From contig QOPZ01000003.1 in assembly GCA_003331885.1 (NCBI GenBank), positions 1 to 61,255 on the forward strand: 61,255 bases of DNA. Reading direction: 5' to 3'. This DNA is from Cryomorphaceae bacterium (GTDB lineage Bacteria > Bacteroidota > Bacteroidia > Flavobacteriales > Flavobacteriaceae). The position numbers and the translations under genes are program-made. The notes beneath the pieces were generated by a model that saw only the letters and a program-made list of their open reading frames with translations, was not told where the DNA came from and did no database searches. Each line of letters begins with the position of its first letter. The first letter of the stretch is position 1. Shown in pieces: positions 1 through 61,255 of this stretch.

Positions 1-608
1 TATTAAAAGAAAAAGAAATAATTAATCCCTCAGATTTACAAAACCTTAAGATTAATTTTAAAAAAATTAAAAATGTACCCTATAAAAGGAATAAAGAAAA
101 TTGGAATAATTTTTCAAATGAATTAAATCTATGTTTTGAAAAAATAAAAAAAATAAGGGGCATAGAAAATAAAGAAGAAATAGAAAATAATTCACAAAAA
201 AACAGTTTAATAGAAGATTTAAAAAAGAACTTCTCAATAAATAAGATTGATGAAATAATTAATAAATGGACTAGGATTGGTAAAAGCAAGAATCAAAAAG
301 AATTTAACTTACTATTGAAGACTATTCAAGAAGAGCTAAAGAATATGGGCTTATCAAATGATGAAATTGAATCTCATAAACTAAAAGTAAAATCAAGTCT
401 TATGAGTAATAATGATAAAGATTTTGAGAAAACTAGATTAAGAAAAAAGATAGAAGAAACAAGTAAGCAAATCTCTCAATTAGAAAATAATTTAAATTTT
501 ATTAAAAAAGGATCAGACAGTAAATTTTTAGATGGTGTTCATAATGAAATTAAAAACTTAAAAAATCAATTAGAAATAAATGAAAAAAAGTACTTTTTAT
601 TTAAGTAA
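1..608 (+). CDS. DUF349 domain-containing protein (C-terminal part, truncated by window edge)
   Basis: Frame 3 is open from position 3 through the ORF at 315..608 (LKEKEIINPSDLQNLKINFKKIKNVPYKRNKENWNNF...NKWTRIGKS...); charged helical repeats with W-x-x-I/F pattern typical of DUF349. Confidence 0.75.
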   Translation, partial: LKEKEIINPSDLQNLKINFKKIKNVPYKRNKENWNNFSNELNLCFEKIKKIRGIENKEEIENNSQKNSLIEDLKKNFSINKIDEIINKWTRIGKSKNQKEFNLLLKTIQEELKNMGLSNDEIESHKLKVKSSLMSNNDKDFEKTRLRKKIEETSKQISQLENNLNFIKKGSDSKFLDGVHNEIKNLKNQLEINEKKYFLFK

Positions 609-610
609 TT

Positions 611-1381
611 TCATTCTTTTTTTGCTTGTTCCCAAATTAAATTAAGCTCCTCTTCACTATAATTAGAAAAATCAAAATTTCCGCTAATTTTTAATTGTTT
701 TTCAACTCTTTTAAATCTTTTAATAAATTTTTCTGTAGATTTTTTTAGGGATTCATTAGAATCAATTCCAATATGTCTTGAATAGTTAATTAAGGAAAAA
801 AGTATATCTCCAAACTCTTCTTCAGCCTCTAATTTATCTTTATATAATAATGCAGAATTAAATTCATCAAATTCCTCTTTAATTTTTTCAATTACATTTT
901 GAACATTAGGAAAATCAAAGCCAATACTAGCAACTTTCTCTTGTACTCTATTAGTTTTTATTAATACTGGTAAATTTTTGGGGACACCAGATAAAAGACC
1001 TTCTTTTTTATTTTTAATTTTTAATTTTTCCCAATTTCTTTTTACTTCATCTATACTTTCAACCAAAGTATCACCATATACATGAGGATGTCTATAAATT
1101 AATTTTTCTATTAACGTTTTTATAACATCATTGAAATCAAACTTTTTCTTTTCAGATGCAATTTTTGAATAAAAAACTATATGTAAAAGTAAATCACCAA
1201 GTTCTTCTTTAATTTCATTGAAATTTTTTTTATCAATTGCATCAATTAATTCATAAGTTTCTTCAATAGTTAGTTTTTTTAAAGAATCTAAAGTTTGCTT
1301 TTGATCCCATGGACATTTAGTCCTTAAATCATTCATTATTTCTATTAAATAATCAATTGAATAAGGTTTTTTTTTATTCAT
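611..1381 (-). CDS. mazG: Nucleoside triphosphate pyrophosphohydrolase MazG
   Basis: LRTKCPWDQKQTLDSLKKLTIEETYELIDAI..EELGDLLLHIVFYSKIA, MazG signature. Confidence 0.95.
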   Translation of the reverse strand: MNKKKPYSIDYLIEIMNDLRTKCPWDQKQTLDSLKKLTIEETYELIDAIDKKNFNEIKEELGDLLLHIVFYSKIASEKKKFDFNDVIKTLIEKLIYRHPHVYGDTLVESIDEVKRNWEKLKIKNKKEGLLSGVPKNLPVLIKTNRVQEKVASIGFDFPNVQNVIEKIKEEFDEFNSALLYKDKLEAEEEFGDILFSLINYSRHIGIDSNESLKKSTEKFIKRFKRVEKQLKISGNFDFSNYSEEELNLIWEQAKKE

Positions 1382-1947
1382 TTCTTAGAAAATTTCATTG
1401 GATATTTTACGTCAATATTACCAGAAGATATTTTATTTAATTTTTTTTGGATTAAAGTTCTTTTAAATTTTGAAATTTTATCAGTAAATAAAATCCCTTC
1501 AATATGATCATACTCATGAAGAATCACTCTAGCTAAAATTCCATTAAATTTTAAGGAGTGAGAATTAAATTTTTCATCAAAGAAATTTATTTTAATTAAA
1601 TCTTGTCTTTCAATATCTTCTCTAATATCAGGTATACTTAGACAGCCTTCATTAAAGCTACATGTTTTATCATCTAAAAGTTTTATTGATGGATTTATAA
1701 AAACTCTTTTCATATTTTTTAATTCAAAATCAGTAATGTCTGGTTCATCAAAAAAAGGAGCTGCATCAATTATAAAAAGTCTGATTTGCTTACCAATTTG
1801 CGGTGCAGCTAAGCCTACTCCTTCAGCATTATACATTGTTTCCCACATGTCATTAATTAGTTTATCTAAATTTGGATAAGATGAATCAATTTCTACTGAT
1901 TTGTTTTTAAGAATTGAGTTGCCATATGACAGAATTGGTAAAATCAT
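1378..1947 (-). CDS. def: Peptide deformylase
   Basis: GVGLAAPQIG, EGCLSIP, HEYDHIEGILF motifs. Confidence 0.96.
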   Translation of the reverse strand: MILPILSYGNSILKNKSVEIDSSYPNLDKLINDMWETMYNAEGVGLAAPQIGKQIRLFIIDAAPFFDEPDITDFELKNMKRVFINPSIKLLDDKTCSFNEGCLSIPDIREDIERQDLIKINFFDEKFNSHSLKFNGILARVILHEYDHIEGILFTDKISKFKRTLIQKKLNKISSGNIDVKYPMKFSKK

Positions 1948-2357
1948 TTATTTCTTTTTAAGTAAGACTCTAATATTAATGAAGCGCTTATTTTGTCAAG
2001 ATTTTTTTTATCAAATTTTATTTTTTTCTTATTTGTAAAATCATTGATATATATTCTTGATAATTTTGATGTAAACCTCTCGTCTTCTCTTTCAATTTTC
2101 AATTTAGGAAAAATAGTTTTTATTTTTTTTATTTCCGATATAATCGAATTTTCTAAATCAAAAAATGTATTATCATTTTTTTTTGGCTGACCAATAACCA
2201 AAATAGATATTTTATTTTTGGATATAATATCAGATAAAAAATCAATCAATTCATTAGTTTTAATTGTACTCAACGGAGATGCTATTAATTGAAGTTCATC
2301 TGTAATTGAAATTCCACATCTTTTTTTTCCATAATCTAATCCGAGTATTTGACCCAT
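1944..2357 (-). CDS. ruvX: Holliday junction resolvase-like protein RuvX/YqgF
   Basis: GLDYGKKRCGISITDE and DERFTSKLS motifs. Confidence 0.92.
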   Translation of the reverse strand: MGQILGLDYGKKRCGISITDELQLIASPLSTIKTNELIDFLSDIISKNKISILVIGQPKKNDNTFFDLENSIISEIKKIKTIFPKLKIEREDERFTSKLSRIYINDFTNKKKIKFDKKNLDKISASLILESYLKRNK

Positions 2358-2439
2358 GAGACAAAATTAGCTATTAATTATTATCTACATAACAAAAATA
2401 TATATTTGAATGTTAGACTATATTTGTAAAAAAATTATA

Positions 2440-3246
2440 ATGAAAGAAATCATTGAATCAGTATGGGAAAACAGAAAATTATTAGAAAATCCAAATAATT
2501 CTAATGCAGTACTAAAAACTATTGAACTTTTAGACAAAGGTGAAATAAGAATTGCTGAAAAACTTAATGGTAATTGGATAGTGAATGATTGGATAAAAAA
2601 AGCTGTTATTTTATATTTTCCTCTTATGAAAATGAAAACAATTGAAGTTGGTCCATTTGAATTTCATGATAAAATTCCTTTAAAACGAGGTTTTAAAGAA
2701 AAAGAAATTAGAGTTGTTCCTCATGCAATTTGTAGATATGGATCTTTTATAGAAAAAGGTGCAGTATTAATGCCTAGTTATGTTAATATTGGCTCTTACG
2801 TTGGATCAGGAACAATGGTTGACACTTGGGCAACTGTTGGAAGCTGTGCGCAAATTGGTAAGAATGTTCATATTAGTGGCGGTGTTGGTATTGGAGGTGT
2901 TTTGGAACCAGTACAAGCTTCTCCAGTAATTATTGAAGATAATGTTTTTCTTGGATCAAGAAGTATTGTAGTTGAGGGTGTTAGAGTTGAAAATGAGGCT
3001 GTACTTGGAGCAAATGTTGTTTTAACTGCATCTACTAAAATTATTGATGTTACGGGATCAAAACCAGTATATCTAAAGGGTTATATACCTAAAAAATCAG
3101 TTGTTATCCCTGGAACTGAGCCAAAAACTTTCAATGCAGGATCATTTAATGTTCCATGTGCATTAATTATTGGTAAAAGAAAAGAAAGTACCAATAAAAA
3201 AACTTCTCTAAACGATGCTTTAAGAGATTATAATGTATCTGTATAA
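2440..3246 (+). CDS. dapD: 2,3,4,5-tetrahydropyridine-2,6-dicarboxylate N-succinyltransferase
   Basis: DapD N-terminus MKEIIESVWENRKLL plus left-handed beta-helix hexapeptides; ORF track begins at 2410 but MKEIIE at 2440 is the likely start. Confidence 0.93.
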   Translation: MKEIIESVWENRKLLENPNNSNAVLKTIELLDKGEIRIAEKLNGNWIVNDWIKKAVILYFPLMKMKTIEVGPFEFHDKIPLKRGFKEKEIRVVPHAICRYGSFIEKGAVLMPSYVNIGSYVGSGTMVDTWATVGSCAQIGKNVHISGGVGIGGVLEPVQASPVIIEDNVFLGSRSIVVEGVRVENEAVLGANVVLTASTKIIDVTGSKPVYLKGYIPKKSVVIPGTEPKTFNAGSFNVPCALIIGKRKESTNKKTSLNDALRDYNVSV

Positions 3247-3254
3247 TAATTATA

Positions 3255-3806
3255 ATGATAAACTTTGATAAAGAAGTTGATAAGTGTGTTGAAATACTTA
3301 AAAATGGTGGGATAATTTTATACCCCACTGACACTATTTACGGAATTGGATGCGATTCTTATAATTTTAAAGCTATGGAGAATGTAAATAAATTAAAAGG
3401 AAGTAATCCGAGTAAACCACTGATTCATTTGATGAATAGTCTAAAAATGGTAGAAATATACTTAAAACAAATACCTGACATTGCAAAAAAGTCATTAACA
3501 GGAGCAAATCCAACAACAGTGATTTTTAATAATTTAAATAATAATCAGTTAAATCATAAATCCATAGCAATTAGAATCCCTAAAAACAAGTTTTGTTTAA
3601 GTATTATTGATAAATTAAATAGACCACTTACTTCGACATCTGCTAATTTAAGTGGCTCACCTTATCCGAAAAGTAAGGCTGATATTAATAAGAAAATAAT
3701 TCATGGAGTAGATTACTTTGTTGAAACGATTGATAATGATAACTTAAGACCTTCTAGAATTATAAGAATAATAGATGAAAAAAATTATACAGTAATTAGA
3801 GATTAA
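3255..3806 (+). CDS. tsaC: L-threonylcarbamoyladenylate synthase (Sua5/YciO/YrdC family)
   Basis: GGIILYPTDTIYGIGCD ... PLTSTSANLSG. Confidence 0.92.
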   Translation: MINFDKEVDKCVEILKNGGIILYPTDTIYGIGCDSYNFKAMENVNKLKGSNPSKPLIHLMNSLKMVEIYLKQIPDIAKKSLTGANPTTVIFNNLNNNQLNHKSIAIRIPKNKFCLSIIDKLNRPLTSTSANLSGSPYPKSKADINKKIIHGVDYFVETIDNDNLRPSRIIRIIDEKNYTVIRD

Positions 3807-3810
3807 TTTA

Positions 3811-5223
3811 ATGAATGAATTTATTAAAAATATAAATATTCCTATTATTAAACTTATCTCAAAAGAAGCTACCATAAGAGGAATTAAAACTTACCTAGTT
3901 GGTGGGTTTGTTAGGGATATTATTCTCAAAAGAAAAAGTAAAGACATAGATGTTATGGTAGTTGGAAATGGTATAGATTTTGCTCAGGGTATTTCAAAAA
4001 AAATAAATAAAAAATTACAAGTTTTTAAAAATTTTGGAACCGCTATGTTAAAAACCAAAAATTATGAAGTTGAATTTGTTGGTGCTAGAAAAGAAAGTTA
4101 TTACAAAAATAGTAGAAACCCAAAAGTTGAACAAGGAACGCTTGAAGAGGATCTTTCTAGAAGAGATTTTACAATAAATTCATTAGCAATTTCATTGAAT
4201 AAAAATAATTTTGGAGAAATTATTGATTTATTCAATGGCAAAAATGATATAAATAAAAAGTTAATAAGAACTCCATTAGATCCAAGAATTACTTTTCATG
4301 ATGATCCACTAAGAATGTTTCGTGCAGCAAGGTTTGCATCTCAACTAAATTTTAAAATTGAAAAAGAAAATCTAGATTTTATATTTAAAGAAAAAGATAG
4401 AATTGATATAATTTCTAAAGAAAGAATAAATGAAGAATTAAATAAAATTTTAATGTCAAATAAACCGTCAGTTGGTTTTACGGCCTTAAAACAAAGCGGT
4501 CTTTTAGAAATTATTCTACCTGAAATTTGTGATTTAGAAGGTATTGATGAAATCGAGGGTAAAAAACATAAAGATAATTTTTACCACACGTTAAAAGTGG
4601 TGGATAATATATGTAAGAATAGCGAAAACTTGTGGTTAAGATGGGTAGCTCTTTTACACGATATAGGTAAAGCAAAAACTAAAAAATTTCATAAAAAAAT
4701 TGGTTGGACTTTTCATGGTCATGAATATGTTGGATCCAAAATGGTTGATAAAATTTTTAAGAGACTAAAATTGCCTTTAAATGAAAAAATGAAATATGTA
4801 AAAAAATTAATTATGTTAAGTTCAAGACCTATTGTTTTATCACTCGAAAATATTACTGATTCTGCAGTTAGAAGATTAATTTATGATGCAGGTAATGATA
4901 TAGATGATTTACTAACATTATGCGAAGCTGATATTACCACTAAGAATGAATTTTTACAAAAAAAATATTTAAATAATTTCAAAATTGTTAGAGAAAAAAT
5001 TAAAATTGTTGATGAAAGAGATCAAATTAGAAATTTTCAACCTCCAATAACAGGTGAAGAAATTATGAATTCATTTAATATAAAACCATGTAAAGAAATA
5101 GGTTTAATTAAGGAATACATTAAAGAGTCAATTCTAAATGGTAAAATTGGTAATTCACATAAAGAGGCAAAAAAACTTATGTTAAAGAAAGGTAAAAGTT
5201 TGGGGTTAATAATTAATGAATAA
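3811..5223 (+). CDS. cca: CCA tRNA nucleotidyltransferase with HD domain
   Basis: YLVGGFVRDIILKRKSKDIDVMV, RRDFTINSLA, HDDPLRMFRAARFA, LLHDIGK. Confidence 0.93.
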   Translation: MNEFIKNINIPIIKLISKEATIRGIKTYLVGGFVRDIILKRKSKDIDVMVVGNGIDFAQGISKKINKKLQVFKNFGTAMLKTKNYEVEFVGARKESYYKNSRNPKVEQGTLEEDLSRRDFTINSLAISLNKNNFGEIIDLFNGKNDINKKLIRTPLDPRITFHDDPLRMFRAARFASQLNFKIEKENLDFIFKEKDRIDIISKERINEELNKILMSNKPSVGFTALKQSGLLEIILPEICDLEGIDEIEGKKHKDNFYHTLKVVDNICKNSENLWLRWVALLHDIGKAKTKKFHKKIGWTFHGHEYVGSKMVDKIFKRLKLPLNEKMKYVKKLIMLSSRPIVLSLENITDSAVRRLIYDAGNDIDDLLTLCEADITTKNEFLQKKYLNNFKIVREKIKIVDERDQIRNFQPPITGEEIMNSFNIKPCKEIGLIKEYIKESILNGKIGNSHKEAKKLMLKKGKSLGLIINE

Positions 5224-5806
5224 AAGATTTATTTTTTTTAGCAAACTTTCCTTATTACTAGTTTTATTTGTAATTCTAGCAGGATCTGTCGTTAGAATGA
5301 CTGGTAGTGGGATGGGATGTCCAGATTGGCCTAAATGTTTTGGCTATATAATTCCCCCAACAAATATTGAAAAGATTTCATGGAAGTCAAATAAAGAATA
5401 TAATGAGGGTGTTATGATACTATACAATGAAAAGTTTTATAATTCTAAAGAAGATTTTGTATCAAAAAAATCTTTTAATCCCTCTAATTGGATTGAGTAT
5501 ACAAAACATGATTATACAGAATTTAATGCTGCAAATACCTGGTTTGAGTTTATTAATCGACTAATTGGTGCAATTGCTGGTATTTCAACTTTGATTATGT
5601 TTGTTTTATCATTTTTTCAAACTAAAAAAAATGCAAAAATTATAATTTTTTCAGCTTTGGTTGTATTTTCCATGGGCTTTCAGGCTTGGCTAGGTAAACT
5701 AGTTGTTGATTCAAATCTTGCACCTTTTAAAATTTCAACTCACATGTTGATGGCAATGGTTATTGTTTGTTTGTTAATATATATAATTAAAAAAGCTGAT
5801 GCTTAA
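5216..5806 (+). CDS. ctaA: Heme A synthase (COX15/CtaA family), N-terminal half; see split-gene finding
   Basis: AGSVVRMTGSGMGCPDWPKCFGYIIPP...GFQAWLGKLVVDSNLAPFKISTHM. Confidence 0.85.
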   Translation: MNKRFIFFSKLSLLLVLFVILAGSVVRMTGSGMGCPDWPKCFGYIIPPTNIEKISWKSNKEYNEGVMILYNEKFYNSKEDFVSKKSFNPSNWIEYTKHDYTEFNAANTWFEFINRLIGAIAGISTLIMFVLSFFQTKKNAKIIIFSALVVFSMGFQAWLGKLVVDSNLAPFKISTHMLMAMVIVCLLIYIIKKADA

Positions 5807-6209
5807 TATTAAATTATTAAAAAGACTTGTTATAATCTCAATGTTTATAATGTTAATTCAAATTTTACTTGGATTAAAAGTTAGAGAATTTATAGATTTG
5901 AAAATAGACTTATATGGATTTGAAAATAAAAACATGTGGCTTTCAAATCCAGAAATTAATTTTTTTATTCATAGAAGTTTTTCAATTTTTATCTTTATTT
6001 CAAATGCTTTTTTATTCTATTTAGCAAGAAAAATAAAAACTAATTTAACTTGGATTAAATTTATATTGATACTTATAATTATTGAAATTATTGCTGGAGC
6101 ATCAATGTACTATTTTGCGTTTCCGATTCTGTCACAACCAATACATCTTTTAATTGCAATTATAATTTTTGGGTTGCAATTTTATTGGTACTTAATTTTA
6201 GATGATTAG
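5799..6209 (+). CDS. ctaA: Heme A synthase (COX15/CtaA family), C-terminal half; separate ORF in +1 frame
   Basis: QILLGLKVREFID...FFIHRSFSIFIFI...IIAGASMYYFAFPILSQPIHLLIA continues the COX15 fold. Confidence 0.8.
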   Translation: MLNIKLLKRLVIISMFIMLIQILLGLKVREFIDLKIDLYGFENKNMWLSNPEINFFIHRSFSIFIFISNAFLFYLARKIKTNLTWIKFILILIIIEIIAGASMYYFAFPILSQPIHLLIAIIIFGLQFYWYLILDD

Positions 6210-7276
6210 TTTGTTCTAAGCATTGAATGATTTTCATAATTATTTAGCATGTAATCAAAGGATGCTTCCATAATATCTCCCATTGATTTTGAAAACTTGA
6301 ATTTATTCTCACCTGTTAAATGATATATTTGCTTTGATAAATTTTGAACATTTTCATTTAATGAAATAACATCATTTTTCATCGATTCAATTAATGAATT
6401 TACCCTCTTTTTAGATCCCAAAACTCTTTTTACTATTATTGATCTTTCCTCTATCTTATATTGATTTATAGATCTATTTATAAGTTTATCTCTAATGATA
6501 TTGACTACTGCCTTGTTTTCTTTAAATAATTGTGGACGATATACTTTAAAATCTCCTTCAAATGATTGTTGATCAAAATCTATTGCTCTAATTTTATAAA
6601 CGACCTGATCAAAATCATGTGTAGGTATAATAACATAATTATATGCTCTCATATCCCCTAATAGTCTAATCATACATCTTTCACTAAATTTTACAAACTC
6701 TTTAGCAATTTGAGCTTTTTCACTTTTTGAGCATTTATATAAATAATTTTTAAAAAAATCATCTCCTGGAATTCCCGTTATATGTTCTTCAATTAAAGTT
6801 TCATTAAAAACAATAAAATTCAAATTATATGGTGAAGTAATATGTTCAAGTTCTAAGCCATATATTCTCGATGAATCAGCAACTTTTACATAATAATAGG
6901 TGAAATTATCGTTTAACTTGTTTCGAATTTTTACCCTAAAAGGATTTGAGTTTCCAAAAGTGCAATAATCAATTGCATCAACAGCAAGATGTTCTAAGCT
7001 ATCATTATTTCCATCAGAGTAAAGTAAATTATATACAATTTTTAAATTATTTTCTATTTCATCTCTTTCAGATTCATTAAAAAAAACTCTTTGCCATAAT
7101 GTATCTAAATCATTACTGTCAGTAACTTTAATTGAACCTACATATCTAAGTAAATCTGAATATTCAATAGGAATATTTTGAATCCTATTATATTTATCCA
7201 AATAATCCTTTAACCCATTTGAAACTTTAAAAGAGGGCTTTTTCTTAGAAATTAAAACATCATTATTTTTTTTCAA
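6206..7276 (-). CDS. Conserved Bacteroidota protein of unknown function with possible protein-kinase-like catalytic residues
   Basis: LIEEHITGIPGDDF ... RLLGDMRAYNYVI ... IRAIDFDQQSFEG; no clear named family recognised. Confidence 0.7.
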   Translation of the reverse strand: MKKNNDVLISKKKPSFKVSNGLKDYLDKYNRIQNIPIEYSDLLRYVGSIKVTDSNDLDTLWQRVFFNESERDEIENNLKIVYNLLYSDGNNDSLEHLAVDAIDYCTFGNSNPFRVKIRNKLNDNFTYYYVKVADSSRIYGLELEHITSPYNLNFIVFNETLIEEHITGIPGDDFFKNYLYKCSKSEKAQIAKEFVKFSERCMIRLLGDMRAYNYVIIPTHDFDQVVYKIRAIDFDQQSFEGDFKVYRPQLFKENKAVVNIIRDKLINRSINQYKIEERSIIVKRVLGSKKRVNSLIESMKNDVISLNENVQNLSKQIYHLTGENKFKFSKSMGDIMEASFDYMLNNYENHSMLRTN

Positions 7277-7325
7277 ACCTAAAATTTAAGTAAAGCTATA
7301 ATTTTTAGATTAAAAAAATTCTAAT

Positions 7326-9338
7326 TTGTATTTTTACAAGTTAAATTATTTGAATTTGAATTTTAATCTTAAATCAAACTATAACCCTTCAGGAGATCAA
7401 CCAGAGGCAATTTCTAATTTAGTTGAAGGGATAAAAGATAAAGTTAAATATCAGTCACTAGAGGGTGTTACAGGCTCAGGGAAAACTTTTACTGTGGCTA
7501 ATGTAATTAAAGAAATAAATGAGCCAACTCTTGTAATCGCTCATAATAAGACATTAGCAGCTCAATTATATAAAGAATTTAAATCATATTTTCCCAATAA
7601 TTTAGTAGAATATTTTGTTTCATATTATGATTATTATCAACCTGAAGCATATATACCTGTGACAAATACATACATTGAAAAAGATTTATCAATAAATGAT
7701 GAAATTGAAAAGTTAAGACTTAGTGCCACAACAAGTCTTTTATCTGGTAGAAAAGATGTAATTGTTATTGCTTCAGTATCATGTTTATATGGGATAGGCA
7801 ACCCCGTAGATTATAAAAAAAATACGATTAATATTGATTTAAATTCAAAAATTACTAGAACATTATTACTAAAAAAACTTTCAAACTCTTTATATAGTAG
7901 ATCGGTATCAGATTTAAGTCCAGGTTGCTTTAGAGTAACTGGAGATGTTGTAGATGTTAGTTTAAGTTATAGAGACTGTATTATTAGAATAAATTTCTTT
8001 GGTGATATGATAGAGTCTTTAGAGGAAATAAATTATTTAGATGATAAAAAAATGATAGAAATTGATTCAATTTCTATTTATCCAGCTAATATGTTTTCTA
8101 CTCAACAAAGTACACTAGAAAAAGCTATTAATCAAATTCAATTAGATTTAGGTAAACAAGTGGATTTTTTTAAATCAGTGGGTAAAAATTTTGAAGCAAA
8201 AAGATTAAATGAAAGAACTTTATTTGATTTAGAAATGATGCAAGAATTAGGGTATTGCTCTGGAATTGAAAATTATTCAAGATATATAGATGGCAGAGAG
8301 CCAGGAACTAGACCATTTTGCTTGATTGATTATTTTCCTGAAAATTTTTTGACAATTATTGATGAAAGCCATGTGACTCTTCCTCAAATAAGAGCAATGT
8401 ATGGTGGAGATAGAAGTAGAAAAGAAAATTTAGTAGAATATGGATTTAGACTACCATCTGCTTTAGATAATAGGCCTTTAAATTTTGAAGAATTTGAAAA
8501 TCTTCAAAATCAAGTAATTTTTGTGAGTGCCACACCCTCAGATTACGAATTAAATAAATCTGAAGGAATTATTGTTGAACAAATAATTAGACCAACTGGA
8601 CTTTTAGATCCAGAAATTCAGGTTAAAGGAACTGATAATCAAATTGATGATGTATTGAATGAAGTAAATAAAAGAGTTGAAAAAAAAGAAAGAGTACTAA
8701 TTACCACATTAACAAAAAAAATGGCAGAGGAATTAGTAGTTTTCTTAAATAAAGTTAATGTAAAATCAAGGTATATACACAGTGATATTGATACAATAGA
8801 AAGAGTTGAGATCTTAAATGAATTAAGAACTGGAATTTTTGATGTATTGGTTGGTGTAAATTTATTAAGGGAAGGTTTAGATTTACCAGAGGTATCTTTA
8901 GTTATAATTTTAGATGCAGATAAGGAAGGATTTTTAAGAAGTAAAAGATCATTAATACAAACAATAGGAAGAGCCGCAAGAAATTTGAATGGAAAAGCAA
9001 TAATGTATGCAGATAAAGAGACTGAAAGCATGAAAAAAACTATAAATGTAACGTTAGAAAGAAGAAAGAAACAAATGGAGTTTAATATTAAAAATAACAT
9101 TACACCAAAACAAATTAAAAAAAATATAATATCAACTTTTGATCTAAAAGAAAAAGAAGAAATAGTTATTAAAGAAAAAATTAATTCCAATAAGATTGAT
9201 AAAAATATTTCTGAAGAAAAAAGAAAAAAAATAATAATTCATCTGAGAAAAGATATGTTGAAAGCAGCGAAGGAATTAGACTTTATAGAAGCTGCACGAT
9301 TAAGAGACTTAATTTCTAGTTATAAAAAAAGCGGGTAA
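7326..9338 (+). CDS. uvrB: Excinuclease ABC subunit B
   Basis: YNPSGDQPEAI, GVTGSGKTFTVA, YYDYYQPEAY, UVR motif at C-terminus; start appears to be TTG (7326 or the nearby TTG at 7350). Confidence 0.97.
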   Translation: MYFYKLNYLNLNFNLKSNYNPSGDQPEAISNLVEGIKDKVKYQSLEGVTGSGKTFTVANVIKEINEPTLVIAHNKTLAAQLYKEFKSYFPNNLVEYFVSYYDYYQPEAYIPVTNTYIEKDLSINDEIEKLRLSATTSLLSGRKDVIVIASVSCLYGIGNPVDYKKNTINIDLNSKITRTLLLKKLSNSLYSRSVSDLSPGCFRVTGDVVDVSLSYRDCIIRINFFGDMIESLEEINYLDDKKMIEIDSISIYPANMFSTQQSTLEKAINQIQLDLGKQVDFFKSVGKNFEAKRLNERTLFDLEMMQELGYCSGIENYSRYIDGREPGTRPFCLIDYFPENFLTIIDESHVTLPQIRAMYGGDRSRKENLVEYGFRLPSALDNRPLNFEEFENLQNQVIFVSATPSDYELNKSEGIIVEQIIRPTGLLDPEIQVKGTDNQIDDVLNEVNKRVEKKERVLITTLTKKMAEELVVFLNKVNVKSRYIHSDIDTIERVEILNELRTGIFDVLVGVNLLREGLDLPEVSLVIILDADKEGFLRSKRSLIQTIGRAARNLNGKAIMYADKETESMKKTINVTLERRKKQMEFNIKNNITPKQIKKNIISTFDLKEKEEIVIKEKINSNKIDKNISEEKRKKIIIHLRKDMLKAAKELDFIEAARLRDLISSYKKSG

Positions 9339-9353
9339 AACCCGCTTTTTTTT
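9324..9353. terminator. Bidirectional rho-independent terminator between convergent uvrB and hsp20
   Basis: AAAAAAA-GCGGG-TAAAA-CCCGC-TTTTTTTT; uvrB TAA lies in the loop. Confidence 0.9.
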
Positions 9354-9756
9354 ATTTAACATTTATAAATTTCTTTTTATTCTTAATTATGACCTCACTT
9401 TTTTTTGGGAGGACTATTTTTAAAATTCCGTTATCGTATTTAGATGTAACTCTATTTTGATCAATGGAATCAGGAAGAAAAAATGATTTTTCAAAAAAAC
9501 CATATTTAAACTCTTGCCTTGAATAATTATTAATTGAATTAGATTCATCTTTTTTCTTTGTGATTTTTAAATTATCAGAATCAATTTCAATTTCAAAATC
9601 ATTTTTATTTGACCCAGGAACTGAAAATTCAATTTGAAAATCATTTTCAGTTTCCTTTATATTATGAGGAGGTATGCTCATATGATTTACTTTAAAGAAA
9701 TCATTGATAAAATCATCAAATATTAAGGGATAATTTGTTCTATTTATAATATTCAT
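9352..9756 (-). CDS. Small heat shock protein (Hsp20/alpha-crystallin)
   Basis: Hsp20 fold: FQIEFSVPGSNKNDFEIEIDSDNLKI ... YDNGILKIVLPKK. Confidence 0.93.
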   Translation of the reverse strand: MNIINRTNYPLIFDDFINDFFKVNHMSIPPHNIKETENDFQIEFSVPGSNKNDFEIEIDSDNLKITKKKDESNSINNYSRQEFKYGFFEKSFFLPDSIDQNRVTSKYDNGILKIVLPKKSEVIIKNKKKFINVK

Positions 9757-9820
9757 ATTTATTAATTTTTAATTAAACATTTTATATGAATTAAACAAAA
9801 CATAAACCAAAAGGTAATTT

Positions 9821-9835
9821 ATGACAATATGTCAT
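9821..9835 (-). promoter_or_regulatory. Putative operator/activator site upstream of hsp20 (ATGACATATTGTCAT on coding strand)
   Basis: Inverted repeat ATGACA-N3-TGTCAT, about 65 bp upstream of hsp20 start; near-identical motif upstream of htpG. Confidence 0.55.
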
Positions 9836-9869
9836 TTAAAAGAAAAAAAATAGTGACAAAGTGTCTTTT

Positions 9870-11063
9870 TTATGACAAAACCTCTTTTATGATTTCGGTT
9901 ACATTGAAAAAACTTGATGCACTAAATATTTTAAGACCAGAATTGTCAATAATATCTTTAGCTTCTTCAGCATTTGTACCTTCAAGCCTAACAATAATTG
10001 GGACTTTAATTTTATCTTTTATGTTTTTATAAGCTTGTACAATTCCATTGGCAACTCTATCACACCTAACAATTCCTCCAAATATATTAACTAGTACAGC
10101 CTTAACTTTTGGATCTTGAAGAATTAAATTAAATGCAACCTCTACTCTATCAGCATCTGCTGTTCCACCAACATCAAGAAAGTTTGCAGGTTCTCCACCT
10201 GATTGCTTAATTAAATCCATTGTAGCCATAGCTAATCCCGCTCCATTTACCATGCAACCTATATTTCCATCCAAATCAACATAATTTAGACCTACTGCTC
10301 TTGCTTGTGTCTCTACAGGGTTTTCTTCAGATTCATCCCTTAAGTCTTTATATTCTTTATGTCTAAATAATGAATTATCATCTAAAACCATTTTTGCATC
10401 AACAGCAATAATTTTATTGTCGGATGTTTTTAATACAGGATTAATTTCTAATAAAGAAGCGTCGCAGTTTACATATGCAAGATATAAGCTTGATATAAAC
10501 TTTATCATGTTTTTATATGCATTACCCTGAAGTCCCAAATTGAAAGCAACCTTTCTAGCTTGGTTTGGCATTAAACCTAATGAGGGATCAACTTCCTCAT
10601 AAAATATTAAATTAGGTGTCTTTTCTGCAACAGACTCAATATCGACACCCCCTTCTGTAGAGTACATAATCATAATCTTTGAAGTAGAGCGATTCAATAA
10701 TAAAGAAATATAAAATTCTTGATTCTCGCTTTCTCCAGGATAATAAACATCTTCTGCAATTAAAATTTTACTAACGAGCTTTCCTTCTTTAGGCGTCTGA
10801 GGTGTTTTTAACATCATACCTAAAATTGATGAAGAATAATCTTTAAGCTCCGTTAAACTCTTAGCAACTTTAACTCCCCCACCTTTACCTCTTCCTCCAG
10901 CATGAATTTGAGCTTTGACAACAAAAAATTCAGTTCCAGTTTCACTTGACAACTTATTTGCTACTTTTTCAACTTTATCAAGATTTGAAACCATATATCC
11001 TTTTTGAATTTGAACATCATTTTTAAAAAGTAATTCTTTGGCTTGAAATTCATGTAGATTCAT
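9870..11063 (-). CDS. sucC: Succinyl-CoA synthetase (ADP-forming) beta subunit
   Basis: MNLHEFQAKELL, KAQIHAGGRGKGGGVKVAKS, GGEPANFLDVGG. Confidence 0.97.
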   Translation of the reverse strand: MNLHEFQAKELLFKNDVQIQKGYMVSNLDKVEKVANKLSSETGTEFFVVKAQIHAGGRGKGGGVKVAKSLTELKDYSSSILGMMLKTPQTPKEGKLVSKILIAEDVYYPGESENQEFYISLLLNRSTSKIMIMYSTEGGVDIESVAEKTPNLIFYEEVDPSLGLMPNQARKVAFNLGLQGNAYKNMIKFISSLYLAYVNCDASLLEINPVLKTSDNKIIAVDAKMVLDDNSLFRHKEYKDLRDESEENPVETQARAVGLNYVDLDGNIGCMVNGAGLAMATMDLIKQSGGEPANFLDVGGTADADRVEVAFNLILQDPKVKAVLVNIFGGIVRCDRVANGIVQAYKNIKDKIKVPIIVRLEGTNAEEAKDIIDNSGLKIFSASSFFNVTEIIKEVLS

Positions 11064-11191
11064 ATATGTAAAATTACTAAAAAGTTAAGGCTAAAGTTTA
11101 TTTTTTGTTCTATTTCTAACTAATAAAAATGATTTTATTATATATAATTCAAATATCTAAAGTTTTTATATCTATTTGTAGTTTTGGCAGC

Positions 11192-12400
11192 ATGAATAAT
11201 TCGATGTTACTAGAAGCTGTAAAAAATTTTGGATCTCCACTATATATTTATGATTCAAATAAAATAAAAAAACAATATGAAAGATTAATATCTTCATTTT
11301 CAGCTGTTAAACAACTTCAAATAAACTATGCAGTTAAAGCATTATCTAATATTTCAATTTTAAAATACATCATCAATTTGGGTTCTGGTATCGATGCAGT
11401 TTCTATTCAAGAAGTTCAATTAGCTTTAAAATGTGGAATAAAACCTACTAAAATTATTTATACACCTAATGGAGTATCTATGGATGAAATGAAAAAAGTT
11501 TCTGAGCTAGGTGTTAAAATTAACATTGACAACCTATCCGTATTGGAGGATTTTGGAAATAAAAATCCTAAGATTCCAATTTGTATTAGAATAAATCCTC
11601 ATATTATGGCTGGAGGAAATTCTAAAATTTCTGTTGGCCACATAGATTCTAAATTTGGCATAAGCATACACCAAATACCTCATCTTTTGAGAATTGTAGA
11701 GAATACAAAAATTACAGTTAACGGAATTCATATGCATACTGGAAGTGACATTCTTGATATTGATGTTTTTTTAAGAGCTGCTGAAATTTTATTTGAAGCT
11801 GCTAAAAACTTTAATCAATTGGATTTTATTGATTTTGGTAGTGGATTTAAAGTACCTTATTTTCCAAACGATAGTGAAACTAACATTGAAGAGCTAGGAG
11901 AAAAACTTTCCGAAAGATTTAATGAGTTTTGTAAAAACTATGGAAAGGATCTAACTCTTATGTTTGAGCCTGGAAAGTTTTTAGTTAGTGAAGCTGGAAA
12001 GTTTTTATGTAAGGTTAATTCTATAAAACAAACAACTTCTACAGTTTTCGCTCAAGTTGACTCAGGTTTTAATCATTTTTTAAGACCAATGATGTACGGA
12101 GCTAATCATCATATAGAAAACATCTCTAATCCAAATGATATAGAGAGATACTATTCAATCGTTGGCTATATATGTGAAACCGATACATTTGCATCAAATA
12201 GAAAAATTTCTACAATTAACAATGGTGATATCTTATGTTTTAATAATGCTGGAGCATATTGTCATACCATGTCTAGTAATTACAACTCAAGATATAGGCC
12301 CGCAGAAGCCTTATATATAAACGATGAAATAAGACTAATAAGAAAGAGAGAAGTTTTTAAGGATTTAATAAAAAATCAAATTGATATTTTCAATCAATAA
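11192..12400 (+). CDS. lysA: Diaminopimelate decarboxylase
   Basis: PLYIYDSNKIKKQYERL, INYAVKALSN (PLP Lys), HMHTGSDI, EPGKFLV; start refined from 11129 to MNNSMLLEAVKNFG. Confidence 0.9.
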   Translation: MNNSMLLEAVKNFGSPLYIYDSNKIKKQYERLISSFSAVKQLQINYAVKALSNISILKYIINLGSGIDAVSIQEVQLALKCGIKPTKIIYTPNGVSMDEMKKVSELGVKINIDNLSVLEDFGNKNPKIPICIRINPHIMAGGNSKISVGHIDSKFGISIHQIPHLLRIVENTKITVNGIHMHTGSDILDIDVFLRAAEILFEAAKNFNQLDFIDFGSGFKVPYFPNDSETNIEELGEKLSERFNEFCKNYGKDLTLMFEPGKFLVSEAGKFLCKVNSIKQTTSTVFAQVDSGFNHFLRPMMYGANHHIENISNPNDIERYYSIVGYICETDTFASNRKISTINNGDILCFNNAGAYCHTMSSNYNSRYRPAEALYINDEIRLIRKREVFKDLIKNQIDIFNQ

Positions 12401-13568
12401 CACCAGAACATATTAACTCCATGTTTTGGTATAAAGCAATAAACTGACCCCTAGTAATTGATTTTTGTGGCTTTTTAAATTTAAAATAATAGAAATTATC
12501 TTTTTTTATAACTGATACATCCTGCAAGCCTTGTCTATATCTAATTCTTGCTTTTAATTCTTTTTTATTCATTACTTGTTTTTCAGTTGATAGAAAATGA
12601 ATTTCTTTTAATGAAACTCTTAAAACACTTCTAAATAGACCAGGATGATTAGAGCCTTCACCTACATAAATAATATTTTTTTTAACATCATTATTAATAA
12701 CATACAATGGTTTTTCCATACCTCCGATTGAAAGGCCTTTTCTTTGACCAATGGTGTAAAAATGTGCGCCATTATGTAAACCAATTATTTTTCCTTCTTT
12801 AGGATCATAACAATAAGGTTTAGATAAAATTTCAATATCATTTAACTCTGAGTTTTTTACAAATTCTTTATGATTTTTATCAATTAAAACAACATCCCCT
12901 TTTTTAGGCCTTAATTTCTGTTGTAAAAAATCAGGAAGCTTCACTTTTCCAATAAAACATAAGCCTTGAGAGTCTTTTTTTTCAGCTGTTATCAAATTGT
13001 TATCCTTTGCAATTTTTCTAACATGTTTTTTTGTTAAACTACCAATTGGAAAAATTGTTTTACTCAACTGATATTGATTTAATTGGCATAAAAAATAAGA
13101 TTGATCTTTTGAATTATCTTTTCCAGAAATTAAGTGAAAAATTGATTTTCCTTTATAATTAGATTCCTTTGTTTGAGCATAATGGCCTGTTGCAATAAAA
13201 TCTGCACCTAATTTAAGAGCTAATTTTAAAAATAAATCAAATTTAATTTCTCTATTACACAAAATATCAGGATTGGGAGTATTACCTTTTTTATATTCAT
13301 TAAACATGTAATCAACAATCTTATTCTTATAGTCGTCACTTAGATCAATTACTTGAAATGGAATGGACAATTTTTCACAGACTAACATAGCGTCATAACT
13401 ATCTTCAAGCCAAGGACAGTCTTTGGAAATTGTAACAGATGAATCATGCCAGTTTTTCATAAATATCCCTACGACATCATAACCTTCTTGTTTTAAAATA
13501 TATGCTGCAACACTCGAGTCAACACCACCAGACATAGCCACAACTACTCTTGTTTTTGACTTTGACAT
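12390..13568 (-). CDS. mnmA: tRNA-specific 2-thiouridylase
   Basis: [46 protein letters not shown]. Confidence 0.97.
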   Translation of the reverse strand: MSKSKTRVVVAMSGGVDSSVAAYILKQEGYDVVGIFMKNWHDSSVTISKDCPWLEDSYDAMLVCEKLSIPFQVIDLSDDYKNKIVDYMFNEYKKGNTPNPDILCNREIKFDLFLKLALKLGADFIATGHYAQTKESNYKGKSIFHLISGKDNSKDQSYFLCQLNQYQLSKTIFPIGSLTKKHVRKIAKDNNLITAEKKDSQGLCFIGKVKLPDFLQQKLRPKKGDVVLIDKNHKEFVKNSELNDIEILSKPYCYDPKEGKIIGLHNGAHFYTIGQRKGLSIGGMEKPLYVINNDVKKNIIYVGEGSNHPGLFRSVLRVSLKEIHFLSTEKQVMNKKELKARIRYRQGLQDVSVIKKDNFYYFKFKKPQKSITRGQFIALYQNMELICSGVID

Positions 13569-13575
13569 AATAAAT

Positions 13576-15375
13576 CTATTTATTTCTTTGTTTCTGTTGT
13601 TTTTGAGCTTGTTCGGCAGCCTCTTGAAGTTTTCTTAATCTTCTTTGAAACCTTCCTTCTGTTTTTGGTTTCTTTTTATTTTCCTCAATTTCAAGTAGAA
13701 TTTTCTTTTCATCTAGAATTACATTTTTAACTGTTAACATAATAATGATTGTAAGAATATTTGATATTGTGTAGTATAGTGATAACCCGCTTGCAAAATT
13801 ATTAAAGAAAATTAATAAGGAAAAGGGTATGATATACATTATATATTTCATGTTAGGCATCCCAGGTTGGGTTGGTTGCATTTGTTGTGAGCCGGACATA
13901 GAGGTATAAAAAAACATTGTTACACCAGCTAAAATTGGAAAAAGACTTATATGGTCACCATATAATGGTATATAAAATGGTAACTCAGCAATAACATCAA
14001 AAGTGCTTAAATCCTCAGCCCATAGAAAAGATTCACCTCTTAATGCAAAAGCAACAGGAAAAAAACAGAATAATGCATAGAATACAGGTAATTGAATAAA
14101 AGCAGGCAAACAACCTTGCAAAGGATTTGCACCAGCTTGATTATATATTTTCATTGTTTCTTGCTGTCTCTTCATGGGATCATCTTTGTATTTTTCCGTT
14201 GCAGCAGCAATTTCGGGCTTTAATATTTTCATTTTTGCCTGAGATAAATACATCTTGTACTGTACTGGAGACATTACTAACCTTGTTAATATTACCATAA
14301 TTATAATTGCTATTCCAGCTGAAAAATGATTACTTAAAAAATTATAGAGTGGGAAAAAAATACTTTTATTAATCCATCCAAAAATACCCCATCCAAACCA
14401 TATTGAATCAGAAATCTTATAATCATAATCCTTAATTATATAATAATCATTTGGACCTATGTACCATTCAAAATTTTCATCAATTTCACCACCCTGATTA
14501 TAATTAATAGGGATTTTAGATTTAAATCTCTTTAAAAACTTTCTATCATTACTGTCAGACTCTAAATTTAAAGATGTAAACTCTATATCATCTTTAACAT
14601 TATTAAAAATTAAAATAGAATTGAAAAAATGTTGACCATATGATATCCATTTTGCAGAATCAACATCATCATCTTCACTGTAAGCACTTAAATCTTTGAC
14701 ATCTTGGTCTTTGTCCTGGTAGTTTAGGTATGTGTATCTATTTTCATAATCCTGGCTTTTTGAATTTCTAAATGAATCAAAATTCCAGTTTAAATCAATT
14801 TTAGAATTTCTTCCAATTAAATTATTAAAACCAATTGTTTTTACTTTTAATTTAAGTAAATAGCCATTTTTAGGTAAAAAATAATTAAAAATCATTTTTT
14901 CACCTGAATCATTAACATATCTTAAATTTATTTCTTTACCTAGATTAGTTTCATTTTCTGTGTAATCAAAAAATAAATTATTAGAATTAAAAGGCTGATT
15001 ACTTAAAGTGTTAAACTCAAAAGAAAAAACCTGATTATTATCAATTATTTTTAAATCATTTTCCTCTTGATTTTTATAGTTCTTTAAAACACCTTCATTA
15101 ATTTGTGCACCTTTTGTAGATATTATAAATTTTACATCATTATTTTCAAGAACTATTAATTGATTTTCTTTGATAGAGTTATCTGTAATTAAATTAGAAT
15201 TAAAATTTTCAGTTGATTCATAATCATTCTGATTATCAATATTTTCTTGGATAACATCATTTGTAATTTTATTTTCTTCATCAAAATCTGGTTGAAACAT
15301 AAACATCCATAGAAAAGCACCTATTAGAAATAAAAAACCAATAATTTGCGATGAATCTAATTTGTTTTGTTCCAT
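13576..15375 (-). CDS. yidC: Membrane protein insertase YidC
   Basis: N-terminal TM, periplasmic domain, AIIIMVILTRLVMSPVQYKMYLSQAKMKILKPEI. Confidence 0.95.
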   Translation of the reverse strand: MEQNKLDSSQIIGFLFLIGAFLWMFMFQPDFDEENKITNDVIQENIDNQNDYESTENFNSNLITDNSIKENQLIVLENNDVKFIISTKGAQINEGVLKNYKNQEENDLKIIDNNQVFSFEFNTLSNQPFNSNNLFFDYTENETNLGKEINLRYVNDSGEKMIFNYFLPKNGYLLKLKVKTIGFNNLIGRNSKIDLNWNFDSFRNSKSQDYENRYTYLNYQDKDQDVKDLSAYSEDDDVDSAKWISYGQHFFNSILIFNNVKDDIEFTSLNLESDSNDRKFLKRFKSKIPINYNQGGEIDENFEWYIGPNDYYIIKDYDYKISDSIWFGWGIFGWINKSIFFPLYNFLSNHFSAGIAIIIMVILTRLVMSPVQYKMYLSQAKMKILKPEIAAATEKYKDDPMKRQQETMKIYNQAGANPLQGCLPAFIQLPVFYALFCFFPVAFALRGESFLWAEDLSTFDVIAELPFYIPLYGDHISLFPILAGVTMFFYTSMSGSQQMQPTQPGMPNMKYIMYIIPFSLLIFFNNFASGLSLYYTISNILTIIIMLTVKNVILDEKKILLEIEENKKKPKTEGRFQRRLRKLQEAAEQAQKQQKQRNK

Positions 15376-15380
15376 TTCTT

Positions 15381-16997
15381 TTATTGATTATTTTTTTTAA
15401 TACACGCTGAAACAAATGACACAAAAATAGGATGAGGATTCTTAACAGTACTTTGATACTCAGGATGGAACTGAACTCCGATAAACCAACTATGGCTAGG
15501 AATTTCTACAATTTCAACCAGGCCAGTCTTAGGATTTGTTCCAGAACTTATCATTCCTAACTTATTTAGTTTTTCATTGTATTTAAAATTTAATTCATAT
15601 CTGTGTCTGTGTCTTTCTGAAACTAAATCTTTTTTGTAAATACTATATGCTAATGAATTCTTTTTTAATTTACATTTCCAAGAACCCAATCTCATTGTTC
15701 CTCCTTTTTCTTCTACATTCAATTGATCATTCATTAAACTTATGACTGGATTTTTAGTTGATTTACTCATTTCAGTTGAATTAGCATCTTTTAAACCAAG
15801 AACATTTCTCGCGAATTCAATAACAGCCATTTGCATTCCAAGGCATATACCTAAAAATGGTAAATTATTTTCTCGTGCATATTTTATTGATAGAATTTTA
15901 CCTTCGATACCTCTCTCTCCAAAACCAGGAGCAACTAAAATACCATCTACTTTTGATAAAATATTATTTATAGTCTTATCATTAACTTCTTCAGAATGAA
16001 TAGGCACTACATTAACTTTTGCCTCATTAACAGCACCAGCATGAACAAAAGATTCTAAAATGGATTTATAAGAGTCTTGTAATTCAACATATTTTCCAAT
16101 AAGACCTATATTGATTGTGGTTTTTGGATTGTTAAGTTTATCAACAAAATTTTTCCAGTCATTTAAGTCTGATTTCTTTTTGTTTTTAATATTTAATTTA
16201 TTTAAAACAACCTTGTCTAGTTTTTCAGCCTGCATTAAAAGGGGAACCTCATAAATTGTCTTCGCATCAATGGATTCGATAACTGAATTTTTATCCACAT
16301 TACAAAAAAGAGCAATTTTTGATCTAAGATCATCACTTATACTTTTCTCAGTTCTACATACAATAATATCAGCATTGACACCACTTTCCATTAATTTTTT
16401 AACAGAGTGTTGAGTAGGTTTAGTTTTTAATTCACCGGCTGCGGACAAGTAAGGCAAAAGAGTTAAATGAATTACTAAACTATTATTTTCACCAATATCC
16501 CACCTAAATTGCCGAACAGCTTCAATAAATGGATAAGACTCAATATCTCCAACTGTACCCCCAAGTTCAGTAATTATAATATCATAACTATCTTCAGATT
16601 GAATAAGTTGTATTCTTCTTTTTATCTCATTAGTAATATGAGGAATTACCTGAACAGTTTTACCTAAAAAATCACCTTTTCTTTCTTTATTTATGATTGT
16701 TTGATATATTTTACCAGTAGTAGTATTATTTGTTTTTGTTGTTTTAATACTTAAAAATCTTTCATAATGCCCAAGGTCTAAATCTGTTTCAGTACCATCT
16801 TTAGTAACATAACATTCACCATGCTCGTAAGGATTTAATGTTCCAGGGTCAATATTTATATATGGATCAAATTTTTGTATTGTTACTTTAAAGCCTTTAG
16901 ATTGAAGAAGTTTTGCTAGAGAAGCTGAGATAATTCCCTTTCCTAGTGAAGAGCTAACTCCACCGGTAACAAATATATATTTAGGAGTTTTATTCAA
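15381..16997 (-). CDS. pyrG: CTP synthase
   Basis: KYIFVTGGVSSSLGKGIISASLAKLLQSKGF, GICLGMQ, C-terminal GATase. Confidence 0.98.
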   Translation of the reverse strand: MNKTPKYIFVTGGVSSSLGKGIISASLAKLLQSKGFKVTIQKFDPYINIDPGTLNPYEHGECYVTKDGTETDLDLGHYERFLSIKTTKTNNTTTGKIYQTIINKERKGDFLGKTVQVIPHITNEIKRRIQLIQSEDSYDIIITELGGTVGDIESYPFIEAVRQFRWDIGENNSLVIHLTLLPYLSAAGELKTKPTQHSVKKLMESGVNADIIVCRTEKSISDDLRSKIALFCNVDKNSVIESIDAKTIYEVPLLMQAEKLDKVVLNKLNIKNKKKSDLNDWKNFVDKLNNPKTTINIGLIGKYVELQDSYKSILESFVHAGAVNEAKVNVVPIHSEEVNDKTINNILSKVDGILVAPGFGERGIEGKILSIKYARENNLPFLGICLGMQMAVIEFARNVLGLKDANSTEMSKSTKNPVISLMNDQLNVEEKGGTMRLGSWKCKLKKNSLAYSIYKKDLVSERHRHRYELNFKYNEKLNKLGMISSGTNPKTGLVEIVEIPSHSWFIGVQFHPEYQSTVKNPHPIFVSFVSACIKKNNQ

Positions 16998-17044
16998 ATT
17001 AAATCAATTCCGTTTTCAAAAGTACAAAACTATTCATAGCAATA

Positions 17045-18451
17045 TTAATTTTGATGATCAATTATATCAAGATCTTCATGTCTAAGTATAAAAAATGAGG
17101 TATTTTGAAAACCAAATTTATCATTGTATTCATAATTAAATTTATTTTGCATTAATTTTGTTTCTCCAACATATAGTGAATTTTTTAAAGATTTTGAAAT
17201 AGCTATTCTTAATAATAAATCCTTTATAACATCATATGACTTTATTGATATTCTATCTGGATACTTTCCAAACTTTAATAAAAATTTATTTTGAAATTCA
17301 GTAAATTCATCACTTGAATTAGGTTTTGAGTTTGAGGGGTACATAAAACTTAAATTTCCTAGCTTCTCATAACTTATATTAGAATTTTCATAATTCTCAT
17401 TAGACACAGTTGAAAATAATCTTATTTTTCTTTCATTATTAATTTGTGAATTCAACAAGGACGTAACACTGGATATTAAATTAGATTTTTTGGTCTCTAA
17501 AAAAACCCAGTTTTCTTTATTTGATCCCAATAATGAATCCGTAATCTTAGGATCAACAGAATTGTTAATTTCATTAAGATCTATTATTTCTGCTAAGGGA
17601 AATCTTTTTAATAATTTATTTTTAGATTTTTTGCTCAGTGAATCTGAAATAATCATTGCACATTGATCTTCATTCTTTAATATTAGTTCATCAATTATTT
17701 TAAACATTCTTTCTCTCTTTAAAGAATCATTGGCTACAGGTATTATTGTATTTGAATTTAATGTGATATCATCATAAACTAAGGGTGATACTGAGTTAGT
17801 TTTAAAATTTGTATTAAAAAAAGCATTATAATTTCTATTGATTAGTGGCCCGACTATTAAGTCATATTTATTAAAATCATTACTGTTTTTTAAATTTTTT
17901 ATTTGATCTATTTTATTATCAGTATCATAAACATCTATTTCAACAGAAATATTTTTTTTATCTAATTCATCAGCAGCAAATAATATTCCATTATAAAAAT
18001 TAATAGAAATGGTAGTTAAGTTTTGTTCTTTTAAATATGCGTTTACTTGTTCAGTAGAATCTATTATAATTGATTCAATTTTAAAAGGTGCCATGTAGGC
18101 TATTCTAATAAAGTTCTTTTTAATTTTAATTTCATTAATTTTTGATACAGAATCAATTTCAGTTTCTTTAACAATTTCTTTAGAGAAACTTATAGAAGAT
18201 AGTTTTTTAACTAGTGGGACTATTATTATCTCTTTCTTTCTTAGTTTATTGTTTTTAAGCTCAGGGTTGTATTTTATTATGTCAGCTATTTCAATATCAA
18301 ACTTTTTAGAAATACTGTATAAAGTTTCTTTTTTTTGAACTTGATAATTTATTAATGAATCAAATTTGACTTTATCTATATTATCCTGCGAGTTACAGAA
18401 AAAAGAAATTAAAATTAGAATTTTAAATAAAAAAATATTTTTCATTCCCAT
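17045..18451 (-). CDS. LysM domain protein with type-I periplasmic-binding-like domain
   Basis: [30 protein letters not shown] LysM; downstream [10 protein letters not shown]...[12 protein letters not shown]. Confidence 0.75.
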
Positions 18452-20007
18452 TCGATTGTTGATGGTGGTTTTGAACTAATGTCATAAACTACTCTGTTTA
18501 TACCCTTAACATTATTAATAATTTTATTAGAGACATTTTGAAGAAACTTATATGGAATATCGACCCAATCTGCAGTCATTCCATCTGTAGATGTAACGGC
18601 TCTTAAAACGACACAATTTTCATAAGTTCTTTCATCACCCATGACACCAACAGATTTAACAGGGAGCAATATAACACCAGCTTGCCAAATACTATCATAT
18701 AATCCCTCTTGTTTTAGAGCTTCTATATATATATAATCTGCTTCTTGTAACATTTCAACTTTTTTAGCATTTACCTCACCAAGAATTCTAATTCCAAGAC
18801 CTGGTCCAGGAAAAGGGTGCCTTTTTAGTATTTTTTGCTTTATTTTTAATTCTTTACCAACTTTTCTTACCTCATCTTTAAATAGCATATTTAATGGTTC
18901 AATTACAGAAAGATTCATAAAATCAGGCAGACCTCCTACGTTGTGATGTGATTTAATTGTTGCAGATGGACCCTTGACAGAAATTGATTCAATAACATCT
19001 GGATAAATAGTTCCTTGAGCTAACCACTTTACATTTTCAATTTTCTTTGACTCTTCATCAAAAACATCTATAAAAACTTTTCCAATACATTTTCTTTTTT
19101 CTTCAGGATCAATAATTCCATTTAATTCTTTATAAAATTTTTCTTTAGCATCGATTCCGATCACATTTAAACCCATACCTTGGTATTGTTTTAGAACAGA
19201 TTGAAACTCATTTTTTCTTAAAAGACCATTATCAATAAAAATACACGTTAGTTGATCGCCAATAGCTTTATTTAATAAAACTGCAGCTACAGATGAATCT
19301 ACACCACCTGATAAACCTAAAATTACATTATCCTTTTTGACTTTAATCCTAATATTTTCAATTGCAGAATCTATAAATGAATTAGGTGTCCATGATGCTT
19401 TAATTTTTGCAATTTTCTTTAAAAAATTTTCTAAAATTAACTTTCCATCTTTTGTGTGATAAACCTCTGGGTGAAATTGAATGCCATAAGTTTTTTCATT
19501 ATTAAATTTAAATGCAGCATTCTTAACATCGTTAGTACTACCAATTCTAATAGAGTCTTTGGGTAATTCAACTATAGTATCAGCATGACTCATCCAAACC
19601 TGAGATCCATCAACAACAGAATCAAATAAAATTGATCCTTCTAAAATTGAAATTAGATTTGCTCTTCCATATTCTCTTGAATTAGATAGATCAACACTTC
19701 CTCCATAATTGTGAGCTAAATATTGAGCACCATAACATATACCCAACATAGGAATTTTTGCTTTAATATTTTTTAAATCAATTTTTAAAGAATCATTAGC
19801 TCTAACAGAAAATGGTGAGCCAGACAATATAATTGCGGAATAATTTTCAATTTTATATTTAGAGCTGTTATAAGGAAAAATTTCACAAAAGATATTAATC
19901 TCTCTTACTCTTCTAGCAATTAATTGAGTGTATTGAGATCCAAAATCTAGAATTATTACTTTGTTTGGCATTTTCAAAAATACATCAATAAAATTAAATT
20001 TCTGCAA
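18442..20007 (-). CDS. guaA: GMP synthase (glutamine-hydrolysing)
   Basis: [52 protein letters not shown]. Confidence 0.98.
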
Positions 20008-21595
20008 TAATTAAATCATTATCAAAAGGTGATATTGATTCATAAATACTATTTATTAAATCATTGCCTTTATAAGAATAAAATTCACTGAAATTTATTT
20101 TTCTCTCTTGAAAAATATTTTCTGGGTAAATTTTATCATAAATTTTTTCGAGTGATTTTATTGTAGTTTTTATATTTCTTTTTTGAAACTTCACAATTTT
20201 TTTCTCTAACGATTCAAGTATAGCAATTTGTTTAGCTTCGCTAGATTTGACAGAACTATTTAAATTTAAATCGATTTTATTTACACTTTCAATTATGTTT
20301 TTATATAAATTTTTTAATTTATTTTTTTCATTGTTTAAACTTATATTCATTTCAATGTTCTGTTCTACAATTTTTTTAACAAAATTATCTTTTGATTGAA
20401 AAAAATCATTTATGTCCATTTTATATCTTTTCATCAATTCAAAATCTCTTTTGTTTAGCATAATTATTGAGTTTCTTAGTGATAATATTGGGAAAGAAAT
20501 ATTATGATAATCAAATAAACTTTTTAGTTGTAGCCAATATGAAATTTCAGCATTGCCTCCAACATAGGATAAATTAGGCAGTATAAATTCTTGATATAAT
20601 GGTCTAAATAGAACATTTGGTGAAAATTGGTTAGAACTATCTTTAATTTTTGAAATAATTTGATCTTTATCAAAAAATACTTTTTTGCCAACTAAAGTAT
20701 AACTGTCATCTGAAAAATCTAATCTGTATCTAATATTATTTTCAATATAAAATAAATTTAATTTCCTTGGATTGACCTGTAATTTTATATCATTAGCATA
20801 TAAATCAATTAATTTTTTATTTGTTTTATTAACCAAATCATAAGTTGAAAAGTTTATAATTTCATCAGTAAATAACTCATTAAATGAAGTTTTAAATTGT
20901 TTGTCATCAGCATCAACTACTACAAGACCATAGTCTTTAAAAAGAGTATGAACAATATTCCTTGTTGATTCTGCCAAGGTTATATTTTTTCCATAAGATG
21001 CTTTAAATAATTCGCATATTTCATTTTTGAATGGCTTACTTTTAAAGTTTTTATCAAGATCTTCAATAACCTTACTTAAATCTGATGGCTTTATTTTACC
21101 TGTACAATAATCTTTAGATTTAGAACTGATTTGATATTTGTAATTATAGGTTTGAAATGATCTAATTTCTTCAAAATCATGATCTTCACTAGCCATCCAA
21201 AAGACTGGAACAAAATTACTTTTTGGATAAAATTTATTTAACTCATCGCTAATTTTAATAGTTTGTAAAATTTTATAAATAAAATAAAGTGGGCCAGTAT
21301 TTAAACATAGTTGATGACCAGTTGTAACTGTATATGTATTATTTTTTCTTAATTTTTTTATAGAATTTGCAACCAAACTCATATCAGAAAAATTTTTGTA
21401 TTGATTGCTTAGCACATTAAATAATAAATCTCTTTGTTTCTTTGAAAAAGATGATCTTTTTTTAATTAGTTTTTTATAACTATCAATTTCATTCTTATGA
21501 GAATAAAAACCATTTAGTTTTTTTGATCGTAGAAAATCCCGGACAATTTTTGAAGTAAATGGGGTGTCAGTAATATCTATTTTCTTTTTTATCAC
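19994..21595 (-). CDS. bshC: Bacillithiol biosynthesis cysteine-adding enzyme BshC
   Basis: [40 protein letters not shown]. Confidence 0.92.
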
Positions 21596-21625
21596 TGTGA
21601 TAATTTTTTAAAATATTTCTTGTTT

Positions 21626-22827
<1,202 letters not shown>

Positions 22828-22888
22828 ACACGAAAGTTAGCTATAAAATTTAAAATATGTAAAGTTGGAACTTTAGTAATGTGGTAAT

Positions 22889-23041
22889 TTACTTTTTAGA
22901 CAACCAATCGTTAACTAGATCAGATGGTAAAATTTTTTCTTGAAATATGTAAGCTCCTGATTTTGGACTTTTTACCATTTTAATTGCTTTACTAAGCTTT
23001 TTAGAAGATGTCTGAAGTGTTGCTACGGTCTTTTTCGCCAT
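22889..23041 (-). CDS. DUF4295-family small protein (50 aa), absent from supplied ORF track
   Basis: Translates to MAKKTVATLQTSSKKLSKAIKMVKSPKSGAYIFQEKILPSDLVNDWLSKK; position next to rpmG and ftsY typical in Bacteroidota. Confidence 0.88.
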   Translation of the reverse strand: MAKKTVATLQTSSKKLSKAIKMVKSPKSGAYIFQEKILPSDLVNDWLSKK

Positions 23042-23224
23042 TTACTTAATTTCTTTATGGATTGTATATTTCTTTAATATTGGATTAAATTTCTTGAGTT
23101 CTAACCTATCAGGTGAATTTTTCTTGTTTTTAGTGGAAATATATCGAGAAGTTCCTGGTTTTCCAGAATCTTTATGCTCTGTACACTCTAAAATAACTTG
23201 AACTCTATTCCCTTTTTTTGCCAT
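23042..23224 (-). CDS. rpmG: 50S ribosomal protein L33
   Basis: [46 protein letters not shown]. Confidence 0.97.
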
Positions 23225-23227
23225 CTC

Positions 23228-23464
23228 TTATAATTTAATACCCTTAGCTTTAGCATCTTTTAAAACAGCTGAAATTCCTTTCTTGTTAATTGTTTTCAAA
23301 ACAGAAGTTGAAACCTTGAGTTTAATCCACTTATCTTCTTCTGGAATATAAAACTTTTTGGAAATAATATTAGCATTAAACCTCCTTTTAGTTTTATTTA
23401 TTGACTTAGAAACATTGTTTCCAAACTGAACTTTTTTTCCTGATATTTGGCAAACTTTAGACAT
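23228..23464 (-). CDS. rpmB: 50S ribosomal protein L28
   Basis: MSKVCQISGKKVQFGNNVSKSINKTKRRFNANI. Confidence 0.97.
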   Translation of the reverse strand: MSKVCQISGKKVQFGNNVSKSINKTKRRFNANIISKKFYIPEEDKWIKLKVSTSVLKTINKKGISAVLKDAKAKGIKL

Positions 23465-23518
23465 TTATTGATCTTAGGCATGCAAATAAACAACTTTTTT
23501 ACAGTTTTGGCAAATTTA

Positions 23519-23980
23519 TTACTTCAGATTTTTATAAAGTAGATTGATTGCAAAATCAACTGCATTTTGAATATTTTTAGATCTTTGATCTTTCAATGAA
23601 TATTCCTTTGTAATAATTTTAGAGGGTGTTACAACAGTAATAAATAATCCACCTTTTTTCGAAATTTTGTCAGAATTTTGAGGACCAGCGTTACCTGTTG
23701 TAGATACACTGTAATCTGAATCAAATATTTTCTTTACAGATTTAGCCATTTCTAATGAAATTTCTTTACTTACTGCAGAGAATTTTTTAATTTTCTCAAG
23801 ATCAATTTTTAATAGTTTATTCTTTATTTCATCATTGTAAACAACCAATGAACCTTTAAAAAAGGCTGATGATCCAGGGTTAGAAATTAATTTTGAAGAT
23901 AGGGCTCCTGCAGTTATACTTTCACAAACAGAAATTGTTTTATTATTCTCAATTAAAAAATTATGAATTTTTTTAATCAT
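23519..23980 (-). CDS. CinA C-terminal domain (nicotinamide-nucleotide amidohydrolase) family protein
   Basis: SVCESITAGALSSKLISNPGSSAFFKGSLVVYNDEIKN; TTGNAGP. Confidence 0.9.
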   Translation of the reverse strand: MIKKIHNFLIENNKTISVCESITAGALSSKLISNPGSSAFFKGSLVVYNDEIKNKLLKIDLEKIKKFSAVSKEISLEMAKSVKKIFDSDYSVSTTGNAGPQNSDKISKKGGLFITVVTPSKIITKEYSLKDQRSKNIQNAVDFAINLLYKNLK

Positions 23981-23982
23981 AA

Positions 23983-24594
23983 TTATTTTATTTTAACACT
24001 AAATACCTTTTTTTCTTCAATAAATCCATCCAAAACATCGTTTTCAAATACTTTCCCAACACCATCTGGTGTGCCTGTAAATAATATATCTCCAATCTTT
24101 ATTGTAAAAAACTTTGATGCATTGGAAATTAATTCATCAATCTTCCAAATCATATTTGATGAGTTACTATTTTGGACAGTTTTACCATTCTTTTCAAGTC
24201 TAAAATTTATATTATTAATGTCTTTAAAATCTTTAACATCTAACCAATCTCCAATTAAAGCTGAATTATCAAATGCTTTAGCTACTTCCCAAGGAAGACC
24301 TCTTTCTTTAAACTTTCGTTGAAAATCTCTAGCCGTAAAATCAATTCCTAAACTTATCTTTTCATAATATTTATTAGAAAATTTAGTCTCAATGTGTTTA
24401 CCTAACCTAGAAAACTTTATAATAATTTCAATTTCATAATGAATTTCATTTGAAAATTCAGGGATAAAAAAAGGTTGTTTTTTTTGAATAATTGAAGTGT
24501 CAGGCTTTAAAAAAATAACTGGTTCATTCTCTTTTTTTGAGTTTAACTCTTCAATATGTTTTAAGTAATTTTTACCAATACAAATTATTTTCAT
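23983..24594 (-). CDS. Fumarylacetoacetate hydrolase (FAH) family protein
   Basis: KIICIGKNYLKHIEEL, PVIFLKPDTSI, GDILFTGTPDGVG. Confidence 0.92.
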   Translation of the reverse strand: MKIICIGKNYLKHIEELNSKKENEPVIFLKPDTSIIQKKQPFFIPEFSNEIHYEIEIIIKFSRLGKHIETKFSNKYYEKISLGIDFTARDFQRKFKERGLPWEVAKAFDNSALIGDWLDVKDFKDINNINFRLEKNGKTVQNSNSSNMIWKIDELISNASKFFTIKIGDILFTGTPDGVGKVFENDVLDGFIEEKKVFSVKIK

Positions 24595-25367
24595 TTTAAC
24601 TTGTTATTTAGTTTATTTAATCTTAATTGATTTAGAATTTTTTTAGTGTAATTTGGAAAATCAGATTTTAATATCCAACTAAAATATCCAGGATCATTTT
24701 CAATTACCTTATCTATTTCTTCATTTTTATATTTTCCAAATGAAAAAACTGCTTTGTTCTGATCATTTTCATATATAAAACCTGCTAAATCAATAGATTT
24801 TCTAATTGATGAAAAATCAGAAAGAAAATTAACGTCATTTTTTAATTCGTTATATCTATCTAATTGGGCAAGAAAGACCTCATATGTAACTCTAGTATCA
24901 CTCATTGATGAATGAGCATCTTCATGCTCTTTTCCACAATAAAACTTATATGCAGCAGATAATGTTCTTTTTTCCATTTTATGAAAAATGTTTTGAACAT
25001 CAATAGTTTTTATCTTTGATAAATCAAAGTCAATCTCAGATCTTAACAACTCCTCTGCTAGTAAAGGAATATCAAACTTGTTTGAATTAAAACCAGCTAA
25101 ATCACAGCCTTCAATAAATTCATAAATTTCATTAGAAAATTCTTTAAAATTAGGTTTATCTTTTACCATCTCATCTGTTATTCCATGAATAGCTGAAACA
25201 ACCTTTGGAATTTTAATCTCAGGGTTAATTAACCATGTTTTTGATTCTTCTTGATTATTTGGTAAAATTTTTATTATTGAAATTTCTACAATTCTATCTT
25301 TAACAACATTAACACCTGTTGTTTCAAGATCAAAAAAACATAGTGGACGTTTTAAATTGATTTCCAT
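24591..25367 (-). CDS. 3'-5' exonuclease (DnaQ/DEDD family)
   Basis: LCFFDLETTGVNVVKDRIVEI, HGITDEMV, GFNSNKFDIPLL, HSSMSDTRVTYEV. Confidence 0.9.
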   Translation of the reverse strand: MEINLKRPLCFFDLETTGVNVVKDRIVEISIIKILPNNQEESKTWLINPEIKIPKVVSAIHGITDEMVKDKPNFKEFSNEIYEFIEGCDLAGFNSNKFDIPLLAEELLRSEIDFDLSKIKTIDVQNIFHKMEKRTLSAAYKFYCGKEHEDAHSSMSDTRVTYEVFLAQLDRYNELKNDVNFLSDFSSIRKSIDLAGFIYENDQNKAVFSFGKYKNEEIDKVIENDPGYFSWILKSDFPNYTKKILNQLRLNKLNNKLK

Positions 25368-25376
25368 TAGAATTAT

Positions 25377-26660
25377 TTAAATCTCTGAATTACCATCCCA
25401 GTTCTCAATTAACTCTTTTATCCTTTTCAAAAATAAACCTCCAATTGCACCATTTATGATCCTATGGTCAAAACTTAAAGAAATCATAACAATTCTTCTG
25501 ATTCCAATGAAATCTCCTTTATTAGTTTCTATTACTCTTGGAAGTTTTCTAACAGATCCAAAAGCAATTATACCTAATTGAGGCTGATTAATTATTGCCG
25601 TTCCTGTTAAACTTTCAAAAACTCCGATGTTAGTTATTGTAAATGTTCCATCTTTAACATCATCAGGATTTAAATCATTCGATCTAGCTTTTGAAATTAA
25701 GTTATTTGCAGATTTACAAATTCCAACTAAACTAAGCTGATCTGCATTTTTAATTACTGGTACTATTAAATTTCCATTTCCTAAAGCAGTTGCAATGCCA
25801 ATATTTATATTTTTTTTAATAATAAGATTGTTTTCCGAAAGGGTTGCATTTAAGGTTGGGAATTCTCTTAGAGCTTGAGAAACAATTTTAATTAATGGAT
25901 ATGTAATAGTTAATTTAAATTTTTCTTTATTAAAAAAGCTTTCTTTTAATTTTTCTCTCCAAACGAATAATTTTGTAATATCAGCTTCAATAAACATTTG
26001 GGCATGAACAGACTTATTTTTACTGTAAATCATATGATCAGATGTCATTTTTTCAAACCTTGTAAGTTCACGAATTGAGTCAGATTCAGATGAGTTACTA
26101 AAACTGCTAGCATCAAAATTGTAATCAATATTAGATGGTTGATTAAATAATTTTGTTTTTTCTAAATATTGTAATAAATCTTTTTTTGTAAGTCTTCCTT
26201 TTTTACCAGATCCTTTAATGTTTTTTAAATCATCATTACTAATACCTTCTTTTTCGATTATACTTTTTACTAAAGGAGAAAGAAAAGAATGATTATTATC
26301 AGTTTCATTCTCGTTAGTATAAGTAATTTCAGAATCTATTTCACCCTTTTTTTCATTTTGATCTAATAATTCTATGTTTGGTATATTCTCTATTTGTAGG
26401 TCAGATTCATTTTCAGCATCCGAAATCTCAATTACGCAAAGTGTTTCACCAACCTTTACTACATCGTTTATCTCAAAACATTTTTCAATTAAAATCCCAC
26501 TAACATCGCTAGGAACCTCGGAGTCAACCTTATCAGTTGCAACTTCAACTACAAAGTCATCCATATCGATCTTATCACCTATATTTTTTAACCAATTAAC
26601 AATGGTTGCTTCATCTACACTCTCACCCATTTTAGGTAATGTTAAATTATACTTGGTCAT
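25377..26660 (-). CDS. 2-oxo acid dehydrogenase E2 (dihydrolipoamide acyltransferase)
   Basis: Lipoyl domain (VEVATDKVDSEVPSD), E3-binding domain, catalytic SLSFDHRIINGAIGG. Confidence 0.93.
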   Translation of the reverse strand: MTKYNLTLPKMGESVDEATIVNWLKNIGDKIDMDDFVVEVATDKVDSEVPSDVSGILIEKCFEINDVVKVGETLCVIEISDAENESDLQIENIPNIELLDQNEKKGEIDSEITYTNENETDNNHSFLSPLVKSIIEKEGISNDDLKNIKGSGKKGRLTKKDLLQYLEKTKLFNQPSNIDYNFDASSFSNSSESDSIRELTRFEKMTSDHMIYSKNKSVHAQMFIEADITKLFVWREKLKESFFNKEKFKLTITYPLIKIVSQALREFPTLNATLSENNLIIKKNINIGIATALGNGNLIVPVIKNADQLSLVGICKSANNLISKARSNDLNPDDVKDGTFTITNIGVFESLTGTAIINQPQLGIIAFGSVRKLPRVIETNKGDFIGIRRIVMISLSFDHRIINGAIGGLFLKRIKELIENWDGNSEI

Positions 26661-26697
26661 AATAAAATATAGGAATACAAAAATACCAAAATTAAAC

Positions 26698-27312
26698 CTA
26701 TATTGAAGATTGTTCGAATGGAATTCTCTGAATAATACTTCTTCCTAAGGTGATTTCATCAGTATATTCCAAATTATCACCTATTGAAACACCTCTGGCA
26801 ATTGTGCTAAATTTTATTTTATCTTTTTTAATTTTTCTATATATGTAGTAATTAGTGGTATCTCCCTCCATAGTAGCACTTAAAGCAAATATTACTTCTG
26901 TTACTTCGTCATTTATTACCCTTTCAAGTAAAGAATTAATATTTAACTGATTTGGACCAATACCATCAACAGGTGATATTTTTCCACCTAATACATGATA
27001 CAACCCTTTAAATTGTCCTGTGTTCTCAATCGCCATTACATCACGAATATCCTCAACTACACATATAATTTTTGGATCTCTGTTCAGATTGGAGCATATA
27101 TTACATAATTTTTCATCAGATAAACTTTTGCACTTTTCACAAAAAACAATACTTTCTTTTAGCTCTCTAATTGATTTAATTAATAGATCAATATCTCCTT
27201 TCTCTTTATTTACTAAATGTAAAGCTAACCTAAGAGCTGTACTTTTTCCAATTCCGGGAAGCTTAGATATTTCATCTACAGCATTTGATAGAAATTTAGA
27301 TGAAAGATTCAT
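26698..27312 (-). CDS. recR: Recombination protein RecR
   Basis: [19 protein letters not shown], four-Cys zinc finger, TOPRIM domain. Confidence 0.95.
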
Positions 27313-27373
27313 ATTGTAAATATAAGATATTAAGAGTAGTAGAATTAACTATATTTATACATATATAATCTAA

Positions 27374-28843
27374 ATGTCAGAATCATTAATAATTTTTATA
27401 ATTATTTCATATTTTTCTTTGTTATACCTCGTTTCACATTTAACAAAAGGAGAAAGTGATAATAAGACCTTTTTTTCTGGAAATAAAGAGTCTCCGTGGT
27501 ATGTAGTTGCATTTGGAATGGTTGGGGCTTCCCTTTCAGGTATAACTTTTATTTCAGTTCCAGGTGATGTAGGGGCAATTAATTTCACGTATTTTCAGGT
27601 TGTTATTGGATATTTATTTGGCTATATAGTAGTAGCATTTGTCTTATTACCAATTTACTATAAATATAATTTGACATCAATATATGAATATTTAGGTGAT
27701 AGATTTGGAAGAAAATCTCACGTTACAGGTGCATTTTTTTTCTTTATTTCAAGAATTTTAGGAGCTGCTTTTAGATTATTTTTAGTTGCGATTGTATTAC
27801 AAGAATTTGTATTTAATTCTTGGGGTGTCCCATTTGAGTTGACTGTACTAATTTCAATTTTACTAATTTGGATATATACATTTAGGGGGGGAATTAAGAC
27901 TGTTGTTTGGACTGATACACTTCAAACTTTCTTAATGATTCTCTCAGTAATTTTATCTATTTACTTTATTACTACTAGTCTTGAAATTAGTTTTTTAGAT
28001 TATTTAAAATCTGAAGATTTTAATTTTAAGAATAAAATTTTTGTAACAGAAAATTTACTAGAGAAAAATCATTTTATAAAATCTTTTATAGGGGGTGTTT
28101 TTATTACTATTTGTATGACCGGACTCGATCAAGATATGATGCAGAAAAATCTAACATGTAAGTCATTATATGAAGCTCAAAAAAATATGGTTGTTTTTAG
28201 TTTAATATTAGTTTTAGTAACTTTTATTTTTTTAATTCTAGGAGCTCTTTTATTTACTTTTGCTGAGAAAAATGAAGTTTTGATTCCTTTTTTAAATGGA
28301 AGAGAAAATACAGATTTACTTTTCCCCCAAATTGCATTAAATAGTGGATTAGATATTACCTTATCGATAACATTTATGCTTGGGTTAATTGCAGCGGCAT
28401 ATAGCAGTGCTGACAGCGCATTGACTTCACTTACAACTTCATTTTGCATAGATTTTCTGGAAATAGAAAAAAAAAATAATAAAACTCAAAAAAAATTAAG
28501 ATTTTATACTCACATATTAATGAGCTTTATTCTTGTTGTCGTAATAATTGTTTACAAAAACTATTTAAGTACTAGCGTAATTGACAGTTTACTTATTATA
28601 GCAGGATTTACATATGGGCCTTTGCTTGGATTATTTGGATTTGGAATTTTAACAAAATATAAAATTCATGATAATCTATCAATTATAGTATGTCTAATAT
28701 CCGTTTTAATTATTACTTTAATTTTTTATATGCCAAGCGAAATAATTGGTGGTTATAAAATTGGGTATGAGCTATTACCAATTAATGGTCTTATTACCTT
28801 TATAGGACTTTACTTAATTAGAAAGAAGGAAACTACCATTTGA
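27374..28843 (+). CDS. Sodium:solute symporter (SSS family)
   Basis: GASLSGITFISVPGDVG; multi-TM; GLDQDMMQKNLTCKS. Confidence 0.88.
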   Translation: MSESLIIFIIISYFSLLYLVSHLTKGESDNKTFFSGNKESPWYVVAFGMVGASLSGITFISVPGDVGAINFTYFQVVIGYLFGYIVVAFVLLPIYYKYNLTSIYEYLGDRFGRKSHVTGAFFFFISRILGAAFRLFLVAIVLQEFVFNSWGVPFELTVLISILLIWIYTFRGGIKTVVWTDTLQTFLMILSVILSIYFITTSLEISFLDYLKSEDFNFKNKIFVTENLLEKNHFIKSFIGGVFITICMTGLDQDMMQKNLTCKSLYEAQKNMVVFSLILVLVTFIFLILGALLFTFAEKNEVLIPFLNGRENTDLLFPQIALNSGLDITLSITFMLGLIAAAYSSADSALTSLTTSFCIDFLEIEKKNNKTQKKLRFYTHILMSFILVVVIIVYKNYLSTSVIDSLLIIAGFTYGPLLGLFGFGILTKYKIHDNLSIIVCLISVLIITLIFYMPSEIIGGYKIGYELLPINGLITFIGLYLIRKKETTI

Positions 28844-29834
28844 TTATTGCACTTCCCCAGGTAAAACCACTTCCAAATGCTGCAAGAACTACTATATCTC
28901 CTTTCTTAATAAGATTTGATTTATATGCTTCTGTTAATGCAATAGGAATAGAAGCTGCAGTTGTATTTCCATATTTCATAATATTATTAAAAACTTGTGA
29001 ATCGGAAAGATTTAATCTTTTTTGAATATATTGACTAATCCTTAGATTAGCTTGATGAGTTATAAGAAGAGATATATCTTCTTTTTTTAAATTTGAATGA
29101 TTTAATCCTTCAAAAATTACTTCTTCAAATCTTATTACTGCATTTTTAAAAACAAAATTTCCATTCATGTATGGAAAATAACTTGTATCATCTTTATTTG
29201 TTTCTGCTTTTATTTTATCGATCCAAAAACTTGTAGCTGGCTTAATCACTGCCAACTCTTCGGCAAACTTTCCCTCCGAATGTAAATGAGTTGATAAAAT
29301 TCCAGAGTTCGATGTAGTAGCTGATACAACTGCAGCTCCTGCTCCATCTCCAAATATTACAGACACTGATCTTCCTCTTGTTGATTTGTCTAATCCTCCA
29401 GAATGTATTTCGCTACCAACAACTAAAATATTCTTATACATTCCAGATTTTATATATTGATCGGCAATTGATAATCCATAAATAAAACCTGAACATTGAT
29501 TTCTAATATCTAAAGCTCCAACTTCTTTAATTTCCAAATTTCTTTGCAATAAAACACCTGATCCAGGAAAATAATAATCTGGGCTTAAAGTAGAAAAAAT
29601 AATAAAATCAATATCTTTTTTTTCTATTCCTGAATCAATAATTGCTCGTTCTGCAGCATATGTTCCCATTAGAGAAGTTGTCAATTTATCATCATTAACC
29701 CAACGTCTCTCCTTTATGCCTGTTCTTTCCGTAATCCATTCATCAGATGTATCCATAAGTTCTGATAAATCATTGTTTGTAACTGTGTTTTCGGGTACAT
29801 AAAACCCAAGGCCTTTAATAGTAGAATTATACAT
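28833..29834 (-). CDS. fabH: 3-oxoacyl-ACP synthase III
   Basis: DEWITERTGIKERRW, LDIRNQCSGFIYGL (active Cys), TTAASIPIAL. Confidence 0.95.
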   Translation of the reverse strand: MYNSTIKGLGFYVPENTVTNNDLSELMDTSDEWITERTGIKERRWVNDDKLTTSLMGTYAAERAIIDSGIEKKDIDFIIFSTLSPDYYFPGSGVLLQRNLEIKEVGALDIRNQCSGFIYGLSIADQYIKSGMYKNILVVGSEIHSGGLDKSTRGRSVSVIFGDGAGAAVVSATTSNSGILSTHLHSEGKFAEELAVIKPATSFWIDKIKAETNKDDTSYFPYMNGNFVFKNAVIRFEEVIFEGLNHSNLKKEDISLLITHQANLRISQYIQKRLNLSDSQVFNNIMKYGNTTAASIPIALTEAYKSNLIKKGDIVVLAAFGSGFTWGSAIIKW

Positions 29835-29863
29835 GTTGTTAGTTTTATTGCAATTTAATTAAA

Positions 29864-29879
29864 AATGTCATTTTGTCAT
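29864..29879 (+). promoter_or_regulatory. Putative heat-shock regulatory motif upstream of htpG (AATGTCATTTTGTCAT)
   Basis: Matches the hsp20-upstream motif at 13 of 15 core positions. Confidence 0.55.
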
Positions 29880-29883
29880 CATA

Positions 29884-29916
29884 TTTTGTTTGGTACGTGA
29901 TTTGAAAATATATTTG
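29884..29916 (+). promoter_or_regulatory. Putative Bacteroidota-type promoter of htpG: TTTTG-N20-TATATTTG
   Basis: -33 TTG at 29886-29888 and -7 TAnnTTTG at 29909-29916. Confidence 0.6.
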
Positions 29917-29930
29917 CAAAAAAGAAAACC

Positions 29931-31808
29931 ATGAGTAAAGGAAAAATAAATGTTTCAGTTGAGAATATATTTCCACTGATAAAGAAATTTCTGTATAGTG
30001 ATCAAGAAATTTTCTTAAGAGAATTAATTTCTAATGCCACAGATGCAACTCTTAAGCTTAAACACATGTCAAATATTGGTGAGTATAAAGAGGATTATGG
30101 TGAGCCAATCATTGAGGTAAAAATTGATAAGAAAAAATCAAAACTTCATATAATTGATCAAGGAATTGGGATGACAGAGAGTGAAGTGAAAAAATATATA
30201 AATGAGGTTGCTTTCTCTGGAGCAGAAGAGTTTATTGAAAAATATAAAGATTCTGCTAAAGATAGTGGTATAATTGGTCATTTTGGATTAGGATTTTATT
30301 CAGCTTTTATGGTTTCAGATTCAGTTGAAATTATTTCAAAGTCTTATAAAAAAAGTTCACCTGCTATTCACTGGTCTTGTGATGGATCTCCTGAATTCAA
30401 TTTGGTTAAATCTGATAAAAAAAATAGAGGAACAGAAATAATTCTTAATATATCTAAAGATTCAAAAAGTTTTCTTGAAGACAATACTATTGGAGATCTT
30501 TTAAAAAAATATAACCGTTTTATGCCAATCCCAATTAAATTTGGAACAAAAGAAGTTTCAAAAAAAGAAGGAGAAGGTAAAAAAGAAAAAGAAATTAAAG
30601 AAACTGTAGATAATATCATAAATATTACAGAGCCTGCATGGACAAAAAACCCAAAAGATTTAAAGGAAGAAGATTATAAAACTTTTTACAAAGATTTATA
30701 TCCAATGAATTTTGAAGATCCACTTTTTAATATTCATTTAAATGTTGATTATCCTTTTAATCTAACTGGTATTTTATATTTTCCAAAAATTACTAATGAT
30801 ATAAATCTTCAAAAAGATAAAATACAATTATTCCAAAATCAAGTTTTTGTAACTGATAATGTTGAAGGCATTGTTCCTGAATTTTTAACCCTACTAAGAG
30901 GAGTTATAGATTCTCCTGATATCCCTTTAAATGTATCAAGAAGTTATCTACAAGTAGATTCAGCTGTGAAAAAAATTTCAAATTATATAACAAGAAAAGT
31001 AGCTGATAAATTAAATTCATTATTTAAAAAAGACCGAAAAAAGTTTGAAGATAAATGGAATGATATTAAAGTAATTATTGAATATGGTATGTTAAGTGAA
31101 GATAAGTTTTTTGAAAAATCAGATAACTTTACATTATATCCATCCACTGACAATAATTTCTTTACTTATGATGAGTTGATGAAAAAAATTAAAAAACATC
31201 ACACAGATAAAGAAGGAAAAACAATTATTTTATATACATCTAATATTGAAGAGCAAGATTCATATATAAAACAGGCCAATAAAAAAGGTTATACCGTTTT
31301 ATTACTTGATTCTCCAATAGTTAGTCATTTAATTCAAAAATTAGAAACAACAAAAGAAAAAATATCTTTTGCAAGAGTTGATTCAGATGCAATTGAAAAT
31401 CTAATTAAAAAGGATGAAGAAAATATATCAAAATTGAATGAAAAAGATGAAGAAAAATTAAAATTAGATATTGAAAAAGTTGTTCCAAAAGAAAAATATA
31501 CAATTCAATTACAAGCTATGGATAGCGAAGCTTCGCCATTTATTATTACTCAACCAGAATTTATGAGAAGAATGAAAGACATGCAAAACTCTGGAGGAAA
31601 TTCAATGTTTGGAAATATGCCTGAAATGTATAACCTTATTGTTAATACAAATAATAAGTTGATTTCTGATATACTTAATACAAAAACTAAAAGTAAAAAA
31701 GAAAGGCTTATAAAACAGTCTCTTGATCTTGCTAAATTATCTCAAAATCTTTTAAAGGGTGAAGATTTAACCAAATTCATTAAAAGAAGTTTTGATCTTA
31801 TTAAATAA
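29931..31808 (+). CDS. htpG: Molecular chaperone HtpG (Hsp90)
   Basis: YSDQEIFLRELISNATDATLKLK, GHFGLGFYSAFMVSD, GVIDSPDIPLNVSRSYLQ. Confidence 0.97.
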   Translation: MSKGKINVSVENIFPLIKKFLYSDQEIFLRELISNATDATLKLKHMSNIGEYKEDYGEPIIEVKIDKKKSKLHIIDQGIGMTESEVKKYINEVAFSGAEEFIEKYKDSAKDSGIIGHFGLGFYSAFMVSDSVEIISKSYKKSSPAIHWSCDGSPEFNLVKSDKKNRGTEIILNISKDSKSFLEDNTIGDLLKKYNRFMPIPIKFGTKEVSKKEGEGKKEKEIKETVDNIINITEPAWTKNPKDLKEEDYKTFYKDLYPMNFEDPLFNIHLNVDYPFNLTGILYFPKITNDINLQKDKIQLFQNQVFVTDNVEGIVPEFLTLLRGVIDSPDIPLNVSRSYLQVDSAVKKISNYITRKVADKLNSLFKKDRKKFEDKWNDIKVIIEYGMLSEDKFFEKSDNFTLYPSTDNNFFTYDELMKKIKKHHTDKEGKTIILYTSNIEEQDSYIKQANKKGYTVLLLDSPIVSHLIQKLETTKEKISFARVDSDAIENLIKKDEENISKLNEKDEEKLKLDIEKVVPKEKYTIQLQAMDSEASPFIITQPEFMRRMKDMQNSGGNSMFGNMPEMYNLIVNTNNKLISDILNTKTKSKKERLIKQSLDLAKLSQNLLKGEDLTKFIKRSFDLIK

Positions 31809-31822
31809 GTTAATTTTGTAAG

Positions 31823-32497
31823 ATGAAATTATATTATATTCTTTTTTTATTATTTATAATTGGATGTGTAGATGAATCACAAAAATCAACTATAAATCTT
31901 GATGTTAAAGGTCTTAAAAAAGGGACATTAGTTTTGAAAAAATTAAGTGACTCATCATTCGTAAAGTTAGATTCATTCATTGTTAATTCGGGTGATAAAA
32001 TTAATTTTAGTGTATTATTGGATCAGCCTGAAATGTTATTCATTGATTTAAAACTAAATGAAGGTTCGGATATAAAAACATTGAATTTTTTTGCTGAAAA
32101 ATCTAAAATGGATATAGTAACTAATCTGGAAAACTTTGGTTATGAACTTGTTGTAAAAGGATCTAAAAATGATTCTATATATAGAAATTATATTTCATTA
32201 AATAAAAAATTTAATGACCAGAAATTAGATTTATTTAAAAGATCTTTTGAAAAATCTAAATCAAATGATTTAGATAGTTTGAAAATTATTGAGGACTTAG
32301 TCGTAAATATCAATAAACGACAATTTCTCCATAATGCAAATTTTGCAGTTAGGAATTCTGAATTTGAATTATCACCTTACATAGCTCTAACAGATTTATA
32401 TGAATCTAAAAAAATATTAGATACAGTATATAAATCTCTGAGTGCAAGAATTAAAAATTCTAAATACGCTAAACAATTAAAATCAATTATTGATTAG
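31823..32497 (+). CDS. Lipoprotein, DUF4369-like
   Basis: Signal peptide and lipobox MKLYYILFLLFIIGC; INLDVKGLKKGTLVLKKLSDSSFVKLDSFIVNSG. Confidence 0.65.
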   Translation: MKLYYILFLLFIIGCVDESQKSTINLDVKGLKKGTLVLKKLSDSSFVKLDSFIVNSGDKINFSVLLDQPEMLFIDLKLNEGSDIKTLNFFAEKSKMDIVTNLENFGYELVVKGSKNDSIYRNYISLNKKFNDQKLDLFKRSFEKSKSNDLDSLKIIEDLVVNINKRQFLHNANFAVRNSEFELSPYIALTDLYESKKILDTVYKSLSARIKNSKYAKQLKSIID

Positions 32498-32910
32498 CCT
32501 GAATATTCAATAAAGTTTCTAGGAGTTTCATATAGTACTATAGAAAGATCACAATCCATTTGAATTGCTTTATTAAGTCTATCCCATATGAAGATAGCTA
32601 AATTTTCAGTAGAGGGTATTAAGTTTTTAAAGTATGGAATATCAAGGTTTAAATTCTTATGATCAAGTACATCCTCAACTTCTTCTTTAATAATTTTTTT
32701 AAGTACCGATAGGTCCATGACCATACCTGTTTCAATATCTATATCGCCAGTTACTTTTACAACAAGTTCGTAATTATGTCCATGATAATTTTCATATGAA
32801 CATTTACCAAATACTTTTAAGTTTTTTTCTTTAGTCCAATTTTGATTAGCTAACTTATGAGCTGAATTGAAGTGAGCTTTTCTACAAACTGTTATTTTCA
32901 TAATCTTCAA
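32494..32910 (-). CDS. queD: 6-carboxytetrahydropterin synthase (QueD/PTPS family)
   Basis: AHFNSAHKL, CSYENYHGHNYELVV, VMDLSVLKKI, PSTENLAIFIWDRL. Confidence 0.92.
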   Translation of the reverse strand: MKIMKITVCRKAHFNSAHKLANQNWTKEKNLKVFGKCSYENYHGHNYELVVKVTGDIDIETGMVMDLSVLKKIIKEEVEDVLDHKNLNLDIPYFKNLIPSTENLAIFIWDRLNKAIQMDCDLSIVLYETPRNFIEYSG

Positions 32911-33415
32911 AATATTTAAAATAATTATTAATCATGATTTGCAACCAGACTGTAAAGTTACCTGGATTTTTTTCAATCTGAGCCTTTAAATCTGAAATTT
33001 TAATCCATTTATAATCTATTGCTTCATCAGGGTTTAAAATTGGTTTATTGTTACTAATCCCAAACAGAACATGATCATACTCATATTCAGAAAGCCCATT
33101 ATCAAATTCAGCTTGATATATAAATGAAAATACTTCATTTAAATTTGCCTTAATACCCATTTCTTCAACAAGTCTTTTTTTTGCGGACTCAACTAAGCTT
33201 AAATTTTCTAGAGGATGACTACAACAAGTATTTGTCCATAAATTACCAGAATGATATTTATTTGGTGCTCTCTTTTGTAATAAAATTTCAAAAGAGTCAT
33301 TGAATATAAAAATTGAAAAAGCTCTATGTAATAAATTTTTCTTGTGAGCTAAAATTTTTTCTTCTAAACCTATTTGATTATTATTTTCATCAACTAAAAT
33401 AACATAGTCATTCAT
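32882..33415 (-). CDS. idi: Isopentenyl-diphosphate delta-isomerase (type I)
   Basis: LLHRAFSIFIFN, LLQKRAPNKYHSGNLWTNTCCSHPLENLS. Confidence 0.95.
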   Translation of the reverse strand: MNDYVILVDENNNQIGLEEKILAHKKNLLHRAFSIFIFNDSFEILLQKRAPNKYHSGNLWTNTCCSHPLENLSLVESAKKRLVEEMGIKANLNEVFSFIYQAEFDNGLSEYEYDHVLFGISNNKPILNPDEAIDYKWIKISDLKAQIEKNPGNFTVWLQIMINNYFKYFEDYENNSL

Positions 33416-33425
33416 TTATAAACAA

Positions 33426-33737
33426 TTATGCTTCTCCTTTTGCCCCAAAACTAATTGGAAACACCTCTTTTTTAAAATTCTTAATTTCTCCAAAAGAAGA
33501 TTCAAATTTATTTAAATTTTCATCAAGAGCTTTAATGAATTTTTTTACGTGTTCAGGGGTTAAAATTATTCTAGATCTAACTTTAGCCTTAGTTGTACCA
33601 GGCATGACGTTGATAAAATCTAAAACAAACTCAGTTGGAGAATGATTAACAATAACAAGATTAGAATAAGAACCTTGAGCTATACTTTCATCAAGCTCAA
33701 TATTGATATTTTTGTTTGAAGGATTATTCTTCTTCAT
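33426..33737 (-). CDS. DUF3467 domain protein
   Basis: [46 protein letters not shown]; adjacent to rpoC. Confidence 0.9.
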
Positions 33738-36700
33738 TGAATCGAATTCTTTTGCTTTCTAATAGATCTTCGTATTCATCAACATAACCTACAATTATAT
33801 CATCATATTCGCGATTTCCAGTTCCTGCAGGAATCTTGTGTCCAACAATTACGTTTTCTTTAAGACCCTCAAGATTATCTACTCTACCATTAACAGCAGC
33901 TTCATTCAGTACTTTAGTTGTTTCTTGGAATGATGCAGCTGAAATAAATGATTTCGTTTGTAGAGAGGCTCTAGTTATTCCCTGTAAAATTGGAAAACCT
34001 GTAGCATTTATTGCATCACGAGCTACAACAAGTTCTTTATCTTCTCTTTTCAATAGTGAGTTCTCATCTCTTAATTCTCTAGCAGTAATAATTTGTCCCA
34101 CTTTTAAATTTTCAGAATTACCAACAGATTCAATAACCTTTTTGCCAAATAAATTATCATTTTCAGTTATAAACTCGTTCTTATGAATAATTTGACCTTC
34201 TAAAAATATTGAATCTCCTGAATCTTGAATTTTAACTTTTTGCATCATTTGTCTAACTAAGACTTCAAAGTGCTTGTCATTAATTTTTACACCTTGCAAT
34301 CTATAAACTTCTTGAACTTCGTTAACAAGATACTGCTGAACAGCAGAAGGACCTTTTATATTAAGTATATCATTTGGAGTAATTGAACCATCGGAAAGAG
34401 GCATACCAGCTTTTACAAAATCATTTTCTTGTACAAGAATTTGATTAGATAATTTAACAAGATATTTCTTAATCTCACCTGTTTTAGATTCTACAATAAT
34501 TTCTCTATTTCCACGTTTAATTTTACCGAATGAAATGACTCCATCAATTTCACTAACGACAGCTGGATTTGATGGATTTCTAGCTTCAAAAAGTTCAGTA
34601 ACTCTTGGAAGACCACCTGTAATATCTCCAGATTTTGCAGATTTTCTTGGTATTTTCACTAAAATTTTACCATTTTCAACTTTTTCTGCATCATCAACCA
34701 TTATATGTGCTCCTACAGGTAAATTATAGGTTCTAATATTCTTTCCTTTATTATCATTAATTAATAGTGTTGGGATCAACTTTTTATTTCTACTCTCTGA
34801 AATAACTTTTTCTTTAAAACCTGTTTGCTCATCTATTTCAACCTGATAAGTAATACCTTGTTCTATATTTTCATATTGTACATTACCTCCAAATTCAGAA
34901 ATTATCACTCCATTATATGGATCCCAAGAACAAACTACATCATCTTTTTTAATTTTTTTACCATTTTTAACTAAGATTGATGAACCGTAAGGAATAATAT
35001 TTGAACTCAATACTACTCCAGATTTTTCATCAAGAACTTTAATTTCACAAGTTCTAGATATTACCAAATCAATAGCTTTACCGTCATTATCTTTAGTTTT
35101 AACAACCTTTAAGTCATCAATTTCAGTAACTCCATCAAATTTTGATATCAACTGATTTTCTTCAGAAATATTTCCTGCAATACCACCAACATGGAATGTT
35201 CTTAATGTAAGCTGAGTACCTGGTTCTCCAATTGATTGTGCTGCAACAACTCCTACAGCTTCTCCAATTTGAACCATTTTTCCAGTAGCGAGATTTCTTC
35301 CATAACACTTTACACATAAACCTCTTTTAGCTTCACATGTAAGTGGAGATCTAACATCAATTGAATCAATTGGTAATTTTTCAATCATTTCAACATCCAT
35401 TTCAGTTATTTCTTGACCAGCGTTAATAAAGATCTCATTTGTTAATGGATTGTATACTTCATGTAATGACACTCTACCTAAAACTCTTTCACCAAGCGTT
35501 TCAACAACTTCTTCATTCTTTTTTAGAGCTTTCACAGAAACACCCCTTAAAGTATTGCAATCTTCAATGTTAATTATAACATCTTGTGCAACATCAACTA
35601 ATCTTCTTGTTAAATATCCAGCATCAGCAGTTTTTAAAGCAGTATCGGCTAAACCTTTCCTTGCTCCGTGAGTTGAAATAAAGTATTCTAAAATTGATAA
35701 ACCTTCTTTAAAATTAGATAGAATAGGATTTTCAATAATTTCCCCACCACCTGCACTAGCTTTTTTAGGTTTAGCCATTAAACCTCTCATACCAGTTAAC
35801 TGTCTAATTTGTTCTTTTGATCCTCTTGCACCTGAATCTAACATCATGTAAACTGAATTGAAACCTTGTTGGTCTTCTCTAATCCTTTTCATTGCTAATT
35901 CTGTCAAGGAAGCGTTTGAAGATGTCCAAACATCAATAACTTGATTATATCTCTCATTATTGGTAATTAAACCCATATTATAATTTGAAATTATAGAATC
36001 AACTTCTTTGTTTGCAGAATCAATCATTGTATGTTTTTCATTTGGAATGATTATATCTCCCAAACTAAAAGATAAGCCTCCTTTAAATGCAAAAGTGAAT
36101 CCCATTTCTTTAATTTTATCAAGAAAATCTGCAGTTTCAGGTACACTTGTTAGTTTAAGAATTCTACCAATAATATCTCTTAAGGATTTCTTTGTAAGTA
36201 CTTCATTGATGTAACCAGCTTTTTCAGGAACAACTTCATTAAATAAAACTCTTCCAACTGTTGTCTCAATGAGTTTCATTTCTAATTCATCATTATCGTT
36301 TAAATCATTTGCTCTAACCTTGATTGATGCATTTAAATCAGCTTTATTCTCATTAAAGGCAATTTTAACCTCTTCAAAAGAATAAAAAACTAATCCTTCA
36401 CCTTTAACGATCATTTCTTTAGTAGACTTTTTTTCTTTTGTCATATAATATAATCCAAGAACCATATCTTGCGATGGAACAGTTATTGGAGATCCATTAG
36501 CAGGATTTAAAATATTATGGGATGCTAACATCAATAATTGTGACTCTAATATAGCCTCTGGTCCAAGTGGAAGATGAACTGCCATTTGATCACCGTCAAA
36601 GTCAGCGTTAAATGCAGTACAAACTAAAGGATGTACTTGAATTGCTTTACCCTCAATTAATATTGGTTGAAATGCTTGAATACCCAACCTGTGCAAGGTT

Positions 36701-38019
36701 GGAGCTCTATTTAATAAGACAGGGTGACCTTTAAGAACATTTTCTAAAATATCCCAAACTAAAGGTTCTCTCATATCAATAATTTTTTTTGCAGACTTAA
36801 CAGTCTTTACAATTCCTCTTTCAATTAATTTTTTTACAATAAAAGGCTTATAAAGTTCAGCTGCCATATCTTTAGGCAAACCACATTCATAAAGTTTTAA
36901 AGTTGGACCACCTACAATTACGGATCTAGCAGAGTAATCAACTCTTTTACCAAGAAGGTTTTGTCTAAATCTACCTTGTTTACCCTTTAAAGAATCTGAA
37001 AGTGATTTTAAAGGCCTATTTGCCTCAGTCTTTACAGCAGAAGATTTTCTAGTGTTATCGAATAAAGAGTCTACAGATTCTTGTAACATTCTTTTTTCAT
37101 TTCTTAATATGACCTCAGGAGCTTTAATTTCAACTAATCTTTTAAGTCTGTTATTTCTAATTATAACTCTTCTGTATAGATCATTAAGATCTGAAGTTGC
37201 AAACCTACCTCCATCAAGGGGAACAAGTGGTCTTAGTTCTGGTGGAATGACTGGAATAGCCTTCAAAATCATCCATTCTGGCTTATTCTCTTTTGTAAGA
37301 TTTGCTTCTCTTAAGGACTCAACAACTTGTAACCTTTTAAGAGCTTCTGTTTTTCTTTGTTTTGAAGTTTCATTATTTGCCTTGTGTCTCAGTTCATAAG
37401 AAAGCTCATCTAAATCAATTCTTGATAAAAGCTCTATCAAACATTCAGCACCCATTTTAGCAATAAATTTTTGAGGGTCATTATCATCTAAAAATTGATT
37501 TTCTGGTGGTAACTTTTCTAAAATATTTAAATATTCTTCCTCAGTTAAAAAATCCATTTTATTTAATGGATTACCCTCTTGATCTAAAGCTGCACCAGGC
37601 TGAACAACAACATATCTTTCATAATAAATTATCATATCCAACTTTTTCGTTGGAAGACCAAGCAGATAACCTATTTTGTTAGGCAATGATCTAAAATACC
37701 ATATATGGGCAACTGGAACTACGAGATTAATATGTCCCACTCTATCTCTTCTAACTTTTTTTTCAGTTACTTCAACACCACATCTATCACAAACAATTCC
37801 CTTATATCTTATTCTTTTATATTTTCCACAGGCACATTCATAATCTTTGACAGGACCAAAAATTCTTTCACAAAATAAGCCATCTCTTTCAGGCTTATGA
37901 GTTCTATAATTAATAGTTTCAGGCTTAAGAACTTCACCTCTTGATGAGGCTAATATAGTTTCAGGGGAAGCTAATCCTATTGAAATTTTATTAAATTTTT
38001 TTGTTTTATTTAATTCCAT
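33724..38019 (-). CDS. rpoC: DNA-directed RNA polymerase subunit beta'
   Basis: [15 protein letters not shown] and full-length RpoC. Confidence 0.99.
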
Positions 38020-38032
38020 ATGTGATATATAT

Positions 38033-41000
38033 TTATTCTTCTAATCTTATATCTAAGCCTAAACCTTTAAGTTCATGCATTAATACATTAAATGACTCGG
38101 GTAAACCTGAATCAGGCATTCTTTCTCCTTTAACAATAGCCTCATAGGCTTTAGCACGTCCTATTACATCATCAGATTTGATTGTTAAAATTTCTTGTAG
38201 AGTACTAGATGCACCATAAGCCTCTAGTGCCCAAACTTCCATTTCTCCAAATCTCTGGCCACCAAATTGAGCTTTACCTCCCAATGGTTGTTGTGTTATT
38301 AAAGAGTATGGTCCAATCGATCTTGAATGCATTTTATCTTCAACCATATGCCCAAGCTTAAGCATATAGATGACTCCAACAGTAGCAGGTTGATCAAATT
38401 TTTCACCTGTTCCACCGTCATATAAATAAGTATTACCATACCTAGGAACACCTGCTTCATCAGTTAAAGAGTTTATTTCATCAATTGTAGCTCCATCAAA
38501 AATTGGAGTGGAGAATTTTTTTCCTAGATTTAAACCAGCCCAACCTAAAACAGTTTCATAAATTTGGCCAATGTTCATTCTTGACGGAACACCAAGTGGA
38601 TTCAATACGATATCTACTGGAGTTCCATCTTCTAGGAATGGCATATCTTCTTGCCTTACAATTCTAGCAACGATACCCTTGTTACCATGTCTACCAGCCA
38701 TTTTATCTCCAACTTTTAACTTTCTTTTTTTAGCAACATATACCTTTGCTAACTTCATTATACCTGGTGGTAACTCATCACCAACAGAAATAGTAAACTT
38801 TTCTCTTCTCAACATTCCTTGTAGGTCGTTCTCCTTTATTTTATAATTATGAAGAAGAGTTGATACTAGATTATTTACTTTCTTGTCAACGCTCCAAATG
38901 GAATCCATTAAGTGTGTATAATCATCAATTTGATTCAAAAGTTTTAAAGAATACTTTTTTCCTTTTGGAATTAATTCTTCGCCAAGATCATTAAAAATAC
39001 CTTGACAAGTTTTTCCGTTAATAATTGAATAGAGTTTTTCAATCATCTTACTTTTTAAATCTTGAAATAAAGTGTCGTAATCGCTTTCAAGTTTTTTAAG
39101 TTGATCTTTATCTTCAGCTCTTTTTCTCTTATCTTTTATAGTTCTTGTAAATAATTTTTTATCGATAACGATACCATTCAAAGATGGAGGAGCTTTCAAA
39201 GATGCATCTTTAACATCACCTGCCTTGTCTCCAAAAATAGCACGTAGTAACTTTTCTTCAGGCGTAGGATCAGATTCACCCTTTGGAGTTATTTTTCCAA
39301 TAAGGATATCTCCAGATTTAACTTCAGCCCCAATTCTAATCATTCCATTTTCATCAAGCTCACTAGTAGCTTCTTCACTAATATTAGGAATATCACTTGT
39401 TAATTCTTCCATACCTAGTTTAGTATCTCTGACATCTAAAGAATATTCATCAATATGCACTGATGTAAAATAATCATCTCTAACAACTTTTTCAGAAATA
39501 ACTATGGCATCCTCAAAATTATACCCTTTCCAAGGCATAAATGCAACCTTAAGATTCCTTCCTAATGCTAACTCACCAGCTTTTGTGGCATAACCTTCAC
39601 ACAGTACTTGTCCTTTAGAAACTTTATCTCCTTTCTTTACGATAGGAGTTAAATTTATACAGGTACCTTGATTTGTCTTTCTAAACTTAATTAAAGAGTA
39701 AGTTTTTTCATCAGATTCAAAACTTGTTAGCTTTTGATCTTTAGTCATATCATACATGATTGTGATTTTTTGTGAATCAACATATGTTACTTTTCCGTCC
39801 ATATCAGCATTCAAAAGAACTCTAGAATCTGAGGCAACTTGTTTTTCCAAACCAGTACCAACAATCGGTGACTCAGGTCTCATTAAGGGAACAGATTGTC
39901 GCATCATGTTAGATCCCATCAAAGCTCTGTTTGCATCATCGTGCTCCAAAAATGGAATTAAAGAGGCAGAAATCGATGCAATTTGATTTGGAGCAACATC
40001 GACATAATTTACATCATTAGGTTCAACAACAGGATAATCTGCTTCAAGTCGTGCAATAACCTTTTTATCTAAAATCTTACCGTCTTTATCTCTGTTAATG
40101 TTTGCTTGAGTTATATATTTTCCCTCCTCTTCTTCTGCTGATAAATACTTGATATTTTTGAGGTCAATTTTACCTTTTTCAACTTCTCTGTAAGGAGTTT
40201 CAATAAAACCTAAGTTATTGACTTTAGCAAATACACTTAATGATGAAATTAATCCAATATTTGGACCTTCAGGTGTTTCAATTGGGCATAATCTACCATA
40301 ATGTGTATAATGAACATCTCTAACTTCAAATCCAGCTCTTTCTCTTGATAAACCTCCTGGCCCTAATGCTGAAAGCCTTCTTTTATGAGTTAGTTCAGCT
40401 AATGGGTTTGTTTGATCCATAAATTGAGATAACTGGTTAGTTCCAAAGAATGTATTAATTACTGACGATAAAGTTTTAGCATTTATTAAGTCAATTGGTG
40501 TAAATACTTCGTTATCTCTAACATTCATTCTCTCTCTAATAGTTCTAGCCATTCTTGAAAGGCCAACCCCAAATTGACCTGAGAGTTGTTCCCCAACTGT
40601 TCGGACTCTTCTATTAGATAAGTGATCTATATCATCAATTTCAGATTTTGAATTTATTAATTCAATAAGAAATTTTATTATTGTAATTATATCTTGTTTC
40701 GTTAGAACTAGGTTCTCCATATCAATATCAAGACCTAATTTTTTATTCATTCTATATCTACCAACTTCACCCAGATTATATCTTTGTTCAGAGAAAAATA
40801 ACTTATCAATTATTCCTCTGGCAGTTTCTTCATCTGGCGGTTCAGCATTTCTCAGTTGACGATATACATGTTCTATAGCTTCTTTTTCTGAATTAGTAGG
40901 GTCTTTTTGTAAAGTATTATGAATTATAGCGTACTCAGACTTATCATCAAATTCTTTATTAATTAATACAGATTTAGTATTTGATTCTAAAATTAATTCA

Positions 41001-41836
41001 ATATTTTCCTTATCTATAATTGTATCTCTATCAAGTATTACTTCATTTCTTTCAATAGAAATAACCTCACCAGTATCCTCATCAACAAAATCTTCATACC
41101 AAGAATTTAAAACTCTTGCAGCAAGTTTTCTTCCAGAAATTTTCTTGAGAGCTGACTTTGAAACTTTAACTTCTTCAGCTAAATCAAATATTTCTAAAAT
41201 ATCTTTATCTCTCTCATATCCAATAGTTCTTAATAGAGTTGTTACAGGCAACTTTTTCTTTCTATCGATGTAAGCATACATAACACCATTAATATCAGAT
41301 GAAAACTCAATCCAAGAACCTTTGAATGGAATCACTCTTGCAGAGTATAGTTTAGTTCCATTAGCATGAAATGATTGTCCAAAAAAGACACCTGGAGATC
41401 TATGCAGTTGAGAAACTACTACCCTCTCGGCACCATTAATAATGAAAGTACCACTAAGTGTCATGTAAGGAATAACTCCAAGATATACATCTTGAACGAT
41501 TGTTTCAAAATCTTCGTGTTCTGGATCTGTACAATACAGCTTAAGTCTTGCCTTTAATGGAACACTGTAGGTTAAACCTCTTTCAATACATTCCTGTGTT
41601 GAATATCTTGGAGGATCAACAAAGTAGTCCAAAAATTCTAGAACAAACTGATTTCTAGCATCAGAAATTGGAAAATTTTCCAAAAAGGTTTTGTACAAGC
41701 CTTCATCACTTCTTTCGTTGGACTTTGTTTCTAATTGAAAAAAGTCTTGGAATGATTTAACCTGAATATCCAGAAAATCCGGATAATTCGGGATATCAGC
41801 TGATGTGGCAAAATTTACTCTATTAGATAAACTCAT
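38033..41836 (-). CDS. rpoB: DNA-directed RNA polymerase subunit beta
   Basis: Full-length Rpo[51 protein letters not shown]. Confidence 0.99.
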
Positions 41837-41903
41837 GAAAATATTTTTAGTTAAAGAACGATTAAATTTTAAGCTTTAAAGCTTAAAAAAGTGAGATGTG
41901 AAT

Positions 41904-42287
41904 TTATTTTAATTCAACCTCAGCACCTGCTTCTTCTAAAGAAGTTTTGAAGCCTTCAGCTTCATCCTTAGAAACATCTTCTTTAATGTTACTAGGTGCG
42001 TTATCTACAAGTTCTTTAGCCTCTTTAAGACCTAATCCTGTAAGTTCTTTAACTAATTTTACAACAGCTAATTTTGAACCACCTGCTGCTTTTAATACAA
42101 CAGTAAATTCAGTTTTTTCGTCAGCTGCATCAGCTCCTGCTGCAGCTCCTGCTGCACCTGCTACAGCAACTGGTGCTGAAGCTGCTGGTTCTATACCGTA
42201 TTCTTCTTTAAGAATATCAGCAAGCTCACTAACTTCTTTAACTGTTAAGTTTACTAATTTTTCTGCAAAATCTTTTAAATCTGCCAT
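41904..42287 (-). CDS. rplL: 50S ribosomal protein L7/L12
   Basis: [39 protein letters not shown]. Confidence 0.98.
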
Positions 42288-42310
42288 TTTATAAAATTTA
42301 AGTTATGTTA

Positions 42311-42838
42311 TTAATTATCATCATTTTTTTCAGAAAGTGTTTTTAAAACACCACTGATTTTACTACCACTTGACTTTAAAGCGGATATTAAGTTTTTAGC
42401 TGGTGACTGAATTAATGAAATTATTTCTCCAATTAATTCTTCTTTAGATTTAATGTCAACTAGTGAATCTAGCATATCATCACCTAAATAGATTGATTCT
42501 TCTACAAACGCACCTTTCAAGATTGGTTTTTCAGATTTTTTTCTAAAATTCTTAATAACCTTGGCTGGAGCATTACCAACTTCTGAATACATTAATGCCG
42601 TATTACCCTTTAATACCGACTTAAGTTCGCCGAAATCCTTTTCAACTTCCTCCATAGCTTTTACAAGCAATGTATTTTTAACTACTGATAGTTTTATATT
42701 AGATTTGAAACAAGCTCTTCTAAGTTTAGAAGTTAGATCAGCGTTCAATCCAGAACAATCAGTTAAATATATATTAGAACTATTATCAAGTTCGGACTTG
42801 ATAGAGTTAATCATATTATTTTTTTCTTCTCTTGTCAT
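42311..42838 (-). CDS. rplJ: 50S ribosomal protein L10
   Basis: L10 fold; KLSVVKNTLLVKAME; between rplA and rplL. Confidence 0.96.
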   Translation of the reverse strand: MTREEKNNMINSIKSELDNSSNIYLTDCSGLNADLTSKLRRACFKSNIKLSVVKNTLLVKAMEEVEKDFGELKSVLKGNTALMYSEVGNAPAKVIKNFRKKSEKPILKGAFVEESIYLGDDMLDSLVDIKSKEELIGEIISLIQSPAKNLISALKSSGSKISGVLKTLSEKNDDN

Positions 42839-42839
42839 T

Positions 42840-43529
42840 TTATATAATGTTTGTGTCCACTTTAATTCCTGGACTCATTGTACTAGACATTGAAATACTT
42901 TTTAGATAATTACCTTTTGATGATGAAGGTTTTATCTTAACAATGTGGTCAATTACTTCTTTTGCATTTTGGTAAATTTTATCAGAATCAAATGAGGCTT
43001 TTCCAATTGATACATGAACAATTCCATTTTTATCTACTTTAAAATCTATTTTACCTGCTTTAACTTCCTCAACAGCTTTACCAACATTCATAGTAACGGT
43101 ACCTGTTTTTGGATTTGGCATTAACCCTCTTGGTCCTAAAACTTTTCCAAGAGGTCCCAATTTACCCATAACACTGGGCATAGTTATAATCACATCGACG
43201 TCGGTCCAACCATCTTTAATTTTTTTAATATAATCATCTAATCCTACCATATCTGCACCAGCTTTTTTAGCCTCCTCTTCTTTGTCAGGTGTGACAATAG
43301 CTAAAACTTTTACATCTTTACCCGTTCCATTAGGAAGACTTACAACACCTCTTACATTTTGATCAGCTTTTTTTGGATCAACACTTAGATTTACAGCTAT
43401 ATCTATTGAAGAATCAAACTTCAATTTTGAAAAACTTTTAATTAAATCTGAAGCTTCTTTTAAACTATAAAGTTTATCCTTATCATATTTCTCAAGAGAA
43501 CTCTTCCTATTCTTAGTTAATTTTGCCAT
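42840..43529 (-). CDS. rplA: 50S ribosomal protein L1
   Basis: [25 protein letters not shown]. Confidence 0.98.
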
Positions 43530-43538
43530 AATAAATTA

Positions 43539-43976
43539 TTAAAAGGGTGATTGACCTTTAACATTTAATCCCATGGATCTAGCTGTACCCGCAACCATTT
43601 TCATCGCAGATTCAACAGTAAATGCATTTAAATCTACCATCTTATCCTCAGCAATTTTTCTAATTTGATCCCATGAAACAGAAGCTACTTTGATCCTATT
43701 AGGTTCACCAGAGCCTTTTTTGACTTTAGCAGCTTCAAGTAATTGAGCTGCAGCAGGTGGTGTTTTTATAACAAACTCAAATGATTTATCTGCGAAAACA
43801 GATATAACAACAGGAACTACTTTTCCAGGTTTGTCTTGAGTTCTAGCATTAAATTGCTTACAAAACTCCATTATATTAACACCAGCAGCACCTAATGCAG
43901 GGCCTACAGGAGGAGAGGGATTAGCTGCTCCACCCCTAATCTGCAATTTTAAAACTTTTTGTACTTCTTTTGCCAT
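43539..43976 (-). CDS. rplK: 50S ribosomal protein L11
   Basis: [30 protein letters not shown]. Confidence 0.98.
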
Positions 43977-44034
43977 TAGTATAAATTTTATTTTTAAGAG
44001 TGGAAGCCACTTAAAAATGATTTACTCGTAACAA

Positions 44035-44589
44035 TTATATTTTTTCAACCTGCATATATGATAATTCAAGTGGAGTTTTACGTCCAAATATTTTTACCAT
44101 AACCTCTAATTTTCTTTTTTCCTCGTTTACTTTTTCAATGTTTCCATTAAAACCGTTAAAGGGTCCATCAATAACTTTAATACTTTCACCAATAGTAAAT
44201 GGAATTGCAACATTTTCACCTTGCATTGATAACTCATCAACCTTACCTAACATTCTGCTAACCTCATTATTTCTAAGAGGAATAGGCTCTCCACCTTTCG
44301 TTTCTCCCAAGAATCCTAAAATATTAGGAAAAGATCTTATGATATGAGGAATTTCACCAGTAAGGTTTGCTTTGATCATAATATATCCAGGAAAATAAAC
44401 TTTTTCCTTGCTAACTTTCTTGCCATTTCTAATTTGAATAACCTTTTGTGTTGGAACAATTATGTCTTCTACAAAAGAATCAATTTTCAATCTTTTAATC
44501 TCTCCTTCAATATAAGTCTTGATCTTATTCTCCTGACCACTTATAGCTCTAATAACATACCACTTATTTTCTTTTACTTCAGTCATCAC
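44035..44589 (-). CDS. nusG: Transcription termination/antitermination protein NusG
   Basis: WYVIRAISGQENKIKTYIE ... FPGYIMIK ... GPFNGFNGNIEKVNEEKRKLEVMVKIFGR. Confidence 0.97.
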   Translation of the reverse strand: MMTEVKENKWYVIRAISGQENKIKTYIEGEIKRLKIDSFVEDIIVPTQKVIQIRNGKKVSKEKVYFPGYIMIKANLTGEIPHIIRSFPNILGFLGETKGGEPIPLRNNEVSRMLGKVDELSMQGENVAIPFTIGESIKVIDGPFNGFNGNIEKVNEEKRKLEVMVKIFGRKTPLELSYMQVEKI

Positions 44590-44780
44590 TTTAATAAATC
44601 AAAATATATTTCAAAAACTTCAGATAAAAATGTATCTGCTAACCAAATAATTAAGGCAAATATTACAGAAAAAACAAAAACTACAACAGTCATTTTCTGA
44701 AGTTCCATCAGAGGAGTCCATGTGACATGACCTTTTAATTCTTCAAAAGAATCTTTTACGTAGTTAATTATTTCACCCAT
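44586..44780 (-). CDS. secE: Preprotein translocase subunit SecE
   Basis: Short single-TM protein, GHVTWTPLMELQKMTVVVFVFSVIFALIIWLAD, upstream of nusG. Confidence 0.93.
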   Translation of the reverse strand: MGEIINYVKDSFEELKGHVTWTPLMELQKMTVVVFVFSVIFALIIWLADTFLSEVFEIYFDLLK

Positions 44781-44793
44781 TACCTTTTTCTAG

Positions 44794-44866
44794 CACGGGT
44801 TGAGAGACTCGAACTCCCGACACCTGGTTTTGGAGACCAGTGCTCTACCAACTGAGCTAAACCCGT
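44794..44866 (-). tRNA. tRNA-Trp (CCA anticodon)
   Basis: Cloverleaf ACGGGTT/AACCCGT acceptor, anticodon loop CTCCAAA, GTTCGAGT-like T-loop. Confidence 0.97.
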
Positions 44867-44895
44867 TTGTGTTGAGAATCTTATCAATCAAACCG

Positions 44896-44934
44896 AATAA
44901 AAATAAAGGTTAGTTTCTAACCTTTATTTTTATT
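44896..44934 (-). terminator. Terminator downstream of tuf, 18-bp perfect stem
   Basis: AATAAAAATAAAGGTTAG-TTT-CTAACCTTTATTTTTATT. Confidence 0.88.
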
Positions 44935-44939
44935 AAAAT

Positions 44940-46127
44940 TTAATCTAAAATTTCTGTTACCTGACCAGCACCTACTGTTCTACCACCCTCTCTAATCGCA
45001 AATCTTAATCCTACATTACATGCAATAGGCTGGATTAAATCAACAGTTATAGTTAGGTTATCACCAGGCATTACCATTTCAACTCCACTTGGAAGCTCGA
45101 TATTTCCAGTAACATCAGTCGTTCTAACATAAAACTGAGGTCTATAATTATTGTGGAAAGGAGTGTGTCTACCACCCTCTTCTTTTTTCAATATATATAC
45201 TTCAGCTTTAAATTTCTTATGAGGTTTTACTGAACCAGGTTTACATATTACCATTCCTCTACCGATATCAGTTTTTTCAATACCTCTTAAAAGAATACCA
45301 ACATTATCACCTGCCTCGCCTCTATCTAATATTTTTCTAAACATTTCAACACCAGTAACAGTAGATGCAAGCTTTTCAGCTCCCATACCAATTATGTCAA
45401 CTGTGTCTCCTGTGTTCGCAACACCACTTTCAATTCTACCTGTTGCTACAGTTCCTCTACCAGTAATAGAAAAAACATCTTCGATTGGCATTAAGAAATC
45501 TTTATCAACTTCTCTTTTAGGAAGCTCAATCCAAGTATCAACAGAATCCATAAGCTTTGAAACTGTTTCAACCCATTTTTCTTCCCCATTAAGTGCTCCT
45601 AATGCTGATCCAAGAATAACGGGCGTATTATCGCCGTCATATTTATAAAAAGTCAATAAATCTCTAACTTCCATTTCTACAAGTTCAAGTAGTTCTTCAT
45701 CATCAACTTGATCTGCTTTATTTAAGAAAACGACAATTCTTGGAATACCAACTTGTCTTCCTAAAAGTATGTGCTCTCTTGTTTGAGGCATAGGGCCATC
45801 AGTTGCAGCAACAACCAATATAGCACCATCCATTTGAGCAGCACCAGTTACCATATTTTTTACATAATCTGCGTGACCTGGACAATCTACGTGAGCATAA
45901 TGTCTAGATGCAGTTTGATATTCAACATGAGATGTGTTGATAGTTATTCCTCTTTCTTTTTCCTCAGGAGCGTTGTCAATTTGATCAAAGCTTTTAAGTT
46001 CTGAAAGACCTTTTCCAGCAAGCACTGTTGTGATAGCTGCAGTAAGGGTAGTTTTACCGTGATCTACATGTCCAATTGTACCAATGTTAAGATGGGGTTT
46101 TGAACGATCAAAAGTTTCCTTAGCCAT
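44940..46127 (-). CDS. tuf: Elongation factor Tu
   Basis: [40 protein letters not shown]. Confidence 0.99.
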
Positions 46128-46242
46128 AATTTTTGAATTTTTTTGTTTATAAATGCGCGCAAATATAACGATTTTCTCATTAAAAATTCAAATTATTTTT
46201 ATTTTTTAATGACAGGTAATCTTTAGTAGTAAAATTTTTTAA

Positions 46243-47589
46243 TTAGTTAGCTCTTTTTTTAACTATAAATAGGCCAGAATTAATATCACTAATTAAGATG
46301 TTTTCACTATTAAAAAATGGATAAACATTCCAGGCTCCATTGAAAGCTTCAATTTCTTGCCCTTTTTTACCAGTATGATCACCTGGATCACTCCATCTTG
46401 GTAAACTTAAATTAAATGTATTATGATCGTGATCTTCAATGTGTGTGTCAAAAAAACCAATTTCAGTAAAGTTTTTTTGTTCAATATTAATAATATCAAT
46501 TACTCTCATTCCTGATGTATAACTAGCTAAGTAAAATTTACTTCCAACTACATACCCATTGTGGTCAATAGCTTCATTATCAGATAAATAGTTGAAATGT
46601 AAAACAGGATTATCCAAATCTGAAACATCAATTACAATAGTTCTAGTTTTTACATTTTCTTTTAAAACCCATGGCCTAACAGATTGGTCCAATTCGTCTA
46701 ATTCATCACCAAGAAGAGCATATCTATGGTCTTCTGTCAACCAAGACTGATGAGTGTATTCATCATCATAAAAAAATTGGCTAATTAATTCTGGATTATT
46801 TTTATCCGTAACATCAACAAAAACAACTTTTGTCTCATTACTTCCCATGTAAATTTCTTTACCATAATGATCACTATCAGGTCCTTTATAATTAACTATC
46901 TGGGCATCATGGGAATATCCATATTCAGATAATTGAAGTTCAAGAACAGGAGCTAATGGATTGCTAATGTTAAGAGCATGAATTCCCACAGGGTCATTAC
47001 TACTTCCAGCACCAGCAGTGTAGGCATAACCAGAGTCGGTATTAATAGCAATATTGTGAGAATGGCCATAGCCACTGTAAACATAATCAGCTGTAAAGTT
47101 TTGCTTGGAGTCTAAACCTCTTAATTGCTTTAGATCAAATACTTGCATTCCATGGCCTGCAGCTTCACTAACTATAAAAACATGATCATTATAAACTTTT
47201 AAGTCCCTCCAAGAACTAGGGACGGTAGCGGTAGGAATTTTACCTAAATAAAGTGGAGCGGTTGGTATACTTATATCAACAATTGCAGTACCATTATCAA
47301 GTCCCATTAATGCATACTCTTTTCCAGTTGACGAGTCTGTCCAACCCCAAGAATCATTACCTGAATCAGCATTCATTTCATCAAGTGATACATATCCCAT
47401 TAAATCATATCCATCACACTCATACTCATATTCTTGACTATTTAAAGTGAACTTAGCGTGCCCATCAATACATTCAGCCAATGGACTTGTGCTCGCGGCA
47501 GGTTCATATTTTTCATATTTACATGAAAAAATGAACAATATTGATAATAAATATATAATTCTCACAATTATTAAAATTACAAAAACCAA
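46243..47589 (-). CDS. Choice-of-anchor B family / LVIVD-repeat lipoprotein (beta-propeller-like)
   Basis: Lipobox LLSILFIFSC; repeats of VDISIPTAPLYLG, LNISNPLAPVL, VDVTDKNNPELI, IDVSDLDNPVLH; likely GTG start near 47565. Confidence 0.85.
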   Translation of the reverse strand: MVFVILIIVRIIYLLSILFIFSCKYEKYEPAASTSPLAECIDGHAKFTLNSQEYEYECDGYDLMGYVSLDEMNADSGNDSWGWTDSSTGKEYALMGLDNGTAIVDISIPTAPLYLGKIPTATVPSSWRDLKVYNDHVFIVSEAAGHGMQVFDLKQLRGLDSKQNFTADYVYSGYGHSHNIAINTDSGYAYTAGAGSSNDPVGIHALNISNPLAPVLELQLSEYGYSHDAQIVNYKGPDSDHYGKEIYMGSNETKVVFVDVTDKNNPELISQFFYDDEYTHQSWLTEDHRYALLGDELDELDQSVRPWVLKENVKTRTIVIDVSDLDNPVLHFNYLSDNEAIDHNGYVVGSKFYLASYTSGMRVIDIINIEQKNFTEIGFFDTHIEDHDHNTFNLSLPRWSDPGDHTGKKGQEIEAFNGAWNVYPFFNSENILISDINSGLFIVKKRAN

Positions 47590-47664
47590 GCCAACATTGG
47601 CACAAGTTTATACATTCTACTAAAAGTAGTTATATAGTTTATAGATGATATGTTCTAAAGTGAT

Positions 47665-47856
47665 TTAAGCTAAAGTAACGTTGATAGCGGCTTTCCCTTT
47701 TCTTCCTTCACCTTCCTCGAAATTTACTTTATCACCGTCTTTGATTGTTACTCCTTCTAAAGCTGTTGCATGAACAAATATATCCTCACCGCTTTCGTCG
47801 TTAGTAATAAAACCAAAACCTTTAGATACATTGAAAAATTTTACTGTTCCTGTCAT
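47665..47856 (-). CDS. Cold-shock domain protein
   Basis: MTGTVKFFNVSKGFGFITNDESGEDIFVHATALEG. Confidence 0.97.
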   Translation of the reverse strand: MTGTVKFFNVSKGFGFITNDESGEDIFVHATALEGVTIKDGDKVNFEEGEGRKGKAAINVTLA

Positions 47857-47973
47857 TTTGAATTAATTTTCAGCAAATCTATACTTTAATTTGAATTATT
47901 TCTAATTTTTTTAAAAAAATAATAATTAAAAAGAAATATCTCGCTTTATAAAATTATAAAAAAGAACAATTTG

Positions 47974-48045
47974 AGCCAATGCCGAGAGTTGAACTCGGGA
48001 CCTTTTCCTTACCAAGGAAACGCTCTACCCCTGAGCTACATCGGC
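47974..48045 (-). tRNA. tRNA-Thr (GGT)
   Basis: Cloverleaf; anticodon arm TTTCC-TTGGTAA-GGAAA. Confidence 0.96.
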
Positions 48046-48054
48046 TTGAAGTTG

Positions 48055-48127
48055 AGCGGGAGACCGGGTTCGAACCGGCGACATTCAGCTTGGAAGGCTG
48101 ACGCTCTACCAACTGAGCTACTCCCGC
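48055..48127 (-). tRNA. tRNA-Gly (TCC)
   Basis: Cloverleaf; anticodon arm TCAGC-CTTCCAA-GCTGA. Confidence 0.96.
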
Positions 48128-48142
48128 TTTTGTTGGTGGTTG

Positions 48143-48224
48143 TGGGGAGAGCAGGATTCGAACCTGCGAAGGTAAAACCAACAGATTTACAGTCTGTCCT
48201 CGTTGGCCGCTTGAGTATCTCCCC
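48143..48224 (-). tRNA. tRNA-Tyr (GTA)
   Basis: Cloverleaf with long variable arm; anticodon loop CTGTAAA. Confidence 0.96.
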
Positions 48225-48232
48225 AAAATCTG

Positions 48233-48306
48233 AGCCGATGGAGGGACTCGAACCCACGACCTGCTGATTACAAATCAGCTGCTCTAGCCAGCTGAGCTAC
48301 ATCGGC
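48233..48306 (-). tRNA. tRNA-Thr (TGT)
   Basis: Cloverleaf; anticodon arm GCTGA-TTTGTAA-TCAGC. Confidence 0.96.
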
Positions 48307-48369
48307 GATTTTAGCGATCGCAAATGTATTTAATTATTTTTTTTTAATCAATAATATTGGATTTTTATT

Positions 48370-49233
48370 TTAACCTAATTCTCTTGGATGACTTTTATTG
48401 TAGTCATTAACAATCTTTGGAAGTTTAATTTTTGTATAAATCTGAGTAGAAGAAAGTGAACTATGTCCTAATATTTCTTTAATAGTGTTTATGTCTGCAC
48501 CATTATTTAACATGTGTGTTGCAAAAGTGTGTCTTAGTACATGGGGGCTTACTTTTACTTTGCTGGAAACTAGACGAAAGTATTTATTGATCAATCTGTA
48601 AACAGTTGATACACTTATTTTTTTTAATTTTTTTGTTTCAAATAAATACTTAGAATTATTATTATTACTTATGAAATTTTTTAAATTTTTTGAAAGTGAT
48701 GGAAGTATGGGTATCAATCTTTCTTTGCTTCTTTTACCCAAAATTTTAATTAAACCTTCCTTAAGAAAAATATCTTGAATTTTTATGTTAATTAACTCTT
48801 CCCTTCTTAATCCAGTTGAGTAAAATATTTCAATTATTAGCTTATCACGATCACTTATTTTAGAATCATTAAAGTTTTCAAATACTTGCATTATTTCATC
48901 CTCTGAAAATGGAATAACAATTTTTGAAGAGCTTTTTAAATTCTTGTGTCCTTTTAGTGGAGATGATTCAATAATATCAATATTTACTAAAAAATTAAAA
49001 TATGATTTTAATGATGCTATTTTTCTATTAATTGACGTTTTTGAATACCTCTTTTCAGACAGAGAAACTATCCATTGTCTAATAAATGAATAATTAATTT
49101 CATTGGATATTTTACAATCATTTTGAGCTAAAAATTTTTCAAAAACTTTAACGTCCCGTAAATATGCAGAAACAGTATGTTTAGAAAAGTTTTTTTCGTA
49201 ACTAAGATAATCCTCATACTTATCAAATAACAT
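48370..49233 (-). CDS. xerC: Tyrosine recombinase XerC-like
   Basis: STGLRREELINIKIQDI ... HVLRHTFATHMLNNGADINTIKEILGHSSLSSTQIYTK. Confidence 0.92.
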   Translation of the reverse strand: MLFDKYEDYLSYEKNFSKHTVSAYLRDVKVFEKFLAQNDCKISNEINYSFIRQWIVSLSEKRYSKTSINRKIASLKSYFNFLVNIDIIESSPLKGHKNLKSSSKIVIPFSEDEIMQVFENFNDSKISDRDKLIIEIFYSTGLRREELINIKIQDIFLKEGLIKILGKRSKERLIPILPSLSKNLKNFISNNNNSKYLFETKKLKKISVSTVYRLINKYFRLVSSKVKVSPHVLRHTFATHMLNNGADINTIKEILGHSSLSSTQIYTKIKLPKIVNDYNKSHPRELG

Positions 49234-49272
49234 GATATGGTTATTTAATGCTAAAGTAATGAATATATAAGA

Positions 49273-49470
49273 TTAGAGATTTGCTTCTTTATCTCTTAAT
49301 TTTTGAATGTAAGAAGCTTTAATAATTTTATCCCTATTCTTTACAGATGGTTTAGTGAAAGCTTGTCTTTCACGAATAGATTTAAGTTTTCCAGTTTTAT
49401 CAAACTTTCTTTTGAACCTTTTTATGGCTTTATCAATACTTTCTCCTTCTTTTACTGGTATAATTAACAT
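49273..49470 (-). CDS. rpsU: 30S ribosomal protein S21
   Basis: MLIIPVKEGESIDKAIKRFKRKFDKTGKLKSIRERQAFTKPSVKNRDK. Confidence 0.95.
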   Translation of the reverse strand: MLIIPVKEGESIDKAIKRFKRKFDKTGKLKSIRERQAFTKPSVKNRDKIIKASYIQKLRDKEANL

Positions 49471-49519
49471 AATTATTATTTAAGCGAGGCAAATATAATA
49501 TTTAAATACAAAAAAGAAT

Positions 49520-50686
49520 TTATTTTGATAAAATTTTTCTAGAAATAACAAGTTTTTGGATTTCGCTTGTACCTTCTCCAATAGTACAAAGCTTAGAATC
49601 ACGATAAAACTTTTCAACTGGAAAATCTTTTATATATCCATATCCTCCAAAAATTTGAACTGCTTCACTTGATACCTTAACACATAACTCAGATGAATAA
49701 AGTTTACACATTGCACTAATTTCAGTTACTGGTTCATTATTATTAATAATATGACATGCCTTGTGAATTAATAATTCAGATGCTTCAATTTCAGTTGCTA
49801 TTTCAGCTAATTTAAATGAGATTGCTTGAAATGAACTTATTGGTTTGCCAAATTGAATTCTTTCATTAGAATATTTAAGAGCTGCTTCATATGCTCCTTT
49901 GGCAATACCTAATGATAATGCAGCGATTGAAATTCTTCCACCATCCAATATTTTCATGGATTGTTTAAATCCATCACCAACGTTTCCAATACGATTTGAA
50001 TCATCTACTATACATTCATCAAAGATCATTTCAGCAGTTTCAGAGGCACGCATGCCTAATTTATTTTCTTTTTTTCCAGCTGAAAGACCTCTCATTCCTT
50101 TTTCAACAATAAAGGCAGTTGCATTATTCTTTTCTCCAACTAGCCCAGTTCTAAAAATTACAATAGCAACATCCCCAGATTTTCCGTGAGTAATAAAATT
50201 TTTAGTTCCGTTAAGAATCCATTTATTACCCTTTTTTACAGCTGTAGAAGCCATTTTACTAGCATCTGAACCAGTATTAGGCTCAGTTAAACCCCATGCA
50301 CCAACAAGTTTTCCAGAGGCAAGACCAGGTAGCCACTTTTTGATTTGATCTTCATTTCCAAATTTCAGTAAATGGTTTGTACAAAGAGAATTGTGAGCAG
50401 CAAGAGATAAACCAATTGATGGGTCTATTTTTGATACTTCTTCAATTACCGCAACATATTCATGGTAACCAAGTCCTGATCCACCATATTCTTCTGGAAC
50501 TAACATTCCCATAAAACCATATTCGCCTGATTTTACTAAAACTTCCTTTGGAAAATGTTGATTTTCATCCCAATCTAATACATATGGTTTAATATATTGA
50601 AGGGCAAAATCTCTAGCACTTTCTCTAATAATTTTTAACGATTGTCCACTTCCAAAAATGTTTTCTATTTCACTTTTAATCTTCAT
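49520..50686 (-). CDS. Acyl-CoA dehydrogenase
   Basis: AWGLTEPNTGSDASKM, NGTKNFITHG, QIFGGYGYIKDFPVEKFYRDSKL. Confidence 0.95.
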   Translation of the reverse strand: MKIKSEIENIFGSGQSLKIIRESARDFALQYIKPYVLDWDENQHFPKEVLVKSGEYGFMGMLVPEEYGGSGLGYHEYVAVIEEVSKIDPSIGLSLAAHNSLCTNHLLKFGNEDQIKKWLPGLASGKLVGAWGLTEPNTGSDASKMASTAVKKGNKWILNGTKNFITHGKSGDVAIVIFRTGLVGEKNNATAFIVEKGMRGLSAGKKENKLGMRASETAEMIFDECIVDDSNRIGNVGDGFKQSMKILDGGRISIAALSLGIAKGAYEAALKYSNERIQFGKPISSFQAISFKLAEIATEIEASELLIHKACHIINNNEPVTEISAMCKLYSSELCVKVSSEAVQIFGGYGYIKDFPVEKFYRDSKLCTIGEGTSEIQKLVISRKILSK

Positions 50687-50697
50687 TACTTAATTAT

Positions 50698-52224
50698 TTA
50701 TTTTTTTATTACTTCTAAATATTTTGTTAATTGTTGTTTAACAACTGGGAATAATATATATAAACCAACCATGTTAGGAAATACCATTGCAAAAATCATT
50801 GCATCAGAAAATGCCCATATTGAATTCATACTAGCTGCTGATCCTATTATTATAAATGAAAGGAATAGCAATTTATATGTTAAATCAGATTTTTCTCCTC
50901 TTCCAAATAAATATTTCCATGACTGAAGACCATAATATGACCACGAAATCATTGTTGAAACAGCAAATAAAACTACCGCTACAGTTAAAAATATACCAGA
51001 GTAAGGAATATATTCAGCAAAAGCTTTTGATGTAATTCCTGCACCTTCATACATTATACCATCAATCATTACTCCCCCATCTTGTCCACCATAAGTGAAA
51101 ACTCCAGTTGAGTTAAATGTGATTATTACAAGAGCCGTCAATGTACATATTACGACTGTATCAATGAAAGGTTCCAGCAATGCAACTAAACCCTCAGAGG
51201 CAGCATACTTGGTTTTAACTGCTGAATGAGCAATTGAAGCTGAACCAACTCCTGCTTCATTAGAAAATGCAGCTCTTTTAAATCCAATCATCAACACTCC
51301 AATAAATCCACCTACCCCAATCGCTGTTGGATTGAATGCCTCTCTGACAATTAAAGCAATTGCGTCGTCAAGAAAACTAAAATTAATTAATAATATGTAT
51401 AAACATGCAACAATATATAAAACAGCCATAAAGGGTACAATTTTTTCAGTAACGGATGCAATTCTTTTTATACCTCCAATAATAATTATACCAACGACTA
51501 TTGCTAAAACTATGCCAATCACAGCTCCTGAAAAAGTAGATTCAAAACCTAATAAATCTTTTAAAACTATAGCAGCTTGATTAGCTTGTGCTGCATTACC
51601 TCCTCCAAAAGAACCACCAATACAGAAAATTGCAAAGAAAATAGCTGATATCTTTCCAAGTGTTGCAAAACCTTTTTCTTTAAGTCCTTTACTTAAATAG
51701 TACATTGGACCACCATATACTACACCATTTTCATCGACATCACGATAGTGAACACCAAGAGTACATTCAACAAATTTTAGTGACATTCCCATCAATCCAC
51801 AAACAATCATCCAGAAAGTTGCTCCTGGTCCACCAAGTGCAATTGCTAAAGCAACACCAGCTATATTACCATTTCCAACAGTTCCGGAAACTGCTGTTGT
51901 TAGTGCTTGAAAGTGAGATACTTCTCCTTCCTTTGAGGAGTTTTCATCTTTTTCAACTTCATCATATTTTCCTCTAACAACATTAATTGATGTTAAAAAG
52001 TATCTAATATTTGGAAAAACGAAATACAACGTAAAAAATAAAGCACTACCAACTAAAAGATATATTACAAAGGGATTTTCACCAATTGAGAAGAAAATAA
52101 CTTCACTAAAAAAATCAGACACAGGCTGAAACGCTTCATCAATCCTTTGATCTAAACCTTTTTCTTGTGAGAAAACAGGAAGGGAGAAGAGGGTAAAAAA
52201 GGTTAAAAGGAATATTTTTTTCAT
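50698..52224 (-). CDS. Alanine/glycine:cation symporter (AGCS family)
   Basis: QALTTAVSGTVGNGNIAGVALAIALGGPGATFWM; FSNEAGVGSASIAHSAVKT. Confidence 0.94.
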   Translation of the reverse strand: MKKIFLLTFFTLFSLPVFSQEKGLDQRIDEAFQPVSDFFSEVIFFSIGENPFVIYLLVGSALFFTLYFVFPNIRYFLTSINVVRGKYDEVEKDENSSKEGEVSHFQALTTAVSGTVGNGNIAGVALAIALGGPGATFWMIVCGLMGMSLKFVECTLGVHYRDVDENGVVYGGPMYYLSKGLKEKGFATLGKISAIFFAIFCIGGSFGGGNAAQANQAAIVLKDLLGFESTFSGAVIGIVLAIVVGIIIIGGIKRIASVTEKIVPFMAVLYIVACLYILLINFSFLDDAIALIVREAFNPTAIGVGGFIGVLMIGFKRAAFSNEAGVGSASIAHSAVKTKYAASEGLVALLEPFIDTVVICTLTALVIITFNSTGVFTYGGQDGGVMIDGIMYEGAGITSKAFAEYIPYSGIFLTVAVVLFAVSTMISWSYYGLQSWKYLFGRGEKSDLTYKLLFLSFIIIGSAASMNSIWAFSDAMIFAMVFPNMVGLYILFPVVKQQLTKYLEVIKK

Positions 52225-52258
52225 AAAAATTTATTTAATTATTTGATCTGTTTAATTT

Positions 52259-52498
52259 TCAAAGATCAAAAACTGAAGATCTCTTCGAATATACTATATC
52301 TTTAATTTTGATCCAAAAAGCTAACACTAAATAAAAGAAAAATCCAAGTCCCAAACCAAAAAAACTGCTGTAAATAAAAAATAATCTTACATGTTTGGAT
52401 CTAATTCCTAAAAAATCTGCAAGTCTTGAACAAACTTTAAATCCATATTTTTCAAAGAAATGTCTAATTCTATCTAACAATTTCATAGCCATTTTCAA
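52259..52498 (-). CDS. PspC domain protein
   Basis: KVCSRLADFLGIRSKHVRLFFIYSSFFGLGLGFFFYLVLAFWIK. Confidence 0.75.
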   Translation of the reverse strand: MKMAMKLLDRIRHFFEKYGFKVCSRLADFLGIRSKHVRLFFIYSSFFGLGLGFFFYLVLAFWIKIKDIVYSKRSSVFDL

Positions 52499-52826
52499 TC
52501 CAACCTAAATATCCAGATTCTAAATTAAATACACTACTAAAACCTAACTCAGTCATAATTTCACAAGCAGCTAGGCTTCTTTTGCCAGATCTGCAATATA
52601 CATAATATGACTTTTTTTTATCTAGTTCATGTAAAAACTTAACAAAGTTAGCAGCATTATAAAAATCTACATTTATAGAATCATTAAGATGTCCTTCGTC
52701 AAATTCATCTTTTGTTCTAACATCCAAGCAAAGAGCTTTGGAATCTGACTCTTGCTTTTTCTTCCATTCAGCTGGATTTAGATTCATCTTTAAAATTTGA
52801 AAACGCAAATTAAAAAACAAAATCAA
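52470..52826 (-). CDS. Rhodanese-like domain protein
   Basis: LCLDVRTKDEFDEGHLNDSINV ... YYVYCRSGKRSLAACEIMTELGFSSVFNLESGYLGW. Confidence 0.93.
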   Translation of the reverse strand: MILFFNLRFQILKMNLNPAEWKKKQESDSKALCLDVRTKDEFDEGHLNDSINVDFYNAANFVKFLHELDKKKSYYVYCRSGKRSLAACEIMTELGFSSVFNLESGYLGWIENGYEIVR

Positions 52827-52863
52827 AAAAATATCATTAATATGATTTTAATTGAAAAAAAAT

Positions 52864-52871
52864 TATATTTG
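52864..52871 (+). promoter_or_regulatory. Putative -7 element (TATATTTG) of the trp operon
   Basis: Matches TAnnTTTG; only 4 nt before the leader ATG; no well-spaced -33 TTG seen. Confidence 0.45.
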
Positions 52872-52875
52872 AATC

Positions 52876-52935
52876 ATGAAAATCAATAAAATTAATTTTT
52901 GGTGGTGGTCTAAACTAAATGAATTGTTGCATTGA
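52876..52935 (+). CDS. trpL: trp operon leader peptide MKINKINFWWWSKLNELLH
   Basis: 19-aa ORF with three consecutive TGG codons (52900-52908) just upstream of an intrinsic terminator and trpE. Confidence 0.92.
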   Translation: MKINKINFWWWSKLNELLH

Positions 52936-52956
52936 TTTTAAATAAAAATATTTAAT

Positions 52957-52991
52957 AAAGGCTTGTCAATGTGACAGGCCTTTTTTTTTTT
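52957..52991 (+). terminator. trp attenuator terminator
   Basis: AAAGGCTTGTCA-ATG-TGACAGGCCTTT stem followed by an 11-T tract ending just before the trpE ATG. Confidence 0.92.
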
Positions 52992-52993
52992 AT

Positions 52994-54388
52994 ATGAAAA
53001 AATTAAAAACTATAAGAAAGAAAATTATTGTTGACACTATAACTCCTGTAAGTATATATTTAAAATTGAGGGATCAATTTACAAATACAATACTTCTTGA
53101 AAGCAGTGATTACATTGCAAAAGATAATAGTTACGCATACATATGCTGTAATCCAATTGCAAAGTTTTATGTGAAAAAAAATATGTTATTCAAAGAATTT
53201 CCTGATAATTCCAAAAAAGAAACAAAATTAACTTCCACAACAAATATTCTCTCTGAATTAGATGATTTTATGAGAACTTTTGAAATTGATGACAATTCAG
53301 TTGAAAGTAAAAAATATATTTCAAAAGGTTTATTTGGATACATGTCATATGATTCTATCAAGTTTTTTGAAAACATTGAAGTTGAAAATGATTCATATGG
53401 TGATGAAATACCAGAAATTTTTTACAGTTTCTATAGAGAGATAATTGTAATAAATACTTTCAATAATGAAGCTACATTAATCAGTCATTCAGGAGATATT
53501 GAGAAAATTAATACACTAGAAAAGTTAATAAAAACAAAAAAAACAAATGAATTTAGTTTTAAAATTGAAGGTGAAATAAAGTCAAATCTTAAAGACAATG
53601 AATATCTTGAAATGGTAAAAAAAGGTATAAAACATTGTTTTAGAGGTGATGTTTTTCAAATTGTTTTATCGAGAAAATTTTCTCAAAAATTCTCTGGAGA
53701 TGAGTTCTGTGTTTACAGGCAACTTAGGTCAATTAATCCATCACCTTACTTATTTTATTTTGATTATGGAAATTTTAAAATTTTTGGAAGTTCACCAGAG
53801 GCTCAACTAGTTATCAAGGATGAGAAAGCAGAAATACATCCAATTGCAGGGACTTTTAAAAGGACAGGAAATGATTTGATTGACAGTAAAAAAGCAAAAA
53901 AACTTTTTCAAGATGAAAAAGAAAATAGTGAACATATGATGCTAGTTGATTTAGCCAGAAATGATTTAAGTAGATCTTGCAATAATGTTAAAGTTGAAAA
54001 AGATCGTGAAATTCAATTTTATTCTCATGTAATTCATTTAGTATCTAAAGTAACTGGAAAACTTAAGTCTATTTCTAAGAATATAATTGGAAATACATTT
54101 CCTGCAGGGACTCTCACTGGAGCACCTAAGCACAAGGCAATGAATCTAATTGAAAAATATGAAAAAAATAATAGATCGTTTTATGGTGGTGCTATAGGAT
54201 TCATTGATTTTGAAAATAATTATAACCATGCTATTATTATAAGATCGTTTTTAAGTAAAGATCAAAATCTTTTTTTACAAGCTGGAGCAGGTATTGTTTC
54301 CAAATCTAATCCTGAAAATGAATTAAATGAAGTTTATAATAAAATTGGCGCACTTTTAAAAGCGCTTAAAAAAGCTGAAGAAATATGA
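52994..54388 (+). CDS. trpE: Anthranilate synthase component I
   Basis: IFGSSPEAQLVIKDEKAEIHPIAGTFKRTG; HMMLVDLARNDLSRSC; FPAGTLTGAPKHKAM. Confidence 0.97.
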   Translation: MKKLKTIRKKIIVDTITPVSIYLKLRDQFTNTILLESSDYIAKDNSYAYICCNPIAKFYVKKNMLFKEFPDNSKKETKLTSTTNILSELDDFMRTFEIDDNSVESKKYISKGLFGYMSYDSIKFFENIEVENDSYGDEIPEIFYSFYREIIVINTFNNEATLISHSGDIEKINTLEKLIKTKKTNEFSFKIEGEIKSNLKDNEYLEMVKKGIKHCFRGDVFQIVLSRKFSQKFSGDEFCVYRQLRSINPSPYLFYFDYGNFKIFGSSPEAQLVIKDEKAEIHPIAGTFKRTGNDLIDSKKAKKLFQDEKENSEHMMLVDLARNDLSRSCNNVKVEKDREIQFYSHVIHLVSKVTGKLKSISKNIIGNTFPAGTLTGAPKHKAMNLIEKYEKNNRSFYGGAIGFIDFENNYNHAIIIRSFLSKDQNLFLQAGAGIVSKSNPENELNEVYNKIGALLKALKKAEEI

Positions 54389-54945
54389 ATATAATAGTTA
54401 TCGATAATTATGATTCTTTCACATATAATCTTGTCCACTATTTAGAAGATTTAGATTGCAAAGTAACTGTTAAAAGAAATGATAATATAGTGCTTGAATC
54501 AATTAATAATTATGATAAAATTCTTATTTCACCTGGACCAGGAATTCCAGATGAAGCTGGTATGACCAAAAAAATTATAGAAGAATTTTATGATAAAAAA
54601 AGTATTTTGGGAGTATGTTTAGGCCACCAAGCTATTGGTGAAGTTTTTGGAGGAAAATTAATTAATTTAAAAGATGTTTTTCATGGTGTTTCAACTGAAA
54701 TTGAAATCACATCTGATGATCAACTATTTAAAAAAATTCCAAAAAAACTTAAAGTTGGACGTTATCATTCCTGGATTGTTAAAGATCTTGGAAAGAATTT
54801 AATTCCCTTAGCATTTGATGATAATAAAAATGTTATGGCTTTAAAAGTTAAAAACCATAATGTTTGGGGTGTTCAATTTCACCCTGAATCAATTCTCACT
54901 GAAAAAGGAAAAGATATATTAAAAAATTGGATTGAAGCAAAATGA
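54385..54945 (+). CDS. trpG: Anthranilate synthase component II (glutamine amidotransferase)
   Basis: IDNYDSFTYNLVHYLEDL, ISPGPGIPDEAG, GVCLGHQAIGE, HPESILTEKG. Confidence 0.97.
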   Translation: MNIIVIDNYDSFTYNLVHYLEDLDCKVTVKRNDNIVLESINNYDKILISPGPGIPDEAGMTKKIIEEFYDKKSILGVCLGHQAIGEVFGGKLINLKDVFHGVSTEIEITSDDQLFKKIPKKLKVGRYHSWIVKDLGKNLIPLAFDDNKNVMALKVKNHNVWGVQFHPESILTEKGKDILKNWIEAK

Positions 54946-55928
54946 AGAAAATATTAGAATATTTATTTAACTATAATAAGCTTAATTATGATCAAGCAAA
55001 AGAGATATTAATTGATATAACATCAAATAAGTATTCTCATTCTGAAATTGCTTCATTTATGACAATATATAAGATGAGGAACCCTTCAATTGAGGAGATG
55101 GAAGGTTTTAGAGATGCGCTATTGGAGCAGTGTATTAAAATTGACTTTGATGATTTTAACACTATTGATCTTTGCGGGACAGGTGGTGATGGGAAAGACA
55201 CTTTCAACATATCAACGATTTCTTCATTTATTGTAGCTGGTTCTGGATTTAAAGTAACTAAACATGGAAACTATGGAGTATCGTCTAATTGTGGATCAAG
55301 CAATGTTTTGGAGTATCTAGGTGTAAAATTTTCAAATGATGAAAATCATCTTAAAAAATGTCTTGATCAATCAAATATTTGTTATTTACACGCACCTATT
55401 TTTCACCCTTCAATGAAAAATGTTGCTCCAATAAGAAAAGATCTTGGCTTTAAAACATTTTTTAATCTACTGGGGCCACTTGTAAATCCATCAAGCCCAA
55501 AAAACCAAATTACGGGTGTCTATAATTTAGAAATTGCTCGTCTTTATGGTTATATTTTTAAAAACACTAATAAAAATTTTTCTATAGTTTATTCTTTAGA
55601 TGGATATGACGAAATTTCACTTACTGGAAGTTTTAAACTAATCAATAACTTTTCTGAGTTTATTTCTGACTGTAATTATTTTAAACTTCAAAAAACTACT
55701 GCTAAAGATATTTTAGGTGGAAAATCAATTGAAGATTCAGCAAATATTTTTAAAAATATTTTGAGTGGTAAGGGAACAAATAACCAAGTAAATGTTGTTT
55801 TGGCAAATTCTTCATTAGCAATTCAAACAATTACAAATAAAGATATTGATGAATGTATAGAAATTGCAAAGGAATCCATTGAAAGCGGTAAAGCTTACAG
55901 TTCATTGAAAAAATTAATTGAAGCATAA
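54942..55928 (+). CDS. trpD: Anthranilate phosphoribosyltransferase
   Basis: DLCGTGGDGKDTFNISTISSFIVAGSGFKVTKHGNYGVSSNCGSSNVLEYLG. Confidence 0.97.
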   Translation: MKKILEYLFNYNKLNYDQAKEILIDITSNKYSHSEIASFMTIYKMRNPSIEEMEGFRDALLEQCIKIDFDDFNTIDLCGTGGDGKDTFNISTISSFIVAGSGFKVTKHGNYGVSSNCGSSNVLEYLGVKFSNDENHLKKCLDQSNICYLHAPIFHPSMKNVAPIRKDLGFKTFFNLLGPLVNPSSPKNQITGVYNLEIARLYGYIFKNTNKNFSIVYSLDGYDEISLTGSFKLINNFSEFISDCNYFKLQKTTAKDILGGKSIEDSANIFKNILSGKGTNNQVNVVLANSSLAIQTITNKDIDECIEIAKESIESGKAYSSLKKLIEA

Positions 55929-55930
55929 TT

Positions 55931-56722
55931 ATGGATATTCTTACAAAAATTATTAGTAAAAAAATAGATGAATTGAAATATTTGAGACAAAAGAAATCTA
56001 TATCAGATCTTGAAAGATCTCATTTTTTCTCTAAAAAAAATAAATCTATTGTAAAAGCAATTAAAGAAAAAGAGATAAGCATAATTGCTGAACACAAAAG
56101 AAAATCACCATCGAAATCTGATATTAATCATCAAACACCATCTGAAAAAATAATAAAAGGATATGAAAAAGCTGGTGCTGCTGCAATCTCAATTTTAACT
56201 GAGAAAAATTTTTTTAATGGATCTGAAAATGATTTAATTAATGCAAAAAAAATAACGGAACTTCCAATATTAAGAAAAGACTTTATTATCAATGAATACC
56301 AAATAATTGAGTCTAAAGCTATTGGTGCTGATGGGATTTTATTAATAGCTGCATGTTTAGAAAAAAAAGATATTATTAGCTTATCAAAGCTTGCTAAGAG
56401 CTTAGGAATGGAAGTTTTAATAGAAATTCATAATGTAAGTGAACTTGAAAAGTCTTGCATTGATAGTATAGATTTAATTGGTGTAAATAATAGGAACCTT
56501 AAAACGTTTGATGTTAATATTCAGACTAGTATTGATTTAATTAATAAAATTCCATCAAATTATACAAAAATTTCAGAGAGCGGTATTAGTAAGCCAGTTG
56601 ATATTATTAATTTGAAAAATAATGGATTTGATGGTTTTTTAATTGGTGAAACTTTCATGAAAACAAAAGATCCAGGCAAAAATCTATCAAACTTTATAAA
56701 TGAAATAGAAAATGAAAATTAA
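55931..56722 (+). CDS. trpC: Indole-3-glycerol phosphate synthase
   Basis: IIAEHKRKSPSKSDIN, ISILTEKNFFNGS, LPILRKDFIINEYQI, IGVNNRNLKTF. Confidence 0.97.
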   Translation: MDILTKIISKKIDELKYLRQKKSISDLERSHFFSKKNKSIVKAIKEKEISIIAEHKRKSPSKSDINHQTPSEKIIKGYEKAGAAAISILTEKNFFNGSENDLINAKKITELPILRKDFIINEYQIIESKAIGADGILLIAACLEKKDIISLSKLAKSLGMEVLIEIHNVSELEKSCIDSIDLIGVNNRNLKTFDVNIQTSIDLINKIPSNYTKISESGISKPVDIINLKNNGFDGFLIGETFMKTKDPGKNLSNFINEIENEN

Positions 56723-57329
56723 AGTATGTGGTTTAAATAATCAAGATGATATTGATCAGTTAAATAATATAGATATTGATTTTTTGGGTTTTATATTCTA
56801 TAAAAAATCGCCAAGGTTTGTCGATCATAAGATTAAAATTTCCAAAATTAATAAAGAAAAGGTTGGAGTTTTTGTTAATGAGAATCTTGAAAATATTATA
56901 GATAAAATTAAAGAGTATAATTTAACTTTTGTTCAACTTCATGGTGATGAAACACCAATGTTTTGTAAAAAAATTATGGATCACTGTAAGGTTATTAAAG
57001 CATTTAGAGTATCTGATGATTTTAATCTTGAAAAAACCACCAATTATATTGAAAATTGTGATTATTTTCTATTTGATACATTTACAAAAGATTATGGAGG
57101 TTCAGGTAAAAGATTTAATTGGGAAAAAATAAAAAATTTTAATTATAAAAAGTTTTTTTTAAGTGGTGGTATTAATTTAAATAGTATAAATGATATTTAT
57201 ACTTTAAAAAATGAAAATGATTTTTTATTTGGGATTGACATTAATAGTAAGTTTGAAATAAAACCAGGTAATAAAGACATAAATAAAATTAAAATATTAG
57301 TAAATAATTTAAGAAATGGAAAATTTTAA
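56712..57329 (+). CDS. trpF: Phosphoribosylanthranilate isomerase
   Basis: KIKVCGLNNQDDI, FIFYKKSPRFV, VQLHGDE, DTFTKDYGGSGKRFNW. Confidence 0.95.
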   Translation: MKIKVCGLNNQDDIDQLNNIDIDFLGFIFYKKSPRFVDHKIKISKINKEKVGVFVNENLENIIDKIKEYNLTFVQLHGDETPMFCKKIMDHCKVIKAFRVSDDFNLEKTTNYIENCDYFLFDTFTKDYGGSGKRFNWEKIKNFNYKKFFLSGGINLNSINDIYTLKNENDFLFGIDINSKFEIKPGNKDINKIKILVNNLRNGKF

Positions 57330-58500
57330 CATATCTAAGGACGGTTTTTATGGGGATTTTGGAGGTGCTTTTATACCTGAAATGCTTCACCCCAATATAG
57401 AAGAGCTACAAAAAAACTATATAAAAATTTCAGAGTCTAGTGAATTTATAAAAGAATTTAATCAGCTTTTAAAAGATTATGTAGGTCGACCTACTCCACT
57501 CTATTTTGCAAAAAGATTATCTAAAAAATTTAATACAAAAATTTATTTAAAAAGAGAAGATCTTTGTCATACTGGTGCTCACAAAATAAATAATACTATT
57601 GGGCAGATTCTTCTTGCCAAAAAACTAGGTAAAAAAAGAATTATAGCTGAAACTGGAGCTGGACAACATGGTGTTGCTACGGCAACAGTTTGTGCATTAA
57701 TGGGAGTTGAATGTATCATTTATATGGGAGAAATTGATATTACTAGGCAAGCACCAAATGTAGCTAGGATGAAGATGCTTGGAGCTAAAGTAAGACCAGC
57801 TAAATCGGGAAGTAAAACTTTAAAAGATGCAACTAATGAAGCTATCAGAGACTGGATTTCAAACCCAATTGACACTCACTATATAATTGGGTCTGTAGTT
57901 GGTCCACACCCATATCCTGATATGGTTGCTAGGTACCAATCTGTTATTGGTTATGAAACTAAAAAGCAACTAATTAAAGTTGAAAAAACTGAGAAACCAA
58001 CCCATGTCATTGCCTGTGTTGGTGGAGGAAGTAATGCTGCTGGTTTATTTTATCCTTTTTTAAATGATAAAGATGTAAAAATAATATGTGTTGAAGCTGC
58101 TGGAAAAGGAGTAAATACAGGTGAAAGTGCCGCAACTTCTATTTTAGGAACTGAAGGAATTATTCATGGGTCAAAAACACTACTAATGCAAACAAATGAT
58201 GGTCAAATTACAGAACCATATTCAATTTCAGCAGGGTTAGATTATCCAGGGATAGGTCCAATGCATGCAAATTTATTTAGAACTAAAAGAGGTGAATTTG
58301 TATCAATTGATGATAATGATGCAATGAAATGGGGATTGCTATTGTCTCAGATGGAAGGTATTATACCTGCTATTGAAACGGCTCATGCTTTTGCTGTACT
58401 AGAAAAAATGAAATTTAGTAAAAGTGATATTGTTATATTTAATTGTTCAGGTAGAGGAGATAAAGATTTAGATACATACATTAATTATTTTAAGTTATGA
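57316..58500 (+). CDS. trpB: Tryptophan synthase beta subunit
   Basis: GGAFIPEML, GRPTPLYFAKRLS, LKREDLCHTGAHKINN, ETGAGQHGVATA. Confidence 0.98.
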   Translation: MENFNISKDGFYGDFGGAFIPEMLHPNIEELQKNYIKISESSEFIKEFNQLLKDYVGRPTPLYFAKRLSKKFNTKIYLKREDLCHTGAHKINNTIGQILLAKKLGKKRIIAETGAGQHGVATATVCALMGVECIIYMGEIDITRQAPNVARMKMLGAKVRPAKSGSKTLKDATNEAIRDWISNPIDTHYIIGSVVGPHPYPDMVARYQSVIGYETKKQLIKVEKTEKPTHVIACVGGGSNAAGLFYPFLNDKDVKIICVEAAGKGVNTGESAATSILGTEGIIHGSKTLLMQTNDGQITEPYSISAGLDYPGIGPMHANLFRTKRGEFVSIDDNDAMKWGLLLSQMEGIIPAIETAHAFAVLEKMKFSKSDIVIFNCSGRGDKDLDTYINYFKL

Positions 58501-60062
58501 AAAAGTTTATTTTATTTTTTAGTACGCTAATTTTCCTAAACCTTACATCATGTGAATTTGAAAAACATGAAATAGCTAAAAGTGATAAAAAGAATGTTCT
58601 GTTTATTATGACAGATGATTTAAATACTGACTTGGGTTCCTATTATCATGATCAAGTAATAAGTCCTAATATTGATAATCTAGCTAATAATGGTTCTCTT
58701 TTTGAAAATGCTCATATACAATGGCCTCAATGTGGACAATCAAGAGCATCTTTTATGACAGGTATGTATTCAGATCAAACAAAGCACACAAAACTAAATG
58801 TTGATATTAGAACTACAATTCCGGATGTTGTAACACTTGGTCAAAGATTTAGACAAAGGGGTTATAAATCTGTCAGAATTGGAAAAATTTATCATTATGA
58901 TAATCCAGGTTCAATTGGCACATCAAGTGCGGATGATATTCATACATGGGATTACACAATTAATCCATATGGGAGAGATAAAGAAGAAGAATACAAAATA
59001 AATACACTTAGAACGAGAGCTTATGGAGGTACACTAAGTTGGCTTGAAGCAGATGGAGTTGATGAAGAACAAACTGATGGAATTGTTGCAACTGAAGCAA
59101 TTGAAGAACTTGAAAAATTTTCTAAATCTGATCAAAACTTCTTTTTAGCTGTTGGTTTTTTTAAGCCTCATACACCATATGTAGCTCCGAAAAAATATTT
59201 TGATATGTATGATGTTAATGAAATACTAATTCCAGATATGAATGATGAATTTTTAAGTTCAATACCAAAACCAGCAGCAGTATCCTTAAGACATGAGGGT
59301 GATGGTAAGGGAAATCAGTATGGATTGGAAAAAAGTGAAGCACAGGAAATTAAAAGAGCATACTATGCAACTATTACGTTTTTAGATGCACAAATTGGTA
59401 GAATTATTAAAAAACTTAAAGAGACAGGATTAGATAAGAATACCATAATTGTTTTTTCAAGTGACCATGGTTATCATTTAGGTGAAAAAGGACACTGGCA
59501 AAAACAAACACTATATGAAAAAACAACTCGTGTGCCACTAATTTTTGCTGGACCTGGAATAAAAAAAGGTTCAAGAAGTAATTCTCCTGTCGAGTTAATT
59601 GATATGTACCCTACACTTATGGATTTAACTGGAATAAAACCTCCTGACCATGTTGTTGGAAAAAGTTTAGTACCAATTTTTAATGATAGTAATTATAAAG
59701 TTAGAAATAGTGCACTGACAAGATGGATTGCTACTAGATTTAATAATGTTGAAGGTTATTCAATTAAAACTGATAGATATAGGCTGGTTAAATGGGGTGA
59801 AAATGGTGAGTTTGGATATGAGTTATATGATCATAAATATGATTCAAAAGAAAATAATAACCTAGTAAAAGACTTCAATTATTTTACTCTAATGGATTCG
59901 TTAAAGGTTGAAATTGAATTAAGAATAAAAGATGCTAGAAAAAAGCCAAAAGGTCTTGGGAGACAACTCGAGGAAAAACCTTATCAGCGTTATACCTACA
60001 CGCCAGGTGACTTATATGATGTTAATAGTAAAAGAGTTTATTTAAAACCTGCTGATGAATAG
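58497..60062 (+). CDS. Lipoprotein sulfatase (alkaline phosphatase superfamily, iduronate-2-sulfatase-like)
   Basis: Lipobox LNLTSC; KNVLFIMTDDLNTDLGSYY, CGQSRASFMTG, VGFFKPHTPYVAPKKYFD, SSDHGYHLGEKGHWQKQTLYEKTTRVPLI. Confidence 0.93.
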   Translation: MKKFILFFSTLIFLNLTSCEFEKHEIAKSDKKNVLFIMTDDLNTDLGSYYHDQVISPNIDNLANNGSLFENAHIQWPQCGQSRASFMTGMYSDQTKHTKLNVDIRTTIPDVVTLGQRFRQRGYKSVRIGKIYHYDNPGSIGTSSADDIHTWDYTINPYGRDKEEEYKINTLRTRAYGGTLSWLEADGVDEEQTDGIVATEAIEELEKFSKSDQNFFLAVGFFKPHTPYVAPKKYFDMYDVNEILIPDMNDEFLSSIPKPAAVSLRHEGDGKGNQYGLEKSEAQEIKRAYYATITFLDAQIGRIIKKLKETGLDKNTIIVFSSDHGYHLGEKGHWQKQTLYEKTTRVPLIFAGPGIKKGSRSNSPVELIDMYPTLMDLTGIKPPDHVVGKSLVPIFNDSNYKVRNSALTRWIATRFNNVEGYSIKTDRYRLVKWGENGEFGYELYDHKYDSKENNNLVKDFNYFTLMDSLKVEIELRIKDARKKPKGLGRQLEEKPYQRYTYTPGDLYDVNSKRVYLKPADE

Positions 60063-60819
60063 AATCAATCAAACATTTCAAAATAAAAAAGATATTCTGT
60101 CTATATATTTTACAGCTGGTTTCCCAAAGTTAGATGATACTCTAAAAATAATCAGAGAACTTGATAATTCTAATGTTGATATGATTGAGATTGGTTTACC
60201 TTTTAGTGATCCACTTGCTGACGGACCTACAATTCAAAAAAGTTCTGAAAAAGCACTTAAAAATGGTATGACCACAGATTTACTTTTTAATCAATTAAGA
60301 GGCCTTCGTTCAATTACTGATATCCCTATTGTTGTTATGGGCTACTTTAATCCAATTCTACAATATGGCTTTGATAAATTTTGTATAAACTGTAAAAAAA
60401 GTGGTATTGATGGTCTAATAATTCCAGATCTTCCTGTTGATATTTATAAAAAAAGCTATAAAAGTAAAGTAGAAAATTATGGTTTAAATATGATGTTCTT
60501 AATTACACCTCAAACCTCAAATGATCGTATACATGTAATTGATGAAATATCTAAGGGTTTTATTTACATGGTCAGTAGCTTTGGCGTTACAGGTGCTAGA
60601 GATAATTTTGATGAATATCAAATTGAATATTTTGAAAGAATAAAAGAAATGAAATTATCTAATCCTCTTTTAATTGGATTTGGTATAAGTAATGATAAAA
60701 CATTTAAATCTGCTTGTGAAAATAGTAATGGAGCGATTATAGGATCTGCTTATATACAGCATTTAAAGAACTATGGTGTTTCAAAAACTAATGATTTTAT
60801 AGAAAAAATAAAGTTTTAA
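60055..60819 (+). CDS. trpA: Tryptophan synthase alpha subunit
   Basis: FTAGFPKLDDTLKIIRELDNSNVDMIEIGLPFSDPLADGPTIQ, YMVSSFGVTGAR. Confidence 0.97.
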   Translation: MNRINQTFQNKKDILSIYFTAGFPKLDDTLKIIRELDNSNVDMIEIGLPFSDPLADGPTIQKSSEKALKNGMTTDLLFNQLRGLRSITDIPIVVMGYFNPILQYGFDKFCINCKKSGIDGLIIPDLPVDIYKKSYKSKVENYGLNMMFLITPQTSNDRIHVIDEISKGFIYMVSSFGVTGARDNFDEYQIEYFERIKEMKLSNPLLIGFGISNDKTFKSACENSNGAIIGSAYIQHLKNYGVSKTNDFIEKIKF

Positions 60820-61255
60820 TTATCTTGTAAAAACAGGCTTATTTTCATCAATTGTTTCAGATTCATTATAAGCATAATTATCTAAATTAAAACCTAATAA
60901 ATCATTATAATTTGAAATATTATTATCAACAATATATCTTACCATTAATCCTCTTGCTTTTTTAGCATAAAAAGAAATAATTTTGAGCTTACCATTTTTA
61001 AAATCCTTAAATACAGGAGAAATAATTTTACCATTAAATTTTTCGTTATTAAATGCATCAAAATATTCATTGCTAGCAAGATTAATTAAAATTTCTTCTG
61101 ATGACATTTCATCAATTATGGAGTCAGTAATGTTTTCAGACCAAAATTTATAAAGATTTTCTGATCCATTAACTTGCAATTTTGTTCCCATTTCAAGTCT
61201 GTATGGTTGAATAAGATCAAGCGGTTTTAAAACCCCATAATATCCAGAAAGAATT
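60820..61255 (-). CDS. yaaA: Peroxide stress protein YaaA/UPF0246 family (5' end beyond window)
   Basis: Open frame to window edge: ILSGYYGVLKPLDLIQPYRLEMGTKLQV...SPVFKDFKNGKLKIISFYAKKARGLMVRYI. Confidence 0.9.
   Translation of the reverse strand, partial: ILSGYYGVLKPLDLIQPYRLEMGTKLQVNGSENLYKFWSENITDSIIDEMSSEEILINLASNEYFDAFNNEKFNGKIISPVFKDFKNGKLKIISFYAKKARGLMVRYIVDNNISNYNDLLGFNLDNYAYNESETIDENKPVFTR

Follow-up and report, generated by a model that had tools for sequence, protein, structure and literature searches.

What controls the tryptophan operon of this Cryomorphaceae bacterium, a marine flavobacterium, is the question raised by the DNA immediately upstream of trpE in contig QOPZ01000003.1, where a short reading frame with three consecutive Trp codons is followed by a hairpin and a run of T. 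We analyzed the locus within a window of 61,255 nucleotides, that is, the whole stretch of DNA considered here, to which its coordinates refer. The genes downstream of the leader are as follows:

52994-54388, plus strand: trpE (anthranilate synthase component I), the first controlled gene (TIGR00564, E 3.5e-120, below that model's curated cutoff)
54385-54945, plus strand: trpG (ORF, NCBIfam)
54942-55928, plus strand: trpD (ORF, NCBIfam)
55931-56722, plus strand: trpC (ORF, NCBIfam)
56712-57329, plus strand: trpF (ORF, NCBIfam)
57316-58500, plus strand: trpB (ORF, NCBIfam)
58497-60062, plus strand: sulfatase-like ORF between trpB and trpA (arylsulfatase/choline-sulfatase models, E 4e-73 and 1e-60)
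60055-60819, plus strand: trpA (TIGR00262, E 1.7e-66)

The gene order is trpE-G-D-C-F-B, sulfatase-like ORF, trpA, and the ORFs from trpG to trpB (54385-58500) overlap or abut. The sulfatase-like ORF runs in the same direction as trpB and trpA and overlaps each of them by a few bases. The best relatives of trpE are 79-59% identical, and the nearest named relatives are uncultured Bacteroidetes. We are highly confident that the leader of this operon is a ribosome-mediated transcription attenuator and a divergent member of the Bacteroid-trp RNA family (RF01692); its transcription start, actual termination and Trp dependence we infer. The parts of the proposed switch are:

52876-52935, plus strand: leader peptide ORF, MKINKINFWWWSKLNELLH and stop (sequence; Trp-run ORF conserved in relatives; predicted leaderless)
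52900-52908, plus strand: putative sensor and stall site, three Trp codons TGG TGG TGG (sequence)
52924-52936, plus strand: strand 2, the 5′ strand of the antiterminator, UUGUUGCAUUGAU (pairing, covariation, constrained folding)
52957-52991, plus strand: intrinsic terminator, 12-bp stem AAAGGCUUGUCA/UGACAGGCCUUU, loop AUG, U11 tract (dG, z-score, conservation)
52965-52977, plus strand: strand 3, the 3′ strand of the antiterminator, GUCAAUGUGACAG (pairing, covariation, constrained folding)

A sequence-only reading had described a 19-codon ORF with TGG TGG TGG at 52900-52908, and these coordinates were borne out when we read the sequence; the UGA stop of this ORF (52933-52935) falls within strand 2. 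The terminator, which the same reading had placed so that its T11 ends 2 nt before the trpE ATG, is found exactly there: its arms are AAAGGCTTGTCA (52957-52968) and TGACAGGCCTTT (52972-52983), separated by the loop ATG (52969-52971), and the T11 (52981-52991) is followed by AT and then by the trpE ATG at 52994. With a dG of -15.8 kcal/mol (z -5.3), its stability was equaled in 0 of 200 shuffles. The segment UUGUUGCAUUGA (52924-52935) pairs along its full length with UCAAUGUGACAG (52966-52977), which gives the 12 pairs that had been claimed, although three of them (52924-52977, 52928-52973 and 52929-52972), and not four, are G-U; an optional 13th pair, also G-U, can form between 52936U and 52965G. 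Shuffled versions of strand 3 reached the observed pairing score with strand 2 in only 0.08% of cases. Strand 3 comprises the last bases of the terminator 5′ arm, the loop and the first bases of the 3′ arm, and antiterminator and terminator are mutually exclusive, bases 52965-52977 being common to both (covariation, constrained folds). The elements named from the sequence alone are confirmed as real, each at the position it had been given, and the conservation of the trait in relatives removes altogether a reading of the window as chance.

This conservation was assessed in 80 trpE loci from named genomes and in 89 upstream regions drawn from about one genome per Flavobacteriaceae genus, 169 in total. 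The attenuator reading had staked itself on relatives keeping the Trp run, and in the near one-per-genus sample a leader ORF with WW or WWW was present upstream of trpE in 86 of the 89 regions, accompanied by an intrinsic terminator in 85. Among all 169 regions the leader ORF was found in 164, 163 of which also have the terminator; three of the five regions without a leader are cut off by contig ends (L022, L035, L153). Trp-rich leader ORFs with a terminator also precede trpE in other families of Bacteroidia, some with WxW and not WW. Particularly, the Trp run is broken (W-x-W, as in TWRWQV and AWLWQG) or reduced in L184, L186, L189, L192 and L193, in which the ORF and the terminator persist all the same. 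In two Leeuwenhoekiella loci (L051 and L058), an in-frame insertion extends the Trp leader ORF from about 15 codons, as judged by comparison with L050, to 45-48, leaving the Trp run and the attenuator intact. Seven loci carry a small GIY-YIG-like ORF inserted between the attenuator terminator and trpE, so that the leader lies farther upstream. This ORF resembles a GIY-YIG nuclease by eye (YVYIITN...TLYIGIT...) and occupies positions 1642-1938 in L018 and 1668-1952 in L062, with similar ORFs in L021, L041, L047, L049 and L066. The hosts are Salegentibacter and Allomuricauda/Flagellimonas, and short palindromes of the CTCCCGCCTTCGCGGGAG and CATTTCCACGAAAGCGGAAAT type adjoin the insert; ORF and palindromes together look like a small mobile element.

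The antiterminator pairing is likewise maintained, by compensating changes. The window and its closest relatives have CAUUGA:UCAAUG as the core, most genera have GUGA:UCAC, and GCGA:UCGC, GCAA:UUGC, GAAA:UUUC and GUAA:UUAC occur in others. In a set of 40 sequences picked for diversity, in which the register was chosen by pairing, 85% of the core cells were paired, versus 74.1 ± 1.1 in shuffles, and 33 cells were doubly changed, versus 9.7 ± 2.5; registers slid along the alignment paired in 12-46% of cells. The covariation score of 0.399 (0.198 ± 0.020 when shuffled) was reached in 0 of 500 shuffles, so the pairing covaries in relatives, a check that the sequence-only reading had proposed; as the sequences are related to one another, these counts are not independent events. 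Since the register of this set had been selected on pairing, we performed a second test in which strand 2 was set 18 nt from the last Trp codon in every locus, whether or not it paired. At this position 71.5% of the core cells pair; each of the other offsets, from -6 to +6 around 18 nt, gave 19-40%. In 100 of 162 loci, the window included, the strand-2 core lies 18 nt from the last Trp codon, and in most of the others 17-22 nt, whereas the position of the stop codon relative to strand 2 ranges from -8 to +15. A near-fixed Trp-to-strand-2 distance together with a free stop position indicates that selection has kept the distance, and not a stop inside the switch. The stop codon had been described as embedded in the switch, which is so in the window but incidental, and we dropped the idea that it is required there.

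To follow the two states of the switch, we masked the ribosome footprint and folded partial transcripts that stop where the terminator 3′ arm begins. With the ribosome stalled on the Trp codons, the window gave probabilities of 1.00 for the antiterminator and 0.00 for the terminator, and with the ribosome at the stop codon 0.00 and 0.80, respectively. Masked folding had been suggested as a check on the claim that a stall on WWW favors the antiterminator and arrival at the stop favors the terminator, and it reproduces the predicted on/off switch. Across 162 loci, the antiterminator exceeded the terminator in the stalled state in 156, and the terminator exceeded the antiterminator at the stop in all 162. 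When the spacer was shuffled in these folds, the terminator returned in the stalled state (mean 0.61, versus 0.00 unshuffled).

Besides these two pairings, the free leader has a third:

52879-52887, plus strand: strand 1, AAAAUCAAU, which pairs with AUUGAUUUU (52931-52939) when ribosome-free (free-leader MFE)

The resulting 1:2-type hairpin (52879-52887/52931-52939) is the minimum free energy fold of the free leader and is weak (z -1.62). Similarly, in close relatives the Trp-codon region or the codons preceding it fold onto bases at the stop codon or beyond it, and the RF01692 consensus also has a hairpin between the Trp codons and the post-stop region, the exact Rfam pairs of which are partly broken in the window. 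The probability of a 1:2-type hairpin is above 0.5 in 114 of 162 loci but below 0.5 in the window's partial transcript, which, unlike that of most relatives, favors the antiterminator (0.93) when free of ribosomes; the 1:2 control of the window therefore looks weak. The earlier statement that no clear 1:2 hairpin is present is made doubtful by the free-leader fold and its counterparts in relatives, and these models suggest that the element is not clearly a minimal attenuator.

Taken together, the parts suggest the following course of events. The RNA would begin at or next to the leader ATG, and with such a start ribosomes would load at the RNA 5′ end. A ribosome with a Trp codon in its A-site covers about 12 nt downstream, and in the window strand 2 starts 15 nt past the last Trp codon; with this footprint, strand 2 would be free during a Trp stall and covered by a ribosome at the stop. 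When Trp-tRNA is scarce, the ribosome would stall on UGG 52900-52908 with its leading edge short of strand 2 (52924-52936), and the freed strand 2 would pair with strand 3 as it emerges, blocking the terminator so that trpE is transcribed. Strand 3 has its first part before and in the terminator loop, and because the loop is synthesized ahead of the 3′ arm, the antiterminator would form with a lead over the terminator. When Trp is plentiful, a ribosome at UGA 52933-52935 would cover strand 2, and the 12-bp stem with its U11 would terminate transcription 2 nt before trpE. If no ribosome is present, the 1:2-type hairpin (52879-52887/52931-52939) could hold strand 2 back.

In full-length folds of five loci, the window among them, the terminator is favored in every state, which is what would suit a constitutive terminator, serving for example to insulate the trp operon partially, that lies next to a Trp-rich ORF by chance and is not coupled to translation. 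We consider this explanation exceedingly improbable, as the Trp run, the terminator, the covarying strand 2 and the 18-nt spacing are all conserved family-wide. Because the terminator always wins at full length, the choice between structures must be kinetic and made during transcription, and the partial-transcript folds are our only approximation of this kinetic switching. The U-tract reaches to 2 nt from the trpE ATG, and in the window and close relatives 8-19 nt separate the terminator from trpE; this proximity fits the idea that leader translation controls trpE mainly at the level of translation, the hairpin shutting the trpE start and the ribosome position deciding access. However, a stem with a long U-tract is a standard intrinsic terminator, and in most relatives it lies from 24 to more than 100 nt upstream of trpE, which places the conserved function at transcription; translational control in the main role is thus very unlikely, and it could add to attenuation but not replace it.

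A Trp-binding protein or a tRNA-binding leader (TRAP, TrpR, T-box) as the regulator, the leader ORF being a by-product, can hardly be credited either, and nothing was found in favor of it. At the gathering threshold, an Rfam scan of the window returned tRNAs only and no T-box or other leader; the Trp repressor (PF01371) was not found in the searched part of this genome, which is 61.6% complete, and exceeded its cutoff in one of 61 family genomes.

The attenuation model depends on where the RNA begins. Upstream of the leader ORF we found the following element:

52864-52871, plus strand: Bacteroidota sigma-A -7 box, TATATTTG (TAnnTTTG) (sequence; conserved in relatives)

Its -33 counterpart is weak (TATG at 52841-52844, with a 19-nt spacer). 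Of 80 related trpE loci, 71 have a -7 box immediately before the leader ORF, and in the window 4 nt separate the end of the box from the leader ATG. In the transcription start map of Flavobacterium psychrophilum (PMC9723704), the box is located at -12 to -5, from which the predicted start of the window is 52876, the A of the leader ATG. The leader peptide ORF is, on this spacing, probably leaderless and starts at the first base of the RNA. In the closest relatives (L003, L004, L007-L010, L083) the leader starts with GTG and not ATG, the -7 box being also 4 nt away, a possible leaderless GTG start. Among 83 genus-sample loci, 9 have 4 nt between box and start and 18 have 5 nt, and the distribution trails off to 22 nt, so a leaderless ORF or a 1-nt leader is predicted to be the commonest, not the sole, arrangement in the family. 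Leaderless mRNAs make up only 5.5% of the mRNAs of F. psychrophilum (PMC9723704). The spacing is not unique to the trp leader, given that three of the 53 larger ORFs in the window have a box 3-6 nt upstream, and the pattern of box, 4 nt and ATGAA has five matches in the genome against three control matches. Whether Bacteroidota trp attenuators typically have a leaderless (or 1-nt-leader) peptide, with an antiterminator that nucleates on the terminator loop ahead of synthesis of the 3′ arm, is a proposal that we put forward tentatively and rather doubt. If it holds, transcription would start on the AUG and a 70S ribosome would engage the RNA 5′ end as it emerges, coupling translation to transcription independently of a Shine-Dalgarno site and making a strong pause hairpin less needed.

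The window shares with Bacteroid-trp RNA (Rfam RF01692; Weinberg et al., 2010, PMC2864571) its occurrence in Bacteroidota, a position upstream of trp biosynthesis genes and a leader ORF with at least two Trp codons (WWW here). In a permissive Rfam scan of the window, RF01692 gave the highest score, aligned on the right strand, in register and over the full model (positions 1-131), at 27.9 bits (E 0.34 for 351 nt), below the gathering threshold of 49 bits, a cutoff passed by 11 of 20 related leaders and 37 of 61 family genomes. A covariance model built from 35 other leaders (R1), from which the window, L003, L004 and L083 were excluded, matched 52888-52986 at 63.6 bits (E 1.6e-9), and this match makes the window homologous to Bacteroid-trp, which it also resembles in its mode of action, even though the strict Rfam threshold is not reached. 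We also considered a minus-strand covariance-model match (52954-53054) as a second element and rejected it, since it is the terminator palindrome read backwards. Unlike the structure proposed here, the Rfam model extends only to the terminator 5′ arm and leaves out the antiterminator-terminator switch.

In trp attenuators of the E. coli type, a leader peptide with a Trp run is combined with alternative 1:2, 2:3 and 3:4 pairings, and a ribosome at the stop codon favors termination. The window resembles them in its Trp-run leader peptide, its alternative pairings and the predicted termination with a ribosome at the stop codon; in contrast, its strand 2 pairs for the most part with the terminator loop and the first bases of the 3′ arm, not only with the 5′ arm, and its leader ORF is predicted to be leaderless, with no Shine-Dalgarno site used. 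A 2010 survey of attenuation by Lopatovskaya et al. may cover the Bacteroidetes; our search of the literature on trp attenuation in Bacteroidetes found nothing specific, and the link to published work was made via the Rfam name. The trpL/rnTrpL system of Sinorhizobium meliloti (PMC7298713) is similarly an attenuator with a leader peptide on a leaderless small mRNA, but it is alphaproteobacterial, and its sRNA and peptide have a role in trans. For F. psychrophilum, two reports (PMC9723704; PMC6414381) give clues of leader-peptide attenuation before amino-acid operons and mention a Bacteroid-trp element ahead of trp; the passages concerned hold no detail of the trp-leader mechanism, no covariation and no leaderless start.

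The element family (RF01692) and the clues of leader-peptide attenuation in F. psychrophilum are already known; what our analysis adds is the covarying antiterminator, the fixed distance from the Trp codons to strand 2, the free position of the stop and the predicted leaderless leader peptide. Bacteroid-trp, published yet little studied, would accordingly be a complete attenuator driven by the ribosome, with an antiterminator that covaries among relatives. Its pairing is given here base by base, and a leaderless start is predicted for it in a phylum in which Shine-Dalgarno sites are not used; the Rfam RF01692 model misses its divergent members. The attenuator is present in nearly every sampled genus of Flavobacteriaceae and reaches across the Bacteroidia. 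The switch should permit expression of the trp genes only under Trp shortage and, as the sampled Flavobacteriaceae are almost always without a Trp repressor, it may be their main control of trp.
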